A model generated the notes under the pieces. The model made no database searches, was not told the origin of the DNA, and was given only the letters and a program-made list of their open reading frames with translations. From Geminicoccaceae bacterium (lineage in GTDB: Bacteria; Pseudomonadota; Alphaproteobacteria; Geminicoccales; Geminicoccaceae), in NCBI GenBank assembly GCA_028279345.1, contig JANQNY010000006.1, positions 62,001 through 126,000 of the forward strand: DNA of 64,000 bases, written 5' to 3'. Positions within the stretch are counted from its first letter, which is position 1; every line of letters begins with the position of its first letter. The position numbers were made by a program, and so were the translations under genes. Below are positions 1-64,000 of this stretch, in pieces.

Positions 1-253
1 TCCACCGGTCGCGGGCGGTGAGGACCAGCACCGGCATGGCACGCCCGGCCCGTCGCCAGCGTTCGAGCACCTGGATACCGTCCATCAACGGCAAGCCCAG
101 ATCGAGGACCACGGCGTCATAGGGTTCCGTGCTGCCGAGATGGCAGGCGTCCTCTCCGTCGAGTGCGAGGTCGACGGCGTAGCCCGCCTGGGTCATCGCG
201 TCCTTGAGCTGCTGCGCGAGTTCCGGCTCGTCCTCGGCGATTAAGAGGCGCAT
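1..253 (-). CDS. OmpR-family response regulator, N-terminal part (cut by window edge)
   Basis: The reverse strand encodes a start MRLLIAEDEPELAQQLKDAM and continues to the window edge, so only about 84 residues of the receiver domain are visible. The acidic pair EDE at residues 7-9 and the phospho-acceptor region VVLDLGLPLMDG around residues 48-59 are those of a CheY-like receiver; LVLTARD near residue 76 carries the conserved Thr. The DNA-binding domain lies outside the window. The PepSY gene just upstream on the same strand ends 3 bases before this start, so the two are probably one operon. This pairing is common for QseB/PmrA-like two-component systems, and the kinase should follow off the left edge. 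Confidence 0.9.
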   Translation of the reverse strand, partial: MRLLIAEDEPELAQQLKDAMTQAGYAVDLALDGEDACHLGSTEPYDAVVLDLGLPLMDGIQVLERWRRAGRAMPVLVLTARDRW

Positions 254-256
254 GCC

Positions 257-550
257 TCAGTCCCCGGCGACGACCGCACCGGTGCGGCCGTCGACCACGA
301 TCTTCCGGACCCGGTTGCCCGATTCCAGGATCTTGAGGTGATACCGATAGCCGTCGGCGTCCTCCTCGATCCGCACATCGAGGACCTTGCTGTCCTGCGC
401 GCTGACCCGCGCTACGATCGCTGCAAGCGGCAACGACTCGCGCGTCGCTACGGCCGCCTTGGCGGCATCGTGCTCGTCGAGCGCCCAAGCCGACCCGGCC
501 ACGGCCGACACCAGCATCGCCGCGCAGATAGATGGATGTCCGACCCTCAT
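257..550 (-). CDS. PepSY domain periplasmic protein
   Basis: A 97-residue product starting MRVGHPSICAAMLVSAVAGS has a signal peptide with a likely cleavage after the AWA motif near residue 23. The mature part matches the PepSY pattern: PLAAIVARV, then VLDVRIEEDADGYRYHLKIL, then a VRKIVVDGRTGAVV ending. PepSY proteins are small periplasmic domains that often sit beside two-component systems and may modulate the sensor. The gene is first in the probable operon with the response regulator downstream. The start at 550 was chosen because the longer open frame lacks a signal peptide. Confidence 0.85.
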   Translation of the reverse strand: MRVGHPSICAAMLVSAVAGSAWALDEHDAAKAAVATRESLPLAAIVARVSAQDSKVLDVRIEEDADGYRYHLKILESGNRVRKIVVDGRTGAVVAGD

Positions 551-636
551 AGCGCAAACTTGATTGATTCTGGCTGAACGAGCGTTGAACATGGAAGCTC
601 GGAGCCGCCGTCGGCCTAGGGTTTTGGTGCCATTCG

Positions 637-993
637 ATGCTTCTGCGCATCCTCCTCTTGATGCTCCTCTCGTCGACCGGCGCCCTCGCGGGCGAAGCCG
701 ACGTCCTCGAAGTGGACGTGCGCCCGGACGGCAGCGGCTACCGGTTCGACGTGCTCGTGCAGCATGCCGACACGGGCTGGGAGCACTATGCCGACCGGTT
801 CGAGGTGCTGACGCCCGCGGGTGAGATCCTCGGCACACGCACCCTCCTCCACCCGCATGTCGACGAGCAGCCCTTCAGACGGTCCCTCACGGGCGTGATC
901 GTGCCCGACGGCATCGACGAAGTCATCGTCCGCGCCCACGACAATGTCGACGGCTATGGCGGCCGCGAGGTCCGCGTGCCGATCGAGCGTTAG
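637..993 (+). CDS. Small secreted protein, conserved hypothetical
   Basis: The 118-residue product begins with a strongly hydrophobic signal peptide (MLLRILLLMLLSSTGALA) and a probable cleavage after ALA. The mature domain of about 100 residues reads as beta-rich, with DVLEVDVRPDGSGYRFDV, HADTGWEHYADRFEVL, TLLHPHVDEQPF and DGYGGREVRVPI segments. I recall near-identical motif order in uncharacterised exported proteins of Alphaproteobacteria, but no function is established. It is divergent from the PepSY/response-regulator pair with 86 bases between starts, so a shared regulatory region is possible. Confidence 0.75.
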   Translation: MLLRILLLMLLSSTGALAGEADVLEVDVRPDGSGYRFDVLVQHADTGWEHYADRFEVLTPAGEILGTRTLLHPHVDEQPFRRSLTGVIVPDGIDEVIVRAHDNVDGYGGREVRVPIER

Positions 994-995
994 CG

Positions 996-1402
996 AACGG
1001 ACGCGGCCGCGTAGCTCAGGTCGGCCACCACCCGCCTGGACCACCTTCGGCCTGGAGCAGGCTGAGCCAACAAGAACGCCCTCGTCTCAAGCTGACCCAA
1101 AGCGGCCTCGACCGCCTTAAGCTGTGGAAGGTCAGCTGATTGCGCATTCTGGGACGTTCTTGGCCTGCCCGCTTGGGGTGAGTAACTTGAGCTGGACCCA
1201 TTTGTGAGGACCAGTTCGGTTGCTCGCCAAGTTGGTTCGGTGCCACTCTGGGGTTTCCGTTCCACGCCGATCCGCAGGTCATCGACGCCATGACCAGATT
1301 CGGCCTTGGCTCATGGCTTGCTGACCCGCAGAGAGCCGCGCGCGTCGATGGCGGCACAATCCTTGCTGTAGTCGCCCTGGTTGAAGGAAAGCTGCGGGCG
1401 GC
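996..1402 (+). other. Gene-free stretch before nasT
   Basis: No coding frame here has recognisable composition or motifs; open frames on the minus strand are low-complexity shadows. A short string resembling the 5' part of a tRNA (near 1010-1020) has no matching D-arm or acceptor partner. The stretch presumably holds the nasT promoter, but I could not place one. A GAAGGAAAG purine tract about 12 bases before the nasT ATG may be its ribosome site. Confidence 0.5.
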
Positions 1403-1978
1403 ATGCGCGTACTCCTGGTCGACGACAATGCGGAGCGGCAGGAGATGGTCCAGGCCGCGCTGGTCGAGGCGGGGCACGAGATCGTGGCCTTCGCGGCGCC
1501 TCACGACGACCTTAGAGGCGTCGTCGAGACGAGCGGCGCGGATGTCATTGTCGCCAGCCTCAGCACGCCGGACCGCGACACCATCGAGGGGTTTCGGCTC
1601 AGTGGGCCGACACCGGATCGACCCGTGGTCATGTTCGTGGACCAAGCCGGCGCACCGCTTGCCGCTGATGCCGTGCGGGCGGGCGTCGCTGCCTACATCG
1701 TCGATGGCCTCCAGCCGGCGCGCGTGGCTCCGATCCTGGCGGTCGCAGTGGCGCGCTTCGAGGAGTTTCGCCGCCTACAGAACGAACTCGCCCGCAGCCG
1801 CTCGGCGCTGGAGGACCGCAAGCTCATCGATCGCGCCAAGGGACTGCTCATGGACGGTCGTGGACTGAGCGAGAAGGACGCTTATGGCTGGCTGCGCCAG
1901 ACCGCGATGGCCCAGAATCAGCGAATGGTCGACGTCGCCCGCAGCGTGATCGCGCTCAGCGATCTCTTGAAGAAGTGA
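1403..1978 (+). CDS. nasT: NasT, ANTAR-domain RNA-binding antiterminator
   Basis: The 191-residue protein has an N-terminal receiver-like domain (MRVLLVDDNAERQEMV) and a C-terminal ANTAR domain (about 132-190: LIDRAKGLLMDGRGLSEKDAYGWLR). In the receiver the position expected to carry the phospho-acceptor Asp (VIVASLS, residues 48-54) has none. This fits what is known of NasT, whose activity is set by binding NasS rather than by phosphorylation. ANTAR proteins bind paired hairpins with hexanucleotide loops and block an adjacent terminator; such a leader lies at 3206-3325, before nrtA. nasS follows directly. Confidence 0.93.
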   Translation: MRVLLVDDNAERQEMVQAALVEAGHEIVAFAAPHDDLRGVVETSGADVIVASLSTPDRDTIEGFRLSGPTPDRPVVMFVDQAGAPLAADAVRAGVAAYIVDGLQPARVAPILAVAVARFEEFRRLQNELARSRSALEDRKLIDRAKGLLMDGRGLSEKDAYGWLRQTAMAQNQRMVDVARSVIALSDLLKK

Positions 1979-2001
1979 CGGAGAGGACGGCTCGTGGCGC
2001 G

Positions 2002-3084
2002 ATGATAAAACTCAATCTGGGGTTCATTCCGCTGACCGACGCAGCGCCGCTCGTCGTCGCGCAGGAAAGGGGCATTTTCGCGCAGTTGGGCCTCGACGTG
2101 CGGCTCGTCCGTGAGCAGGCATGGTCGTCGCTTCGCGACAAGCTCGTCCATGGCGTTCTTGATGGTGCACAGGCGCTGGCGCCCATGCCGTTGGCCATGA
2201 GCCTCGGGCTCGATGCGCCGAGCATGCCGCTACGCGCGCCACTCGTGCTTAGCCGCAACGGCAATGGCATCACACTGCGCGTCGACATTGACAACGCCCT
2301 GAAGCGGCAATCGGAGAGTGGACCGCCGGAGCGCCCGCCTCCGCGTGGTGCACACGGGCCGGGGCTGCGTCGGATCGTCGAACAGCGGCGGGCCGCTGGC
2401 CAGCGACCGTTGACCTTCGCCGTCGTCTTTCCCTGGTCTTGTCATCGCTACCAACTCCACGACTGGCTGCGCGCCGGCGGGATCGATCCGGTGCGCGACG
2501 TCGCGATCGTCGTCGTGCCGCCGCCGCGCGTGGCCGATGCCCTCGCCGCCGGCCACATCGACGGCTTTTGCGCAGGCGAGCCCTGGAACCGTCTGGCCGT
2601 CACCAATGGCGTTGGTCGCATTGCCACGACCGGACTGGAACTCTGGCCAGACGCCATGGAGAAGGTCCTGGCGTTTCGAGCTGGCTGGGCCGACGACAAC
2701 GAAGATGTCGTCGAGCGCGTGCTCCAAGCACTCCTGTGCGCCGGGACGTGGCTCGACGCGCTGGATCACCGCTTCGAGGCGGCATCCATGCTCGCCGCAA
2801 AGCCCTATCTCGACCAGCCGCCGGCCCTGATCGCCATGAGCCTCCTCGGGCTCTTGCAGACCGAGCGCGCCGATCCCGGCCGCTACATGCCGGCCATGCA
2901 TCGTTTCTGTGCGCCGGCGTGGGCGGCACCGGCGGCCGCGGACGTAGAGCGCCTTATTCGCGCCATGCGTGACGCGGGTGATGTCGAGGCGGAGCGAGCC
3001 GTCGACTGGCAGGCCGTCTACGGCGGGCCGACGCTCGATGCGGCCCGGGCCAGCTTGCCTCAGCGGATGCACTCGTTGCCTTAA
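2002..3084 (+). CDS. nasS: NasS, nitrate/nitrite-sensing CmpA/NrtA-like protein
   Basis: The 360-residue product starts MIKLNLGFIPLTDAAPLVVA and lacks a signal peptide, unlike its paralogue NrtA at 3376. It follows the NrtA/CmpA fold throughout: RDKLVHGVLDGAQALAPMPL, RNGNGITL, FPWSCHRYQLHDWLRAGGIDP, GHIDGFCAGEPWN and ALDHRFEAASMLA. Cytosolic NasS is known to hold NasT inactive until nitrate or nitrite binds. An in-frame GTG at 1975 overlaps the nasT stop and could be the true start. I prefer the ATG at 2002 because homologues begin close to the GF.PL motif. Coupled translation with nasT is likely either way. Confidence 0.9.
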   Translation: MIKLNLGFIPLTDAAPLVVAQERGIFAQLGLDVRLVREQAWSSLRDKLVHGVLDGAQALAPMPLAMSLGLDAPSMPLRAPLVLSRNGNGITLRVDIDNALKRQSESGPPERPPPRGAHGPGLRRIVEQRRAAGQRPLTFAVVFPWSCHRYQLHDWLRAGGIDPVRDVAIVVVPPPRVADALAAGHIDGFCAGEPWNRLAVTNGVGRIATTGLELWPDAMEKVLAFRAGWADDNEDVVERVLQALLCAGTWLDALDHRFEAASMLAAKPYLDQPPALIAMSLLGLLQTERADPGRYMPAMHRFCAPAWAAPAAADVERLIRAMRDAGDVEAERAVDWQAVYGGPTLDAARASLPQRMHSLP

Positions 3085-3205
3085 ATTTATGCAATTAGGT
3101 AAACACTCTTATCCTTGGCACTCAGGAGCTGATATCTTAGTCAGAGACTCCATGCTTTCGCTCTTGACGTAGATGGCAGGTGGGCTTTTATCGGGTGCAT
3201 ATGAC

Positions 3206-3271
3206 GCGCTGCACCATCGTCGGTACGGCGCTCAGGTCCGACGCCGGACCTCCCGGAAGCAAAGCCGCTTC
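3206..3271 (+). promoter_or_regulatory. Two-hairpin ANTAR (NasT) target RNA in the nrtA leader
   Basis: Hairpin 1 pairs 3206-3215 with 3222-3231 (one C/A mismatch, one G-U) and closes on the six-base loop ATCGTC at 3216-3221. Hairpin 2 pairs 3256-3260 with 3267-3271 around the six-base loop AAAGCC at 3261-3266. Both loops have A at position 1 and G at position 4, the signature of ANTAR-protein targets. Hairpin 2 uses bases 3264-3271, which are also the 5' arm of the terminator at 3264-3319, so the two folds exclude each other. NasT binding to hairpin 2 should therefore allow read-through into nrtA. A further perfect small stem (3234-3240 with 3245-3251) sits in the linker. Confidence 0.8.
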
Positions 3272-3325
3272 GACCCGCTCTACCCTGTGCCACCCGCGCC
3301 GGTAGATCGGTCGAGCGGCTTTTTT
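3264..3325 (+). terminator. Intrinsic terminator in the nrtA leader
   Basis: Bases 3264-3275 (GCCGCTTCGACC) pair with 3309-3319 (GGTCGAGCGGC) with one bulged T. An inner stem CTACC/GGTAG (3280-3284 with 3301-3305) shortens the loop, and six T residues follow at 3320-3325. The structure lies 50 bases before the nrtA start, so it is an attenuator for the nitrate operon rather than the end of nasS. It competes with ANTAR hairpin 2. Confidence 0.85.
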
Positions 3326-3375
3326 GTTGTCCAGATCCGGACGCCGTCGGCGTCGATCGCAAGAGGACCTGACCG

Positions 3376-4770
3376 ATGAATCGCCCCATCCCGCACTCGT
3401 TCGCCCGCGTCCTGACTGCCGGCGCCCTGCTCGCTGGCACCGCATTCGCCACCCCAGCCGCCGCCTGGCTCGATGTCGAGAAGGACGAGCTCACGTTCGG
3501 CTTTATCAAGCTCACCGACATGGCGCCGCTCGCCGTCGCCTACGAGCTCGGCTATTTCGAAGACGAGGGGCTGTTCGTCACCCTCGAGGCCCAGGCCAAT
3601 TGGAAGGTCCTGCTCGACCGGGTCATCGACGGCGAGCTCGACGGCGCACATATGCTCGCTGGCCAGCCGTTGGCGGCGACGATCGGCTACGGCACCGAGG
3701 CGCACATCGTGACGCCCTTCTCGATGGACCTCAACGGCAACGGCATCACCGTCTCCAATGAGGTCTGGGAGTTGATGAAGCCGCACCTCGAGATGGGTGA
3801 GGACGGTCGGCCTATCCATCCAATCGGCGCCCAGGCGCTCAAGCCCGTGGTCGAGGATTTCGCTGCCCAAGGCCGCCCATTCAACATGGGCATGGTGTTC
3901 CCGGTCTCGACCCACAACTACGAGCTACGCTACTGGCTGGCCGCCGGCGGCATTCATCCCGGCTTCTACTCGCCAGACGACATCTCCGGGAAGATCCAGG
4001 CCGAAGCGCTCCTTTCGGTCACGCCGCCGCCGCAGATGCCCGCGACGCTCGAGGCCGGCACGATCTACGGCTATGCGGTCGGAGAGCCCTGGAACCAGCA
4101 GGCGGTCTTCAAGGGCATCGGCGTGCCGGTCATCACCGACTACCAAATCTGGAAGAACAACCCGGAAAAGGTCTTCGGCATCACCGCCGCCTTTGCCGAG
4201 GCCAATCCGAACACAACCCTCGCGCTCACCAAGGCGCTCATCCGTGCCGGTCGCTGGCTCGATGAGAACGACAACGCCAACCGGATGGAGGCGGTCGAGA
4301 TGCTCGCGCGGCCGGAGTACGTCGGCGCCGACGCCGAGGTCATCGCCAACTCGATGACCGGCACGTTCGAGTACGAGAAGGGCGACAAGCGCGAGGTGCC
4401 CGACTTCAATGTATTCTTCCGCTACTTCGCGACCTATCCCTATTACTCGGACGCAGTCTGGTACCTGACGCAGATGCGGCGCTGGGGGCAGATCGCGGAG
4501 GCCATGCCCGATGCCTGGTACGATGAAATAGCGCAAGAGGTCTACCGGCCGGACATCTACCTTGAGGCCGCCCGCCTCCTGGTTGATGAGGGTCTCGCCA
4601 AAGAGGACGAGTTCCCCTGGGATACCGACGGCTACCGCGCGCCCCAGAGCGAGTTCATCGACGGCCACACGTTCGATGGCCGAGCGCCCAATGCCTATCT
4701 CGAGCAGTTCCCGATCGGCCTCAAGGGCGACGAGCGGCTCAAGGGCATTGAGGTCGTGAGCGGCGACTGA
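3376..4770 (+). CDS. nrtA: NrtA, nitrate ABC transporter substrate-binding protein
   Basis: The 464-residue protein has a signal peptide ([18 protein letters not shown], cleavage near residue 31) and the CmpA/NrtA fold: [62 protein letters not shown] and [13 protein letters not shown]. The family binds nitrate or nitrite in the periplasm and delivers it to NrtB/NrtC/NrtD. An AGAGGA site lies nine bases before the ATG. This is the first gene of a run of tightly packed genes to cysG, under control of the leader terminator. Bicarbonate (CmpA) or cyanate transporters share the fold, but the reductase genes settle nitrate/nitrite. Confidence 0.95.
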
Positions 4771-4807
4771 ACATCGGCCGCCGCCTCAAGCATCTGGAGA
4801 CGATCCC

Positions 4808-5866
4808 ATGACGGACGCCGTCGCGGCCCCCGCGCGTCGCTTAACCCTGCCCAGCCGCAGCACCTTGTGTTCGGGCCTCAGGACCCTGGGCCTCGGCGCT
4901 TTCGCCCCCCTCATCGACCTCGCCGCCGGTGATAATCCGCGCGCCCAGCTCCAAGCATTGGGTCGCGGTCTCGGCATCCCCCTCCTCGCGGTGGTCTTCT
5001 TCCTGTGGGCCTGGGCCGTGATCGCGCCGACGATCCAAACGAGCCTCGGCGCCATTCCAGGACCCGCGCAGGTCTGGGCCCAGGCGGGCGTGCTCTATGA
5101 GGACCACGTGGCCCAGCGGGAGCGTGCCGCGGCCTTCTACGAGCGGCAGGAGGAGCGTAACGCGGCCTTTGCGGAAGCAGGTCAAGAAGAGCGCATCAAG
5201 TGGCGCGACTACACGGGCAAGCCCACCTACTTCGACCAAATCGCGACCAGCCTGCAGACGGTGTTCTTCGGCTTCCTCCTGGCAAGCGTGATCGCGGTGC
5301 CGCTCGGCATCGTCTGCGGCCTCTCACCGCTCGTGAACGCCGCCTTCAACCCGCTCATCCAGATCTTCAAACCGGTCTCGCCACTGGCCTGGCTGCCGAT
5401 CGTCACGATGGTGGTGAGTGCGCTCTACGTCAGCGACGATCCCATGTTCCGCAAGTCGTTCTTGAACTCGGCGTTCACGGTCATGCTGTGCTCGCTGTGG
5501 CCGACACTCATCAACACTGCGCACGGCGTGGCCTCGATCGACAAGGACCTCTTGAACGTCGGCAAAGTCTTGCGGCTCTCCTGGTGGACACAGATCACCA
5601 AAATCGTCCTGCCCTCAGCCCTGCCGCTCATCTTCACCGGGCTGCGGCTCTCCTTGGGTGTCGGCTGGATGGTGCTCATCGCTGCCGAGATGCTCGCGCA
5701 GAACCCCGGGCTCGGGAAGTTCGTCTGGGACGAGTTCCAAAACGGCAGCTCGGACAGCCTCGCCCGCATCATGGTGGCGGTCTTCACCATCGGCATCATC
5801 GGCTTCCTGCTCGATCGCCTGATGCTCACGCTCGAGGCTCTCGTCACCCACCGGCCCGCGCACTGA
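4808..5866 (+). CDS. nrtB: NrtB, nitrate ABC transporter permease
   Basis: The 352-residue membrane protein has a first helix around residues 55-75 (LLAVVFFLWAWAVIAPTIQ). A hydrophilic periplasmic stretch follows, then the BPD_transp_1 permease core from about residue 145. The coupling loop IDKDLLNVGKVLRLSWWTQITKIVLPSALPLIFTGLR segment (about 240-280) matches the EAA motif that contacts the ATPase. The long N-terminal part before the core is usual for NrtB of proteobacteria. It lies 37 bases after nrtA, with a CTGGAG site before the ATG. Confidence 0.94.
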   Translation: MTDAVAAPARRLTLPSRSTLCSGLRTLGLGAFAPLIDLAAGDNPRAQLQALGRGLGIPLLAVVFFLWAWAVIAPTIQTSLGAIPGPAQVWAQAGVLYEDHVAQRERAAAFYERQEERNAAFAEAGQEERIKWRDYTGKPTYFDQIATSLQTVFFGFLLASVIAVPLGIVCGLSPLVNAAFNPLIQIFKPVSPLAWLPIVTMVVSALYVSDDPMFRKSFLNSAFTVMLCSLWPTLINTAHGVASIDKDLLNVGKVLRLSWWTQITKIVLPSALPLIFTGLRLSLGVGWMVLIAAEMLAQNPGLGKFVWDEFQNGSSDSLARIMVAVFTIGIIGFLLDRLMLTLEALVTHRPAH

Positions 5867-5902
5867 GCGCCCCCAGGAGTCAGACCAGGGCGGAGAACAG
5901 AC

Positions 5903-7603
5903 ATGGCCTTTCTCTCGATCGAAGGCGTCGGCAAGCGCTACGGCGACAATGTTGTGCTCAAGGGGATCAACCTCAGCCTTGAGCGCGGCGAGTTCGTCGC
6001 CGTGGTCGGCTTCTCGGGTGCCGGCAAGACCACGCTCGTGAGCATGATCGCCGGCCTCGCGACACCGGACGAAGGTGAGATTCGCATCGACGGCAAGCTG
6101 GTGCGGGGCGCCGGTCCCGATCGTGGCGTCGTCTTCCAGAGCTACTCGCTGATGCCGTGGCTCACGGTTCGCGAGAACGTGGCGCTCGCCGTCGACGCGG
6201 TGTTCGCGGCCGAGAGCGCCGTACAACGCCGGCAGCGAACCGCAGGCGTGGTCGAAATGGTCGGCCTCGCGCATGCCGCCGATCGTCGCCCGGCCGAGCT
6301 CTCGGGTGGCATGCGCCAGCGGGTGGCCGTCGCCCGCGCGCTCGCCATGGACCCCGAGGTCCTCGTCCTCGACGAGCCGCTCTCCGCACTCGATGCGCTC
6401 ACCCGCGCCAAGTTGCAGGACGAGATCGAGGCGATCTGGGAGCAGAACCGCAAGACCGTGGTCATGATCACCAACGACGTCGACGAGGCCATTCTGCTCG
6501 CCGATCGCATCGTGCCGCTGACGCCCGGCCCAGCGGCGACGCTCGGGCCCGCTTTCACGGTCGATCTGCCACGCCCGCGCGACCGCACGGCGGTCAACCA
6601 CGATGCGCGCTTCAAGCGGCTGAGGAACGATGTCACCCGCTACCTCATGGATGTGGGCGCGCTGAGCAAGAGCCAGGGTGCCGTCAGAACCGCGTGCGTG
6701 CTGCCGAGCATCGAGCCGATCCTGCCCCGGACGCTGCGCGACCAGCGCGCGTCGAGCAGGCCAGCGGACGACGGGCGGTTTCTCGAGTTCAGCCGGCTCA
6801 AGAAGGTCTACCCGACGCCAAAGGGCCCGCTCACCGTTGTCGAGGACATCGACCTCAAGCTCGCCAAGGGCGAGTTCATCTCGCTCATCGGGCACTCTGG
6901 CTGCGGAAAGTCGACAGTGCTCTCGATGGCGGCGGGCCTCAACGACATCACCGGCGGTGCCATCGTCCTCGACGGGCGTCACGTCACCATGGCGGGCCCC
7001 GACAAGGGCGTCGTTTTCCAGGCGCCGTCGCTCTTTCCCTGGCTCACCGCACGCCAGAACGTGGCGCTCGGCGTCGACCGGGTCTATCCGCAGGCAAGCC
7101 GTTCCGAGCGCGACGACATCGTCCGCTACTATCTCGAGCGGGTCGGTCTAGGTGACGCCGTCGACCGGCGCGCGGCGGACCTTTCAAACGGCATGAAGCA
7201 GCGCGTCGGCATCGCCCGTGCGTTCGCGCTCTCGCCTAAGCTGCTCTTACTCGACGAGCCCTTCGGCATGCTCGACAGCCTGACCCGCTGGGAGCTGCAG
7301 GAAGTCCTCATGGAGGTGTGGACCCGGACCCGGGTCACGGCGATCTGCGTCACCCACGACGTGGATGAGTCCATTCTCCTCGCCGATCGCGTCATCATGA
7401 TGACCAACGGACCCAACGCCGGCATCGGCAAGGTCATGGACGTGGCGCTGCCGCGCCCCCGCACGCGCAAGGCGCTCTTGGAGCATCCCGACTACTACGT
7501 CTATCGCGAGGAGGTCCTCACCTTCCTCGAAGAGCACGAGCGCGGGCTAGGGCCCAAGGCGCGGACTCCGAAGCCGACACCCGCGCCCGTCGCGGCGGCC
7601 TGA
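5903..7603 (+). CDS. nrtD: NrtC/NrtD-type nitrate ABC transporter, two fused ATPase domains
   Basis: The 566-residue protein carries two complete ABC ATPase domains. Domain 1 (about 1-250) has Walker [10 protein letters not shown], signature [14 protein letters not shown] and Walker [13 protein letters not shown]. Domain 2 (about 290-540) has Walker [10 protein letters not shown], signature [14 protein letters not shown] (Asn for the usual first Gly) and Walker [13 protein letters not shown]. In domain 1 the H-loop reads ITNDVDEA, with Asn where His is usual; domain 2 has the normal THDVDES. So one site may be degenerate, as in other asymmetric ABC pairs. It powers NrtB. In cyanobacteria NrtC and NrtD are separate, and NrtC carries a binding-protein-like tail that is absent here. 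Confidence 0.92.
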
Positions 7604-7606
7604 GGC

Positions 7607-8842
7607 ATGGTTCGTGTCCGCCCGCATCTCGTGGTGGTCGGCGCCGGCATGGTCGCCGCCCGCTTCCTTCACGAGCTGGCGCAGCGCGCGCCCGATTGCT
7701 TTCGCGTCACCCTCATCGGCAGGGAGGACACGGCCCCCTACGACCGGGTTCAGCTGTCGGCTGTGCTCGCCGGGACCCATAGTGCCGCGGCCCTCGACCT
7801 CATGGGCGACGTCTCGAACCAGCTCGATCTCACCTTGAAGCTCGGGACGACCGTCACGGAACTCGACCCAGCTCGACGAAGCCTGACGTTGGACGGTGGC
7901 ACCACAATAGCCTTCGACATCGTCGTGCTGGCCACGGGCTCTGAGGCCGTGCGGCTGCCTCTGCCCGGCGGGCACCTCCCTGGTGTTCGCACCTTCCGTG
8001 ATCTTGCCGACGTTGAAACTTTGAGCGGCGCCTCGGGCCGGGCCGTCGTGATCGGCGGCGGCCTCCTGGGGCTCGAGGCCGCCGCGGGCCTGCGCGCCCG
8101 GGGTCTCGACGTGGCGTTGGTCCACCTGATGCCGTGGCTCATGGAACGCCAGCTCGACGCCGAAGGTGGCTCAGCCCTGGCCACCGCTATGAAGCGGCTC
8201 GGCATCGACCTCCACCTCGGCGCCAAGAGCGAAGCGATCGAAGCGGAGGGCACGGGCCTGACGCTCCGCCTCGACGGCGGCGTGCGGCTCCCCGCCGACC
8301 TCGTCGTGATGGCCGTGGGCGTTCGGCCGTACGTGGGGCTCGCGCGCGACGCCGGGCTCGCGTGCAACCGTGGCATTCTCGTCGACGATGGGCTCGCGAC
8401 GTCTGCCGAAGGCGTCTTTGCGCTCGGTGAGTGCGTCGAGCATCAGGGGACCTGCTACGGCCTTGTCTGGCCGCTCTACGCTCAGGCGCGCGTGCTGGCG
8501 CAGCAGCTGTCGGGCGACAGGGCGGCGCGCTTCGCCGGTGCTACGCCCTTCACCTCGCTCAAAGTCGCGGGGGTCGAGGTCTTCTCAGCCGGCGCCACCG
8601 ATGGCGACGACCAACTCATCCTGCGAGACCCCACTCACGGCATCTACAGGAAGCTCGTCCTCGCCGACGGCCGGCTCGAAGGTGCGGTACTCGTGGGCGA
8701 TGCCGCCGGGGGCGCCTGGTACGCCGAGCTCATCGAGCAGGGCATCCCGGTAGACGCCTGGCGCGACCGCCTGATGTTCGGCCGCGCCTACGTTCCCGAG
8801 GCCGTGGCTGACGAGCCCACGCTGGCCGTGGCGGCCGCCTGA
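7607..8842 (+). CDS. FAD-dependent NAD(P)H oxidoreductase, NirB N-terminal-like
   Basis: The 411-residue protein resembles the flavin part of NirB standing alone. It has an N-terminal dinucleotide fold (VVVGAGMVAARFLHEL), the NirB-like APYDRVQLS segment, a second nucleotide fold for NAD(P)H (AVVIGGGLLGLEAAAGLRARG, about 144-164) and an FAD-closing stretch (GVFALGECVEHQGTCYGLVWPLYAQA). No siroheme or [2Fe-2S] BFD domain is attached. It starts 3 bases after the ATPase gene and ends 10 bases before the nitrite reductase gene. It probably feeds electrons to nitrite or nitrate reduction, perhaps through the BFD-like tail of NasA. The exact partner is inferred. Confidence 0.85.
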   Translation: MVRVRPHLVVVGAGMVAARFLHELAQRAPDCFRVTLIGREDTAPYDRVQLSAVLAGTHSAAALDLMGDVSNQLDLTLKLGTTVTELDPARRSLTLDGGTTIAFDIVVLATGSEAVRLPLPGGHLPGVRTFRDLADVETLSGASGRAVVIGGGLLGLEAAAGLRARGLDVALVHLMPWLMERQLDAEGGSALATAMKRLGIDLHLGAKSEAIEAEGTGLTLRLDGGVRLPADLVVMAVGVRPYVGLARDAGLACNRGILVDDGLATSAEGVFALGECVEHQGTCYGLVWPLYAQARVLAQQLSGDRAARFAGATPFTSLKVAGVEVFSAGATDGDDQLILRDPTHGIYRKLVLADGRLEGAVLVGDAAGGAWYAELIEQGIPVDAWRDRLMFGRAYVPEAVADEPTLAVAAA

Positions 8843-8852
8843 GGAGGCGACG

Positions 8853-10655
8853 ATGACCGATCCCGGCTTCAGCGAGGAGCAGAAGGAGTATCTCCAGGGA
8901 TTCGCGAGCGGAGCGAGTGCTGCACGCGTGGCCCTCGGCATGCCGCCGCTCCAGCCGCTCACGAGCACGGGCGCCACGAAGGCGGCCGAAGACGCGTTGC
9001 CGAGCGGACCAGAGCGGTTGCACGTCGAGGCGCAGAACCGCTTTCTCGGCGCCGGCCGCAAGCTCTCCGGCGAGGAGCGAGCGAAGCGCGAAAAGCCGCC
9101 CTTCACGATCTGGGACGAAATCCGCGCCAACGCCGAAGCCGGGCGTTTTCCCAAGGGCACCGACGTCTTTCTCTACAAGTTCTATGGTCTCTTCTACGTC
9201 GGGCCGGCGCAGGAGGGCTTTATGTCGCGGCTCCGGCTGCCCAACGGCACGCTGAAAGCGCATCAACTGGCGGGCCTTGCCGAGCTCGCGGCCCGCTATG
9301 GCGGCGGCTATGCCCATGTCACGACGCGCGCGAGCCTGCAGATCCGCGAGATCGGCGCGCACGACCCAGTGCGCTACCTTGAAGGCCTCTTTGAGCTGGG
9401 CATCACCTCGCGCGGCGCCGGCGCTGACAACATCCGCAACATCACGGGCTCACCGACGGCCGGCATCGACCCGCAAGAGCTCATCGACACCCGCCCGCTT
9501 GCCCGCGAGATCCAGGTCTTCATCCTCAACAAGCCGGAGTTCTTCGGCCTGCCGCGCAAGTTCAACATCGCCTTCGACGGCGGCGGCCGGGTCGGCGTGC
9601 TCGAGGAAACCAACGACATCGGCTTTACCGCGTGTCGGGTTGAAGACGGCCACGCGGTCCCGCCCGGCGTCTACTTCCGCTTAGCGCTTGGCGGCATCAC
9701 CGGTCACCAGGACCTAGCGCGCGACGTGGGCGTGGTTGTTCGGCCCGAGGAGTGCGTGCCGGTCTGCGCCGCCGTCATCCGCGTCTTTCTGGACCATGGC
9801 GACCGCACCGACCGCAAGCGCGCACGGATGAAGTACATCCTCGACGAGTGGGGCTTCGAGCGCTTCATGGCCGAGGTCGAGACCGTGCTCGGCTATGGTC
9901 TGCCGCGGCTACCGCTCGACGCTGTGCGCCCGCGTGGGCCGATCGACCGCATGGGCCACGTTGGTGTGCACCGGCAGCGCGTGGACGGTCGCGTCTATGT
10001 TGGCGTGCCGCTCCTCGTCGGCCGTGTGTCGGTCGCGCAGATGGAGCTCTTGGCCGAGCTCGCCCGGACCTATGGTGACGGCGAGCTCCGACTAACTGTC
10101 TGGCAGAACGTCATCCTCTCGGGCATCGCCATCGACGACCTCGACATCGTCAAGGCGCGGCTCGTCGAAGTTGGGCTGCATTGGTCGGCGAGCCATCTCG
10201 CGGCTGGCCTCGTCGCGTGCACGGGCGCCTTCGGCTGCAAGTTCGGCCTCGCCCACACCAAGGAGACGGCCGGCGCGATCCACCGTGCGCTCGACGGCGA
10301 GCTTGAGCTCGACCAGCCCGTCAACATTCACCTCACGGGCTGCCCGAATTCCTGCGCACAGCACTACATCGGCGATCTAGGGCTGCTGGGCACCAAGATC
10401 GCCGATGGCGATGACGAGGACGCACCCGAGGTCGAGGGCTTCAAGATCATCGTCGGCGGCGGGTGGGGTGAGAACGCCCGGATCGGCCGCGATCTCGACC
10501 TCGCCGTGCCGAGCGCTGAGGTGCCGGACTTCATCCGCCGGGTCTTCCACACATTCCACGCGCGGCGCGACGGCGATGAGAGCTTTCTCGACTTCACGCT
10601 CCGGCATGAGGTGGACGAGCTGCGCGACCTGTTCACTCCTGGAGTGGCGTCATGA
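8853..10655 (+). CDS. nirA: NirA-type assimilatory nitrite reductase (siroheme, [4Fe-4S])
   Basis: The 600-residue protein has the two-fold nitrite/sulfite reductase layout: ferredoxin-like half-domains near 100-160 (FMSRLRLPNGTLKAHQLAGLAELA) and 370-430, and siroheme domains after each. The cluster/siroheme ligands are Cys456-x5-Cys462 (ACTGAFGCKFG) and Cys497-x3-Cys501 (TGCPNSC). It reduces nitrite to ammonium with six electrons. It follows the flavoprotein gene by 10 bases and overlaps the next reductase gene by 4 bases (ATGA), so subunits or partners are probably made together. A sulfite reductase is the alternative, but the nitrate context argues for nitrite. Confidence 0.92.
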   Translation: MTDPGFSEEQKEYLQGFASGASAARVALGMPPLQPLTSTGATKAAEDALPSGPERLHVEAQNRFLGAGRKLSGEERAKREKPPFTIWDEIRANAEAGRFPKGTDVFLYKFYGLFYVGPAQEGFMSRLRLPNGTLKAHQLAGLAELAARYGGGYAHVTTRASLQIREIGAHDPVRYLEGLFELGITSRGAGADNIRNITGSPTAGIDPQELIDTRPLAREIQVFILNKPEFFGLPRKFNIAFDGGGRVGVLEETNDIGFTACRVEDGHAVPPGVYFRLALGGITGHQDLARDVGVVVRPEECVPVCAAVIRVFLDHGDRTDRKRARMKYILDEWGFERFMAEVETVLGYGLPRLPLDAVRPRGPIDRMGHVGVHRQRVDGRVYVGVPLLVGRVSVAQMELLAELARTYGDGELRLTVWQNVILSGIAIDDLDIVKARLVEVGLHWSASHLAAGLVACTGAFGCKFGLAHTKETAGAIHRALDGELELDQPVNIHLTGCPNSCAQHYIGDLGLLGTKIADGDDEDAPEVEGFKIIVGGGWGENARIGRDLDLAVPSAEVPDFIRRVFHTFHARRDGDESFLDFTLRHEVDELRDLFTPGVAS

Positions 10656-12178
10656 ACGCGCCCTTGCCGCCGCCCTTGATCCCGGAGAACGCGCCGTTCT
10701 CGCCGGCCCAGCGGGCCTGGCTCAACGGCTTCTTCGCCGGTCTCCTGAGCGGCGACGCGCAGGCGGCGCCTGCTACAGGCTTGGCGACGCCGGTCGGCCC
10801 CGAACCCGCGGTGCCGGGCGAAGACGACGGCGACTATCCTTGGCACGATCCGGCGATCGAGCTCGACGAGCGCTTGGCGCTCGCCGAGGGTCGCGCCTTC
10901 GACCTCAAGCTCATGGCCGCGATGGGCCAGCTCGACTGCGGCCAGTGCGGCTACGACTGTCGCGACTACGCCCGCAAGATCGCCGACGGCAGCGAAGGCC
11001 AGCTCAACCTCTGCGTGCCAGGCGGCCGGTCGACCCAACGAGCACTCAAGCGCCTCATGGCCGAAACCGGCGACGCCACGCCGGCTACCGAGGCCAGCTC
11101 AGCTTCCGCGAGCGGCCGGCCGGAGCCCGTGCGCGCGAGTTTCAAGTCTGCCGAGCGGCTGACGGCGGAGAGCAGCGACAAGGACGTCCGCCACATCGTT
11201 ATCGACCTCGCAGGCACGGACCTCGACTACGTCCCCGGCGACAGCCTGGGCGTGCACGCGACCAACGACCCGGCGCTGGTCGAAGCCCTCATGGCTCGGC
11301 TCGACGACGCGAGCGAGGTCGAAGCCCTCAGCCAAGAGCGCGATCTGCGCACCGTCACCGAGCCGCTGCTCCGCGTCCTAGCGCAGCACGCCGAGCCGGG
11401 TGAGGCTTCAACGCTCAAGGCGTTGGCGGACGCTGACGATGGCAGCTTGGACGAGGACGACGTGCTCGACGTGCTCGAGCGGTTTCCATCGGCTCGCCCC
11501 CCAGCCCAGGCTTTCGTCGCCGCCCTCGATTCGCTGCAGCCCCGTCTCTACTCAATCAGCTCGTCACCTCGTCGGCACGGGCGCGAAGTGCATCTCACGG
11601 TCGCAGTCACCCGCACGGAGAAGGACGCGCGGCTCCGGAACGGCGTCGCTTCGACGTTCTTAGCCGAGCAAATCGCGCCGGGCACGTCGATCCGCGTCTA
11701 CCAGCAGCCGGCGCACGGCTTCGCCCTGCCCGAGAGCAGCGAGACGCCCATCGTCATGATCGGTCCCGGCACCGGCATCGCCCCCTTTCGCGCGTTCCTC
11801 GAGGAACGGTTGGCCGTGGGGGCGAAGGGCCCTGCTTGGCTCTTCTTCGGTAACCCCCACGCGGCGACCGACTATCTCTATCGCGATGAGCTTGAAGTCT
11901 TCCTTGCCACCGGCACGCTTACCCGGCTCGACGTCGCCTTTTCGCGCGACCAAGCGGCCAAGGTCTACGTCCAGGATCGCGTTCGCGAGGGCGGCGCCGA
12001 ACTCTGGCATTGGCTGCAGCAGGGTGCGCACGTCTACGTCTGCGGCGACGCCAAGCGCATGGCGAAGGACGTCGACGACGCGCTCGCCGAGGTGGCGGCG
12101 ACGCACGGCGGCGAGGACGGTCGACTGTTCTTGAAAACCCTCGCTGCAGCGGGCCGCTACCAGCGGGACGTCTACTGA
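10652..12178 (+). CDS. Fe-S/CysJ-type diflavin-like reductase without flavodoxin domain
   Basis: The 508-residue protein begins like its neighbour NirA (SPAQRAWLNGFFAGL). It then has a four-cysteine cluster motif, Cys96-x2-Cys99-x3-Cys103 and Cys121 (CGQCGYDC...NLC), of the [4Fe-4S] type seen in RnfB-like electron carriers. From about residue 145 it follows the FAD/NADPH module of CysJ: YVPGDSLGVHATND, RLYSISSSP (FAD), GPGTGIAPFRAFLEER and WLFFGNPHAATDYLY (NADPH), with a C-terminal RYQRDVY. The flavodoxin domain that CysJ carries is replaced by the cluster domain. The likely route is NADPH to FAD to [4Fe-4S] to NirA or NasA. It overlaps nasA at TGATG. Confidence 0.88.
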   Translation: MNAPLPPPLIPENAPFSPAQRAWLNGFFAGLLSGDAQAAPATGLATPVGPEPAVPGEDDGDYPWHDPAIELDERLALAEGRAFDLKLMAAMGQLDCGQCGYDCRDYARKIADGSEGQLNLCVPGGRSTQRALKRLMAETGDATPATEASSASASGRPEPVRASFKSAERLTAESSDKDVRHIVIDLAGTDLDYVPGDSLGVHATNDPALVEALMARLDDASEVEALSQERDLRTVTEPLLRVLAQHAEPGEASTLKALADADDGSLDEDDVLDVLERFPSARPPAQAFVAALDSLQPRLYSISSSPRRHGREVHLTVAVTRTEKDARLRNGVASTFLAEQIAPGTSIRVYQQPAHGFALPESSETPIVMIGPGTGIAPFRAFLEERLAVGAKGPAWLFFGNPHAATDYLYRDELEVFLATGTLTRLDVAFSRDQAAKVYVQDRVREGGAELWHWLQQGAHVYVCGDAKRMAKDVDDALAEVAATHGGEDGRLFLKTLAAAGRYQRDVY

Positions 12179-14775
12179 TGGCCGTGCGCACGACCTGCCC
12201 CTATTGCGGCGTAGGGTGCGGCGTGCTCGCGAGCCGAAAGGCTGACGGCCTCGTAGTGGTCCGAGGCGACCCGGACCACCCGGCCAACTATGGCCGGCTC
12301 TGCTCGAAGGGCACGGCCCTCGGCGAGACGACGGGCCTCGAAGATCGGCTCCTCACGCCGATGGTCGACGGCGTGGCGACCGGCTGGGAGGCGGCACTGG
12401 ATCGCGTGGCCCACGGTTTCGCCGCGGCGATCGACCGGCACGGGCCGGAGAGCGTCGCCTTCTACGTCTCGGGCCAACTCCTGACCGAGGACTATTACGT
12501 CGCCAACAAGCTGATGAAGGGGTTCATCGGCGCCGCCAACATCGACACCAACTCGAGGCTCTGCATGGCGTCAGCCGTCGCCGCCCACAAGCGTGCCTTC
12601 GGAACCGACACCGTGCCGTGTGAGTATACCGACCTCGAAGCCGCGGACCTCGTCGTGCTGGCGGGCTCCAACCTCGCCTGGTGCCACCCCGTCATTTGGC
12701 AACGCTTGGAGGCCGCGCGCCGCCGGCGACCTGAGATGCGGTTGGTGGTGATCGACCCGCGGCGCACGGCGACGGCCGAACTCGCGGATCTCCACTTGTC
12801 GATCGCACCTGGCATGGACGGCGTTCTCTTCGCGGGCTTGCTGGCTGAGCTCGATCGTCGCGACGTGCGTGATGACGCCTTCGTGGAAGGTCATGTCGAC
12901 GACATGGCGGCGGCGCTCGAAGCCGCCCATCGGGTCGCACCGGACCTCGCTGCCGTGGCCCGCCGCTGCGGCCTGAAGCGCGCCGACGTTGTGACGCTGG
13001 CCGACTGGTACGCCCGCCACGACCGAACGGTCACGCTATGGTCCCAGGGTCTCAACCAGTCGACCAGCGGCACCGACAAAGGCAACGCGATCATCAACCT
13101 GCATCTCTTGACGGGCCGCATCGGTCGCCCCGGCATGGGTCCCTTCTCGATCACGGGCCAACCAAACGCCATGGGCGGCCGGGAGGTCGGAGGGCTCGCC
13201 ACCCAGCTCGCTGCCCATGTCGACTTCGGCGATTCCGCGCGCACTGAGATCGTGCGCCGTTTCTGGCGCGCGCCCCGCCTCGCGACGATGCCCGGTCTCA
13301 AGGCAGTCGATCTCTTCGACGCAGTCGACAAGGGACAGATTAAAGCACTCTGGATCATGGCGACCAACCCGGCGGCGTCACTGCCGGCGGCGGATCGGGT
13401 CCGCGCCGCCATCCGCAAGTGCCCGTTGGTCGTCGTGAGTGACACCGAACGGCGCACCGACACGACCGACCTCGCACACGTGCTCCTACCAGCGGCAGCC
13501 TGGGGCGAGAAGGACGGAACCGTCACCAACAGTGAGCGCACGATATCCCGCCAGCGGGCGTTCTTGTCGGTGCCGGGTGCTGCGCGGCCGGACTGGTGGA
13601 TCATCAAGGAAGTGGCGCATCGGCTCGGCCACGGCGCCGACTTCGCATTCAACGGCCCGGCCGAGATCTTCGCCGAGCACGCGGCGCTCGCCCGAGCCGT
13701 CGTCCGCGACCTCGATTTCGGCGCGGGCGACCTCGACTACGACGGGCTCGAGCCGACGGCCTGGCCGTTTGAGGCGAAGGCGCGGCCATTTGCCGACGGG
13801 CGCTTCTTCACGCCCAACGAGCGCGCCCGCGCGGTGCCGGTGGTACCCCGACAGCCGATGCAAGTGACCTCTCTGGAACTACCGCTGGTCATGCTGACGG
13901 GTCGCTACCGCGACGCTTGGCACACGCAGACTCGGACAGGTCGCGCCCCGAGCCTTACGGGCCATCGCCCGGAGGCGCGTTTGGAGCTGCACCCAAGCGA
14001 TGCAGAGCGGGCCGGCGTCGGCACAGGCGACCTCGTGCGCGCGATCACGCCGTGGGGCGAGGCCACGCTCCGCGCCGAGATCACAGAAAGCATCGCGCGC
14101 GGCACATGCTTCGCACCCATGCATTGGACCGCGCAGCAGAGCTCTGCCGGGCGTATCGACGCGCTGGTGGCACCCAATGTTGACCCGATATCAGGCCAGC
14201 CCGAGAGCAAGGCGCAGCCTGTGGCTGTCGCCCGGGTGGTCACGGGTGCCGAGGGCTTCTTCGTCAGCACGGAACGACGCGAGGCCCCGGCGGGCGCGCT
14301 CTACTGGTCGCGACGGCGCGTCGTGGGCGGCTGGCTGGTCGAGTTCGCGCTGCCCGAAGGAGCGAGCGAACCGGCGGCCTTGGCCCGCGCGTTGGTCGTC
14401 GGCGGCGACATCGAGTGGCTCGAATACAGCGACCCGATCCAGCGCCGCTTTCGCGCGGTCGCCCGGCAGAGCGGGGCGCCGGTCCTGGCGCTCTTCGTCA
14501 ACGAAGCGCTGCCGCGCGACTGGCTCGCCGGCGCCTTCGGCACTAACGGAATCGGCGCGCGCGAGCTGCTTGCCGCCGTCGCCGCCGACGTCGGCGACGG
14601 CCCCTTGGTCTGTGCCTGCTTCGGCGTCGGCGAGGGCCGCGTGCGGACGGCCGTCACCGGCGGCGCCCGCTCGGTGGATGCGCTCGGCGCCGTGCTGAAA
14701 GCCGGTACCAACTGCGGCTCGTGCCGCCCGGAACTGCAAGCGCTCTTGCGCCATCACGTGGAGGACGCGGCCTGA
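12178..14775 (+). CDS. nasA: NasA, assimilatory nitrate reductase catalytic subunit
   Basis: The 865-residue molybdopterin enzyme has an N-terminal [4Fe-4S] motif (Cys7, Cys10, Cys14, Cys42), the Nas-type FGTDTVPCEYTDLEAADLVV segment whose Cys should ligate Mo, and the bis-MGD binding domains to about residue 680 (LMLTGRYRDAWHTQTRTGR near the C-terminal MGD domain). The last 55 residues (VCACFGVGEGRVRTAV...AGTNCGSCRPEL) form a BFD-like [2Fe-2S] domain. It reduces nitrate to nitrite in the cytoplasm. The start at 12178 overlaps the previous stop. A longer frame opens at 12010 but runs through the upstream gene and lacks homology there. Confidence 0.94.
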   Translation: MAVRTTCPYCGVGCGVLASRKADGLVVVRGDPDHPANYGRLCSKGTALGETTGLEDRLLTPMVDGVATGWEAALDRVAHGFAAAIDRHGPESVAFYVSGQLLTEDYYVANKLMKGFIGAANIDTNSRLCMASAVAAHKRAFGTDTVPCEYTDLEAADLVVLAGSNLAWCHPVIWQRLEAARRRRPEMRLVVIDPRRTATAELADLHLSIAPGMDGVLFAGLLAELDRRDVRDDAFVEGHVDDMAAALEAAHRVAPDLAAVARRCGLKRADVVTLADWYARHDRTVTLWSQGLNQSTSGTDKGNAIINLHLLTGRIGRPGMGPFSITGQPNAMGGREVGGLATQLAAHVDFGDSARTEIVRRFWRAPRLATMPGLKAVDLFDAVDKGQIKALWIMATNPAASLPAADRVRAAIRKCPLVVVSDTERRTDTTDLAHVLLPAAAWGEKDGTVTNSERTISRQRAFLSVPGAARPDWWIIKEVAHRLGHGADFAFNGPAEIFAEHAALARAVVRDLDFGAGDLDYDGLEPTAWPFEAKARPFADGRFFTPNERARAVPVVPRQPMQVTSLELPLVMLTGRYRDAWHTQTRTGRAPSLTGHRPEARLELHPSDAERAGVGTGDLVRAITPWGEATLRAEITESIARGTCFAPMHWTAQQSSAGRIDALVAPNVDPISGQPESKAQPVAVARVVTGAEGFFVSTERREAPAGALYWSRRRVVGGWLVEFALPEGASEPAALARALVVGGDIEWLEYSDPIQRRFRAVARQSGAPVLALFVNEALPRDWLAGAFGTNGIGARELLAAVAADVGDGPLVCACFGVGEGRVRTAVTGGARSVDALGAVLKAGTNCGSCRPELQALLRHHVEDAA

Positions 14776-16181
14776 TGCGCCACTTCCCGATCTTTTTGGA
14801 CCTGCGGGGCCAGCGGGTCGCCGTCGCCGGTGGTGGCGAGACCGCGGTTGCCAAGCTACGATTGCTCCTCAAGACGGAGGCCAAGATCATCGTGCTCGCG
14901 GCCGACGCCTGCGCCCAGATCCGCCGCTGGCACGACGAGGGCCGGCTCGTCTGGCACGCGCGGGCGTTCGCCCACGAGGACGCGATCCACGCGCGGCTCG
15001 TCTATGCGGCGACCGCCAATGCGCGGGATGATGCGCACGTCAAAGCGCTGGCCGATGCCGCGGGCGCACTCGTCAACGTCGTCGACGACCTAGAAGCCTC
15101 GTCCTACATCACGCCAGCCATCGTCGACCGCGATCCCGTGACCGTCGCCATCGGGACCGAGGGAGCGGCGCCTGTGCTCGCGCGGCGGATCAAAGCTGAG
15201 AACGAAGCGCGCCTGCCCTCGACGCTCGGCACTCTCGCAGCCCTCGCCCGTGACCGACGGCCGGACGTGGAGGCCCTACCACCCGGCCGCGCGAGGCGGA
15301 CATTCTGGACCGACTACTTCGACGATTGGGGACCGAAGACGCTCACCGCAGGCGGCGAGCCGGCGGTTGCAGCCGTTTTCGCGGAGAAGCTCGCGATCGC
15401 TCGGATCGATGCGGCATCGCCGCGACCGGGCAAGGTCGTCCTCGTGGGCGCGGGGCCCGGCGACCCCGAGCTTTTGACGCTCAAGGCGCGGCGCTGCCTG
15501 CACGAGGCCGATGTCGTGGTCCACGATCGCCTCGTCGCGCCGGAGATTCTGGAGCTCGCGCGCCGCGAGGCTGTCATCGTCGAAGTCGGCAAGACGCCCG
15601 GTGGTTCCGCTTGGCGCCAGGGGGATATCAATGCGCTGGTCGTGGAGCACGCGCGCGCAGGGGCGGTCGTCGCCCGCCTCAAGGCCGGCGATCCGCTTGT
15701 CTTTGGCCGGGCCGACGAAGAGATCGAGGCCCTGGATGCGGCGGGCGTCGCGTGCGAGATCATTCCCGGCGTCACCAGTGCGGCCGCCGCCGCGGCGAGC
15801 GTCGGCCGGTCGCTCACCCGACGGCAACGCAACCAGGCCATTACGCTCATGACGGCCCACGACGTGGCCGGCTTCGCTGAACACGACTGGCGCCACCTGG
15901 CGCGCCCCGGGGCCGTCGCTGCGGTCTACATGGGCGTCCGCGCGGCGCGGTTTCTGCAAGGCCGGCTTCTACTCCACGGCGCGCCGGCGAGCCGACCCGT
16001 AACGATCGTCGAGAACGCGAGCCGAGCCCACGAAAGGCGGTTCACGACCACGCTGGCGGCTCTTCCGAACGCCATCGCCGCTGCGCAGATCAGCGGCCCA
16101 GCCGTCATCTTCCTCGGCCTCGAACCGCGAGCTTCCGCTCAGCGCGACATCGAACGCGCACGACGACTCGGGTGGGCCTGA
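14775..16181 (+). CDS. cysG: CysG, siroheme synthase
   Basis: The 468-residue trifunctional enzyme begins MRHFPIFLDLRGQRVAVAGG. The N-terminal dehydrogenase/ferrochelatase part spans about 1-200 (GGGETAVAKLRLLL for NAD). The C-terminal uroporphyrinogen-III methyltransferase spans about 216-460 ([60 protein letters not shown]). It supplies the siroheme that the nitrite reductase upstream needs, which explains its place at the end of the operon. The start overlaps the nasA stop (TGATG). Confidence 0.94.
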   Translation: MRHFPIFLDLRGQRVAVAGGGETAVAKLRLLLKTEAKIIVLAADACAQIRRWHDEGRLVWHARAFAHEDAIHARLVYAATANARDDAHVKALADAAGALVNVVDDLEASSYITPAIVDRDPVTVAIGTEGAAPVLARRIKAENEARLPSTLGTLAALARDRRPDVEALPPGRARRTFWTDYFDDWGPKTLTAGGEPAVAAVFAEKLAIARIDAASPRPGKVVLVGAGPGDPELLTLKARRCLHEADVVVHDRLVAPEILELARREAVIVEVGKTPGGSAWRQGDINALVVEHARAGAVVARLKAGDPLVFGRADEEIEALDAAGVACEIIPGVTSAAAAAASVGRSLTRRQRNQAITLMTAHDVAGFAEHDWRHLARPGAVAAVYMGVRAARFLQGRLLLHGAPASRPVTIVENASRAHERRFTTTLAALPNAIAAAQISGPAVIFLGLEPRASAQRDIERARRLGWA

Positions 16182-16500
16182 CCGTCGAGCCGAGAGCGTG
16201 TGTAAGAAGTTCCTTGGCCGTCAGTTCAGCCGAGTACCGACGGCCTCAACACCCTGCTGGTGGTCCGCGCCGGTCGCACGTAGCTATCAGCAGGGCTGGC
16301 TGAGCGATCCATCACGGTGATCGCTACACCGAGATGCTATACAGACGCGATGACCGCTCGTGGCGAGTCTGAGGCGAAGCGTCGGTCGGCCGTTTGGTCT
16401 GTTCACCGTCCGAATCCGAAGTGGGGACGCTTGATCGAGGCTGCATCGTCCGAGTGGATCGGTGCACTGGCGGCGTGCGTCGGACCCTTGGCCGTCCCAG
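16182..16500 (+). other. Gene-free stretch between cysG and phzF
   Basis: No supported gene. A stem of seven pairs (16216-16222 with 16239-16245, GGCCGTC/GACGGCC) lies just after cysG. It may help stop transcription, but no T-run follows it. A second inverted pair, AGCGATC (16303-16309) with GATCGCT (16319-16325), has no clear role. Confidence 0.4.
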
Positions 16501-17397
16501 CTAGAGGAAGAGCGTCCCTTCAGTAACCCGGACCGCCTGGCCGCTCACGCGAATGGCAGCGACGATGCCCACCTGCTTGTCGACGGCGACCTCGATCTTG
16601 GACGGCCGGCCCATCTCGACGCCCTGGCTGATCGTCCAAGCGAAGCGCGCGTCAGCGCGCGGGTCGAGCGTCGCGAGCAGCCCGCCCAACGCCGTGGCCG
16701 CACTACCGGTCGCGGGATCCTCGAGCACGCCGGCACCGGGTGCGAACATGCGCACGTGGAGCTTGTCGGGCGCATCGCCCGGAACATAGAGCGCCATGCC
16801 GTGCTCGGCCGCTGGACTAGGCAACGCGGCCCAGGCCTCGGGCTTTGGACTGGCGCTGCGCAACATGGCGGCGTCGGTGAGCCGGACGGCGATGTAGTCG
16901 ACGCCTGTGCCCACATCGATCGGCGCGTGCACGTGCACGTCGACGGCCTCTGCCGGCAGTCCGACCGCGGCAGCGACGAGGTCCGCCCGCGTCTCCGTGC
17001 CCAAGCGCGGCGGCTGGGGAGCCTGAAAGGTGGCGACGCGCCGGCCCGCCGCCGTGTCGATGGTCACGAGCGTCAATCCGGCATCGAGGTCGAACGCGAA
17101 CGAGGTTTCGTCGCCCGCATCCGGGAAATGGCCGCCGTCGAGAAGCGCAATCGCGGTGCCGACGACTGGATGGCCCGCGAAGGGCAACTCGGCGGTCGGC
17201 GTGAAGATGCGCACCCGGCGCACGGCATCAGGGACGCGGGACGGCAGCACGAACGTCGTCTCGGAGAAGTTGAACTCGCGGGCGATCGCCTGCATCTGCG
17301 CCGTTGTCAGTTCACGACCGTCGAGCACGACCGCCAGCGGATTGCCGGCGAAGGCGCGATCGGTGAACACGTCGAGCGTCACGAAGCGCAGGCTCAT
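16501..17397 (-). CDS. PhzF-family isomerase
   Basis: The 298-residue protein starts MSLRFVTLDVFTDRAFAGNP and shows the two-fold diaminopimelate-epimerase-like layout of PhzF: NFSETTFVLP with the conserved Glu (about residue 46), TPTAELPFAGHPVVGTA around 68-85, and EDPATGSAATALGGLL near 228. PhzF proteins isomerise dihydro-hydroxyanthranilate in phenazine producers; most homologues, like this lone gene, have no known substrate. It runs with the DUF1127 gene 39 bases upstream and is divergent from the MocR regulator, which may control it. Confidence 0.9.
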   Translation of the reverse strand: MSLRFVTLDVFTDRAFAGNPLAVVLDGRELTTAQMQAIAREFNFSETTFVLPSRVPDAVRRVRIFTPTAELPFAGHPVVGTAIALLDGGHFPDAGDETSFAFDLDAGLTLVTIDTAAGRRVATFQAPQPPRLGTETRADLVAAAVGLPAEAVDVHVHAPIDVGTGVDYIAVRLTDAAMLRSASPKPEAWAALPSPAAEHGMALYVPGDAPDKLHVRMFAPGAGVLEDPATGSAATALGGLLATLDPRADARFAWTISQGVEMGRPSKIEVAVDKQVGIVAAIRVSGQAVRVTEGTLFL

Positions 17398-17436
17398 CGC
17401 TTTCTCCCCGCGGCGCGCTACCGCGCCGAGCGCTGG

Positions 17437-17649
17437 TCAGCCGATCCAGAAGGGCTTTTCGATCTCGCGTCGCACTTCCTCGCGCGTCAGCCCGCAATCC
17501 GCGAGCAGCCGATCGTCGAGCTCGGCGAGGGCTCGGCGCTGCCGAATGCGCTCGGCCCAGCGCCGCCAGAGCGCAACGAGACCCCAGCCTTCGCGCGCCG
17601 GCTCATCGTGCCCCGCGCGCGGAATTGCATGCGTCCAATGTGCAAACAT
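17437..17649 (-). CDS. DUF1127 small basic protein
   Basis: The 70-residue product starts MFAHWTHAIP and ends with the DUF1127 signature: WRRWAERIRQRRALAELDDR followed by LLADCGLTREEVRREIEKPFW. Arg-rich DUF1127 proteins in Alphaproteobacteria act in RNA turnover and in phosphate or carbon responses; some are themselves transcription-related. A longer frame begins at 17697, but that start would overlap the divergent promoter region. It sits between the MocR operator region and phzF. Confidence 0.85.
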   Translation of the reverse strand: MFAHWTHAIPRAGHDEPAREGWGLVALWRRWAERIRQRRALAELDDRLLADCGLTREEVRREIEKPFWIG

Positions 17650-17675
17650 CGTCTTCGTCCAGGTACAAAGCAGGT

Positions 17676-17736
17676 CAATTAAATGTGGTATTGACACAAT
17701 TTTCCGTCAAGCCACATATTGTCACCATGACAATTG
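17676..17736 (+). promoter_or_regulatory. Divergent promoter/operator region of the MocR gene
   Basis: A perfect inverted repeat, ATTGTC (17718-17723) and GACAAT (17729-17734), brackets the MocR start codon at 17727. A second palindrome, ATTG-ACA-CAAT, lies at 17690-17700. The TTGACA inside it, with CATATT about 18 bases downstream, could serve as -35 and -10 boxes. Repeats of ATTG/CAAT half-sites over a start codon suggest self-repression by the MocR protein; the assignment is inferred. Confidence 0.5.
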
Positions 17737-19136
17737 AGCCCGGCCATCTCGCTCATCTGCCCGGACCGCGCTACCGCGCGTTGGCCGAGGCGATCAGCGC
17801 CGCAATCGCCGAAGGCCGGCTTCAGCCGGGCCAGCAGCTACCGCCGCAGCGCGAACTCGCGCATCGCCTCGGCGTGACGGTCGGTACAGTCGGGCGCGCC
17901 TATGACATCGGCATTCGCCGCGCCCAGCTCACGGCGCATGTGGGTCGCGGCACCTTCGTCGCCGAGCCCGATCTGGGCGCCCAGGTCCACGACTTCATGG
18001 AGGCGCAGGACGTCCCCGAGTTCGACCCGCGCCATTCGCGGATGGACCTCCGCACCAACCAGCCGGTCACTACGCTTCTCACGGACCTGGCCAGATCGGC
18101 GAGCGACGCGCTCCGGGCAAACGAACCGCCAGCAGCACTCCTGGCCTACCCGCCTACAGCCGGCCATGCACCCGATCGCGAGGCCGGCCGCGACTGGCTC
18201 GCCCGCCACGGGGTCGACGCCGACGCCGACGAGGTGATCGTCACGGCAGGGGCGCAGGGTGCGCTGATGATGTCGCTCATGGGGCTCGCACGCCCGGGCG
18301 ATAGCCTGTTGGCGGGGAGTCTCAGCTATCCGCACTTCCACGACATGGCAGGCCTGTTCGGGCTCCGCCGCCACGGCGTCGAGCTCGACGAGCACGGCCT
18401 CTGCCCGGACGCCCTCGACGCCGCCTGCAGGGATACCGGCGCACGGCTACTGCTCACGAACCTCAATCTCCACAACCCGACCGCGAGCGTAATGCCCGAG
18501 GAGCGGCGACGCGCGCTCGTCGCCGTCGCCCGTCGCCACGACCTCTTGATCATCGAGGACGACGTCTACGGCTTGCTGCTGGACGAGCCACCGACTACGA
18601 TCCGCGCGCTCGCGCGGGAACGGACGGTCTACCTCACCAGCGTCTCGAAGACGCTGGCGCCGGGCCTCCGCGTCGGCTTCCTGGTGGCACCGCCGAGCCT
18701 TCACGCACGCCTGCTCGATGCCCAGCACACGATGCTCCTGGGCGTGGGCACCGCGGGCCCGAGGCTCTTTCGGCACTGGCTCGAGACGGGGCTCGCCGAC
18801 GAGGCCCTCGAGCGCCAACGCGCCGAGACGCACGCGCGCCAAGCGCTGGCGCGGCGGGTGCTCGGTCCCCTCGCCCCGAACCGACCCGGCGCCGGGCACC
18901 ATCTCTGGCTTCCCCTGCCCGGCCGCTGGCGCGCGGGCCAGCTTGTGGATCGCCTCAAGGCGCAGGACGTGCACGTGCTGGCGAGCGATCTTTTCGCCTA
19001 CGGACGGGCGCGCGTTCCTAGTGCCTTGCGCCTGGCGCTCAGCGCCGCTGCCGACCGTCCGAGCCTCGAGCGCGCGCTCTCGCTGTTGCGCCACACGATC
19101 GAGCATGACGCGCGCGGCCATGAGGTGGTCGCCTGA
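17727..19136 (+). CDS. MocR-type GntR regulator/aminotransferase fusion
   Basis: The 469-residue protein has an N-terminal winged-helix GntR domain (about 10-75: YRALAEAISAAIAEGRLQPG, then LPPQRELAHRLGVTVGTVGRAYD). A fold-type I aminotransferase domain follows from about 110, with the PLP lysine in LTSVSKTLAPGLRVGF and the LIIEDDVYGLL aspartate segment. MocR regulators use PLP or an aldimine as ligand and usually control a neighbouring divergent gene, here DUF1127 and phzF. The start at 17727 gives the normal GntR N-terminus; a frame from 17625 would run through the promoter. Confidence 0.9.
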   Translation: MTIEPGHLAHLPGPRYRALAEAISAAIAEGRLQPGQQLPPQRELAHRLGVTVGTVGRAYDIGIRRAQLTAHVGRGTFVAEPDLGAQVHDFMEAQDVPEFDPRHSRMDLRTNQPVTTLLTDLARSASDALRANEPPAALLAYPPTAGHAPDREAGRDWLARHGVDADADEVIVTAGAQGALMMSLMGLARPGDSLLAGSLSYPHFHDMAGLFGLRRHGVELDEHGLCPDALDAACRDTGARLLLTNLNLHNPTASVMPEERRRALVAVARRHDLLIIEDDVYGLLLDEPPTTIRALARERTVYLTSVSKTLAPGLRVGFLVAPPSLHARLLDAQHTMLLGVGTAGPRLFRHWLETGLADEALERQRAETHARQALARRVLGPLAPNRPGAGHHLWLPLPGRWRAGQLVDRLKAQDVHVLASDLFAYGRARVPSALRLALSAAADRPSLERALSLLRHTIEHDARGHEVVA

Positions 19137-19280
19137 GCCACGGCGGGGCTGGCGGCCGCGATCCCATCCGGTTATAGCGGATAGTTGTATGGGACGGCCG
19201 AGAGTCGTTCTGTTCAGGGAGCCACCCACGGCGGCGGGCCAACGACTGCCGAGGGTGAACATGAAAAAGAGACTGGCCGG

Positions 19281-21194
19281 ATGCAATTGCCCGACCTCGA
19301 GCGATTTGACACGCTCCCGAAGCTGTTGCGTCTCAATGCGTCAGCGCACGGCAACTCGGTCGCTATGCGCGAAAAGGACTTCGGGATCTGGAACGAGTAC
19401 AGCTGGGCGCAGGTCCTCGACGAGGTGCGCGCGCTGACGCTCGGCTTCGTCGCGGTAGGGCTCCAGCGGGGCCAGGTCGTGGCGCTGTTGGGCCGGAACC
19501 GGCCCAATTGGGTGTGGAGCGAGTGGGCGGCACAGTGCGCCGGCGGCGTCACGATCGGTCTCTACGAGGACATCCTCGGCGAAGAGGCCGCGTACCTCTT
19601 GAACTATGCCGAGGCCAGCATCGTCGTCTGCGAGGACGAGGAGCAGGTCGACAAGCTCTTGGAACTCGGCGAGCGGATCGCCTATGTCCGGCACATCGTC
19701 TACCACGATGCCCGCGGCATGCGGAAATACGAGGACCCGCGCCTCATCGACTGGGCGAGCTTCAAGCGTCGGGGCGCCGACGTGCACGCCGACGATCCGG
19801 GCCGTTTCGATCGGGAGGTGGACGCGGTCACCGCCGACGACCTGGCGCTCCTCTGCACGACATCGGGGACCACGGCGCACCCCAAGCTCGCGATGCTTCA
19901 GCATGGCCGTTTCATCAACCACTGCGCGCGCTACCTGGAGCGTGACCCGCGCGGACCCGACGACGACTATGTCTGCATGCTGCCGCTCCCCTGGATCATG
20001 GAGCAGGTCTACGTCGCTGTGATGCCGCTGATCTCGCGCATTCGGGTGAATTTCCCCGAGAGCGGCGAGACGGCACTCGGCGACATGCGCGAGATCGGAC
20101 CCACCCACCTGCTTCTGGCACCCCGGGTCTGGGAGCAGATGGCGGCGGACGTGCGGGCGCGCATCATGGATGCATCCAAAGCCAGCCAGTGGGTCTTCGA
20201 CGTCGGCATGCGCCGGGGCCTCGAAGCTCTGGATGCGGGGCACCGCGACTGGTTCGCCGATACGTTCCTCTTCCGCGCGCTCAAGGACCGCCTGGGCTTT
20301 CGTTTCATCAAGTCGGCGGCGACCGGCGGCGCGGCCCTGGGGCCCGACACGTTCCGCTTCTTCCTCGCCATGGGCGTCCCCTTGCGCCAGCTCTACGGCC
20401 AGACTGAGCTGTTGGGTGCCTACACGCTGCAGGACGGCAAACGCATCGACTTCGACAGCTCGGGCGTTCCCTTCGAGGGGGTCGAACTCCGCATCGACCA
20501 TCCGGACGCGAACGGCGTCGGCGAGATCATGACCCGCCACCCGAACATGTTCAGCGGCTACTTCAAGGCCCCCGACGCCACCGCGGAGACCCTCGAGGAC
20601 GGCTGGATGCGCACGGGCGATGCGGGCTATCTCGACGAGGCCGGCCGGCTCGTCATCATCGACCGCGTCAAGGACATCGCGACCACCGCCACCGGCACCC
20701 GCTTCTCGCCCCAGTACATCGAGAACAAGCTCAAATTCTCGCCCTATATCGGCGAGTGCGTCGTGCTCGGCAACGGCCGTAACTGCGTGACGGCGGTCCT
20801 GTGCATCCGGTACTCGATGGTCGCGAAATGGGCCGAACAGCATCGGATCGGCTTCACCACCTACGCCAATCTCGCCGCCAACCCACAGGTCTACGACTTG
20901 CTCGCCGGCGAGGTCGCGACGGTCAACGCGAGCCTGCCCGAGGCGCAGCAGATCAAGCGCTTCTTGTTGCTGTTCAAGGAGTTGGATGCCGACGACGGCG
21001 AGCTCACCCGCACGCGCAAGGTGCGCCGCGCCGTCGTCGACCAGCGCTACGCACAGCTGATCGACGCGCTCTACGACGGCAGCCCGCGGGCGCAGATCGA
21101 GACCGAGGTGACCTTCGAAGACGGGCGCAAGGGAGCCATCCGCGCCGACATGGCGATTCACGACTGCGGCGAGCCGTTGCGGGAGGCCGCCTGA
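19281..21194 (+). CDS. AMP-dependent acyl-CoA ligase (long-chain type), liv-linked
   Basis: The 637-residue adenylate-forming enzyme starts MQLPDLERFDTLPKLLRLNA. Motifs are LLCTTSGTTAHPKLAML (P-loop, near residue 193), QLYGQTELLGAY (near 371) and MRTGDAGYLDEAGRLVIIDRVKD (hinge, near 445-465). It activates a carboxylic acid to the CoA thioester. Its gene overlaps livG at TGATG, so it belongs to the liv-type transport operon. Such ligase-livGHM-livKF-ligase clusters in Alphaproteobacteria are thought to import and activate aromatic or fatty acids rather than plain amino acids; the substrate here is unknown. An ATCCG/CGGAT inverted pair lies upstream at 19166-19182. Confidence 0.88.
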   Translation: MQLPDLERFDTLPKLLRLNASAHGNSVAMREKDFGIWNEYSWAQVLDEVRALTLGFVAVGLQRGQVVALLGRNRPNWVWSEWAAQCAGGVTIGLYEDILGEEAAYLLNYAEASIVVCEDEEQVDKLLELGERIAYVRHIVYHDARGMRKYEDPRLIDWASFKRRGADVHADDPGRFDREVDAVTADDLALLCTTSGTTAHPKLAMLQHGRFINHCARYLERDPRGPDDDYVCMLPLPWIMEQVYVAVMPLISRIRVNFPESGETALGDMREIGPTHLLLAPRVWEQMAADVRARIMDASKASQWVFDVGMRRGLEALDAGHRDWFADTFLFRALKDRLGFRFIKSAATGGAALGPDTFRFFLAMGVPLRQLYGQTELLGAYTLQDGKRIDFDSSGVPFEGVELRIDHPDANGVGEIMTRHPNMFSGYFKAPDATAETLEDGWMRTGDAGYLDEAGRLVIIDRVKDIATTATGTRFSPQYIENKLKFSPYIGECVVLGNGRNCVTAVLCIRYSMVAKWAEQHRIGFTTYANLAANPQVYDLLAGEVATVNASLPEAQQIKRFLLLFKELDADDGELTRTRKVRRAVVDQRYAQLIDALYDGSPRAQIETEVTFEDGRKGAIRADMAIHDCGEPLREAA

Positions 21195-22033
21195 TGGACG
21201 CCGATGCCCACAGCCACGAGCCGCGCGCGCCCGAGCCTCGTAGCGGCCGGGCACGCGCCATCGGCGACGTGCTCTTGGAGGTCCGGAACGTCACGCTGCG
21301 CTTTGGCGGCGTCCGCGCGCTTTCCGACGTCAGCTTCGACATCAAGCGCGGCGAGATCCGCGCGATCATCGGCCCGAACGGCGCCGGCAAGTCGTCGATG
21401 CTCAACGTCATCAACGGCTTCTATCAGCCGCAGGAGGGCCAGATCGTCTTCAAGGGCACCCCGCTCAAGAAGATGCGCCCCCACTTCGCAGCGACCCAAG
21501 GCATCGCCCGAACCTTCCAGAACATCGCGCTCTTCAAGGGGATGAGCACCCTCGATAACGTCATGACCGGGCGCATGCTCAAGATGCAGGCGAGCTGGTT
21601 CGAGCAGATGCTCTATGTCGGCCGTGCCAAGCGCGAGGAGATCGAGCACCGGCGCTTCTGCGAGGACATCATCGACTTTCTCGAGATTCAGGCGGTCAGG
21701 CGCACGCCGGTGGGCAAGCTGCCCTATGGCCTGCAGAAGCGGGTCGAGCTGGCCAGAGCGCTCGCCGCCGAGCCCGAGCTTCTGCTGCTCGACGAGCCGA
21801 TGGCCGGCATGAACGTCGAGGAGAAGGAGGACATGTGCCGCTTCGTCCTCGACGTGAACGAAGAGTTCAACACGACCGTCGCCCTGATCGAGCACGACAT
21901 GGGGGTGGTCATGGACATCTCGGACCGGGTGGTCGTCCTCGACTATGGCGAACTCTTGGCCGACGGAACGCCCGACGAGGTCAAGGCCGACCCTGAGGTG
22001 ATCCAAGCCTATCTCGGCGTGCAACACGACTGA
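21194..22033 (+). CDS. livG: LivG-type ABC transporter ATPase
   Basis: The 279-residue ATPase has Walker A GPNGAGKSSM, Q-loop region ARTFQNIALF, a signature replaced by LPYGLQKRVELARAL (PYG instead of SGG), Walker B LLLLDEPMAGMN and H-loop IEHDMGVVM. The insert MLKMQASWFEQMLYVGRAKR is typical of the LivG branch. A leader of about 27 residues precedes the core. It shares the operon with the ligase and permease genes. Its partner ATPase livF is not adjacent but lies at 43854. Confidence 0.92.
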   Translation: MDADAHSHEPRAPEPRSGRARAIGDVLLEVRNVTLRFGGVRALSDVSFDIKRGEIRAIIGPNGAGKSSMLNVINGFYQPQEGQIVFKGTPLKKMRPHFAATQGIARTFQNIALFKGMSTLDNVMTGRMLKMQASWFEQMLYVGRAKREEIEHRRFCEDIIDFLEIQAVRRTPVGKLPYGLQKRVELARALAAEPELLLLDEPMAGMNVEEKEDMCRFVLDVNEEFNTTVALIEHDMGVVMDISDRVVVLDYGELLADGTPDEVKADPEVIQAYLGVQHD

Positions 22034-22047
22034 CGGGGAGCGAGGCC

Positions 22048-22977
22048 GTGCTGGACGCCATCCTGCTGACGCCCATCGCCGAGATCATGGCCTTTCCGCC
22101 CTTCTTCTTCGAGGTGCTGATCGGCGGCCTCCTCACCGGCGTCATGTACGCGCTCGTGGCCCTCGGTTTCGTCCTGATCTTCAAGGCGTCAGGCGTATTC
22201 AACTTCTCCCAGGGCGCCATGGTGCTCTTCGCCGCCCTCACCTTCGTCGGGCTCGAGGACATGGGCGTGCCGCTGATCCTGGCGCTCGTCGTCACCGCCG
22301 CCGTCATGGTGGCGTTCGCGTTTGCCGTCGAGCGCGCCGTCCTCAGGCCGCTCGTGGGCCAGGCGCCGATCACGCTCTTCATGGCGACGATCGGCATCAC
22401 CTTCTTCCTCGACGGCTTCGGGCTGACGCTGTGGGGCTCGGAGGTGCGCCGCCTGGACATCGGCATTCCCGCCGAACCGCTCGTCATCGGTGATCTCTTC
22501 CTCAACGGCTTCGACGTGGTGGCGGCGGCGGTTTGCGGTGCGCTCGTCCTCACGCTCGCGCTCTTCTTCCAGTACACCGCCACCGGCCGAGCGCTTCGGG
22601 CCGTCGCCGACGACCACACCGCGGCGATGAGCGTGGGCATCCCACTCAAGGTCATCTGGACCATCGTCTGGTCGGTCGCGGGGCTCGCCGGGCTCGTCGC
22701 CGGCATCATGTGGGGCGCCAAGCTGGGCGTGCAGCCGTCCCTCGCCCTCATCGCGCTGAAGGCGCTGCCGGTGCTGATCCTGGGCGGCTTCACCTCGGTG
22801 CCGGGAGCCATCCTTGGCGGCCTCATCATCGGTGCCGGCGAAGCGGTCTTCGAGGTGTTCTGGGTGGGCCTGCACGGCGGCGCCTCCCAAGACTGGTTCG
22901 CCTACATGCTCGCCATGGTCGTCCTGCTGTTCCGGCCGCAGGGACTGTTCGGCGAGAAGATCATCGAGCGGGTGTGA
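22048..22977 (+). CDS. livH: LivH-type ABC transporter permease
   Basis: The 309-residue inner-membrane protein has about eight hydrophobic segments, starting FFEVLIGGLLTGVMYALVALG. It contains the LivH marker FNFSQGAMVLF and the coupling-loop region ALRAVADDHTAAMSVGIPLK. The GTG start at 22048 has a GGGGAG site eight bases upstream; an ATG at 22090 is the alternative. It forms the heterodimeric channel with LivM. Confidence 0.92.
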   Translation: MLDAILLTPIAEIMAFPPFFFEVLIGGLLTGVMYALVALGFVLIFKASGVFNFSQGAMVLFAALTFVGLEDMGVPLILALVVTAAVMVAFAFAVERAVLRPLVGQAPITLFMATIGITFFLDGFGLTLWGSEVRRLDIGIPAEPLVIGDLFLNGFDVVAAAVCGALVLTLALFFQYTATGRALRAVADDHTAAMSVGIPLKVIWTIVWSVAGLAGLVAGIMWGAKLGVQPSLALIALKALPVLILGGFTSVPGAILGGLIIGAGEAVFEVFWVGLHGGASQDWFAYMLAMVVLLFRPQGLFGEKIIERV

Positions 22978-22981
22978 GCCG

Positions 22982-24061
22982 ATGTTCTATCTCGAGACCG
23001 GCCAGTACAAGACGAGCTACGCGAAGGACCAGCAGATCTTTCCGCTGGTGCAAGACCGCGTCGGCATGGTCGTCATCCTGCTCGTGGCCTTCGTCGCTAT
23101 CCCGCTCTTGTCGAGCAACTATTGGCTCTCGACGATCATGCTGCCGTTTCTCATCTATTCGCTGGCGGCGATCGGGCTGAACATCCTGACGGGCTATGCG
23201 GGGCAGCTCTCCCTTGGCACCGGCGGCTTCATGGCGACCGGTGCCTTCGCCGCCTACAAGCTCACGACAGCCTTCCCCGAGCTACACTTCGTCCTCGTCT
23301 TGATCCTCGCAGGCGTCATCACGGCGTTCGTTGGTGTGCTGTTCGGCCTGCCCAGCCTCCGCATCAAGGGCTTCTATCTCGCCGTGGCGACGCTGGCGGC
23401 GCAGTTTTTCCTCGTCTGGCTCTACAATAAGAACCCGTGGTTCACGAACTACTCAGCCTCGGGCGTGATCAGCGCGCCGCCGCGTGAGGTGGTGCCGGGC
23501 GTGGTGGTGACCGGTGCTTCCGGCACGCCCGAAGCCAAGTACTATTTCGTGCTCGTGCTCGTCGTGGTGCTCGCCTGGATGGCCAAGAACATGGCGCGCT
23601 CGAAAATGGGCCGCGCCTGGATGGCGATCCGCGACATGGACATCGCCGCCGAGATCATCGGCATTCGCCCGGCGGCGACCAAGCTCACGGCGTTTGCCGT
23701 CAGCTCATTCTATATCGGCATCGCCGGGGCACTCTGGGCGTTCACCTACACAGGCTCGGTCGAAGCCCTCGCCTTCGAGATCAACGTCTCCTTCGACGTC
23801 CTGTTTATGATCATCATCGGCGGCCTCGGCACGATCCTGGGCGGCTTCCTCGGTGCCGCCTTCATCATCCTCTTCCCGATCGCCCTCAACCAATCGCTCC
23901 TCGCCATGGGCCTGCAGAACGCCATCGAGCTCGCAAGCCATCTCGAGTTCATGATCATGGGTGCCCTGATCGTCACCTTCCTCATCCTGGAACCCCACGG
24001 CCTCGCCCGCCTCTGGCAAATCTTCAAGCAGAAGCTGAGGACTTGGCCGTTTCCATATTAG
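22982..24061 (+). CDS. livM: LivM-type ABC transporter permease
   Basis: The 359-residue permease has the LivM motifs LNILTGYAGQLSLGTGGFMATGAF and RSKMGRAWMAIRDMDIAAEIIGIR, with helices throughout. It ends EPHGLARLWQIFKQKLRTWPFPY, the usual end for the branch, so the gene is intact. Its last 227 bases (23833-24059) are repeated at 25386-25614 in decayed form. The next expected operon genes, livK and livF, do not follow; they lie 18.5 kb downstream. Confidence 0.93.
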   Translation: MFYLETGQYKTSYAKDQQIFPLVQDRVGMVVILLVAFVAIPLLSSNYWLSTIMLPFLIYSLAAIGLNILTGYAGQLSLGTGGFMATGAFAAYKLTTAFPELHFVLVLILAGVITAFVGVLFGLPSLRIKGFYLAVATLAAQFFLVWLYNKNPWFTNYSASGVISAPPREVVPGVVVTGASGTPEAKYYFVLVLVVVLAWMAKNMARSKMGRAWMAIRDMDIAAEIIGIRPAATKLTAFAVSSFYIGIAGALWAFTYTGSVEALAFEINVSFDVLFMIIIGGLGTILGGFLGAAFIILFPIALNQSLLAMGLQNAIELASHLEFMIMGALIVTFLILEPHGLARLWQIFKQKLRTWPFPY

Positions 24062-24190
24062 TTTCGGTGGCGCGCTCAAGGGCACGAACGGTGCCTCCGC
24101 ACTCTGCGAAGAGTTCGACAATGAACGCGCACCATTTCCGCTTGCGCTTCCGTGTTGATTACGCGAAACGCCAGAACTACTTTCAGGATT

Positions 24191-24910
24191 ATGGCAGATA
24201 GAAACGCTTGTTGCGTATTCTGTGGCAATGAAGCTCGATTGTGCGAGAGCCACATAATACCCGCGTTCCTATTTCGATGGCTACGGCAACGTTCTGGCAA
24301 AGGGTATATCCGAAGTACGGAGGAACCAAATCGTCGCGTACAAGATGGCCCGAAAATATTCTGGTTATGCAGAAATTGTGAACAAGCTTTCAACCAATTT
24401 GAGACCGCATTTGCAAATAAGCTGTTTTTACCTTGGACGAAAGGAGATGCTTTAAATACTTATGGTGATTGGTTACTGAAGTTTTGTGTATCGCTGTCAT
24501 GGCGTGTACTAAAATTTCTCCGAGGGCGCAACCCAAGAACACAATATACCTCTCAACAGCAAGCACTCATGGACCAGGCCGAGCTGCGGTGGCGCTCGTT
24601 TCTCATGGGTAACGCACCCCATCCCGCGAAATTCGAGCAACATCTCATCCCGTGGGGCATTACAGAAAGCACTACGATCCAAGATCTTCCAAAAAACTTT
24701 AACCGATTCATGGATGGGGCAATAACTTTTGACATTGTCGGATCAGGTACATCTCTAATGACCTTTTCGAAGCTTCGGCCTTTCATTATTTTTGGTTTTA
24801 TACAGCAGAACACTGCCCAATGGCAAGGCACGAAGGTGCATGTGCGGCATGGCCATCTTCGCCGTGACAAGATCGTGCTGCCATACCCAGTTATTGATTT
24901 TTTCAAATAA
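24191..24910 (+). CDS. AT-rich HNH-like zinc-finger protein of unknown function
   Basis: The 239-residue product starts MADRNACCVFCGNEARLCES. It has a CxxC pair (CVFC, residues 8-11), SHIIP near residue 22, and a second pair LCRNCEQAFNQFE near residue 61. That order matches HNH/His-Me finger nucleases, but the final His of the usual LCxxCH is Glu. The rest (about 80-239) has no motif I recognise. An AGGA site lies six bases before the ATG; a GTG at 24152 is an alternative. Sampled 60-base lines are 37-47% G+C against about 65-70% around it, so it was probably acquired by transfer. It could be a nuclease-like accessory or defence gene; that is a guess. Confidence 0.7.
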   Translation: MADRNACCVFCGNEARLCESHIIPAFLFRWLRQRSGKGYIRSTEEPNRRVQDGPKIFWLCRNCEQAFNQFETAFANKLFLPWTKGDALNTYGDWLLKFCVSLSWRVLKFLRGRNPRTQYTSQQQALMDQAELRWRSFLMGNAPHPAKFEQHLIPWGITESTTIQDLPKNFNRFMDGAITFDIVGSGTSLMTFSKLRPFIIFGFIQQNTAQWQGTKVHVRHGHLRRDKIVLPYPVIDFFK

Positions 24911-24934
24911 CGGGCTGCATTGGCTGCGGAAACC

Positions 24935-25090
24935 ATGGAACGTATGAGTCCGCGCCAGAAGGAAAAGGTTAATGAGAATATAATTGCAAACTTGGACACT
25001 TACCTTGAATCGCAGCAGTTCCGAGCAGTTAGTGCAGATGCACGCATGTTTGGATTAGAAGCCGTTCTCCAAGAAGACTACGAAAAGTAA
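24935..25090 (+). CDS. Small hypothetical protein after the HNH-like gene
   Basis: A 51-residue frame starts MERMSPRQKEKVNENIIANL and ends VLQEDYEK. It is predicted largely helical and charged, and it lies in the same AT-rich patch. It is in the same reading frame as the HNH-like gene 24 bases upstream, so it could also be a read-through or former C-terminal part of it. A stem CATGAAA/TTTCATG (25096-25122) follows. No relative is recognised. Confidence 0.35.
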   Translation: MERMSPRQKEKVNENIIANLDTYLESQQFRAVSADARMFGLEAVLQEDYEK

Positions 25091-25204
25091 CTGTGCATGA
25101 AAGAAATACGTGCAGTTTCATGTACTTGGGTGCGAACAGCGAACCACCAAGTGTTGACGATACGCTCTTTTGCATTGTGCATCGCGTCACGTCGGTTGTT
25201 GAGG

Positions 25205-25266
25205 CCTTGGGGGCGTAACGCGGGAGCCAACCTCGCCTTGGGGGCGTAACGCGGGAGCCAACCTCG
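25205..25266 (+). repeat. Tandem 31-base direct repeat, two copies
   Basis: Two identical adjacent 31-base units, 25205-25235 and 25236-25266, begin CCTTGGGGGCGTAACGCG. A partial third start (CCTTGG) follows at 25267. They lie between the AT-rich patch and the gene fragments. No function is visible. Confidence 0.85.
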
Positions 25267-25307
25267 CCTTGGCGACAGCGATAGTGCCAAAGACGATGGT
25301 CGTTGGT

Positions 25308-25373
25308 GTGTCGCGCGGCAGCAGCGAGCTTTGTGACCTCGTTGTCGATGTGCATGAGCTTGTGCAGGCCTTC
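25308..25373 (-). pseudogene. Fragment of a ferritin gene 3' end
   Basis: The minus strand encodes EGLHKLMHIDNEVTKLAAAARH, nearly identical to the C-terminus of the intact ferritin at 29585-30097 (GPHKLMHIDNEVAKLAAAADH). Only the last 22 or so codons are present and no upstream ferritin sequence accompanies them. The fragment ends within 15 bases of the livM fragment, so two unrelated 3' ends have been joined. Confidence 0.75.
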
Positions 25374-25385
25374 ACTCAATACGTC

Positions 25386-25614
25386 GATCCTAGGCGGCTT
25401 CTTTGGGGGGCCGCCTTCATCGTCCTCTCCCTGATCGCCCTCAACCAATCGCTCCTCGCCATGGGCCTGCAGAACGCCATCGAGATCGCAAGCCATCTCG
25501 AGTTCATGATCATGGGTGCCCTGATCGTCACCTTCCTCATCCTGGAACCCCACGGCCTCGCCCGCCTCTGGCAGATCTTCAAGCAGAAGCTGAGGACTTG
25601 GCCGTTTCCATATT
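25386..25614 (+). pseudogene. Decayed duplicate of the livM 3' end
   Basis: Bases 25386-25614 repeat 23833-24059 with few substitutions from about 25430 onward, and with a two-base gain near 25405 that shifts frame. The copy reads ALNQSLLAMGLQNAIEIASH and on to LRTWPFPYW, then runs past the natural stop because TAG became TGG. There is no start or upstream part, so it is a non-functional remnant. Confidence 0.85.
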
Positions 25615-25865
25615 GGGTGGGACAGTCGTGCGTTCGGAGGCCGCAATCACGGCTCATTGCGTTTCGCCGTTTCCGGGCAGGGAGTCGACTTAGATCCTCG
25701 CCCTTTTAGGATCGGCTATAGAGTGACCAACGGGTCTTCGGCTGAGAGTTGCGGCCTCGAGATGCCGCCTGATTTCCCAGAATTGCTTCAGCGCGCCGTG
25801 GCCCGTGTGACGCTCCAGGGCCATCGCTCCAAGTCGCTCTAGACCCACAACAGAACGACTCACTT
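25615..25865 (+). other. Gene-free stretch downstream of the livM fragment
   Basis: No supported coding frame, hairpin or repeat was seen. It separates the remnant-rich left edge from the convergent oxyR gene. Confidence 0.4.
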
Positions 25866-26798
25866 CTAAGGAGCAAGAGCGGTTTCGCACTTCGCGCCTA
25901 GATCGTCACGTTTGTTGTGGCCCACCTCGCGGACAATGGCGCCAATCTGCATCAGCTGTTCGGCCAGGGGACTGGTCTTACGCCAGACCATGCCTACCGC
26001 CCGCGAGGGACTCGGCGGCGCGAACCGCGCGACCGACACGCGCGCCGAGCGCGTTTCCAACGACAAGGCCATCTCAGGAATGAGCGTCAGTCCGATACCG
26101 GCCCCGACCATCTGCACCAGGGTCGAGAGCGAACTACCTTCGATTAGATAGCGTGGCGACGCCGTCGCCATTCCGCAGAAGGATAGTGCCTGATCGCGAA
26201 AGCAGTGGCCCTCTTCGAGCAAGAGCAAGCGCATCCTTCGCAGATTTTCGGGGCTCGGTATGGGTTTGTCGGCATCTTGTGGCGGCCTCACGAGCACGAA
26301 GTCTTCCTCGAAGAGAGCGAACTCCTGAAGTGCCGGTTCCGATATCGGCAAGGCGACGATCGCCGCGTCGAGACGAGACTGCAAGAGATCGTCGATCAAG
26401 GCCCGGGTCACGGATTCCCGCGGTTGGACCTCAAGCGCCGGCCATCGCGCCGAAAGGGCCTTGATCATGTCGGGAAGAAGATAGGGTGCCACCGTCGGAA
26501 TGACGCCAAGGCGGAGCCTGCCAGCTAGAGGATCCTGAGCGGCACGCACGAGGTCTTCCAGTTCATCGACCTCGAGCAAGATCTTGCGGGCCCGTACCAG
26601 GAAATCCTCGCCGAGCGTCGTCAGCCGCCGCTGGCGCGACGCGCGCTCGACAAGCGGAGCGCCGAGCATCGTCTCCAGTTCCTTGATCTGGAGGGATAGC
26701 GCCGGCTGCGTGATGGCGCAGGCCGCAGCGGCACGGCCGAAATGCCCATGCCTTGCGAGCGCGTCGAAGTAGCGAAGGTGCTTCAGGGTCAGCGCCAT
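25866..26798 (-). CDS. oxyR: OxyR, peroxide-sensing LysR-type regulator
   Basis: The 310-residue protein has an N-terminal LysR helix-turn-helix (MALTLKHLRYFDALARHGHF, then AAAACAITQPALSLQIKELE). Its effector domain carries Cys199 and Cys208 in EEGHCFRDQALSFCGM, the same spacing and numbering as the peroxide-reactive pair of E. coli OxyR. On oxidation the pair forms a disulfide and activates catalase genes. It is divergent from katG with 115 bases between starts, the usual arrangement for control of katG and of itself. Confidence 0.95.
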   Translation of the reverse strand: MALTLKHLRYFDALARHGHFGRAAAACAITQPALSLQIKELETMLGAPLVERASRQRRLTTLGEDFLVRARKILLEVDELEDLVRAAQDPLAGRLRLGVIPTVAPYLLPDMIKALSARWPALEVQPRESVTRALIDDLLQSRLDAAIVALPISEPALQEFALFEEDFVLVRPPQDADKPIPSPENLRRMRLLLLEEGHCFRDQALSFCGMATASPRYLIEGSSLSTLVQMVGAGIGLTLIPEMALSLETRSARVSVARFAPPSPSRAVGMVWRKTSPLAEQLMQIGAIVREVGHNKRDDLGAKCETALAP

Positions 26799-29094
<2,296 letters not shown>

Positions 29095-29106
29095 GACGAT
29101 CTCCCT

Positions 29107-29129
29107 CCGGGCAGGTCTTTCCTGCCCGG
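29107..29129 (+). terminator. Hairpin after katG, possible terminator
   Basis: A perfect nine-pair GC-rich stem (CCGGGCAGG with CCTGCCCGG) closes on a TCTTT loop, 12 bases after the katG stop. No T-run follows, so it may stabilise the mRNA end rather than terminate by itself. Confidence 0.5.
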
Positions 29130-29584
29130 AAACCTCCTCGAGCGGCGTCGCCCGTTACGACCAAAGGGAAGTCGAACCGATCGCGCTCCGGGCCTGAACA
29201 CGTGGCTGACGCGTTGACGGGCGGGTCTCGCCGTCGACCCACAGAACGCCGCGGTTGGCGCGGCCTACCGCATCGACTCGGCTGGCTTCGTGCCACCCTG
29301 CAGAGGGCCGATCCCGGCCATGCGCGCATTGGCGACCTGATGGCCGAGCAGGACGTCTACGATGTCCGGCAGTTTGCGAAAGACAATGGCTCACTCCTCC
29401 GCAAGCTACCGTCAACCACGTCCGCACTTCGACTGAGCCTGGTCGCTCTGCCGCTCCGCGCTGGGTGGCTCACATCACCCAGTCTTGGAACCAGCGGACC
29501 TCGGCTCAGTAGCCGATGCAGCGCTCCACAAGCCGTCTTGCAGATGCCGACGATCAAACAACGGCGGCGAGACGGCAGCCCGCG
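29130..29584 (+). other. Gene-free stretch between katG and ferritin gene
   Basis: Frames here lack recognisable motifs. One plus-strand frame reads HARIGDLMAEQDVYDVRQFA near 29318-29380 but has no start and no known relative; it may be decayed sequence. No repeat was detected. Confidence 0.4.
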
Positions 29585-30097
29585 TTAGTGGTCCGCGGCT
29601 GCGGCGAGCTTGGCGACCTCGTTGTCGATGTGCATGAGCTTGTGCGGGCCTTCGCCGATGAGGTCCAGCCGCGCCACGAGTTGACGCAACAGCATCTCCT
29701 CCTCGCGCTGCTCGGCAACGAAGTAGTTCAGAAAGTCCACCGTGCTCAGGTCGCCGGCGGCCTCGGCTTCCTTCACCGCTGCGAAGTAGCGCCGCGTCAC
29801 GAGCTGTTCGTGTGCGAACGCCGCGTGGAACACGCCTTCGATCTCGTTGGCGTCGATCTGCGGTTCTGCCAGCTCTTCGAACTGCGCCGGGAGGTCGACG
29901 TCGATGAGGTACTGCAGCACCTTGCGCATGTGCGCCATTTCTTCGTCGGCATGGTGCATAAAGAAGCGCGTGCAACCCGGCAGCTGGGCCTGCGCGCACC
30001 AGGCCGCCGCCTGGAAATACATGTGCGCCGCCTCCAGCTCACCATTCATCAACTTGTTAAGCGTCGCCGCCATCGGCTCGGTTCCAGTTACCGCCAT
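29585..30097 (-). CDS. Ferritin (non-haem, FtnA type)
   Basis: The 170-residue four-helix protein starts MAVTGTEPMAATLNKLMNGE. Ferroxidase ligands are visible as Glu in NGELEAAHMYFQ, Glu/His in HHADEEMAHMRKVL, Glu in AAFAHEQLVTRR, and Glu in FVAEQREEEML. It stores iron as ferric mineral in the cytosol. Being next to katG/oxyR it probably limits Fenton chemistry. A longer frame starts at 30187, but the start at 30097 has TGAGGA upstream and gives the family N-terminus. A copy of its 3' end lies at 25308-25373. Confidence 0.9.
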   Translation of the reverse strand: MAVTGTEPMAATLNKLMNGELEAAHMYFQAAAWCAQAQLPGCTRFFMHHADEEMAHMRKVLQYLIDVDLPAQFEELAEPQIDANEIEGVFHAAFAHEQLVTRRYFAAVKEAEAAGDLSTVDFLNYFVAEQREEEMLLRQLVARLDLIGEGPHKLMHIDNEVAKLAAAADH

Positions 30098-30276
30098 GTC
30101 CGTCCTCAATCGTCCGCTGCCCCAGCCGTGGTAGCTGCGGCGCGGCGGACGAGCAACAAGGAGGTGACCCAAAAGTCCTATCTCCATGCCGAAGCCGGCT
30201 CGTACCTCCGCCGGGACCGGCGAGCGAAACGCCGCTCGTGCGGGCGCGCTGTCGTCGGTGCAGGCCCAGCCCGACC

Positions 30277-31011
30277 TCAGCGAGCGACCGCAATCTGCTC
30301 GCTCCGGCGCACTGGCTTCTTACCGCTCACCGAGCTGCGCGCGGCAAGCCGGCGCTCGGCCAGGCGGATGGCCTGGGTGACGCAGAAGTTGATCGCGAGG
30401 TAGAGGGCGCCGGCGACGATGAAGACCTCAACGGGTCGGAAGGTGGACGCGATGATCGTCTTGGCGATGCCGGTGATCTCGAGGATCGTGATCGTGGAGG
30501 CCAGCGAGCTGGCCTTCACCATCAAGATCACCTCATTGCCGTAGGCAGGCAGCGCCTGGCGGATGGCGATCGGGAAGGTGACGCGGCGGAAGAGCTGCAG
30601 CGCCGACATGCCGACGGCGCGGCCAGCCTCGATCTCGCCTCGCGGCACGGACTGAATGCCGCCCCTGATGATCTCGCTGGTGTAGGCCGCCGTGTTGAAG
30701 GTGAGTGCCAGCACCGCGCAGAACCAGGCGTCGCGGAAGAACACCCACAAACCCACATCCTCAAGAAAGGGCCTGAACTGTCCGGAGCCGTAGTAGATCA
30801 GGAAGATCTGGACCAGCAGCGGCGTGCTCCGGAAAACGTAGACGAAGCCGTAGGCGAACCCGCTGGCCAAGGAGTTTGCGCTGAGCCGCATGAGGGCGAC
30901 GAGGACGGCGAGGACAAAGCCGAGCGCGAGCGACTGCGCGACCAGAAGCAGCGTCGTCGGGAGGCCGGCGGCGATCTGCGGGATGATGCGGGCGAGGAAT
31001 TCGAAGTCCAT
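30277..31011 (-). CDS. Polar amino-acid ABC transporter permease (HisM-like)
   Basis: The 244-residue protein starts MDFEFLARIIPQIAAGLPTT and has the His/Glu/Gln/Arg permease pattern: VYVFRSTPLLVQIFLIYYG, TAAYTSEIIRGGIQSVPRGEIEAGRAVGMSA (coupling loop) and a C-terminal ALYLAINFCVTQAIRLAERR. It overlaps the companion permease by one base (TGATG) and is last in a four-gene operon running from 33384 leftwards. Confidence 0.92.
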   Translation of the reverse strand: MDFEFLARIIPQIAAGLPTTLLLVAQSLALGFVLAVLVALMRLSANSLASGFAYGFVYVFRSTPLLVQIFLIYYGSGQFRPFLEDVGLWVFFRDAWFCAVLALTFNTAAYTSEIIRGGIQSVPRGEIEAGRAVGMSALQLFRRVTFPIAIRQALPAYGNEVILMVKASSLASTITILEITGIAKTIIASTFRPVEVFIVAGALYLAINFCVTQAIRLAERRLAARSSVSGKKPVRRSEQIAVAR

Positions 31012-31721
31012 CAGGCGCGCCTCACCCCTTTGTTGGCCCAGCGTTCCGCCTGATCGAAGCCGCGGTTCGACAGCGAGGTGAGCCCCAGATAGAGCAAGGC
31101 CGCGACCAGGTAGAAGGTGAAGGGCTCCTTGGTGGAGCCCGCGGCGATCGCCGCCTGGCGCATGATCTCGACAAGCCCGATCACTGAAATGAGCGAGGTG
31201 TCCTTGAGGGTGAACTGCCAGACATTGCCGAGGCCAGGCAGCGCGAAGCGGGCGACCTGCGGAACGAGCACGCGCCAGAAGCGCTGGCTCCCGTTCATGC
31301 CGACGGCGGTCGCGGCCTCGAGCTGCCCCTTTGGCACGACCTGCACAGCGCCGCGGATCACCTCCGCCGAATATGCGCCCGCGCTGATGGCAAGGCAGAT
31401 CGTGCCGGTGAGGAAAATCGGCAGATCGAAATAGCCCTCATAGCCGAACATGCCCGACGCGATCGCGCGCAGCGCCGTGCCGCCACCGAAGAAGACGAGA
31501 TAGATGACGAGCAACTCGGGAATGCCACGGACCACCGTGGTGTAAGCCTCGGCGAACCAGCGGAGCGGCGGCACGGCCGAGAGCTTCATCGCCGCGAGGC
31601 CTGCGCCGATGACGATACCGAGCGCGTAGGCGGCGATGGCGACGAGGAGTGTGACCACGGCCCCCCGTGCCATCTGATCGCCCCACCCGGCGTCGCCCCA
31701 GGCGAGGAGCGAGAGGTCCAA
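31011..31721 (-). CDS. Polar amino-acid ABC transporter permease (HisQ-like)
   Basis: The 236-residue protein has the same permease pattern: YTTVVRGIPELLVIYLVFFG, GAYSAEVIRGAVQVVPKGQLEAATAVGMNG and TLKDTSLISVIGLVEIMRQA. The insertion GGTALRAIASGMFGYEGYFD resembles the octopine/nopaline and histidine (OccQ/HisQ) branch. It pairs with the HisM-like permease. Confidence 0.92.
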   Translation of the reverse strand: MDLSLLAWGDAGWGDQMARGAVVTLLVAIAAYALGIVIGAGLAAMKLSAVPPLRWFAEAYTTVVRGIPELLVIYLVFFGGGTALRAIASGMFGYEGYFDLPIFLTGTICLAISAGAYSAEVIRGAVQVVPKGQLEAATAVGMNGSQRFWRVLVPQVARFALPGLGNVWQFTLKDTSLISVIGLVEIMRQAAIAAGSTKEPFTFYLVAALLYLGLTSLSNRGFDQAERWANKGVRRA

Positions 31722-31744
31722 GGCGGCGTGCCGCGCTCAGCGCG

Positions 31745-32587
31745 TCAGTGCGTGGCGGCGCTGTCGAAGCCGAACCACTTGACGGTGAGCTCACTCACCG
31801 TGCCGTCCTCGAGCGCGGACTGAATGGCGGCGTTGAACTTCTCGACCAGCGCCTCGTCCTCCTGGCGGATGCCGACACCCACGCCCTCGCCGAAGATGCC
31901 GCCCGAGAAGCCCGGCCCGGCGCGAGCGAAGTCGTCGCCGGCTTCGCCCTCCATCAGCGGCTGCCAAGCGCTCTGATCGGCGAGCGCCGCATCGATGCGG
32001 CCCGCCTGCAGGTCGAGGTCAAGGTTCTCCTGCGTGTCGTAGGTGCGGACGGTGATCGTGTCGCCCAGATACTCGCGGAGGAAGTTCTCGTGGATGGTCG
32101 CCGTCTGCACGCCGACTGCGAGGCCGTCCGTAAGCTCCTTGAGCTGATCGATCAGCGCTTGCTCCTCAGGCGTGACCTCGGCCATGTCGATGCGCACCTC
32201 CGGCAGGCCGGCCTCGACGAGGTCGCTTTCCTTGGCGGCGACGAAGATCGCGGGCGTCGTGGCATAGGCGCGCGTGAAGCTGATCACCTCCTTGCGCTCG
32301 TCGGTGATCGACATGCCGGCCATGATGGCGTCGTAGCGACCGGCCTGCAGCGCCGGGATGATGCCGTCCCACGCCTGGGGGATGAGCTCACAATCGGCGT
32401 CCATGCGCGCGCAGAGCTCGCTCACCAGCTCCACCTCGAAACCGTCCAGTTCACCGGCGGCATTGGTGAAGTTCCAGGGCGCGTAGGCACCTTCGGTGGC
32501 GACACGGATCGTGCTCCAGTCTTGCGCAGTGACCTGGCCCGCAACGAACAGTCCAGCAGCAAGCGTAACGAGGGCGGTAGAGCGCAT
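31745..32587 (-). CDS. Polar amino-acid ABC transporter periplasmic binding protein
   Basis: The 280-residue protein has a signal peptide (MRSTALVTLAAGLFVAGQVTAQ) and the family-3 binding fold: IRVATEGAYAPWNFTNAAGELDGFEVELVSELC, WDGIIPALQAGRYDAIMAGMSITDERKEVISFT and GRIDAALADQSAW. Members of the HisJ/ArgT/OccT type bind histidine, lysine, arginine or opines. Substrate cannot be fixed from sequence. The start at 32587 was chosen for the signal peptide. Confidence 0.92.
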   Translation of the reverse strand: MRSTALVTLAAGLFVAGQVTAQDWSTIRVATEGAYAPWNFTNAAGELDGFEVELVSELCARMDADCELIPQAWDGIIPALQAGRYDAIMAGMSITDERKEVISFTRAYATTPAIFVAAKESDLVEAGLPEVRIDMAEVTPEEQALIDQLKELTDGLAVGVQTATIHENFLREYLGDTITVRTYDTQENLDLDLQAGRIDAALADQSAWQPLMEGEAGDDFARAGPGFSGGIFGEGVGVGIRQEDEALVEKFNAAIQSALEDGTVSELTVKWFGFDSAATH

Positions 32588-32604
32588 TTCTTGGTTCTCC
32601 CAGA

Positions 32605-33384
32605 TTAGAGGGCACTGGCCAAAAAGCGTCGGCAACGCTCGCTCTGCGGGTTGCCGAACAGCTCGGCCGGGCTGTTTTCCTCCTCCACTCGGCCATCGGC
32701 AAGGAAGAGGACTCGGGACGAGACCTCGCGGGCGAAACCCATCTCGTGGGTGACGACGATCATCGTGCGTCCTTCCGCAGCCAGATCACGCATCACCTTG
32801 AGCACCTCGCCGACGAGTTCGGGATCGAGCGCCGATGTGGGCTCGTCGAAGAGCAGCACCTGCGGCTGCATGCAGAGTGCCCGGGCGATGGCAACGCGCT
32901 GCTGCTGGCCACCCGAGAGCTCGACGGGATAGCCGTGGCGCTTCTCGGCGATGCCCACTTTTTCGAGCAGGTCGACCGCTCGGTCGTGCACCTCCTGCTT
33001 GGGGTGGCGCAGGACGGTGAGCGGCCCCTCCATCACGTTCTGCAGGACGGTCATGTGCGACCAGAGATTGAAGCTCTGGAAGACCATGCCGAGCTTCGAG
33101 CGGATGCGGGAGAGCTGCCCGTGGTCGCCGATCATCGGCTGGCCAAGCCGGTTCTGCTTGATGCGGATCTCCTCACCACCGACGACGATGCGACCCGCAT
33201 CCGGCGTCTCGAGGAAGTTGATGCAACGGAGGAAGGTGCTCTTCCCCGAGCCCGAGGCGCCGATGATCGAGATGACGTCCTCGCGCTCGGCGGTGAGCGA
33301 GATGCCCTTCAGGACCTCGAGACTGCCGAAGTGCTTGTGGATGTCCTCCGCGACCAGCGCGGCCGTGCCGTTCGGCGTTGTCAT
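32605..33384 (-). CDS. Polar amino-acid ABC transporter ATPase (HisP-like)
   Basis: The 259-residue ATPase has Walker A GASGSGKSTFLRC, Q-loop VFQSFNLWSHMT, signature LSGGQQQRVAIARAL, Walker B VLLFDEPTSALD and H-loop VTHEMGFAREV. The insert GEEIRIKQNRLGQPMIGDHG is typical of the HisP/OccP branch. It is the first gene of the operon; the binding-protein gene follows 17 bases later. Confidence 0.94.
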   Translation of the reverse strand: MTTPNGTAALVAEDIHKHFGSLEVLKGISLTAEREDVISIIGASGSGKSTFLRCINFLETPDAGRIVVGGEEIRIKQNRLGQPMIGDHGQLSRIRSKLGMVFQSFNLWSHMTVLQNVMEGPLTVLRHPKQEVHDRAVDLLEKVGIAEKRHGYPVELSGGQQQRVAIARALCMQPQVLLFDEPTSALDPELVGEVLKVMRDLAAEGRTMIVVTHEMGFAREVSSRVLFLADGRVEEENSPAELFGNPQSERCRRFLASAL

Positions 33385-33604
33385 GCGACGTCAGACCGTT
33401 GCCAAGCTCGGGACGCTAGCGGCCATGCCACCGCCCGACAAGCGCCAGGCCGCCGCGGCCATCGCGACGCCGGTGCGAGGCGTCGCTTGAACGTCCGGTG
33501 CCGCGCGCCGATCTTCGTCATGCTGCCCATCGTTCGGAAAATCGCGTCGTGCCCATCCGAGCAACCGCCTGCCAAGCACACAGATCCGTTGGCGGACGAT
33601 CGCG

Positions 33605-34774
33605 GTGAGCAATGACCCGCTTCGGTCGGCCGCCCCATCGGAAGACGAACTGCGGCACGCCATCCCAATCCGGGACTGGCTTGTCGGCGAGGCACGCTTC
33701 ATCGAGACCCCGGACGTCGCCGTCCTAGGCCTCGTAGAACGTTTGCACGCCATCGGCGTCCCAGTCGATCGCATGGCGAGCGCCATGCCCACCCTGCACG
33801 CCGAACGACGTGGTCTCGGCCGCATCTGGACCCGCGAGGACGGCGTTCGCGAGCTGCCCTATCCCTGGGGCCAGGAGGCCGAATACGAGGCGAGCCCCTA
33901 CTACGTTGCCCACCAGACCCGAGCCTGGGTCCGGCTGCGTCTCACGCTCGAGCCGGCGAGCCGGTTCGGGATCGCCCGCGACCTGAAGGCGGCGGGATAC
34001 ACCGACTATGTCTGCATCCCCATCTTCCTGCAGGACGGCGATCTCGCCGGCATGACCTTCGCGACGCAGCACGTTCAGGGCTTCAGCGACCATGATCTCG
34101 CGGTGTTGCGGACGATTGAGTCGGCCTGCGCGATCCTGTTCGACCTCAAGCGCAGCTGGCGCGTCGCACGCGAGACACTGCGGATGTATGTCGGCACCGA
34201 GCCGCGCGACCGGATCCTCTCGGGCCAGGTACAGCGGGGCGACACGATCCCGATTCGCGCGGCGATCCTGTTCGCCGACATGAGAGGCTTCACGGCCAGG
34301 TCGTCGCGGCTCGACGCGGCGGCCACGGTCGCACTCTTGAACCGGTTCTTCGATTGCGTCGTGCCGCCCATCGAAGCGGCGGGCGGCGAAGTGCTCAAGT
34401 ACCTGGGCGACGGCCTGCTCGCGATCGTCAACCGGCCGGATGACGCCGCAGCGTGTCGAGCGGCGCTGGAGGCTGCCATGGCCGCCAGGCGCGCCGTGGC
34501 CGCAAGCGGCGAGTTCGGCATGAAGCTCGCCCTGCACCACGGCGAGGTCGCCTATGGCAATATCGGCTCGGGTGCCCGGCTCGACTACACGGTCATCGGC
34601 CGCGACGTGAACATCACGAGCCGCCTCGCCGATCTGTGCGGCACGGCAGATGCCCCAATGGTCGCCTCGGCCGCCTTCGCGGCGCGGGTGGGCACACTCG
34701 ACGTGCGACCTCTAGGTCCCGTCACCCTGCGCGGTGTCAATGGCCCGGTCGACGTCGTCGCGTGGCGTGCTTAG
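33605..34774 (+). CDS. Class III adenylate/guanylate cyclase
   Basis: The 389-residue soluble protein has an N-terminal half (about 20-185) seen in many rhizobial-type cyclases (MPTLHAERRGLGRIW, then ASPYYVAHQTRAWVRLRL) with a GAF-like end (GYTDYVCIPIFLQDGDLAGMTF). The C-terminal catalytic domain has metal Asp225 (FADMRGFT) and Asp269 (LKYLGDG), the purine-contacting Lys265, and the transition-state pair in DVNITSRL. All core residues are present, so it should make cAMP, or possibly cGMP. GTG start; its signal and targets are unknown. Confidence 0.9.
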   Translation: MSNDPLRSAAPSEDELRHAIPIRDWLVGEARFIETPDVAVLGLVERLHAIGVPVDRMASAMPTLHAERRGLGRIWTREDGVRELPYPWGQEAEYEASPYYVAHQTRAWVRLRLTLEPASRFGIARDLKAAGYTDYVCIPIFLQDGDLAGMTFATQHVQGFSDHDLAVLRTIESACAILFDLKRSWRVARETLRMYVGTEPRDRILSGQVQRGDTIPIRAAILFADMRGFTARSSRLDAAATVALLNRFFDCVVPPIEAAGGEVLKYLGDGLLAIVNRPDDAAACRAALEAAMAARRAVAASGEFGMKLALHHGEVAYGNIGSGARLDYTVIGRDVNITSRLADLCGTADAPMVASAAFAARVGTLDVRPLGPVTLRGVNGPVDVVAWRA

Positions 34775-34834
34775 GCGTCGGCCACCGCGGCCCCACGACC
34801 CGCCTGCGTCAGCTTCGACGAGGAACGAGTACCT

Positions 34835-35284
34835 TTACTTACGTACGACCGACCATCGCACAATGCATGCGGCAACCACCACTTCCACCCAAGCTAGAGG
34901 CAGCGCGATAGACATGATCGGGCGGGTCGCGAGGTATATGTTGAACAGGCCCAGCCAAAAGACCCCGAATATGGTCAGCCAGACAAATGACCCTGCCAGC
35001 AGCGCCGTTTTTCTCGATACGCCGAACTGCACAAGCATGAGCCAAGACATGACTGTCGCTCAGAAAAACAGGATCGTGTCCCCAAGCCCCCAGATTAGGA
35101 ACACGGACACGTTCATCGGCGCTACTCCCGGCATCGTCGGCAACGCCTCGCGCATCATCGGCATTACAAACAAGAAATATCTGAATAGCTTAGAAAGATT
35201 GATCCACAGGATGTTGAGCCAACAAGCAAACCGAGATCGCCGCCGGGATAGTGGCGTGCGCGCGCCGACGTCCGCAACCGTCAT
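34835..35284 (-). pseudogene. Small membrane protein broken by an in-frame TGA
   Basis: A minus-strand frame from 35284 reads MTVADVGARTPLSRRR, then NVSVFLIWGLGDTILFF, and meets TGA at 35062-35060. The same frame continues open: ATVMSWLMLVQFGVSRKTAL, then a hydrophobic stretch through VFWLGLFNIYLATRPIMSIALPLAWVEVVV to 34835. Together the two parts look like a small multi-helix membrane protein of a kind I recall as uncharacterised in proteobacteria (about 110-140 residues). One point mutation (TGA from a sense codon) would explain the break; a sequencing error would too. The patch is AT-richer than its surroundings. Confidence 0.5.
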
Positions 35285-35517
35285 GACAGTCTGCTTTCGA
35301 GGCCACGCAGCAAGTCTACCGTAGCGGACCTGAGCGTATCCGCATCGCAGGTGACGCGAGATAACGCCCAGAGCCCCGTGGCAAACACGACGACGGTGCG
35401 CGCCATCCGCTTGATCTCCGCAAGCGCCGGAGCACCTGCGGCGCCCGCCGTGTTCCGCAGGACTGCAGCGAAGCCCCAGAGATCAACTAGCTGTCTCTCC
35501 GCGCGTCCGCTAAGCAC
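35281..35517 (-). CDS. Hypothetical protein coupled to the broken membrane gene
   Basis: A 78-residue frame starts MLSGRAERQLVDLWGFAAVL and ends TVDLLRGLESRLS. Its stop overlaps the start of the next frame (ATGA at 35284-35281), as in translationally coupled genes. It contains one weak hydrophobic segment (ARTVVVFATGLWAL). No family is recognised and it may be spurious or a remnant. Confidence 0.3.
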   Translation of the reverse strand: MLSGRAERQLVDLWGFAAVLRNTAGAAGAPALAEIKRMARTVVVFATGLWALSRVTCDADTLRSATVDLLRGLESRLS

Positions 35518-35558
35518 TCACTCAGAAACGTTGGTCGAGCTGATCGGGGAAAAAGACC

Positions 35559-36704
35559 ATGCGCAAGACCTTGCTCGGTGCCGCAGCCATCGCGCTCGCC
35601 GCCATCGGCCTCACCGCTGCTGCCACTGCACAACAGGCACCCGCGCTCTACCCCGGTGAGGTGATCCGCGAAGCGGCCGGATTTCCTGCAGTCACGTGGT
35701 TCGCGAAGGGCGATACGGCCAAGCCGCTCATCGTTTTCGTGCCCGGAGCGCACCATGCTGCGCGCGTTGCGTATGGTGGGCATGAGGGTGCCCGGTCGGA
35801 AGACTTCCTTGCTCACCATCTCGTCGACGCCGGCTACAGCGTGCTCGCCATCAGCTATCCCATCGCGCTCGCGCATGGCGGGCTTGAGACGAGCCATCCA
35901 GATTTCATGATCCGCGACTGGGGTGCGCAGACGGCAACCATTGCCAAAGAGACCATGGAGGCGGAGGGTCTCTCGAGCGCCATCGTGCTGGGCTGGTCCA
36001 TGGCCGGCAAGATTGCCCAATCTGTGCACGAAGCGATGCAGGACGCCGGGGTCGACCTCGAGTTCTACGTTTCGCTCGCCGCGACGCCGGCCTTGCCTGG
36101 CATGATCGCCATTACGCGTGAGTATCCGATGCTGGAGTCAGGCTACGCTGACCGGCGCAAGAACTTCGACGGCTGGTTCCGGCAGGTGGCCGCTCAGGGC
36201 GAGGCGGCGGGCCGGGAGATCGTGCCCGAGGACGTGTTCAAGAGCGCGTATCAGGGCGACATACCCATCAACCTACAAGGCTATGGGCAGCAGTTCCGCG
36301 ACGGCACCTTCGTGATGGATCGGATCGCCGCCATGGAGGACGCGAAGCCCTTCCACTTCGACAACTACCCGCTCGTGGGTGCGATCATCCCCAACGGCCG
36401 TGCCGACAAGCGGCACGCCATCGTCGATCAGGCCGCCTGGGGGCTCTACAACGCCAACACGCTCTACAAGCGCTATATGGCCGACGTCGACGTCGCGGCG
36501 CTGCCGGACGAGAGCTGGTCCGAGCTCACGGCGTTGGCGGACGATCTCGATGAGCGCTTGTCGCGGCGGGTGGACGGCAACCACTTCTTCTTCATGGGCG
36601 AGGCGGGCGCGAAAGCCACCGCTGAGGCGGTCGCCGAACTCCAAGCCGAGATCGACACGGTCAAGACGGAGCTCTCGGAACTCCTGGGCAAGCCGGTCGA
36701 CTGA
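35559..36704 (+). CDS. Exported alpha/beta-hydrolase-like protein
   Basis: The 381-residue product has a signal peptide (MRKTLLGAAAIALAAIGLTA, cleavage after the ATAQ region near residue 26). The mature part has a hydrolase-like core: PLIVFVPGAHHAARVAYGG, FLAHHLVDAGYSVLAISYP and a nucleophile-elbow motif GWSMAG near residue 147. A candidate acid/His pair may be in RVDGNHFFFMG near the end. No substrate is suggested by the neighbours. The C-terminal tail EAVAELQAEIDTVKTELSEL is predicted coiled coil. Confidence 0.75.
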   Translation: MRKTLLGAAAIALAAIGLTAAATAQQAPALYPGEVIREAAGFPAVTWFAKGDTAKPLIVFVPGAHHAARVAYGGHEGARSEDFLAHHLVDAGYSVLAISYPIALAHGGLETSHPDFMIRDWGAQTATIAKETMEAEGLSSAIVLGWSMAGKIAQSVHEAMQDAGVDLEFYVSLAATPALPGMIAITREYPMLESGYADRRKNFDGWFRQVAAQGEAAGREIVPEDVFKSAYQGDIPINLQGYGQQFRDGTFVMDRIAAMEDAKPFHFDNYPLVGAIIPNGRADKRHAIVDQAAWGLYNANTLYKRYMADVDVAALPDESWSELTALADDLDERLSRRVDGNHFFFMGEAGAKATAEAVAELQAEIDTVKTELSELLGKPVD

Positions 36705-36895
36705 GCCGCGGCCGGGTGGGCCAAGAGCGCCGGCATGGTGGCCAGACAACGCATCGTGACCGACAAGACCGGCTGCCGCCGTCAACACGGCGCAGCCGAC
36801 CTCGGAGACGCGGGCTAAGTGCCGTTTAGCTCTTGAGCACCGACCTTTCCAGGCTGCCTGCGGTTTGGGATGCAGCGTCTGAAGGTGTCGCGCGA

Positions 36896-39322
36896 CTAGC
36901 CGCGCATGCGGCGGCCATCCGGATCAACGAGCCGCGCCCGTTGAAGCCGGGCGGGCAGGCGCTCGCCCAGGATCTCGACCTCCCAGGGCCCGCTAGCGTC
37001 GGCAATCCCCTTGGGCACATAGCCCATCGCCATCGATACCTCGGACGCATGCGCGTAACCACCCGAAGTGACCCAGCCGCGCACCGCGCCATCGAAGTAG
37101 ATCGGCTCGTCACCGATCGCATCGGCGTCCCGCGCGTCGACGATGAACGTCCGGAGGCGGAGGGCGCCGCCCGTTTCCCGCTCGTCCCAGGCGGCCGCCT
37201 TGCCGATGAAATCGACCTGCTTGTCGTACGCGACGAACCGATCGAGCCCAGCTTCGAGGGGGCCGTAGAGCGGGCGGTACTCGCGCGCCCAACTGCCGAA
37301 GCTCTTCTCCAATCGAAGCGCATTCAGCGCCCGCGAGCCGAAGAGCTTGAGCCCGTGCGGCGCGCCCGCTTCGATCAAGGCGTTGAAGACCGAGCGCTGG
37401 TGCTCGGGCGCCATCCAAAGCTCGTAGCCCAGCTCGCCGGTGTAGCTCACCCGCCCGGCGATCACCGGTGCCATGCCGATGTGCAGACGGCGGATGTCGA
37501 GGAAGCGGAAGGCGGCGGCCGAGACGTCGGCGTCGGCCACCGTCTGCAACACCGCGCGTGCTTCGGGGCCGGCGACTGCGAGCCCGACGAGCGATAGACC
37601 AAGCGCCCTGACCGCGACCGAACCGTCTTCCGGCAGGTGCGCCTGGAACCAGCGCAGGTAGTAGTCCTCGGCGATGCCCGAGCCGAACAGCAGGAACCGT
37701 CCATCGCCCAGATTGGCGAGCGTGAGGTCACCGATGAGCTTGCCGTCTTGCTTCAGCATCGGTGCGAGGCCCATGCGGCCGGGTGTAGGCATGCGGCAGG
37801 CAAGCAGGTGATCGAGCCACGACGCCGCCCCTTCGCCGGTCACCTCGAACTTGGCGAAGCTCGAGGTCTCCATGAGCCCTACGGCCTCGCGGACCGCGCG
37901 CGCCTCTGCACCGACCGGCGCGAAGTCGGTCGACCGACGCCAGGAGAAGGTGTCCTCGAGCCCCGGTGGCGCGAACCAGAGCGGCACTTCGAGACCCCAG
38001 CTCGCACCGAACTGGGCGCCTCGAGCCCTGAGCAGGTCGTAGATGGGCGTGGTCAGGAGCGGCCGGCCGGCCGGCCGCTCCTCGTTCGGATAGCGGATCG
38101 AGAAGCGCTTGGCGTAGTTCTCGCGCACCCGCGCGTTGGTGTAGGCGGGCGTGGCGAACGCGCCGAAGCGGGCGATGTCCATCGCAAAGACGTCAAAGCC
38201 CGGATCGCCGTCCACCATCCAGTTGGCGAGCGCCAAGCCCACGCCCCCGCCCTGGCTAAACCCGGCCATCACGGCACACGCAGCCCACAGATTGCGCGTG
38301 CCGGGGATTGGCCCCACGAGCGGGTTGCCGTCGGGCGCGAAGGTGAAGGGGCCGTTGATGACCTGCTTGATGCCGGCGTCGCGGAAGGCGGGGAAGTGAG
38401 TGAAGCCCACGTCGAGCGACGGCGCGATCCGGTCCAGGTCCGGATCGAGCAGATCGTGGCCGAAGTCCCAAGGCGTGCTGTCCGGCGCCCAGGGGCGACC
38501 GTCCTGCTCATAGGTGCCCATGAGCATGCCCTGGCCTTCCTGGCGGAGATAGATCTCGCCGTCGAAGTCGACGGCGTGCAGCACCTCCTTGCCCGTGCGC
38601 TCGTTGACCGCAACCACCTCGGGCATCGGCTCGGTCAGCAGGTACATGTGCTCCATCGCGAGCACCGGGAGTTCCAGCCCGGTCATGCGGCCGACCTCGC
38701 GCGCCCAGAGCCCCGCGGCGTTGACCACGTGCTCCGCGACGATCTCCCCCTGGTCAGTCCGAACGAGCCAGCTGCCGTCGGGCCGCTGTGCCAGCGCCTC
38801 GACCCGCGTGTGGAGATGCACTTCGGCACCGTTCTTGCGAGCGGCGCGGGCGTAGGCGTGGGTCACGCCGTTCGGATCGACATGACCCTCGATCGGGTCG
38901 TAGAGCGCGCCGACGAACTGGCTGGGGTCGAGCAGCGGCATCAGCTCGTGCGCTTCCTCGGGCGACACGAGCTCCGCTTCCAGGCCCATATAGCGGCCCT
39001 TGGCAAGGATCGTCTTGAGCCAGTCGAGCCGGTCGTTGGTCGCCGCGAGCATCAGCCCGCCCGTGAGGTGCAGCCCTACCGACTGGCCGGAGATCTCCTC
39101 CAGCTCCTGGTAGAGGTTTACCGTGTAGGCCTGGAGCTTGGCGACGTTCGGGTCACCGTTGATGGTGTGCATGCCGCCGGCCGCATGCCAGGTGGAGCCC
39201 GAGGTGAGCTCAGAGCGCTCCAGCAAGACCACGTCGGTCCAACCACGCTTCGTCAGGTGATAGAGGACCGAGCAGCCGACGACCCCACCGCCGATCACCA
39301 CGACCCTAGCCTGCGTTAGCAT
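36896..39322 (-). CDS. Dimethylglycine/sarcosine dehydrogenase-like FAD enzyme with GcvT domain
   Basis: The 808-residue protein has an N-terminal DAO-type FAD domain (VVIGGGVVGCSVLYHLTKRG; the TSGSTWHAAGG segment matches the covalent-FAD His region), a linker domain, and a C-terminal GcvT-like folate domain (FAKFEVTGEGAASWLDHLLA, GELGYELWM). Enzymes of this layout demethylate dimethylglycine or sarcosine, passing the one-carbon unit to tetrahydrofolate. It is divergent from a betaine-homocysteine methyltransferase-like gene with 151 bases between starts, so dimethylglycine from betaine is the most likely substrate. Confidence 0.88.
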   Translation of the reverse strand: MLTQARVVVIGGGVVGCSVLYHLTKRGWTDVVLLERSELTSGSTWHAAGGMHTINGDPNVAKLQAYTVNLYQELEEISGQSVGLHLTGGLMLAATNDRLDWLKTILAKGRYMGLEAELVSPEEAHELMPLLDPSQFVGALYDPIEGHVDPNGVTHAYARAARKNGAEVHLHTRVEALAQRPDGSWLVRTDQGEIVAEHVVNAAGLWAREVGRMTGLELPVLAMEHMYLLTEPMPEVVAVNERTGKEVLHAVDFDGEIYLRQEGQGMLMGTYEQDGRPWAPDSTPWDFGHDLLDPDLDRIAPSLDVGFTHFPAFRDAGIKQVINGPFTFAPDGNPLVGPIPGTRNLWAACAVMAGFSQGGGVGLALANWMVDGDPGFDVFAMDIARFGAFATPAYTNARVRENYAKRFSIRYPNEERPAGRPLLTTPIYDLLRARGAQFGASWGLEVPLWFAPPGLEDTFSWRRSTDFAPVGAEARAVREAVGLMETSSFAKFEVTGEGAASWLDHLLACRMPTPGRMGLAPMLKQDGKLIGDLTLANLGDGRFLLFGSGIAEDYYLRWFQAHLPEDGSVAVRALGLSLVGLAVAGPEARAVLQTVADADVSAAAFRFLDIRRLHIGMAPVIAGRVSYTGELGYELWMAPEHQRSVFNALIEAGAPHGLKLFGSRALNALRLEKSFGSWAREYRPLYGPLEAGLDRFVAYDKQVDFIGKAAAWDERETGGALRLRTFIVDARDADAIGDEPIYFDGAVRGWVTSGGYAHASEVSMAMGYVPKGIADASGPWEVEILGERLPARLQRARLVDPDGRRMRG

Positions 39323-39473
39323 ACCGCGCTCCCACTGGTCACGGAACGACGTTGCCGCGTTCGGTCGCCACGGTCGACATCATCTTCGGCGGCTCAGCGC
39401 GACATTTCCAATGCGGCGTCTCGGGTCGCGACGTATGATTGGACGCAAGAACGACGTGCCGGGAGGCAATGCG

Positions 39474-40562
39474 ATGGGCACCGAGAAGAGCCAGGCGTTC
39501 TTGGACCGCCTCAACAGCGACGATCCGGTCCTTCACGGCGGTGGCTATCTCTTCGAGATGGAGCGGCGCGGCTATCTACAGGCCGGCGCCTACGTGCCGG
39601 AGGTAGTCCTCGAATTCCCCGAGGTCGTGGCACAGCTTCACACCGAGTTCGCCCGCGCGGGTGCCGACATCATCCTCGCCTTCACCTACTACGGCCATCG
39701 CGAGAAGCTGCGGCTCATCGGCAAGGAGGACCTGCTCGAACCGCTGAACCGCGAGGCCGTGCGGATTGCGCAGCGTGTCCGCGAGCGCTTTCCCGACTGC
39801 TTCGTCGCCGGCAACATCTGCAACACGAACCTCTACGAACCCGGCAACGCCGCGGCCGAAGCCGAGATCCGCGGCATCTTCACCGAGCAGCTCGGCTGGG
39901 CGGTGGACGAGGGCGTCGACCTTATCGTCTGCGAGACCCTCTCGTTCTTAGGCGAGGCGGTCATCGCCGCCGAGGTCGCGCGGGAGGTGGGCCTGCCGCT
40001 CGTGCTCGGCATGGCGGTGCACCAGTCGGGCAAGCTTCGGGACTTCGACGGCAGCATCGGCGAGGCTTGCAAGATCGTTCGCGATGCGGGCGTCGACGTC
40101 GTCGGCGCCAACTGTCATCGCGGCCCGGCGACGATGCTCCCGGTCGTCGAAGAGATCGTCTCGCAGGTCCCGCCGAAGCATGTCTGCAGCTTCCCCGTGG
40201 CCTATCGGACGAGCGAAGCGATGCCGACCTTCGGCGCGCTCCAAGACCCGGATATGCCCTGCCCCGAGCATCTGCCGGGCGGGATCTCGTTTCCGGCCGG
40301 CCTCGATCCCTTCGTCTGCACGCGCTACGAGATGGGGAGGTTCGCCAAGCAGGCGGCTGATCTCGGCGTACGCTACATCGGTGGCTGCTGCGGTACCGGA
40401 CCGCACCACCTCCGCTCCATGGCCGAGGCGCTGGGCCGGTCGCCCGAGGCCAGCAAGTACAGCCCGGACATGTCGAAGCACTACGCCCTGGGCACCAACG
40501 AAGCGCTCAAGGCGCACAATCGCGACTACCGTTCGAGCCTCGCAGCGGCGAGCTGGAGCTAG
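39474..40562 (+). CDS. Betaine-homocysteine S-methyltransferase-like protein
   Basis: The 362-residue TIM-barrel protein has the homocysteine methyltransferase zinc site: Cys in VGANCHRGP and the pair in YIGGCCGTGPHHL. The N-terminal ILAFTYYGHREKLRLIGKE and the C-terminal extension MSKHYALGTNEALKAHNRDY match the BHMT branch. It transfers a methyl from glycine betaine to homocysteine, giving methionine and dimethylglycine; the divergent dehydrogenase would take the latter. The ATG at 39474 has a GGGAGG site and is preferred to upstream in-frame starts. Confidence 0.88.
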   Translation: MGTEKSQAFLDRLNSDDPVLHGGGYLFEMERRGYLQAGAYVPEVVLEFPEVVAQLHTEFARAGADIILAFTYYGHREKLRLIGKEDLLEPLNREAVRIAQRVRERFPDCFVAGNICNTNLYEPGNAAAEAEIRGIFTEQLGWAVDEGVDLIVCETLSFLGEAVIAAEVAREVGLPLVLGMAVHQSGKLRDFDGSIGEACKIVRDAGVDVVGANCHRGPATMLPVVEEIVSQVPPKHVCSFPVAYRTSEAMPTFGALQDPDMPCPEHLPGGISFPAGLDPFVCTRYEMGRFAKQAADLGVRYIGGCCGTGPHHLRSMAEALGRSPEASKYSPDMSKHYALGTNEALKAHNRDYRSSLAAASWS

Positions 40563-40602
40563 GCGGCGCGTCATCCGGCAATAGCACGCAATGGGAGCAA
40601 CC

Positions 40603-41850
40603 ATGCGCGTTCAACTAACGGCCCTCGCAGCCATCCTGACGGCGTCGTCGGGCGCCCTCGCCGATACCACCGACGTTACTTGGCAGAACCGGGTCGAGAT
40701 CACCAAGCAAGGCGCGCATTGCGCCGAAGACCCGGGCTGTTTCAACCGCTATCACCCCGCGATCCCGCCAGCGGCGACCGCCGCGCCGGGTGACCACATC
40801 ATCCTGCATACGCGCGACGCCCTCGACAGCGATCTCACGCTGGACAGCAACGCGGATGATCTTGCGGCACTCGACCTCAACCTCGTCCATCCGATGACCG
40901 GGCCAATCTTCATCGAAGGTGCCGAACGCGGCGACGTGCTTGCGGTGACACTCCTGGACATCGAGCCCGACCAGTACGGCTACACGGTCATCGTGCCGGG
41001 CTTCGGCTTTCTGCGGGACGAGTTCACCGAGCCCTATCTGGTGAACTGGAAGCTCGACCGACTGGCGGCGACCTCAGAACAAATGCCCGGCGTGCGGATC
41101 CCCTATGAAGCCTTCATGGGCTCGGTCGGGGTGCTTCCGGGTGAGGAGGAGGTCGGGAGCTGGCTCGCCCGCGAGGCGGCGCTCGGCGCCGTCGGTGGCG
41201 TGGCGCTGCCGCCGGAACCGACCGGAGCCCTGCCCACCGACATCTGCGGCCCAGAGGGCAGCCACAAGGACCAGTGCCTCAGGACCATCCCGCCGCGCGA
41301 GAACGGCGGCAACATGGATGTGCAGCAAATGCAGGTCGGCACAACCATGCTGTTTCCCTGCTTCGTCGACGGGTGCGGCCTGTTCGTCGGCGATGTGCAC
41401 TACGCGCAAGGTGACGGCGAGGTATCGGGGACCGCGATCGAGATGGGTGCCGTCGTCACCGTCACTACCGAGATTAGGAAGGGCGAAGCCGCCAACGTGC
41501 CGGCACCGCACGTGGAAGGTGGCGACCAGATCCGTCGCATCGAGCCGACGCAGTTCTATCAGACAGTGGGTCTCCCGCTGAAGGAGGCCGGCACCGTTCC
41601 GGTCTACCACACCTATCTCGACAGCGAGCCGATCGAAGGCCTCGAGAACCTCTCGGAGGACCTGACGCTCGCCGCACGGCACGCGCTCATTCAGATGATC
41701 GACTATATCGAACGAGAGCACGGCCTCACCCGCGAGCAGGCGTACATCCTGGCGAGCGTGGCGGTCGACCTGCGCGTCGGTCAGGTGGTGGACGTGCCCA
41801 ACTACGTCGTCACCGCCGTTCTCAAGGAAGACGTGTTCACCGAGCAATGA
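40603..41850 (+). CDS. Exported acetamidase/formamidase family protein
   Basis: The 415-residue product has a signal peptide (MRVQLTALAAILTASSGALA) and the FmdA/AmdA fold: DLNLVHPMTGPIFIEGAERGD, PGFGFLRDEF, PPRENGGNMDVQQMQVGTTMLFP and GDVHYAQGDGEVSGTAIEMG. Most family members are cytosolic and hydrolyse formamide or acetamide; an exported version is less usual. It lies 40 bases after the methyltransferase gene and overlaps the next gene by 4 bases. Substrate not assigned. Confidence 0.85.
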   Translation: MRVQLTALAAILTASSGALADTTDVTWQNRVEITKQGAHCAEDPGCFNRYHPAIPPAATAAPGDHIILHTRDALDSDLTLDSNADDLAALDLNLVHPMTGPIFIEGAERGDVLAVTLLDIEPDQYGYTVIVPGFGFLRDEFTEPYLVNWKLDRLAATSEQMPGVRIPYEAFMGSVGVLPGEEEVGSWLAREAALGAVGGVALPPEPTGALPTDICGPEGSHKDQCLRTIPPRENGGNMDVQQMQVGTTMLFPCFVDGCGLFVGDVHYAQGDGEVSGTAIEMGAVVTVTTEIRKGEAANVPAPHVEGGDQIRRIEPTQFYQTVGLPLKEAGTVPVYHTYLDSEPIEGLENLSEDLTLAARHALIQMIDYIEREHGLTREQAYILASVAVDLRVGQVVDVPNYVVTAVLKEDVFTEQ

Positions 41851-42386
41851 GCCGAATGTTGACGCGTCGCGTGCTCGCGCGCGCATTGGGAGGCGGCGCA
41901 GCAGGTGTCCTGCTCACGGGGCACACGCCCTACCAGCAGTGGGTCGTCTACCGTCAGCGGCACCTGCTGATCGGCTGCCATCGGCAGGATTCCGAAGGCT
42001 ACGCGCTCGCGAAGGTGCTCGAGGCCGCGCTCGCTGATCGCTTGCCGGAAGCGCGCGCTCGCGTCGCCCGAGCCCCCGACGCCGCCAGGCTCGCGAGCCT
42101 CTTCAACACGGGCCAGCTCGATTTCGGTCTGTTGCGCGGCACCGAGGCGGCAACGATGCGGGAGGGCCGGGCACAGTTCGCTGCCTACGGGCCCGTGCCC
42201 CTGCAGGCGATGGCCGTGATCGACCGACACGTGCTCTATGCCATGCCGCGGGTCGATAGTGCGCATGTCGGAGCGTTGCTGAGCGCCCTCCACGATCACC
42301 GGGGTGCCTTCGCGTTCGCCGAGCCCACGGCGGAAGCAGGGCCGCCCCATGCGAAGGCGGCCGATTGGTTTGCAGACGGGGGCTAG
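41847..42386 (+). CDS. Small binding-protein-like hypothetical protein
   Basis: The 179-residue product starts MSRMLTRRVLARALGGGAAG, a possible exported N-terminus. The body reads LLIGCHRQDSEGYALAKVLEAAL, ARVARAPDAARLASLFNTGQLDFGLL and YGPVPLQAMAVI, recalling the first lobe of TAXI/TRAP binding proteins. It is too short for a full two-lobe fold. It overlaps the formamidase gene (ATGA), so the two are made together. Confidence 0.65.
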   Translation: MSRMLTRRVLARALGGGAAGVLLTGHTPYQQWVVYRQRHLLIGCHRQDSEGYALAKVLEAALADRLPEARARVARAPDAARLASLFNTGQLDFGLLRGTEAATMREGRAQFAAYGPVPLQAMAVIDRHVLYAMPRVDSAHVGALLSALHDHRGAFAFAEPTAEAGPPHAKAADWFADGG

Positions 42387-42526
42387 CCATCGGCACACGT
42401 TGATGGCCCTCGGGTTCGCCGCGCGGCACGTGCGCAGGCCAATTGCGTCGCGCCGCAGCTTTGCTACCTTGGACCAATAGGGTCGCACACATAGCAACCC
42501 ATGCGATCCATCAGGGAGACCCAACC

Positions 42527-43846
42527 ATGCGATTCGTGTCCGCGTTTGCGCTCGCTGTGGCGGGCGGCGTCGCCGTGACCGCTCACCCGCTTCCCGCCGC
42601 TGCAGAGGGCGAGCAGTTTGTTCCGCTCTTGACCTACCGCACCGGCGCCTATGCCCCCAACGGGATCCCGCTAGCGAACGGTCAAATCGACTATTTCAAC
42701 ATGATCAACGAGCGCGACGGCGGCATCAATGGCGTCAAGATCACGTTCGAGGAATGTGACACCGCCTACAACAACGACAAGGGCGTCGAGTGCTACGAGC
42801 GGCTGAAGAACAGTGGCAGCACGGGCGCGTCGGTGGTCTCGCCGTTCTCTACGGGCATCACCTACGCGCTGTTGGAGCGGGCGACCAACGACAAGATTCC
42901 GCTCTTCACGATGGGCTACGGCCGCACCGACGGCTCGGACGGCTCGGTGTTTCCCTACGTGTTCACGATGCCGACGACCTACTGGTCGCAGGCTACGTCG
43001 CTTATCCAGTACATCCGCGACCAGGAAGGAGGCGACCTCGAGGGCAAGACGATCGCGCTCGTCTATCACGACAGCGCCTACGGCAAGGAGCCGATCCCGA
43101 CGCTCGAGGCGCTCGCCGAGGAGATGGGCTTCACGCTGGAGCTGTTTCCCGTCGCGCATCCGGGTCTCGAGCAGAAGGCCACCTGGCTCAACATCGGCCG
43201 CCGGCTGCGCCCGGATTGGGTGCTGATGTGGGGCTGGGGCGTGATGAACTCGACGGCGATCAAAGAGGCGGCGGCGGTCGGCTTTCCGATGGATCGCTTC
43301 ATCGGCAATCACTGGGCGGGTGCGGAGGTCGACGTGGCCCCTGCGGGCGACAGCGCGGTCGGCTATCTGGCAGCCAACTTTCACAGCCCGGGTACCGAGT
43401 TCGGCGTGCACGAGGACATCCTCGAGCACGTCTACGCCAAGGGCAACGGTGCCGGTGACGAGGCGCGGGTCGGCGAGGTGCTTTACAATCGCGGCATCGT
43501 CAACTCGGCGATCATCGTCGAGGCCATTCGTGTCGCTCAGGGCATTCACGGTGAGCGGCCATTGACTGGCGAAGAGGTCCGCGACGGCTTCGAGAACCTG
43601 AACCTCAGCGAGGAGCGCTTGGCGGAACTGGGCCTCGGCGAGTTCATGAACCCGGTCGCCGTCTCTTGCGCCGACCACGAGGGCGGCGGTGCCGTGTTCC
43701 TGCAGCAGTGGGACGGCTCGGAGTGGACGCGCGTTTCGGACTGGTACGCGCCGATGACCGACATCGTCCGGCCGCTCATCGAGGAATCGGCTGCGGCCTA
43801 CGCCGCTGAGAAGGGCATCACCCCACGGGAGTGCCCGAGCAGCTGA
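42527..43846 (+). CDS. livK: LivK-type ABC transporter substrate-binding protein
   Basis: The 439-residue protein has a signal peptide (MRFVSAFALAVAGGVAVTAH) and the type-I binding fold: LTYRTGAYAPNGIPLANGQIDYF, DGGINGVKITFEECDTAYNN, VSPFSTGITYALLERATNDKIP and KTIALVYHDSAYGKEPIPTLEAL. The branch is the one linked to acyl-CoA ligase liv clusters, thought to bind aromatic or other acids. GGGAG precedes the ATG. livF follows 7 bases later. Its permeases are the livH/livM pair 18.5 kb upstream, the only such pair in the window. Confidence 0.9.
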   Translation: MRFVSAFALAVAGGVAVTAHPLPAAAEGEQFVPLLTYRTGAYAPNGIPLANGQIDYFNMINERDGGINGVKITFEECDTAYNNDKGVECYERLKNSGSTGASVVSPFSTGITYALLERATNDKIPLFTMGYGRTDGSDGSVFPYVFTMPTTYWSQATSLIQYIRDQEGGDLEGKTIALVYHDSAYGKEPIPTLEALAEEMGFTLELFPVAHPGLEQKATWLNIGRRLRPDWVLMWGWGVMNSTAIKEAAAVGFPMDRFIGNHWAGAEVDVAPAGDSAVGYLAANFHSPGTEFGVHEDILEHVYAKGNGAGDEARVGEVLYNRGIVNSAIIVEAIRVAQGIHGERPLTGEEVRDGFENLNLSEERLAELGLGEFMNPVAVSCADHEGGGAVFLQQWDGSEWTRVSDWYAPMTDIVRPLIEESAAAYAAEKGITPRECPSS

Positions 43847-43853
43847 GCGGGCC

Positions 43854-44699
43854 ATGGCCGCGACATCGGCTGCGACGAGAGAGCAAGCGGCGCCCGCCGG
43901 GGCGCCGCTGATCTCCGTCGACAATATCGAGGTCGTCTACGACCACGTCGTGCTGGTGCTCAAGGGTGTCTCGCTCGCGGCGCACCAGGGCGCCATCACC
44001 GCTCTTCTGGGCGGGAACGGCGCGGGCAAGACGACCACGCTGAAGGCTGTCTCCAACCTGCTCACGGCCGAACGTGGCGAGGTGACAAAGGGGTCGATCA
44101 AGCTCGCCGGCGAGGATGTGTCCCACCTCTCGCCTAACGAGCTGGTGCGCCGAGGCGTCGTTCAGGTGATGGAAGGGCGGCGTTGCTTCGAGCATCTGAC
44201 CGTCGAAGAAAACCTGCTCACCGGCGCCTACACCCGAACCGACGGTGCGGCCGCGCTCCGACGCGATCTCGAGATGGTCTACGGCTACTTCCCGAGGCTC
44301 AAGGAACGCAATCGCGCACAGGCGGGCTACACGTCGGGAGGCGAGCAGCAGATGTGCGCGATCGGGCGCGCGCTGATGGCCAAACCCAGCGTCATCCTGC
44401 TCGATGAGCCGTCGATGGGCCTGGCGCCGCAACTCGTCGAGGAGATCTTCGAGATCGTCGCCCAACTGAACCGCGAGGCCGGCGTGACGTTCCTCCTGGC
44501 GGAGCAGAACACCAACATCGCGCTGCGCTACGCCGATCATGGCTACATTCTGGAAAACGGCCGGATCGTCATGGAGGGGCCCGCGCAGACGCTCCGCGAC
44601 AACGAGGACGTCAAGGAGTTCTATCTCGGCGTCGGCTCGACCGGCCGCCGGAGCTTTCGAGATATCAAAAGCTACAAACGTCGTAAACGTTGGCTATAG
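43854..44699 (+). CDS. livF: LivF-type ABC transporter ATPase
   Basis: The 281-residue ATPase has Walker A GGNGAGKTTTLKA, the LivF Q-loop region VVQVMEGRRCFEHLTVEENL, a signature with TSGGEQQMCAIGRALM, Walker B VILLDEPSMGLAP and a LAEQNTNIALRYAD H-loop (Gln for His, usual in LivF). The C-terminus YKRRKRWL is the usual end of the ligase-linked branch. It should pair with LivG at 21194. Confidence 0.92.
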   Translation: MAATSAATREQAAPAGAPLISVDNIEVVYDHVVLVLKGVSLAAHQGAITALLGGNGAGKTTTLKAVSNLLTAERGEVTKGSIKLAGEDVSHLSPNELVRRGVVQVMEGRRCFEHLTVEENLLTGAYTRTDGAAALRRDLEMVYGYFPRLKERNRAQAGYTSGGEQQMCAIGRALMAKPSVILLDEPSMGLAPQLVEEIFEIVAQLNREAGVTFLLAEQNTNIALRYADHGYILENGRIVMEGPAQTLRDNEDVKEFYLGVGSTGRRSFRDIKSYKRRKRWL

Positions 44700-44739
44700 T
44701 CCGCCCACTTTGGCACTGCAGCAAAACACCGGAGGCCAC

Positions 44740-45978
44740 ATGGTGGAGCAGGCGGGCGAGTTCTACGACCGTCAGGAGGTCCGCGACCCCGAGCAGCGGC
44801 TCGCCCAGATGTTCACGGCGCTGCCGGGCCTCGTCCGCCACGCCATGGACAACGCGCCCGGCATTGCGGCGCAGCTCGATGGCGTGGACGCGGCCGATAT
44901 CAGCTCGCCGGATGCGCTCGCCAAGCTGCCGGTCCTGCGCAAGGCAGACCTCGTCGCGCGGCAGGCGGCCGAGCCGCCCTTCGGCGGGCTCGCCGCGACG
45001 CCGCTTCCCCGTCTGGCGCGCGCCTTCGTCTCGCCGGGCCCGATCTGCGAGCCCGAGAGCCTGCGCACCGACTATTGGCGCTTTGCGCGCGCCTTCTTCG
45101 CCGCCGGCTTCCGCACCGGCCAGCTGATCCACAACGCGTTCTCCTATCATCTCACGCCGGCGGGCGCGATGATCGAGGGTGGCGCGCGGTTGCTCGGTTG
45201 CCCGGTGATCCCCGCCGGCACCAGCCCGACCGCACGGCAGCTCGAAGCGATCGAGCGGCTTAGCCCCGTCGCCTTTGCCGGAACGCCCGACTTCCTCGAG
45301 GCGCTGCTCGACGAAGGCCGCGAGCGCGGTATCGACATCTCATCGATCGAGCGCGCCGTAGTCTCGGGTGCCGCGTTTCCAACCGCCACACGGGACCGCC
45401 TGCTGAAGCGCGGCGTCGACGCTTACGAGTGCTATGCCACCGCCGATCTCGGCCTCATCGCCTATGAGAGCTCGGCCCGCGAGGGTTTGATCATCGACGA
45501 GGCCATCATCCTCGAGATCGTCCGCCCCGGCACCGGCGAGCCGGTCGAGGACGGCGAGGTCGGCGAGGTGCTGGTCACTTCGTTCAATCCCGACTACCCG
45601 CTGATCCGCTTCGCCACGGGCGATCTGTCGGCGATCATGAATGGTACGAGCCCCTGCGGGCGCACCAATAGACGTATCCGCGGCTGGCTCGGCCGGGCCG
45701 ACCAATCGACCAAGGTTCGCGGTCTCTTTGTCCATCCGCAGCAGGTTGCAGCGATCCTCACGCGGCATCATCTGCGCCGTGGCCGCCTGGTCGTCGACGT
45801 CGATGAAGGCAAGGATCGGCTCCGCCTCCTCGCCGAGACCGCCGATCGCGAAGGACGGCTCGATGCAGCTTTGGGCGACAGCCTGCGCGACGTCACCTCG
45901 TTGCGCGGCGACGTAGAACTGGTAGCGCCCGGCTCCCTGCCCAATGACGGCAAGGTCATCGACGACCAGCGTGCCTGA
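44740..45978 (+). CDS. Phenylacetate-CoA ligase-like adenylate-forming enzyme
   Basis: The 412-residue protein starts MVEQAGEFYDRQEVRDPEQR. It follows the PaaK-like layout: RAFVSPGPICEPES, LIHNAFSYHLTPAGAMIEGG, FAGTPDFLEALL, VSGAAFPTATRDRL, YECYATADLGLIAYES and RGWLGRADQSTKVRGLFVHPQQV. It is the second CoA-ligase of the liv cluster, with GGAGG eight bases before the ATG. Probable role: activation of an imported aromatic or organic acid. Confidence 0.88.
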   Translation: MVEQAGEFYDRQEVRDPEQRLAQMFTALPGLVRHAMDNAPGIAAQLDGVDAADISSPDALAKLPVLRKADLVARQAAEPPFGGLAATPLPRLARAFVSPGPICEPESLRTDYWRFARAFFAAGFRTGQLIHNAFSYHLTPAGAMIEGGARLLGCPVIPAGTSPTARQLEAIERLSPVAFAGTPDFLEALLDEGRERGIDISSIERAVVSGAAFPTATRDRLLKRGVDAYECYATADLGLIAYESSAREGLIIDEAIILEIVRPGTGEPVEDGEVGEVLVTSFNPDYPLIRFATGDLSAIMNGTSPCGRTNRRIRGWLGRADQSTKVRGLFVHPQQVAAILTRHHLRRGRLVVDVDEGKDRLRLLAETADREGRLDAALGDSLRDVTSLRGDVELVAPGSLPNDGKVIDDQRA

Positions 45979-46003
45979 GGCGCCCGCTCCCGAGGCCCGC
46001 TAG

Positions 46004-46582
46004 GTGCTCCTCGTCGAAGGCCTCGCTTGCCGTCGTGCGGGCCGGACAGTGTTCAAGGACCTCTCCTTCACCGTCGAGGCAGGCGGCGCTCTCATGCTGC
46101 GCGGACCCAACGGCAGCGGCAAGAGCTCGCTTCTGCGCGTCCTCGCGGGTCTCGTGCCGAAGGCCGCCGGGCGGATCGAGCGTGGCTCCAGAGCCGATAC
46201 CGAGGCGCTGCATTATGTCGGCCACGCCGACGCGCTGAAGCCGGCGCTGACGGTCGAAGAGAACCTGGCGTTCGTCGCCGACATCCTCGGGGGCGGTGCC
46301 GTGGAGATAGGCCTCCGGACCTTCGAGTTGGTGAGGTTAGCCGACACGCCGGCGCGACACCTTTCCTCTGGTCAGCGCCGCCGGCTCACGCTCGCCCGCC
46401 TGGCGGCGGTACCGCGGCACCTCTGGCTGCTGGATGAGCCCGCGGTCGGCCTCGACACGCGCAACCGCGATCGCCTCGAGGCGTTGATCGCGGACCACCG
46501 GACAATGGGTGGTGCCGTCATTGCCGCTACCCACGGCGACATTGCGATCGATGGCGCACCGACGTTGGAGCTGGGCGGTTGA
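46004..46582 (+). CDS. ccmA: CcmA, haem export ATPase for cytochrome c maturation
   Basis: The 192-residue short ABC ATPase has Walker A GPNGSGKSSLLRVLAGL, the CcmA-like YVGHADALKPALTVEENLAF segment, signature LSSGQRRRLTLARL and Walker B LWLLDEPAVGLD. GTG start. CcmA works with CcmB and CcmC to free holo-CcmE. Its stop overlaps the ccmB start. Confidence 0.9.
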   Translation: MLLVEGLACRRAGRTVFKDLSFTVEAGGALMLRGPNGSGKSSLLRVLAGLVPKAAGRIERGSRADTEALHYVGHADALKPALTVEENLAFVADILGGGAVEIGLRTFELVRLADTPARHLSSGQRRRLTLARLAAVPRHLWLLDEPAVGLDTRNRDRLEALIADHRTMGGAVIAATHGDIAIDGAPTLELGG

Positions 46583-47244
46583 GGACGGCCGCCGCTCTGT
46601 TCCGCCACGAGGTCCGCCTGGCCCTGCGCTCCGGCGGCGAGATGGCTCAGGGGCTGACCTTCTTCCTACTGGCGCTTTCCCTCTTTCCGTTGGGCGTCGG
46701 CCCGGGGCCGCAGGTGCTGGAACGGATCGGCGTCGGCCTGATCTGGGTCCTGGCGCTGTTCGCCGTCACGCTCACCTTGGAGCGGCTCTACACAGCCGAT
46801 GCGCAGGATGGCACGTTGGACCTGCTCGCCACCGCCGACATCAGCCTCGAGCTTGTGGCGGTCGCCAAGGCGGCGGCGCATTGGCTTACCAGCGGTGCCA
46901 TCCTGATCCTCTTCTCACCCCTCGTGTGCCTGCTTCTGGGCCTGCCTGCCGAAACCTATTGGGCGGTGCCGACGGTCCTTCTGCTGGGCACCCCCACCCT
47001 CACCCTCATCGGCAGCATCGGCGCAGCACTGCTCGTGAACAGCCGGCGCGGCGGCCTGTTGCTTGCGTTGATCGTGCTACCGCTGCAGATCCCCGTGCTC
47101 ATCTTCGGGGTCTCGGCAATCGAGGGCTGGGTTTCGGGCCTGGGCGCGGCACCGCAGCTCATGATCCTGGGCGCCATGCTGCTCGGTGCGCTCGCCCTGG
47201 CCCCAATCGCGACAGCCGCAGCGCTGCGCCTAGCCCTCGAATAG
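46579..47244 (+). CDS. ccmB: CcmB, haem exporter membrane subunit
   Basis: The 221-residue membrane protein has six hydrophobic segments and the CcmB markers FRHEVRLALRSGGEMAQGLTFFLL, LERLYTADAQDGTLDLL and LLVLPLQIP-like LIVLPLQIPVLIFGVSAI. It starts with TTG overlapping the ccmA stop (TTGA at 46579-46582), indicating coupled translation. Confidence 0.9.
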   Translation: MRTAAALFRHEVRLALRSGGEMAQGLTFFLLALSLFPLGVGPGPQVLERIGVGLIWVLALFAVTLTLERLYTADAQDGTLDLLATADISLELVAVAKAAAHWLTSGAILILFSPLVCLLLGLPAETYWAVPTVLLLGTPTLTLIGSIGAALLVNSRRGGLLLALIVLPLQIPVLIFGVSAIEGWVSGLGAAPQLMILGAMLLGALALAPIATAAALRLALE

Positions 47245-47251
47245 CCGTCGC

Positions 47252-48412
47252 TTGAGCCTCTTTCTCCTCGCCTGCATCGCGTTCATCAGCCTCGGCCTAC
47301 CCGATGCCGTGCTCGGCGTCGCCTGGCCCGGCTTGCGGGACACGTTCGCCCTGCCGCAGAGCGCCATGGGGGCCGTGCTCGCCGCGATCAGCGTCGGCTA
47401 TATGAGCTCCAGTTTCGCCACCGGGTGGGTGGCACCGCGACTTGGTATCGGCCGCCTCTTGCCGCTGAGCACTGCGCTCGTGACCGTCGGCGCCTTCGGC
47501 GTGGCCCTCGCCGATAGCTTTTGGCTGGTGCTCGCGGCCGGGGTGCTCGGCGGGCTCGGCTCGGGCGCCATCGATTCCGGCCTGAACGCCTATGCCGCAG
47601 CGCACTTCTCGGCACGCCGCATGAATTGGCTGCATGCCGCTTGGGGTCTAGGCGCCGCCCTGGGCCCCTTCATCCTTGCCGCCGTCTTCGCCGCCGGCGC
47701 CGGCTACCGGCTCGGCTATGCCAGCGTCGGCGCCGCCCTGGGTCTGCTGACGCTCCTCTTCGTGCTGACCGCCGGACGGTGGCAGAATGGCGCGCCGGCG
47801 CAAAGCGGTGCTCCACCCCGCGGGCCGACCCTGCTCAGTCCGCGGGCGCTGCTCCATGTCCTCGCGTTCTTCATTTACACGGGCGTGGAGCTTGGTGTGG
47901 GCCAATGGAGCTTCACGCTGCTTACCGAACAGCGCGGCATCGCGGCCGATGTCGCGGGCATCTGGACCGCGGTCTACTGGACGAGCCTGTGTGCCGGGCG
48001 CGTGCTCGTCGGCGTCGTCGCAGACCGCATCGGCCCGCCGACATTGGTCGCCGTTGGGGTCGGCGCGATGCTCGCAGGCGCGCTCGTCTTCGCGATCGCG
48101 CCCATGCCGCTGGCCGGGCTGGGCCTCGTCTTGACGGGCCTCGGCGCCGCGCCCGTCTTCCCGATGCTCATGACCCACACCGCGCGGGTGTTCGAGGCAC
48201 GAACGGCAGCCCGGCTGGTGGGCGCGCAGGTGAGCGCCGCCATGCTGGGCGCCGTCGCGGTCCCAACCCTCGCCGGCATGGTCGCCGATCTCGGCGCGCT
48301 CGACCTGGTAGCGCCCCTGCTAGCAACGCTTGCGGCCCTGTTGGCGCTGATATGTTGGCCGATCCTCAAAGGCGCGCCCGTCACCACAAATCCGACAACG
48401 CAGGAGCGCTGA
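47252..48412 (+). CDS. MFS transporter inside the ccm cluster
   Basis: The 386-residue protein has about 12 hydrophobic segments. It has FUCP/sugar-like MFS features: FISLGLPDAVLGVAWPGLRD at the N-terminus, GLGSGAIDSGLNAYAAAHF, MNWLHAAWGLGAALGPF, and WTAVYWTSLCAGRVLVGVVADR in the second half. It begins TTG eight bases after ccmB and is followed by ccmC after 105 bases. An MFS gene here is not part of the standard ccm set; substrate unknown. Confidence 0.85.
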   Translation: MSLFLLACIAFISLGLPDAVLGVAWPGLRDTFALPQSAMGAVLAAISVGYMSSSFATGWVAPRLGIGRLLPLSTALVTVGAFGVALADSFWLVLAAGVLGGLGSGAIDSGLNAYAAAHFSARRMNWLHAAWGLGAALGPFILAAVFAAGAGYRLGYASVGAALGLLTLLFVLTAGRWQNGAPAQSGAPPRGPTLLSPRALLHVLAFFIYTGVELGVGQWSFTLLTEQRGIAADVAGIWTAVYWTSLCAGRVLVGVVADRIGPPTLVAVGVGAMLAGALVFAIAPMPLAGLGLVLTGLGAAPVFPMLMTHTARVFEARTAARLVGAQVSAAMLGAVAVPTLAGMVADLGALDLVAPLLATLAALLALICWPILKGAPVTTNPTTQER

Positions 48413-48517
48413 AAACTGCGGCAAGGTCATCGGGCCGCATTGAGCGCTCTGTCGAGCAGACCTAAGTGCGGCTGATCAGCGTTCGCACCGAACGGCCAAA
48501 CGGCTATACAGCCTCGC

Positions 48518-49243
48518 ATGATCCACTGGTTCGCCAATCCGCTGCGCTTCCAACGCCTCGCAGACGCCCTCTACCCTTATCTGTTGGCCGTGGCGCTCTT
48601 GCTCTTCGTGGTCGGCCTCTATGGCGGGCTGGTCCTGGCGCCGATGGACTACCAGCAGGGCGATGCCTATCGGATCATCTTCGCGCATGTACCGGCGGCC
48701 TGGATGGCGCTCTTTGTCTACCTGACGATCGCGATCGCCTCGGTCTTCTCGGTCGTCTGGCGCCACCCACTCGCCGATCTCTACGGCCGCGCGGCGGCGC
48801 CGGCGGGCGCGGTCTTCTGTTTCCTCGCCTTGGTCACGGGCGCGATCTGGGGGAAGCCGATGTGGGGGACCTGGTGGGTGTGGGATGCCCGGCTCACCTC
48901 GATGCTGATCCTCTTCTTCCTCTATCTCGGCTACATCGCGCTGCACGATGCCTTCGACGAGCCGGCGCGCGGCGCCCGCGCCGCGGCCATCCTGGCGCTC
49001 GTCGGCTCGGTCAACCTGCCGATCATTAAATTCTCGGTCGATTGGTGGAACACGCTGCATCAACCCGCGAGTGTGCTCCGCTTCGACGGGCCGACAATTC
49101 ACGGCTCGATGCTGTGGCCACTGTTGACCTTGGCCGTGGCCTTCACATTCTACTTCTATGCCGTGGTGATTTTGCGCATGCGCGCGGCGATCACCGAACG
49201 ACGGATCACCAGCCTGAGGCTGCAGGCCGCAGCAGGCGACTGA
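48518..49243 (+). CDS. ccmC: CcmC, haem handling protein
   Basis: The 241-residue membrane protein has the tryptophan-rich haem-handling motif WGKPMWGTWWVWDARLTSML and the flanking periplasmic histidines (IFAHVPAAWMAL; SVDWWNTLHQPAS). It delivers haem to CcmE. ccmD, which normally follows, was not found before the aconitase gene 70 bases downstream. Confidence 0.93.
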   Translation: MIHWFANPLRFQRLADALYPYLLAVALLLFVVGLYGGLVLAPMDYQQGDAYRIIFAHVPAAWMALFVYLTIAIASVFSVVWRHPLADLYGRAAAPAGAVFCFLALVTGAIWGKPMWGTWWVWDARLTSMLILFFLYLGYIALHDAFDEPARGARAAAILALVGSVNLPIIKFSVDWWNTLHQPASVLRFDGPTIHGSMLWPLLTLAVAFTFYFYAVVILRMRAAITERRITSLRLQAAAGD

Positions 49244-49312
49244 TCCGAGATCAATGCCGACCGTCGCGCGGCGCACCGTCGCCGGCCGGCCTCACAAAGC
49301 TGGGAGAGCATC

Positions 49313-52021
49313 GTGGCCATCACGGGTTCCGATACGCTGGGTGTGCGCCGGACGCTGAACGTCGGCGATGTCGCCTACGACTACTTTTCGCTGCCCGAGG
49401 CGGCGAGCCAGATCGGCGCGGTCGAGCGCCTGCCCTTCTCGTTGCGGGTGCTCCTAGAGAACCTGCTCCGTCACGAGGACGGCCGGAGCGTCACGACCGA
49501 CCACATCAAGGCCATGGCTGCCTGGACCGAAGCACGCCGCTCGGACACCGAGATCGCGTACCGGCCGGCGCGTGTCCTCATGCAGGACTTCACCGGCGTG
49601 CCGGCCGTGGTCGATCTGGCGGCCATGCGCCAGGCGATGGTGGAGTTCGGCGGCGATCCGAAGCTGATCAACCCGCTGAGCCCTTGTGATCTGGTCATCG
49701 ACCACTCCGTCATGGTCGACGCTTTCGGCGGCCCGGAGAGCTTCAGACGCAATGTCGAGCTCGAGTATGAGCGCAATGGCGAGCGCTACGCGTTCCTCCG
49801 CTGGGGCAGCGAAGCCTTCGATAACTTCCGTGTGGTGCCGCCGGGAACAGGCATCTGCCACCAGGTCAACCTCGAGCATCTGGGCCAAGTGGTCTGGACC
49901 GGCAAGGACGGCAACAAGACCGTGGCCTACCCCGACACGCTGGTCGGCACCGATAGCCACACCACGATGATCAACGGCCTCGCCGTGCTCGGCTGGGGCG
50001 TCGGCGGGATCGAGGCGGAGGCCGCAATGCTCGGCCAGCCCGTGTCGATGCTGATCCCCGAGGTGGTAGGCTTCAAGCTGACGGGCCGGCTCCCCGAAGG
50101 TGCCACGGCTACCGACCTCGTGCTCACGGTGACACAGATGCTTCGCCAGAAGGGCGTTGTGGGCAAGTTCGTCGAGTTCTACGGCGACGGCCTCTCGCAC
50201 CTGCCGCTCGCCGACCGGGCGACGATCGCGAACATGGCGCCCGAGTACGGCGCCACCTGCGGCTTCTTCCCTGTCGATCAGATCACTATCGACTACCTCA
50301 AGCTCACCGGTCGTGCGCCTGAGCGGATCGCGCTTGTCGAAGCCTATGCCAAGACGCAGGGCTTCTGGCGCCATGACGGCATGGCCGAGCCCGTCTTCAC
50401 TGATACGCTAGCACTCGATCTGGGCGACGTCGTGCCCTCGCTCGCCGGCCCGAAGCGGCCGCAGGACCGCGTGGCGCTCACCGACGCCGCCCGCGCGTTC
50501 AAGGAGGTCCTGCCGACGCTTGCCGGCAGCACGCCGGTCGACGCCGAAGTGCCGATCAGCGGCACCGATCTGAGCCTCCGCAACGGCGACGTCGTGATCG
50601 CGGCGATCACCTCCTGCACGAACACGTCGAACCCGGGCGTGATGATCGCCGCCGGCCTCGTCGCGAAGAAGGCGGTGGAACACGGCCTCCAGACCAAGCC
50701 GTGGGTCAAGACCTCGCTGGCACCAGGGTCCAAGGTCGTCACCGACTACCTCGCGAAGGCCGGCCTCGACACCTATCTGAACGACATCGGCTTCGATCTG
50801 GTGGGCTATGGCTGCACCACCTGCATCGGCAACTCGGGACCCTTGCCGGACGCCATCGCCACGGCCGTGGACGAGGGCCACCTCGTGGTCGCGTCCGTGC
50901 TGTCCGGCAATCGCAACTTTGAGGGTCGCGTCCACCCGCAGGTCCACACCAACTACCTGGCCTCGCCGCCGCTGGTCGTCGCCTATGGCCTCTTGGGATC
51001 GATGACCAAGGACATCACGACCGAACCGCTGGGCCAGGGCAAGGACGGCCCGGTCTACCTGAAGGACGTCTGGCCCAGCCCCGCCGAGGTCGACGCGGCT
51101 GTGCAGGCCGCCGTCCATCGCGACATGTTCGTCGAGAGCTACAGCGACGTCTTCACCGGCGATGAGCGCTGGGCGGCGATCGCGTCGGGCGATGCCGAAA
51201 TGACCTATGAGTGGGAGGAAGGCAGCACCTACGTTCGCCTGCCGCCCTACTTCGAGAGCATGTCGCCGACCGCTCCAGAGACGGTGTCGGACATCAAAGG
51301 TGCGCGGATCCTCGGTCTCTTCGCCGACAGCATCACGACCGACCACATCAGCCCGGCCGGCTCGATCGCCAAGGCGAGCCCGGCCGCCGACTACCTGATG
51401 GGCTATCAGATCCAGCAGAAGGACTTCAATTCCTATGGCTCGCGCCGCGGCAATCACGAGGTGATGATGCGCGGCACGTTCGCCAACATCCGCCTCCAAA
51501 ACGAAATGGCCGAGGGCAAACACGGTGGCTGGACGAAGCTCATGCCCGAAGGCGAGCTGATGACCATCTATGAAGCAGCGATGAAGTACGCCGAGCGCGG
51601 CGTCCCGCTCGTCATCTTCGGCGGCAAGGAGTATGGCACCGGCAGCTCCCGCGACTGGGCGGCGAAGGGCACGAACCTCCTGGGCGTGAAGGCGGTCGTG
51701 ACCGAGAGCTTCGAGCGCATCCACCGCTCGAACCTGGTCGGCATGGGGGTCTTGCCCTGCAACTTCACGGGCGGCGCCACGCGCAAGACGCTTGGCCTCG
51801 ACGGCTCCGAGCTGGTCGACATCACCGGGCTCGAAGCGGGCCTCAAGCCGCGCATGAACCTCGGCTGTCGTATCACCCGGGCTGACGGTTCCACCGAGGA
51901 GACCGAGCTGCTCTGCCGGATCGATACGCTCGACGAGGTCGACTACTTCATGAACGGCGGCATTCTGCACTACGTGCTGCGCCAGCTCCTGGCTCAGAGC
52001 AAGGCTGCCGGCAACGCCTGA
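49313..52021 (+). CDS. acnA: Aconitate hydratase A
   Basis: The 902-residue enzyme matches AcnA in length and motifs. The three cluster cysteines are visible: one in the first [13 protein letters not shown] segment near residue 438, and two in [15 protein letters not shown] near 503-506. The C-terminal swivel domain has [19 protein letters not shown]. It interconverts citrate and isocitrate. GTG start with GGGAGAG upstream. Confidence 0.97.
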
Positions 52022-52114
52022 TCCAGTGCGGCCGGCGGCGCGGCAGCGCGCCACCGGCCGTTGACGACGACGAGCGGCGACCGCATTTTGCTCTCAGACG
52101 CAAAGGAGCGATTG

Positions 52115-52315
52115 ATGTCGTCGATCGTCCGATCGGGATCGAAGCGTGCGCAAGCCGCGCGGCCCACGAAGCTTCGCCAGACTGGTCGCAAACCGGCGAC
52201 TCGCAGCAGCGAGGTGGTCGTTGTCGACGCGCAGGGCCGCGTTGCGCTCCGCACGTCGCGCCAGCGGATCAATGAGGCGCTGAACCGAGCGATCGCTTCA
52301 GGGGATCATGGCTGA
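52115..52315 (+). CDS. Small basic hypothetical protein
   Basis: The 66-residue product starts MSSIVRSGSKRAQAARPTKL and is rich in Arg/Lys with few hydrophobics; the second half reads VVVVDAQGRVALRTSRQRINEALNRAIA. An AAGGAG site lies seven bases before the ATG, so it is likely translated. It overlaps the next gene by 8 bases, so the two form an operon of unknown role. A TTG at 52061 is a less likely start. Confidence 0.6.
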   Translation: MSSIVRSGSKRAQAARPTKLRQTGRKPATRSSEVVVVDAQGRVALRTSRQRINEALNRAIASGDHG

Positions 52316-52904
52316 TCTCACTTTCGAGGCACCGCTCGACGTCATCCGTTACTTCGTCGATCGCACCGAAGCCAGTTCGGACAGTCCGATCGTCGCCGAC
52401 ATCGCCATCGGTGCGTTCGGCCGTGACCTCCTGCGCTGGGCGGACCATCAGACAGCGCTGCACGGCGCCGTCCCGTCCGCCGAGCAAATCGCGGTCTATG
52501 TCCGCAACACGCCTCCCAGCCGCTACGACGACATGCTGCGACAAGCGCATCAGGTCTTTGCGGCGGCGGCAAACGACCTCCTCTATGACGACATCGAAGA
52601 AGCCCGCGAGCAGGGCGATGACGGGCGCCTGCAGGCTGCCGCCTCGGCGGCGCGGCTCGTCCTGGCCGATCACGAGAGCGGTCGCTTCGATCGCCTCTTC
52701 GCCACCGCGGACCAGCTGGCCGAGGACCGCGCCCGCCAGAGCGCCTTCGCCTCCCGCCTCGAGCGATTTGGTGCCAGCGTCCTGAACGGTGTGCTCGTGA
52801 CGCTGGTCGTCGCGTTGATCGCCATCGTCGCGCTCGCGATCCTCGGCGGCGGAACCGGCCTTCGGGCGCTGCTCAGCAGCGTATTGAACGCCACGGCTCG
52901 CTAG
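52308..52904 (+). CDS. Tail-anchored hypothetical protein
   Basis: The 198-residue product is soluble and largely helical for about 160 residues (YDDMLRQAHQVFAAAANDLL, GDDGRLQAAASAARLVLADH). It ends with a single hydrophobic helix (GVLVTLVVALIAIVALAILG, near 162-182). It overlaps the small basic protein gene. No family is recognised. Confidence 0.7.
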   Translation: MADLTFEAPLDVIRYFVDRTEASSDSPIVADIAIGAFGRDLLRWADHQTALHGAVPSAEQIAVYVRNTPPSRYDDMLRQAHQVFAAAANDLLYDDIEEAREQGDDGRLQAAASAARLVLADHESGRFDRLFATADQLAEDRARQSAFASRLERFGASVLNGVLVTLVVALIAIVALAILGGGTGLRALLSSVLNATAR

Positions 52905-53011
52905 CGATCGCGAAAGAGCGCGCCCAGCTACCCGGTGTGCTTTTCATTGCGCTCCCCGCGGCGAGCGCTATCCCTACCGGTCACGCCGCATGCCGGGGCG
53001 AGGACAAGGCG

Positions 53012-54214
53012 ATGAGCGAGACATGGCGGGCGCGGACCCGCATGATCCACGGCGGTCACGAGCGCACGCCCTTGGGCGAGACCTCCGAAGCGCTCTACCT
53101 CACCTCGGGCTTCGTCTACGAGCGTGCCGAGGACGCCGCCGCGCGCTTTGAGGGGACCGACCCCGGCTATCAGTACAGCCGTGTCGAGAACCCCGGCGTG
53201 CGCGGCTTCGAGCGACGCATGGCTCTCTTAGAAGGCGCCGAGGACGCGATCGCCACGGCGACCGGCATGGCCGCGGTGAATACCGCGCTGATGAGCCACC
53301 TCAAGGCCGGCGACCGCGTCGTCTCGGCGTGCCTGCTCTTTGGCTCCTGTCATTGGATCGTGACCGAGTGGCTGCCGCGCTTCGGCGTCGAGGTCGAACT
53401 CGTCGACGGCACGGACCTCGACGCCTGGGCTCAGGCGCTCGCCCGACCCACGACAGCAGTGTTCTTCGAGACGCCCGGCAACCCGACGCTCGAACTCGTC
53501 GACATCGAGGCGGTGAGCCGCCTCGCGCACCAAGCCGGCGCCACCGTGGTCGTCGACAACGTGTTCGCGACGCCTGTGCTGCAGAAGCCCTTGCAGCTCG
53601 GCGCCGATATCGTCGTCTATTCGGCGACCAAGCACATCGACGGCCAGGGCCGCTGCCTCGGCGGCGTCATCCTCTGCGATGCCGCGACACGCCAGGACAT
53701 CATCCATCCTGTCGTCAAGAACACAGGCCCCAACCTCAGCCCCTTCAACGCCTGGGTGCTGTCCAAGGGACTCGAGACGATCGAGCTGCGCGTGCGCGAG
53801 CACGTCCGGAACGCGGAACAGGTGGCAGCCTTCCTCGAAGGGCACCCGGCGGTGAAGGATGTGCTCTACCCGGGCCTTGCCTCGCATCCACAGCATGCGC
53901 TTGCCCAGCGGCAGATGGCGGGGCCCGGCAATCTGCTGGCATTCCGGGTCCGGGGTGGCTTCGACGAGGCCTTCGGCGTACTCAACGCGTTCGAGGTCGT
54001 CCGCGTCTCCAACAATCTGGGTGACGCGCGCTCGCTCGCCACCCACCCGGCCACCACGACCCACTCCCGCCTCACCGCCGAGGACCGGGCCGAACTCGGC
54101 ATTGGCGACGACCTCATCCGCCTCTCCGTCGGCCTTGAGGACCCGGAGGATCTGGTGGAGGACCTGGATCAGGCGCTGAACCGAGGCGTACCGGCGGCGC
54201 TCCGAGCCGCGTGA
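53012..54214 (+). CDS. metZ: O-succinylhomoserine sulfhydrylase (MetZ-like)
   Basis: The 400-residue PLP enzyme of the Cys/Met metabolism family starts MSETWRARTRMIHGGHERTP. It has YLTSGFVYERAEDAAARFEG, YQYSRVENPGVRGFERRMALLEG and the PLP lysine in VVYSATKHIDGQGRCLGG. Its overall pattern is closest to MetZ, which makes homocysteine from O-succinylhomoserine and sulfide. Cystathionine gamma-synthase is the alternative. The start at 53012 gives the family N-terminus. Confidence 0.88.
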   Translation: MSETWRARTRMIHGGHERTPLGETSEALYLTSGFVYERAEDAAARFEGTDPGYQYSRVENPGVRGFERRMALLEGAEDAIATATGMAAVNTALMSHLKAGDRVVSACLLFGSCHWIVTEWLPRFGVEVELVDGTDLDAWAQALARPTTAVFFETPGNPTLELVDIEAVSRLAHQAGATVVVDNVFATPVLQKPLQLGADIVVYSATKHIDGQGRCLGGVILCDAATRQDIIHPVVKNTGPNLSPFNAWVLSKGLETIELRVREHVRNAEQVAAFLEGHPAVKDVLYPGLASHPQHALAQRQMAGPGNLLAFRVRGGFDEAFGVLNAFEVVRVSNNLGDARSLATHPATTTHSRLTAEDRAELGIGDDLIRLSVGLEDPEDLVEDLDQALNRGVPAALRAA

Positions 54215-54298
54215 CGGCCGTCGCAACGACGCTACGCCGTGCTTCGGAAAGCGGCCAACGCCCTAGCAGCACGCTACCGGTCCAAGAGGAAAAAGCTC

Positions 54299-55216
54299 AT
54301 GAATCGGACTGGCAGGCCCTACGAGATCGAGCCGACGCCCTGCGAGGTCGAGGTCGCGGTCCCCTCGAAGAACATCAACGGCGAGTCGCCCCTGTGGTGT
54401 GCCAAGACGGAACAGCTCTACTGGGTGGACATACGGGGTAGGCAGATCCAGACCCTGCGGCCGAGCGACGGCACGTACCGCTCGATCGAAATGCCCGACT
54501 GGGTGACGTCCCTCGCGACGCGCGACGGCGGTGGCCTGGTCCTGACCTTGCGCAAGACCTTCGCGTTCTACGATCTCGACACCGGCCAATTGGAAGTGCT
54601 GGACGACCCCGAGCCGGATCGGCCCGACAACCGGTTCAACGACGGCAAGTGTGACCCCCAGGGCCGGCTATGGGCAGGCACCATGTGCAATGTGGACTGG
54701 CACAGGCCGACCGGTGTGCTCTACCGGTTTGATGCGGATCGCCGGATCACCCGCATGCAAGATCAAGTAAAGTGCTCGAACGGCACCGGGTGGAGTCCTG
54801 ATGGACGCACGATGTATTACACGGACAGCTTCCGCTACACGATCTTTGCGTACGACTTCTATTCGGTCGAGGGCGTCATCGCCAATCGGCGGACGTTCGT
54901 TGAGGTCGACCTGACAGGAGGCGGCTTTCCCGACGGGCTGACGGTCGACACCGAGGGCTTCGTCTGGAGCGCGCAGCCCGTCCTCGGCCGCATCGTGCGC
55001 TACGATCCAACCGGCAAGATGGAACGGATCATCGCCTTGCCAGTGTCGCGCGGCCTGAGCTGCATCTTCGGCGGTCCCGACTACCGCACCCTTTATATCC
55101 CCACCGGCATAGAGACGCTTACCGACGCCCAAGTGCGCGAGGAGCCGCTCGCCGGCAGCCTCCTCGCTTGTCAACCGGGGTTCCAGGGTATGCCGGAGAC
55201 CCCGTTCGCGGGCTGA
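54299..55216 (+). CDS. SMP-30/gluconolactonase family protein
   Basis: The 305-residue beta-propeller starts MNRTGRPYEIEPTPCEVEVA. Likely metal residues are in INGESPLW, in DNRFNDGKCDPQGRLWAGTM, and the Asn/Asp of CSNGTGWSPDGRTMYYTDS and FPDGLTVD. Members hydrolyse sugar lactones such as gluconolactone or xylonolactone. No sugar pathway genes are adjacent, so the substrate is open. Confidence 0.88.
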   Translation: MNRTGRPYEIEPTPCEVEVAVPSKNINGESPLWCAKTEQLYWVDIRGRQIQTLRPSDGTYRSIEMPDWVTSLATRDGGGLVLTLRKTFAFYDLDTGQLEVLDDPEPDRPDNRFNDGKCDPQGRLWAGTMCNVDWHRPTGVLYRFDADRRITRMQDQVKCSNGTGWSPDGRTMYYTDSFRYTIFAYDFYSVEGVIANRRTFVEVDLTGGGFPDGLTVDTEGFVWSAQPVLGRIVRYDPTGKMERIIALPVSRGLSCIFGGPDYRTLYIPTGIETLTDAQVREEPLAGSLLACQPGFQGMPETPFAG

Positions 55217-55222
55217 CCGTAC

Positions 55223-57286
55223 TCAGGTCGCGCGCAACACCTTGAGCAGAAAGGCAAACTCCTCGGCGCGCTCTTGCAGCTCGTCGAAGCGACCGGAGGC
55301 GCCGAAATGACCGGCGTCCATGTTGGTGCGGAGGACGAGGAGGTTGTCGTCCGTCTTCGTCGCCCGCAGCTTCGCGACCCACTTCGCCGGCTCCCAGTAG
55401 GTCACCCGCGGGTCGCTTAGCCCGGCGCGGACGAAGGTCGGCGGATACGCCTGGACGCTGAGGTTCTGATAGGGGCAGTAGCCTCGAATGCGCTCGAAGG
55501 CGGCCACGTCCTCGATCGGGTTGCCCCACTCCGGCCATTCGATCGGCGTGAGCGGCAGCGTCTCGTCGAGGATCGTGTTGAGCACGTCGACGAAAGGGAC
55601 CAGCGCCAGCGCGCAGCCCCACAGCTCGGGCCGCTGGTTGAGCACCGCCCCCACCAGCATGCCACCCGCCGAGCCGCCCTCGATCGCGATGCGCCCGGGC
55701 GCGGTCCAGCGTTCGGCGACGAGGCGCTCAGCGCAGGCGATGAAGTCGCTGAAGGTGTTGGTCTTCTTCTCGAGCTTGCCGTCGTCATACCAGCCGCGGC
55801 CCAATTCGTCGCCGCCGCGGACATGCGCAATGGCAAAGGCAATGCCGCGATCCAGGAGCGATAGCCGGCTCGTCCCGAAGCTCGGATCGAGACCCATGCC
55901 GTAGGACCCGTAGCCGTAGAGCAAAAGGGGCCCAGTCCCGTCGCGCGGGAAGTCCTTGGGGTAGACGATGGAGATCGGCACCCGGACGCCATCGGGCGCG
56001 GTCGCTTCTAGGCGCTCGGTCCGGTAGCGCCCCTTGTCGTAGCCGCTCGGAATCTCCTGGACCTTCAAGACCTCCATGCGGCGGTCCGCTGGGTGGAAGT
56101 CGATGACCGAGGCCGGCGTTACCATCGAGCTGTAGCTCAGGCGCAACCGGTCTGCCCCATATTCGTGGTTGGCGCCGAGGCCCGCTGCGTAGGCCGGCTC
56201 CGGCCACGGCACCTCGACAATGGCGCCGTCGTCGTAACGCAGCCTGATCTGCACGAGCCCACGCTCGCGCGAGGCGACGACGACGAAGTCGCGGAAAGCG
56301 GCAGCACCTACGAGATAGCTCGCGTCCGAGCCGGGGATGATCTCGGTCCAATGCGCCTCGTCGGGCGTTGCATCGGGCGCCTCGACGAGGCGGAAGTTCC
56401 GGTGGCGGTCGTTGGTGACGATGAGCAGCCGGTCGCCCCGATGGCTGACGCTATACTGGTGGCCGGCGCGCCGAGCCGCGATCATTCGTGGTGCGGCGTC
56501 GACGGCATCGGTCTGGAGTAGGTGGATTTCGCTCGTCACGTGGTCGCCGGTGCCGATCAGCACGTAGGCGCCGCTCAGCGTGCGCGAGATCCCGACGAAG
56601 AAGCCAGGGTCGTGCTCCTCGAAGACGATCGGGTCCGTCGCCGGATCACTGCCCAGAGCGTGGCGGCGGACGCGGAAGGGCCGAAGCTGCTCATTGAGCT
56701 CGCAATAGTAGAGCGTCTGGCCATCGCCCCAAACCGGTGTGCCAGAGGTGTTGGCGATGCGATCTGCGAGCCCCTCGCCCGTCGTCGGGTCGATGACCTC
56801 GATCACGTAGCGCTCGCTGCCGTCGCGGTCGGTGCTGTAGGCGATGAGCGCATGGTCGGGCGATGGCGCGTAGGTCCTTAGGTTGAAGTAGGCTGCTCCC
56901 TCGGCGAGCTTGGGCTCGTCCAGAAACACCGTCTCGGCACCGCCTTCGCGCGGGCGGCGATACCACCGCCGGTACTGGGCACCAGGCTCGAACCGCCAGC
57001 CGTAGAGAAAGGGGCCCCACGGCGTCGGCACGCTCGCGTCGTCCTGCTTGAGCCGCCCTTTCAGCTCCTCGAACAGCCGCTCGGCAAGCTCTTGCTCCGG
57101 CGCGAGCACCGTATCGGCGTAGGCGTTCTCCGCCCGGAGATGGTCCAGGATTTCTGGCGTCTCGACCGCCGGATAGGCCGGATCGCGCAGCCAGGCGTAG
57201 TCGTCCACCAGCTCGATGCCGTGCCACGACCGCCGGCTGGGATGCCGAGGCGCTATTGGCGGCAGCGGCCGGGCGTCACGATCCAT
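55223..57286 (-). CDS. S9 family peptidase (oligopeptidase B-like)
   Basis: The 687-residue protein has an N-terminal beta-propeller (about 70-410) and a C-terminal hydrolase domain. The catalytic triad is Ser in IEGGSAGGMLVG, Asp in RAGLSDPRVTYW and His in NMDAGHFGASGR. It has no signal peptide, as usual for prolyl oligopeptidase and oligopeptidase B, which cut short peptides in the cytosol. It is divergent from phaC. Confidence 0.92.
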   Translation of the reverse strand: MDRDARPLPPIAPRHPSRRSWHGIELVDDYAWLRDPAYPAVETPEILDHLRAENAYADTVLAPEQELAERLFEELKGRLKQDDASVPTPWGPFLYGWRFEPGAQYRRWYRRPREGGAETVFLDEPKLAEGAAYFNLRTYAPSPDHALIAYSTDRDGSERYVIEVIDPTTGEGLADRIANTSGTPVWGDGQTLYYCELNEQLRPFRVRRHALGSDPATDPIVFEEHDPGFFVGISRTLSGAYVLIGTGDHVTSEIHLLQTDAVDAAPRMIAARRAGHQYSVSHRGDRLLIVTNDRHRNFRLVEAPDATPDEAHWTEIIPGSDASYLVGAAAFRDFVVVASRERGLVQIRLRYDDGAIVEVPWPEPAYAAGLGANHEYGADRLRLSYSSMVTPASVIDFHPADRRMEVLKVQEIPSGYDKGRYRTERLEATAPDGVRVPISIVYPKDFPRDGTGPLLLYGYGSYGMGLDPSFGTSRLSLLDRGIAFAIAHVRGGDELGRGWYDDGKLEKKTNTFSDFIACAERLVAERWTAPGRIAIEGGSAGGMLVGAVLNQRPELWGCALALVPFVDVLNTILDETLPLTPIEWPEWGNPIEDVAAFERIRGYCPYQNLSVQAYPPTFVRAGLSDPRVTYWEPAKWVAKLRATKTDDNLLVLRTNMDAGHFGASGRFDELQERAEEFAFLLKVLRAT

Positions 57287-57390
57287 GCCTGTTGGCCTCC
57301 GTTGGTGGGACTTCGACGCTGTCGGCCGTCAAGGCGCTTGCCGACACGGGCGTCGACGGCCTAGCACTGCGCGGAGGGGGGAGCCAAGAC

Positions 57391-59181
57391 TTGGACGCTG
57401 ATCAGGCCGCCTTGCAGGCGGAGTACATGGCGCTGAGCGAGCGCGCGATGGCGCTGGTCGGCAAGGGCTTCCGCGAGCGCATGGACGAGTTCGCGGGCGA
57501 GACGTTCGGGGTGGTGAAGGCGGCGACCGTGGCCCGCGCTTGCACCGAGCTCCAGCAGAGCCTGCTCGCCGATCCCGGCACCCTAGTGGCACTTCAAGCA
57601 GACCTTTGGCGCGACACGCTCACGCTTTGGCAGGGCTTCTTAGAGCAGCAGGGCAAGAGCGGGCTCCAGGCCCTTGTGCCGCAACCCGCGCGCGACCGGC
57701 GCTTCGCGGACCCGGCCTGGTCCGAAGAGCCGTACTGGGCGACGCTGCAGCAGGGGTATCGGCTCTTTAGCGACTGGCTCTTGCGCGTCGTCGAGGCCGG
57801 CGAAGTCGAGCCTGCCACGCGTCGGCGCCTCCGCTTCTACGCGCGCCAGCTGGTGAACGCGAGCGCACCTACCAACTTCTGGCTCACCAATCCCGAGGCG
57901 CTACGCCGCGCCGCCGAAACCGGCGGGGTGAGCCTCGTGGAAGGGCTCCGGCGCTTCGTCGAGGATCTCGAACGCGGCCACGGCCAGCTCCGGATGCGCC
58001 AGACGGACGAGAACGCCTTTCGCCTGGGCGAGAACGTGGCCATCACCCCGGGCAAGGTGATCTTCAAGAACGCGCTGATGGAGCTCCTACACTACGCGCC
58101 GACCCGCGCCGAGGTCCGCCGTCGGCCCCTCCTGATCGTGCCGCCCTGGATCAACAAGTACTACATCCTGGACCTGCAACCGGAGAACAGCTTCATCGCC
58201 TTCGCCCTGGCGGAGGGCTTCGACGTGTTCCTGATCTCGTGGGCAAACCCCGACCACGCCCTGGCGAAGACGCGGTTCGAGGACTACCTGCGCGACGGTC
58301 CGTTGGCAGCGCTCGACGCCATCGAGCAGGCGATCGGCGAGCGGCAGGTCAACGTCCTGGGCTTCTGCATCGGGGGCATTCTGACCGCCACCGCCCTCGC
58401 CCACCTCGCTGGTCAGGACGAGCAGCGGGTCTTGAGCGCCACCTTCCTCGCCACCCTCTTCGATTTCACCGACGTCGGCGAGATCGGGGTCTTCATCGAC
58501 CACGAGCTGGTGGCGGCGCTGGAAGAGCAGTCCGGCACGACCGGCTTCCTGCCTGGACGCTATCTGAGCGATATGTTCTCGATGCTCCGGGAGAACGACC
58601 TCATCTGGTCCTTCTTCGTCCGTAGCTACTTGCTAGGCAAGCCGCCGCCCGCGTTCGATCTGCTCTATTGGAACAGCGATACGACCCGTCTGCCGGCGGC
58701 GATGCTGTCGGACTATCTGCGTAAGTTCTATCTCGACAATGCGTTCGCCCGACCGGGGCACTTCCAGGCTCTGGGAACGCCCATCGACACGCGCCGTATC
58801 GCAATGCCCGTCTACGCGCTCGCCACGGTCGACGACCACATCGCACCCTGGCGCTCCTGCTTCCCGGTCGTGCGCCAGATCGGTGGACCCGTCCGCTTTG
58901 TCCTCGGCAACTCCGGCCACATCGCCGGCATCGTCAATCCGCCGACCAAGAGCAAGTACGGTTACCGCACCAATGACGGGCAGGCCGAGGACGCCGAGAC
59001 GTGGCTCGAGAGCTCGACCCAGCACACCGGTTCCTGGTGGCCCGATTGGGCGGACTGGCTGCATCAGCACAGCGGCGAATGGGTGAACCCACGCGTGCCC
59101 GGCGCCGGGGGCCTGGCGCCGCTGGCCGACGCACCGGGGAGCTACGTGCGCGTCCGCCACGACGATGATGAGCAACGCTGA
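57391..59181 (+). CDS. phaC: Class I polyhydroxyalkanoate synthase
   Basis: The 596-residue protein has the PhaC N-terminal domain, NFWLTNPEALRR, and the alpha/beta core with the catalytic Cys326 (VNVLGFCIGGILTATALAHL), Asp in TVDDHIAPWRS and His in GNSGHIAGIVNPP. It polymerises hydroxyacyl-CoA into storage polyester. The TTG at 57391 was chosen because a GGAGGGGGGAG tract lies six bases upstream. The open frame extends back to 57256, overlapping the divergent peptidase start, but is unlikely to be used. Confidence 0.92.
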   Translation: MDADQAALQAEYMALSERAMALVGKGFRERMDEFAGETFGVVKAATVARACTELQQSLLADPGTLVALQADLWRDTLTLWQGFLEQQGKSGLQALVPQPARDRRFADPAWSEEPYWATLQQGYRLFSDWLLRVVEAGEVEPATRRRLRFYARQLVNASAPTNFWLTNPEALRRAAETGGVSLVEGLRRFVEDLERGHGQLRMRQTDENAFRLGENVAITPGKVIFKNALMELLHYAPTRAEVRRRPLLIVPPWINKYYILDLQPENSFIAFALAEGFDVFLISWANPDHALAKTRFEDYLRDGPLAALDAIEQAIGERQVNVLGFCIGGILTATALAHLAGQDEQRVLSATFLATLFDFTDVGEIGVFIDHELVAALEEQSGTTGFLPGRYLSDMFSMLRENDLIWSFFVRSYLLGKPPPAFDLLYWNSDTTRLPAAMLSDYLRKFYLDNAFARPGHFQALGTPIDTRRIAMPVYALATVDDHIAPWRSCFPVVRQIGGPVRFVLGNSGHIAGIVNPPTKSKYGYRTNDGQAEDAETWLESSTQHTGSWWPDWADWLHQHSGEWVNPRVPGAGGLAPLADAPGSYVRVRHDDDEQR

Positions 59182-59836
59182 CCTCGCCGTCGCGATCGAC
59201 CCGGTCTTTGCCGCACGCAACATCCGCGTCTCGCTGGGCTGCTTGCTCGCCAGCGTCGGAGCCTCCCGCCCGGCCAATGGGCTCGGTACGGCGCTCGAGG
59301 CTGCCGCCGCCGCCGTCCGCATGCGCACCGAAGGCGGCGCCGCGTCGGTGCCCGAGATCGCGACGACGCGCCGCGCCTACAAGGCCTGTGGCAAGGACCC
59401 GAGCCGGTACCGGCCGGCCTCGGAGGCATTGGTACGGCGCGTGCTGAAGGGCGAGGCGCCGCCACGCATCAACCCGATGGTCGACCTCAACACGCTCGTC
59501 TCGCTGCGCACGGGGCTCGCCTGTGGCGTTTACGACAGGACGCGGCTTCGACCGCCCTTCGTGCTGCGGCTCGGTACCGCCGACGACATTTATGACGGCA
59601 TCGGTCGTGGCGTCCTCAACGTCGAGCACCTGCCTGTGCTTGTGGACGCGCTGGGGCCGTTCGGGAGCCCCACATCGGACAGCGCGCGGAGCGCTGTGCC
59701 CGAGGGCGCGCGCGAGGTGTTGATGGTTCTCTACGCGTTCGACACGAGCGTCGAAACCGCGCTTGGCGATGCGCGCCACGCATTCGAGGAGCATCTCGAC
59801 GCGAAGGTCCTTGGCTGCGCCGCCTTCACCGGCTGA
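59165..59836 (+). CDS. B3/B4 tRNA-binding-domain protein
   Basis: The 223-residue protein has the B3/B4 fold of the phenylalanyl-tRNA synthetase beta chain standing alone: RRAYKACGKDPSRYRPASEALVRRVLKG, NPMVDLNTLVSLRTGLACGVYD and RSAVPEGAREVLMVLYAFD. Such proteins may edit mischarged tRNA or act on free amino acids. It overlaps the phaC stop by 17 bases. Confidence 0.85.
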   Translation: MMSNADLAVAIDPVFAARNIRVSLGCLLASVGASRPANGLGTALEAAAAAVRMRTEGGAASVPEIATTRRAYKACGKDPSRYRPASEALVRRVLKGEAPPRINPMVDLNTLVSLRTGLACGVYDRTRLRPPFVLRLGTADDIYDGIGRGVLNVEHLPVLVDALGPFGSPTSDSARSAVPEGAREVLMVLYAFDTSVETALGDARHAFEEHLDAKVLGCAAFTG

Positions 59837-59898
59837 GGCCGCTGGACACGGTCGTATGGATGGCCTAGGCGCGAGCGCGACCAGCAACGAGACGAGCG

Positions 59899-60138
59899 AT
59901 GGCCCAGCAGCTGCTTCATCTTGTCCTTGGTGGCGAACTCGCGGACACGCAGGGCGTCACCTTCAAGGATCTATCGAAGCTCGACATCGTCGGCGTCTAT
60001 CCGAACTACGCCGAGGCGGAGAAGGCTTGGCGCGCAAAGGCGCAAGCCACGGTGGACGATGCACACACGCGCTACTTCGTGGTCCACCTGCACCGGCTGC
60101 TCGATCCGTCGACCGACAGCACGTCAGGCCGGGGCTGA
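59899..60138 (+). CDS. DUF4170 small protein
   Basis: The 79-residue product follows the alphaproteobacterial DUF4170 pattern closely: MAQQLLHLVLGGELADTQGV, FKDLSKLDIVGVYPNYAEAEKAW and DAHTRYFVVHLHRLLDP. Function unknown. It stands alone between the B3/B4 gene and cobA. Confidence 0.9.
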   Translation: MAQQLLHLVLGGELADTQGVTFKDLSKLDIVGVYPNYAEAEKAWRAKAQATVDDAHTRYFVVHLHRLLDPSTDSTSGRG

Positions 60139-60232
60139 GGGCAGCACGCCGGCTTGGTCGACGTCCACCTAGGTCGGAAGGCCCGCCCGCCCGCGTTGAC
60201 CGCTCCCGGGCTGCCCATTACCGCTCGGCCTG

Positions 60233-61087
60233 ATGGAACGTAGTCACACTTCCGCGGGCGATCGTCAGGGCTGCGTCTATCTCGTGGGCGCCGGCCCCGG
60301 TGACCCGGAGTTGCTCACGGTCAAGGCCCTGAGACTACTGGAGACCGCCGACGTCGTCGTCCACGACCGGCTCGTCGGGCCAGGCGTGCTCGCCTGCATT
60401 CCGTCTGCGGTGGAGCGCGTCTTCGCGGGCAAGCGGCGCGCCCACCATCACCTCCGCCAGCCCGAGCTCAGCGAAGTGCTCGTCGAGCGCGCTCGCAAGG
60501 GGCAGTGTGTGGTCCGCCTCAAGGGCGGCGATCCGTTCGTCTTCGGCCGCGGGGGAGAGGAACTTGAGGCGCTCATCGCCGCCGGCATCCCGTTCGAGAT
60601 CGTCCCCGGCGTCACCGCGGCCCTCGGTTGCTGCGCCTATGCAGGCATCCCCCTGACCCACCGCCGACACGCCCACGCCGTGGTGCTGGCGACCGGCCAG
60701 GGGCACGACGGGCCGGCGGCCCACGACTGGCAGGCGCTGGCGCGCTCGGGACAGACCTTGTGCCTCTACATGGGCCTCACCGGGCTCGACGAGCTGGTGC
60801 GTGAGCTGCTTAAGGCTGGCATGGGCCCCGAGACGCCGGCTGCGGCGATCGAGAACGGCACGTTGCCGCAGATGCGGATCGTCCGGGGTAAGCTCGCCGG
60901 CTTCGCCGATGCCGCCCGAGCGCTCGACACCAAGAACCCGGTGCTGGTCGTCATCGGCGACGTCGTGACGCTGGGCGAGCGCTATGCCTGGTTCCGCTCA
61001 GCCGGGGCCAGCACGGCCGATCCGTTTCCGGATCCACCATTGGCCGAGGCGCCGGCGCGTCCGGTGCTCAATAGGCGAAGCGCGTGA
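60233..61087 (+). CDS. cobA: Uroporphyrinogen-III C-methyltransferase
   Basis: The 284-residue enzyme has the tetrapyrrole methylase pattern: [76 protein letters not shown] and [11 protein letters not shown]. It makes precorrin-2 for siroheme or cobalamin. It is a second such activity besides the CysG C-terminal domain at 14775. Its 3' end overlaps gshA tail to tail by 20 bases. Confidence 0.93.
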
Positions 61088-62450
61088 ACAACGGATCGAC
61101 GCTTCCGCCCCACTCGTTCGCATAGAGGTCGAGCTTCGCCTCCGCCAGCGTACGACCGCTCTCCACGATCTCCTGCAGCGGTTCCAGGTACTTGGCCTCG
61201 TCACGCCCGTCGACGTCTAGCCGACCGCGCGCGCGGAGACCAGCTTCAGCCAACGCCAGCACCTCGGCCGCGATGACGCCTACCGTCCGCCCCCTGAACG
61301 GTGCGCGCAGCCCCTCGCGCGCGACCGCCACCCTGAGGGCCGCCATCTCGGGCTGGGTCCAGTCGCGGCACAGATCCCAGGCTGCGGCCAAGGTCGCCTC
61401 GTCATAGAGCAGCCCCACCCAGAGCGCCGGCAGCGCACAGATCAGGCTCCAGGGACCACCGTCCGCGCCGCGCATCTCCAAAAAGCGCTTCAAACGCACG
61501 TCCGGGAAGGCGGTGGTCAGGTGATCTTCCCAATCGGCCAGCGTGGGGCGCTCGCCGGGCAGCGCCGGCAGCCGGCCGTCGAGGAAGTCTCGAAAGGACT
61601 GGCCGCTCGCGTCGATGTACGCGTCACCGCGGTGGACGAAGTACATCGGCACGTCGAGCAGGTAGTCGATATAGCGCTCGTAGCCGAAGCCGTCCTCGAA
61701 GACGAACGGCAACAAGCCCGCGCGATCGGGATCGACGTCGCTCCAGCAATGCGCGCGGTAGCTGAGCCAGCCGTTGGGGCGGCCGTCGGCGAAGGGCGAG
61801 TTGGCGAACAGCGCGGTGGCGATCGGCTGAAGCGCAAGGCTCACTTTGAACTTCTGCACCATGTCGGCTTCGCTGGCGAAGTCCAAATTGACCTGGATGG
61901 TCGCAGTACGGTGCATCATGTCGATGCCGAGCCCGCCACGCTTCGGCATGTAGGCGCGCATGATCGCGTAGCGGCCCTTCGGCATGCGCGGGGTCTCGGC
62001 GAGCGACCATTTCGGGTTGAAGCCCATGCCGAGCATCCCGATGCCGGCGGGCTCGGTGATCGCCTTCACCTCCTGGAGATGCCGGTTCGCCTCGGTGCAG
62101 GTGTCATGCAGCGTCGCGAGCGGCGCCCCGGACAGCTCGAACTGGCCGCCCGGCTCGAGGGTGATGCTGGCGCGCTCTCGGGTCAGCGCCACCGGCAGTT
62201 CGGCCTCGCGGACGATCTGCCAGTCGAAGCGATCGGCGAACCGCTCGAGGAGCCACCGGATACCGCCCGAACCCTCATAGTCGAGCGGCCGCAGGTCATC
62301 GCGGTGGTAGACGAACTTCTCGTGCTCCGTGCCGATGCGAAACGCGGCCCGAGCCTTCTCGCCGGCCGCCAGGTGTCCGACCAGCTCGGCCTTGCTCTCG
62401 ATGGGGCGTTCGCCGCCGGCTTCTGTGGCCACCGCTGTCCTCCGGGGCAT
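61068..62450 (-). CDS. gshA: Glutamate-cysteine ligase (plant/alphaproteobacterial type)
   Basis: The 460-residue protein starts [20 protein letters not shown]. It has the class motifs [80 protein letters not shown] and [15 protein letters not shown]. It carries out the first step of glutathione synthesis. The EgtA group is related, but the GCS2 plant-type pattern fits best. Confidence 0.92.
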
Positions 62451-62520
62451 GGGACGGCGTCACGCCGTCAGGGGGCGGTGCATAGTCCAGAGCGAGCGCA
62501 TCGCCAAGCACACGGAGCGC

Positions 62521-63150
62521 TCACAGGCGCGCGCGCACGGCCTCCGCCAACGCCAGCGTCTCCGCAGCGGCTCGGCCGCGCGGCTCGGTCTCGATGACGC
62601 CTGCACCACGATGCATGCTCTGCGCGAAGGCGCTCCGGTTGCCGAGGCCGACGGGAAGCGACCCATGCCCGCGCTCAGCCAGCGCCGTCACCGCCTCGTC
62701 GATGATTCGCCCACGGGGCGGCACGCGATTCCAGACGACGGCGGCCGGCCGCCGCTCCGCTTCGGCTAGCTCGATGGTGGCGCCACTCGCCCAGACGTCG
62801 AGCAGGCTCGGTTGGCACGGCACGAGCACGAGCGAGGCGGCGCGGATCGCCGTCCGCGATTCGGTCGCCGCATGCGGCGGGCTGTCCACCACGACCACGT
62901 CGTGCGCACGAACGAGCTGATCGATGGCGAGCTTCAGCTTCCAGCCCTGCGCGACCTCGATGGTCACCGGCCATCGACGATCGGCCTCGCCGCGTAGCGC
63001 GCCCCATGACGCCAAGGTGCCTTGCGGGTCGATGTCCAGGCAGGCCACCCGCAATCCTTCTTGGGCGAGCGTGACCGCGAGCTGAGCAACCATCGTGGTC
63101 TTGCCGCAGCCGCCCTTCTGCTGGGCGACGGTAACGACGGCGGCGCTCAT
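62521..63150 (-). CDS. ParA/MinD-like ATPase
   Basis: The 209-residue protein has the deviant Walker A VTVAQQKGGCGKTTMVAQLA, switch I DIDPQGTLASW and switch II VVVDSPPHAATESRTAIRAA. It lacks an N-terminal DNA-binding domain and no parB lies next to it. So it is an orphan ParA of the kind that positions protein complexes, or a ParC/MipZ-like protein, rather than a plasmid partition system. Confidence 0.88.
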   Translation of the reverse strand: MSAAVVTVAQQKGGCGKTTMVAQLAVTLAQEGLRVACLDIDPQGTLASWGALRGEADRRWPVTIEVAQGWKLKLAIDQLVRAHDVVVVDSPPHAATESRTAIRAASLVLVPCQPSLLDVWASGATIELAEAERRPAAVVWNRVPPRGRIIDEAVTALAERGHGSLPVGLGNRSAFAQSMHRGAGVIETEPRGRAAAETLALAEAVRARL

Positions 63151-63212
63151 CGAGCAGTGGCCTCAAGGTGCGGCGTGGTGGTGACGGGGAGTACGAACGA
63201 CACGAGCATGAT

Positions 63213-63248
63213 GAAGTCCCATTAGCTTAACCGCTCCTTTAGGACTTC
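63213..63248 (+). promoter_or_regulatory. Inverted repeat between parA-like gene and secreted-protein gene
   Basis: GAAGTCC (63213-63219) and GGACTTC (63242-63248) form a perfect inverted pair with a 22-base AT-richer centre in a divergent intergenic region. It may be an operator or promoter element; no factor is assigned. Confidence 0.3.
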
Positions 63249-63304
63249 GTGCGCAACTGGTCGAGCCGGGTACTGGACCCGACGTGTGAGCTTTAGAGGT
63301 CGCC

Positions 63305-63667
63305 ATGCGCCGAACCATGATCGTCGTCCTCTTCGGCCTCTCGGCCGCTCTCAGCCTCCCTGCCTCCGCCGAGGACGGCAAGCGCGCGCCGGAAGGGATC
63401 GCGTGCGGCAAGCACGCCGCCTTGGTTGCCGCACTCTCCGAACGCTACGAGGAGCGGCAAGTGTCGCTGGGCCTGCAAAACAACGGACGACTGTTCGAGC
63501 TCTACGCTTCGGGCAAGACCGGCACGTGGACGGTCTTGTCGACGCGCACGGACGGCACGAGCTGCATCCTCGCGGTAGGGCGCCATTACGAGCAGCGAGA
63601 TCCGTCGACGACGCCCGATTCCACCGCCGACGACCCGCATCAAAACCAGCAGGGCACGGCCAGCTGA
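63305..63667 (+). CDS. Secreted hypothetical protein
   Basis: The 120-residue product has a signal peptide (MRRTMIVVLFGLSAALSLPASA). The mature part reads CGKHAALVAALSERYEERQVSLGLQNNG, LFELYASGKTGTWTVLSTRTDGTSCILAVG with two cysteines, then a polar tail. It resembles short periplasmic proteins common in Alphaproteobacteria with no assigned role. Confidence 0.75.
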   Translation: MRRTMIVVLFGLSAALSLPASAEDGKRAPEGIACGKHAALVAALSERYEERQVSLGLQNNGRLFELYASGKTGTWTVLSTRTDGTSCILAVGRHYEQRDPSTTPDSTADDPHQNQQGTAS

Positions 63668-63713
63668 CCGCCAACGGCGACGCGGCAGTCAATAGGTCTG
63701 GCGCTGCTTCGAG

Positions 63714-63974
63714 CTACACGCGCTCCAGCTCGCGTGGGGCGCTCTGGGGCGCCCGGGCGTCAACCACGAGATCAACCAACTCCTTCGGCAACGGCGGCAG
63801 ACCGTCGTCACCTGGCAGCGGGGTAGGCACCGGCTTCGGTAGCGCGCTACCGCCGTCATTGCCGCCCCGTCGGGATCGCCTGACGGCATAGAGCTGCTGC
63901 ACAGCCAGCGCCATCGGCGCGCCAAAAGACAGCACCATGTTGATGATCGTGAAGGTGTCGGTATCAAGCAGCAT
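63714..63974 (-). CDS. Small single-helix membrane protein
   Basis: The 86-residue product starts MLLDTDTFTIINMVLSFGAP. It has one membrane segment (about 8-30), a basic stretch AVRRSRRGG, and a Pro-rich tail PVPTPLPGDDGLPPLPKELV. A similar short family occurs in Rhodospirillales-type genomes. Function unknown. Confidence 0.65.
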   Translation of the reverse strand: MLLDTDTFTIINMVLSFGAPMALAVQQLYAVRRSRRGGNDGGSALPKPVPTPLPGDDGLPPLPKELVDLVVDARAPQSAPRELERV

Positions 63975-64000
63975 CAGCGCTCCGGCGTCTCGACCCGTGC

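Follow-up and report, generated by a model that had tools for sequence, protein, structure and literature searches.

Published targets of ANTAR proteins are described as dual hexaloops, and the rule of two hexaloops joined by a short linker is how such targets are defined and sought. In the eut leaders of E. faecalis, the linkers measure 5–12 nt, and function is lost or severely impaired when the linker has 14 nt or is extended by 20 nt (PMC3369931, PMC8934654). Because EutV tolerates short linkers only, the leader considered here is puzzling. It precedes the nitrate transporter gene nrtA in a 64-kb window (the whole stretch of DNA analysed, 64,000 nucleotides) of a 4.4 Mb draft genome, and its two hexaloop hairpins, P1 and P2, are separated by 24 nt. 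This distance lies outside the eut range and within the 2–25 nt admitted by a published search (PMC8164766), and it becomes short only if a further hairpin in the linker, PX, is counted. The question is therefore what PX contributes to the leader.

The surrounding genes, all on the plus strand, form a NasS-NasT system, in which a REC-ANTAR protein stands beside an NrtA-like sensor and nitrate-assimilation genes. nasT (1403–1978) encodes a 191-residue REC-ANTAR RNA-binding antiterminator (Pfam ANTAR, E = 7.6e-21), which is the only ANTAR protein found in the whole genome. It aligns with the EutV and NasR structures, and the EutV RNA contacts R168, M172 and R177 (taken from PMC8934654) correspond to R165, M169 and R174 of NasT; N173 and R175 are not conserved. 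nasS (2002–3084, the ATG at 2002 being the presumed start of a frame open from 1975) encodes the nitrate/nitrite-sensing partner, an NMT1_2/NrtA-like binding protein (Pfam NMT1_2, E = 6e-73) that resembles the nitrate-binding domains of NrtC/NrtA. These domain assignments confirm the first-pass annotation, which had placed nasT and nasS directly upstream of the leader. The leader sits in the 291-base gap between nasS and nrtA (3376–4770), the first gene past the terminator, which encodes the binding protein of a nitrate ABC transporter (Pfam NMT1_2, E = 5.7e-92). The rest of the operon (4808–16181) comprises nrtB, a fused nrtCD, a NirB-N-like reductase gene, nirA, a gene for a cysJ-like flavoprotein, and putative genes for a nitrate reductase and a siroheme-type methyltransferase; assignments up to 12178 come from NCBIfam/Pfam, and the last two were judged from their own sequence.

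P1 (3206–3231, plus strand, as are all leader elements) has the stem GCGCUG.ACC/GGU.CGGCGC with one C.A mismatch and the loop AUCGUC at 3216–3221, with A at position 1 and G at position 4 (A1/G4), and folds with −13.1 kcal/mol. P2 (3256–3271), the presumptive antiterminator hairpin, consists of the stem GAAGC/GCUUC and the A1/G4 loop AAAGCC at 3261–3266. Downstream lies an intrinsic terminator (3262–3325; arms 3262–3275 and 3309–3321, T-run 3320–3325, hairpin −35.1 kcal/mol), and its 5′ arm takes in the loop and 3′ arm of P2. An RNA ending at 3275 folds as all three hairpins (−33.5 kcal/mol), so the two A1/G4 stems that had been proposed from the loops ATCGTC and AAAGCC are indeed formed in the truncated transcript. 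Once the terminator is included, it becomes the minimum-energy fold (−64.2 kcal/mol); enforcing P2 gives −55.4 kcal/mol, a cost of about 9 kcal/mol with loss of the base of the terminator, hence the P2 and terminator folds are mutually exclusive. This comparison of folds across 3190–3330, with and without the second hairpin, had been suggested as a check, and it upholds the claimed exclusivity, the overlap (3262–3271) being slightly larger than the 3264–3271 originally given. The fold of 3190–3330 has a z-score of −4.27, and none of 200 shuffles is as good.

Within the 24-nt linker (3232–3255), PX (3234–3251) forms a perfect AGGUCC/GGACCU stem (−11.1 kcal/mol, z −3.1) that leaves gaps of 2 nt to P1 and 4 nt to P2. 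The first-pass annotation had noted this stem as an unusual detail of a long linker. The stem is present, but the region is probably not a plain linker, as the stem itself carries a G4 hexaloop. Read as a hexaloop, PX has the loop GACGCC at 3240–3245, which departs from the strict A1 and G4 definition in having G1 in place of A1, and a G1–C6 pairing is also possible.

The overall arrangement is rare by chance. When sequences are scanned for a pair of A1/G4 hexaloops with a terminator behind it that shares bases with the second hexaloop, the leader scores 74, compared with a best score of 58 (one hit) in 2.18 Mb of dinucleotide-shuffled loci; the leader is the only scanner hit listed in the window. 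A held-out covariance model, built from 28 Rhodobacteraceae-like leaders alone, places the leader at the top of the window (E 0.0094); by score (16.7 bits) the leader also heads the genome-wide ranking, but there it is not significant (E 0.66). Further NasT targets in the genome were sought with this RNA model only, which comes from another family and is weak here, and nothing stood out. In an Rfam search of the leader, no family reaches its gathering score. The sRNAs Atu_C7 and BcKCsr2 were rejected as identities, the best match being 20.8 bits against a gathering score of 45. That match, to the Rhizobiales sRNA Atu_C7, is weak and full-length (3196–3324), and terminated leaders might account for some annotated sRNAs of this kind.

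A comparison of related leaders for covariation, also proposed as a check, lends strong support to P1. In the same 28 leaders, aligned by sequence only, 6 of 7 P1 pairs show double changes, and the whole structure gives 79 double-change cells versus 26 in shuffles, a signal that is abolished when the pairing partner is slid. PX pairs are undercounted in this analysis, since MAFFT alone misaligns PX where linker length varies, and P2 is too conserved for the test.

Support for PX comes from the nearest relative, whose NrtA is 84% and NasT 55% identical. Apart from the genome studied, nrtA occurs in a single genome of the order, which leaves one pair of orthologues for direct comparison. The orthologous leader (L032:4650–4755) precedes nrtA, aligns over the three hairpins without gaps and is followed by a homologous terminator. 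In the PX stem, 3 of 6 pairs are changed on both sides (A-U to G-C, G-C to A-U and U-A to C-G), and the PX loop of the relative is ACCGAC, a canonical A1/G4 hexaloop. The P2 stem is identical, with the loop AAAGCC here and GAAGCC in the relative. These loop differences in P2 and PX indicate that A1 and G1 interchange in orthologous hairpins. The P1 loop reads AUCGUC here and AUAGAC in the relative, where the stem of P1 is less stable in that register.

The same genome holds a second hexaloop-terminator leader between nasT and nasS (L032:3204–3333; P1 AAUGGC, middle hairpin GGAGAG, P2 AACGGC), preceded by a sigma-54-type site, TGGCACGGTGCTTGCA. The leader at L032:3229 was rejected as the orthologue, because it precedes nasS and not nrtA. 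The leader at L032:3204–3333 would possibly place nasS under NasT control, as a negative feedback; the arrangement in L303 resembles it.

NasT loci were gathered from GTDB genomes and from genomes of the class, phylum, family and order sets with a NasT alignment as query (a contig search with NasS alone found no relative), and 129 non-identical leaders were extracted. Their linkers are bimodal in length, either 0–12 nt or 17–84 nt with none between, and in the first 77 leaders the long linkers fold better than their own shuffles (Fisher P 1e-17). When each long linker was folded and its loop read without demanding any loop sequence, position 4 was G in 38 of 54 middle hairpins with loops of 6–7 nt, compared with 15.7% in shuffles (P = 4e-19), and no enrichment of G was seen at positions 2, 3 or 5. 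The preference persists after removal of similar linkers (29 of 37, P 1e-15) and is significant separately in the Rhodobacteraceae-like family (a putative name) and in the remaining leaders. Position 1 is mostly A or G; hairpins of this R1/G4 type occur in 43 of 67 long linkers, with any other loop class in at most 11. They lie most often 2–6 nt ahead of P2, which is the spacing of ordinary dual leaders. Furthermore, 15 of 47 short-linker leaders carry an R1/G4 hairpin upstream of P1. At the P2 position, loops are A1G4 in 38 cases, G1G4 in five and T1G4 in two, making G1 the commonest substitute for A1, with the limit that some of the five are middle hairpins. Exact significance levels in these comparisons vary with the scanner used and with the independence of the genomes. 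Together, the bimodal linkers and the G4 enrichment suggest that many NasT leaders carry three, sometimes four, hexaloops.

L321, L334, L110 and L124 each line up four R1/G4 hairpins, consecutively or almost so, and L321 folds into four. Rhodobacteraceae-like (A3) middle hairpins often have 7-nt RNNGAYN loops closed by a UCCC/GGGA stem, which is preceded by an AATTC-like stretch. The Rhizobium-type leaders L054, L056 and L085 contain a strongly conserved middle hairpin, GAGCGC..GCGCTC, with a loop that is not R1/G4; it likely plays a different role.

These findings bear first on the regulatory circuit, which appears ordinary and well supported: the leader motif, together with NasT as the sole ANTAR protein, points to an ordinary NasS-NasT antiterminator. 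Its individual steps, namely NasS release, NasT binding and antitermination, are carried over from work on Paracoccus and EutV. In Paracoccus, NasS binds nitrate, the NasS-NasT complex comes apart and the freed NasT attaches to the nas leader (PMC3795266), and in the general ANTAR scheme P1 and P2 are stabilised, with P2 pre-empting the terminator (PMC3369931, PMC3369936). By analogy, NasS would hold NasT when nitrate is missing, and polymerase starting at about 3198 would halt at the terminator at 3262–3325. With nitrate or nitrite present, NasS would let NasT go, and freed NasT would bind hexaloop hairpins of the nascent leader and stabilise P2; by consuming the terminator 5′ arm, P2 would then allow nrtA and the downstream genes to be transcribed. 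On this basis the element is probably a NasT-controlled attenuator of the nitrate-assimilation operon with a tandem P1-PX-P2 array. The leader would accordingly be three tandem hexaloop hairpins instead of two hairpins and a long linker, and comparison of leaders makes it most likely that the linker stem is a third ANTAR-type hairpin, recurrent in NasT leaders, in which G replaces A1. NasT would presumably bind PX too, and PX most likely acts either as the close partner of P2 or as a stepping stone for NasT on its way from P1 to P2. A more general proposal, put forward tentatively, is that, rather than a hexaloop pair, NasT reads a series of two to four R1/G4 hairpins passed along the growing transcript, in which the final hairpin is the antiterminator, and that G1 is accepted. 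Two points speak against PX as a recognition hairpin: G1–C6 pairing gives a tetraloop that might hide the loop, and mutation of A1 lowers EutV binding (PMC3369931).

Two features of PX, a perfect stem and a possible tetraloop, suit an alternative that has a modest chance of being correct, namely that the leader is a classic dual-hexaloop antiterminator with PX as a structural spacer only. The PX hairpin takes up 18 of the 24 linker bases and leaves 6 unpaired, which would bring P1 and P2 within the distance that ANTAR proteins need, as expected from the intolerance of EutV to longer linkers (PMC3369931, PMC8934654). The good folding of long linkers agrees with this role, and the Rhizobium-type leaders, in which R1/G4 is lacking from the middle hairpin, imply that this hairpin is not always a hexaloop. 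However, a spacer leaves unexplained both the preference for G at loop position 4, and not at 2, 3 or 5, and the A1/G4 loop of PX in the nearest relative. A plain spacer was in fact the first reading of the middle hairpin and was dropped on the G4 enrichment. Rather doubtful is the idea that PX pauses polymerase or prevents misfolding of P1 and P2, giving NasT time to bind, with its loop as the remnant of a duplicated hexaloop; a strong early hairpin does lie right ahead of the decision point and duplication would fit the three- and four-hairpin arrays, but a remnant is expected to lose G4, which is kept in distant lineages. It is very improbable that the terminator simply ends nasTS, with an nrtA promoter downstream of 3325 and hexaloops arising by chance, since shuffled loci never reach the motif score and relatives show a conserved arrangement with compensatory changes, despite the great stability of the hairpin and a scan that gave no strong upstream promoter.

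The tandem P1-PX-P2 array can be set against known systems. Like the Paracoccus denitrificans nasA leader (PMC3795266, PMC5424462), it has nasTS directly upstream and a non-coding hairpin leader before the nas genes, and NasT was demonstrated there to be an RNA-binding ANTAR protein released by nitrate. Within the available portions of these papers, HI and HII are described but a third R1/G4 hairpin is not, and the operon here differs in opening with an NrtABCD transporter. EutV/eutP, NasR/nasF and AmiR/amiE (PMC3369931, PMC3369936, PMC8934654) share A1/G4 hexaloops, the second of which overlaps the terminator 5′ arm; unlike them, the present leader has a third hexaloop-type hairpin between the two and the wider P1–P2 distance, and the signal probably passes through NasS instead of phosphorylation. 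The actinobacterial ANTAR-target RNAs (PMC8164766) are likewise dual hexaloops, found by a search that allowed point variation in the loop, and structured linkers or third hexaloops are not described in the accessible part of that survey. No description of three-hairpin NasT leaders was found in the open-licence literature, and one may exist elsewhere. If a third or fourth R1/G4 hairpin is indeed present in many alpha- and gammaproteobacterial NasT leaders, searches built on the dual-hexaloop rule may split or miss real targets, and the hexaloop-to-hexaloop model of ANTAR dimers would gain natural cases of varying step number and spacing. In addition, the G1 variant offers a direct prediction on the loop base needed by NasT.

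Transcription of the leader probably begins near 3198, from a sigma-70-like promoter at 3164–3191 (plus strand; TTGACG, 16 nt, TTTTAT; 9 of 12 matches, by eye, which falls under the filter of the promoter scan). The promoter is weak, and its assignment draws on the relative, in which a similarly placed TTGACA lies 46 nt from P1, compared with 42 nt here; the promoter scan upstream gave no strong promoter. A sigma-54 promoter at the leader was rejected, its best site (TGGCACTCAGGAGCT, 3116–3130) having a spacing one base short and being within chance, and NtrC-like palindromes did not exceed chance.

A few further observations concern the locus as a whole. In the NasT receiver, residue 52 is Ser, whereas most relatives retain the phosphate-accepting Asp at this site and the nearest one has Ser as well; the substitution would fit control of NasT by NasS rather than by phosphorylation. 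Close NasT and NrtA homologues are absent from the sole same-genus genome and from most genomes of the family (G001–G030), so the cluster has probably been acquired or lost often. Finally, two sigma-54-like sites with one mismatch each lie upstream of nasT (1307–1322 and 1352–1367), and they are the only one-mismatch sites for the pattern used in the 64-kb window.
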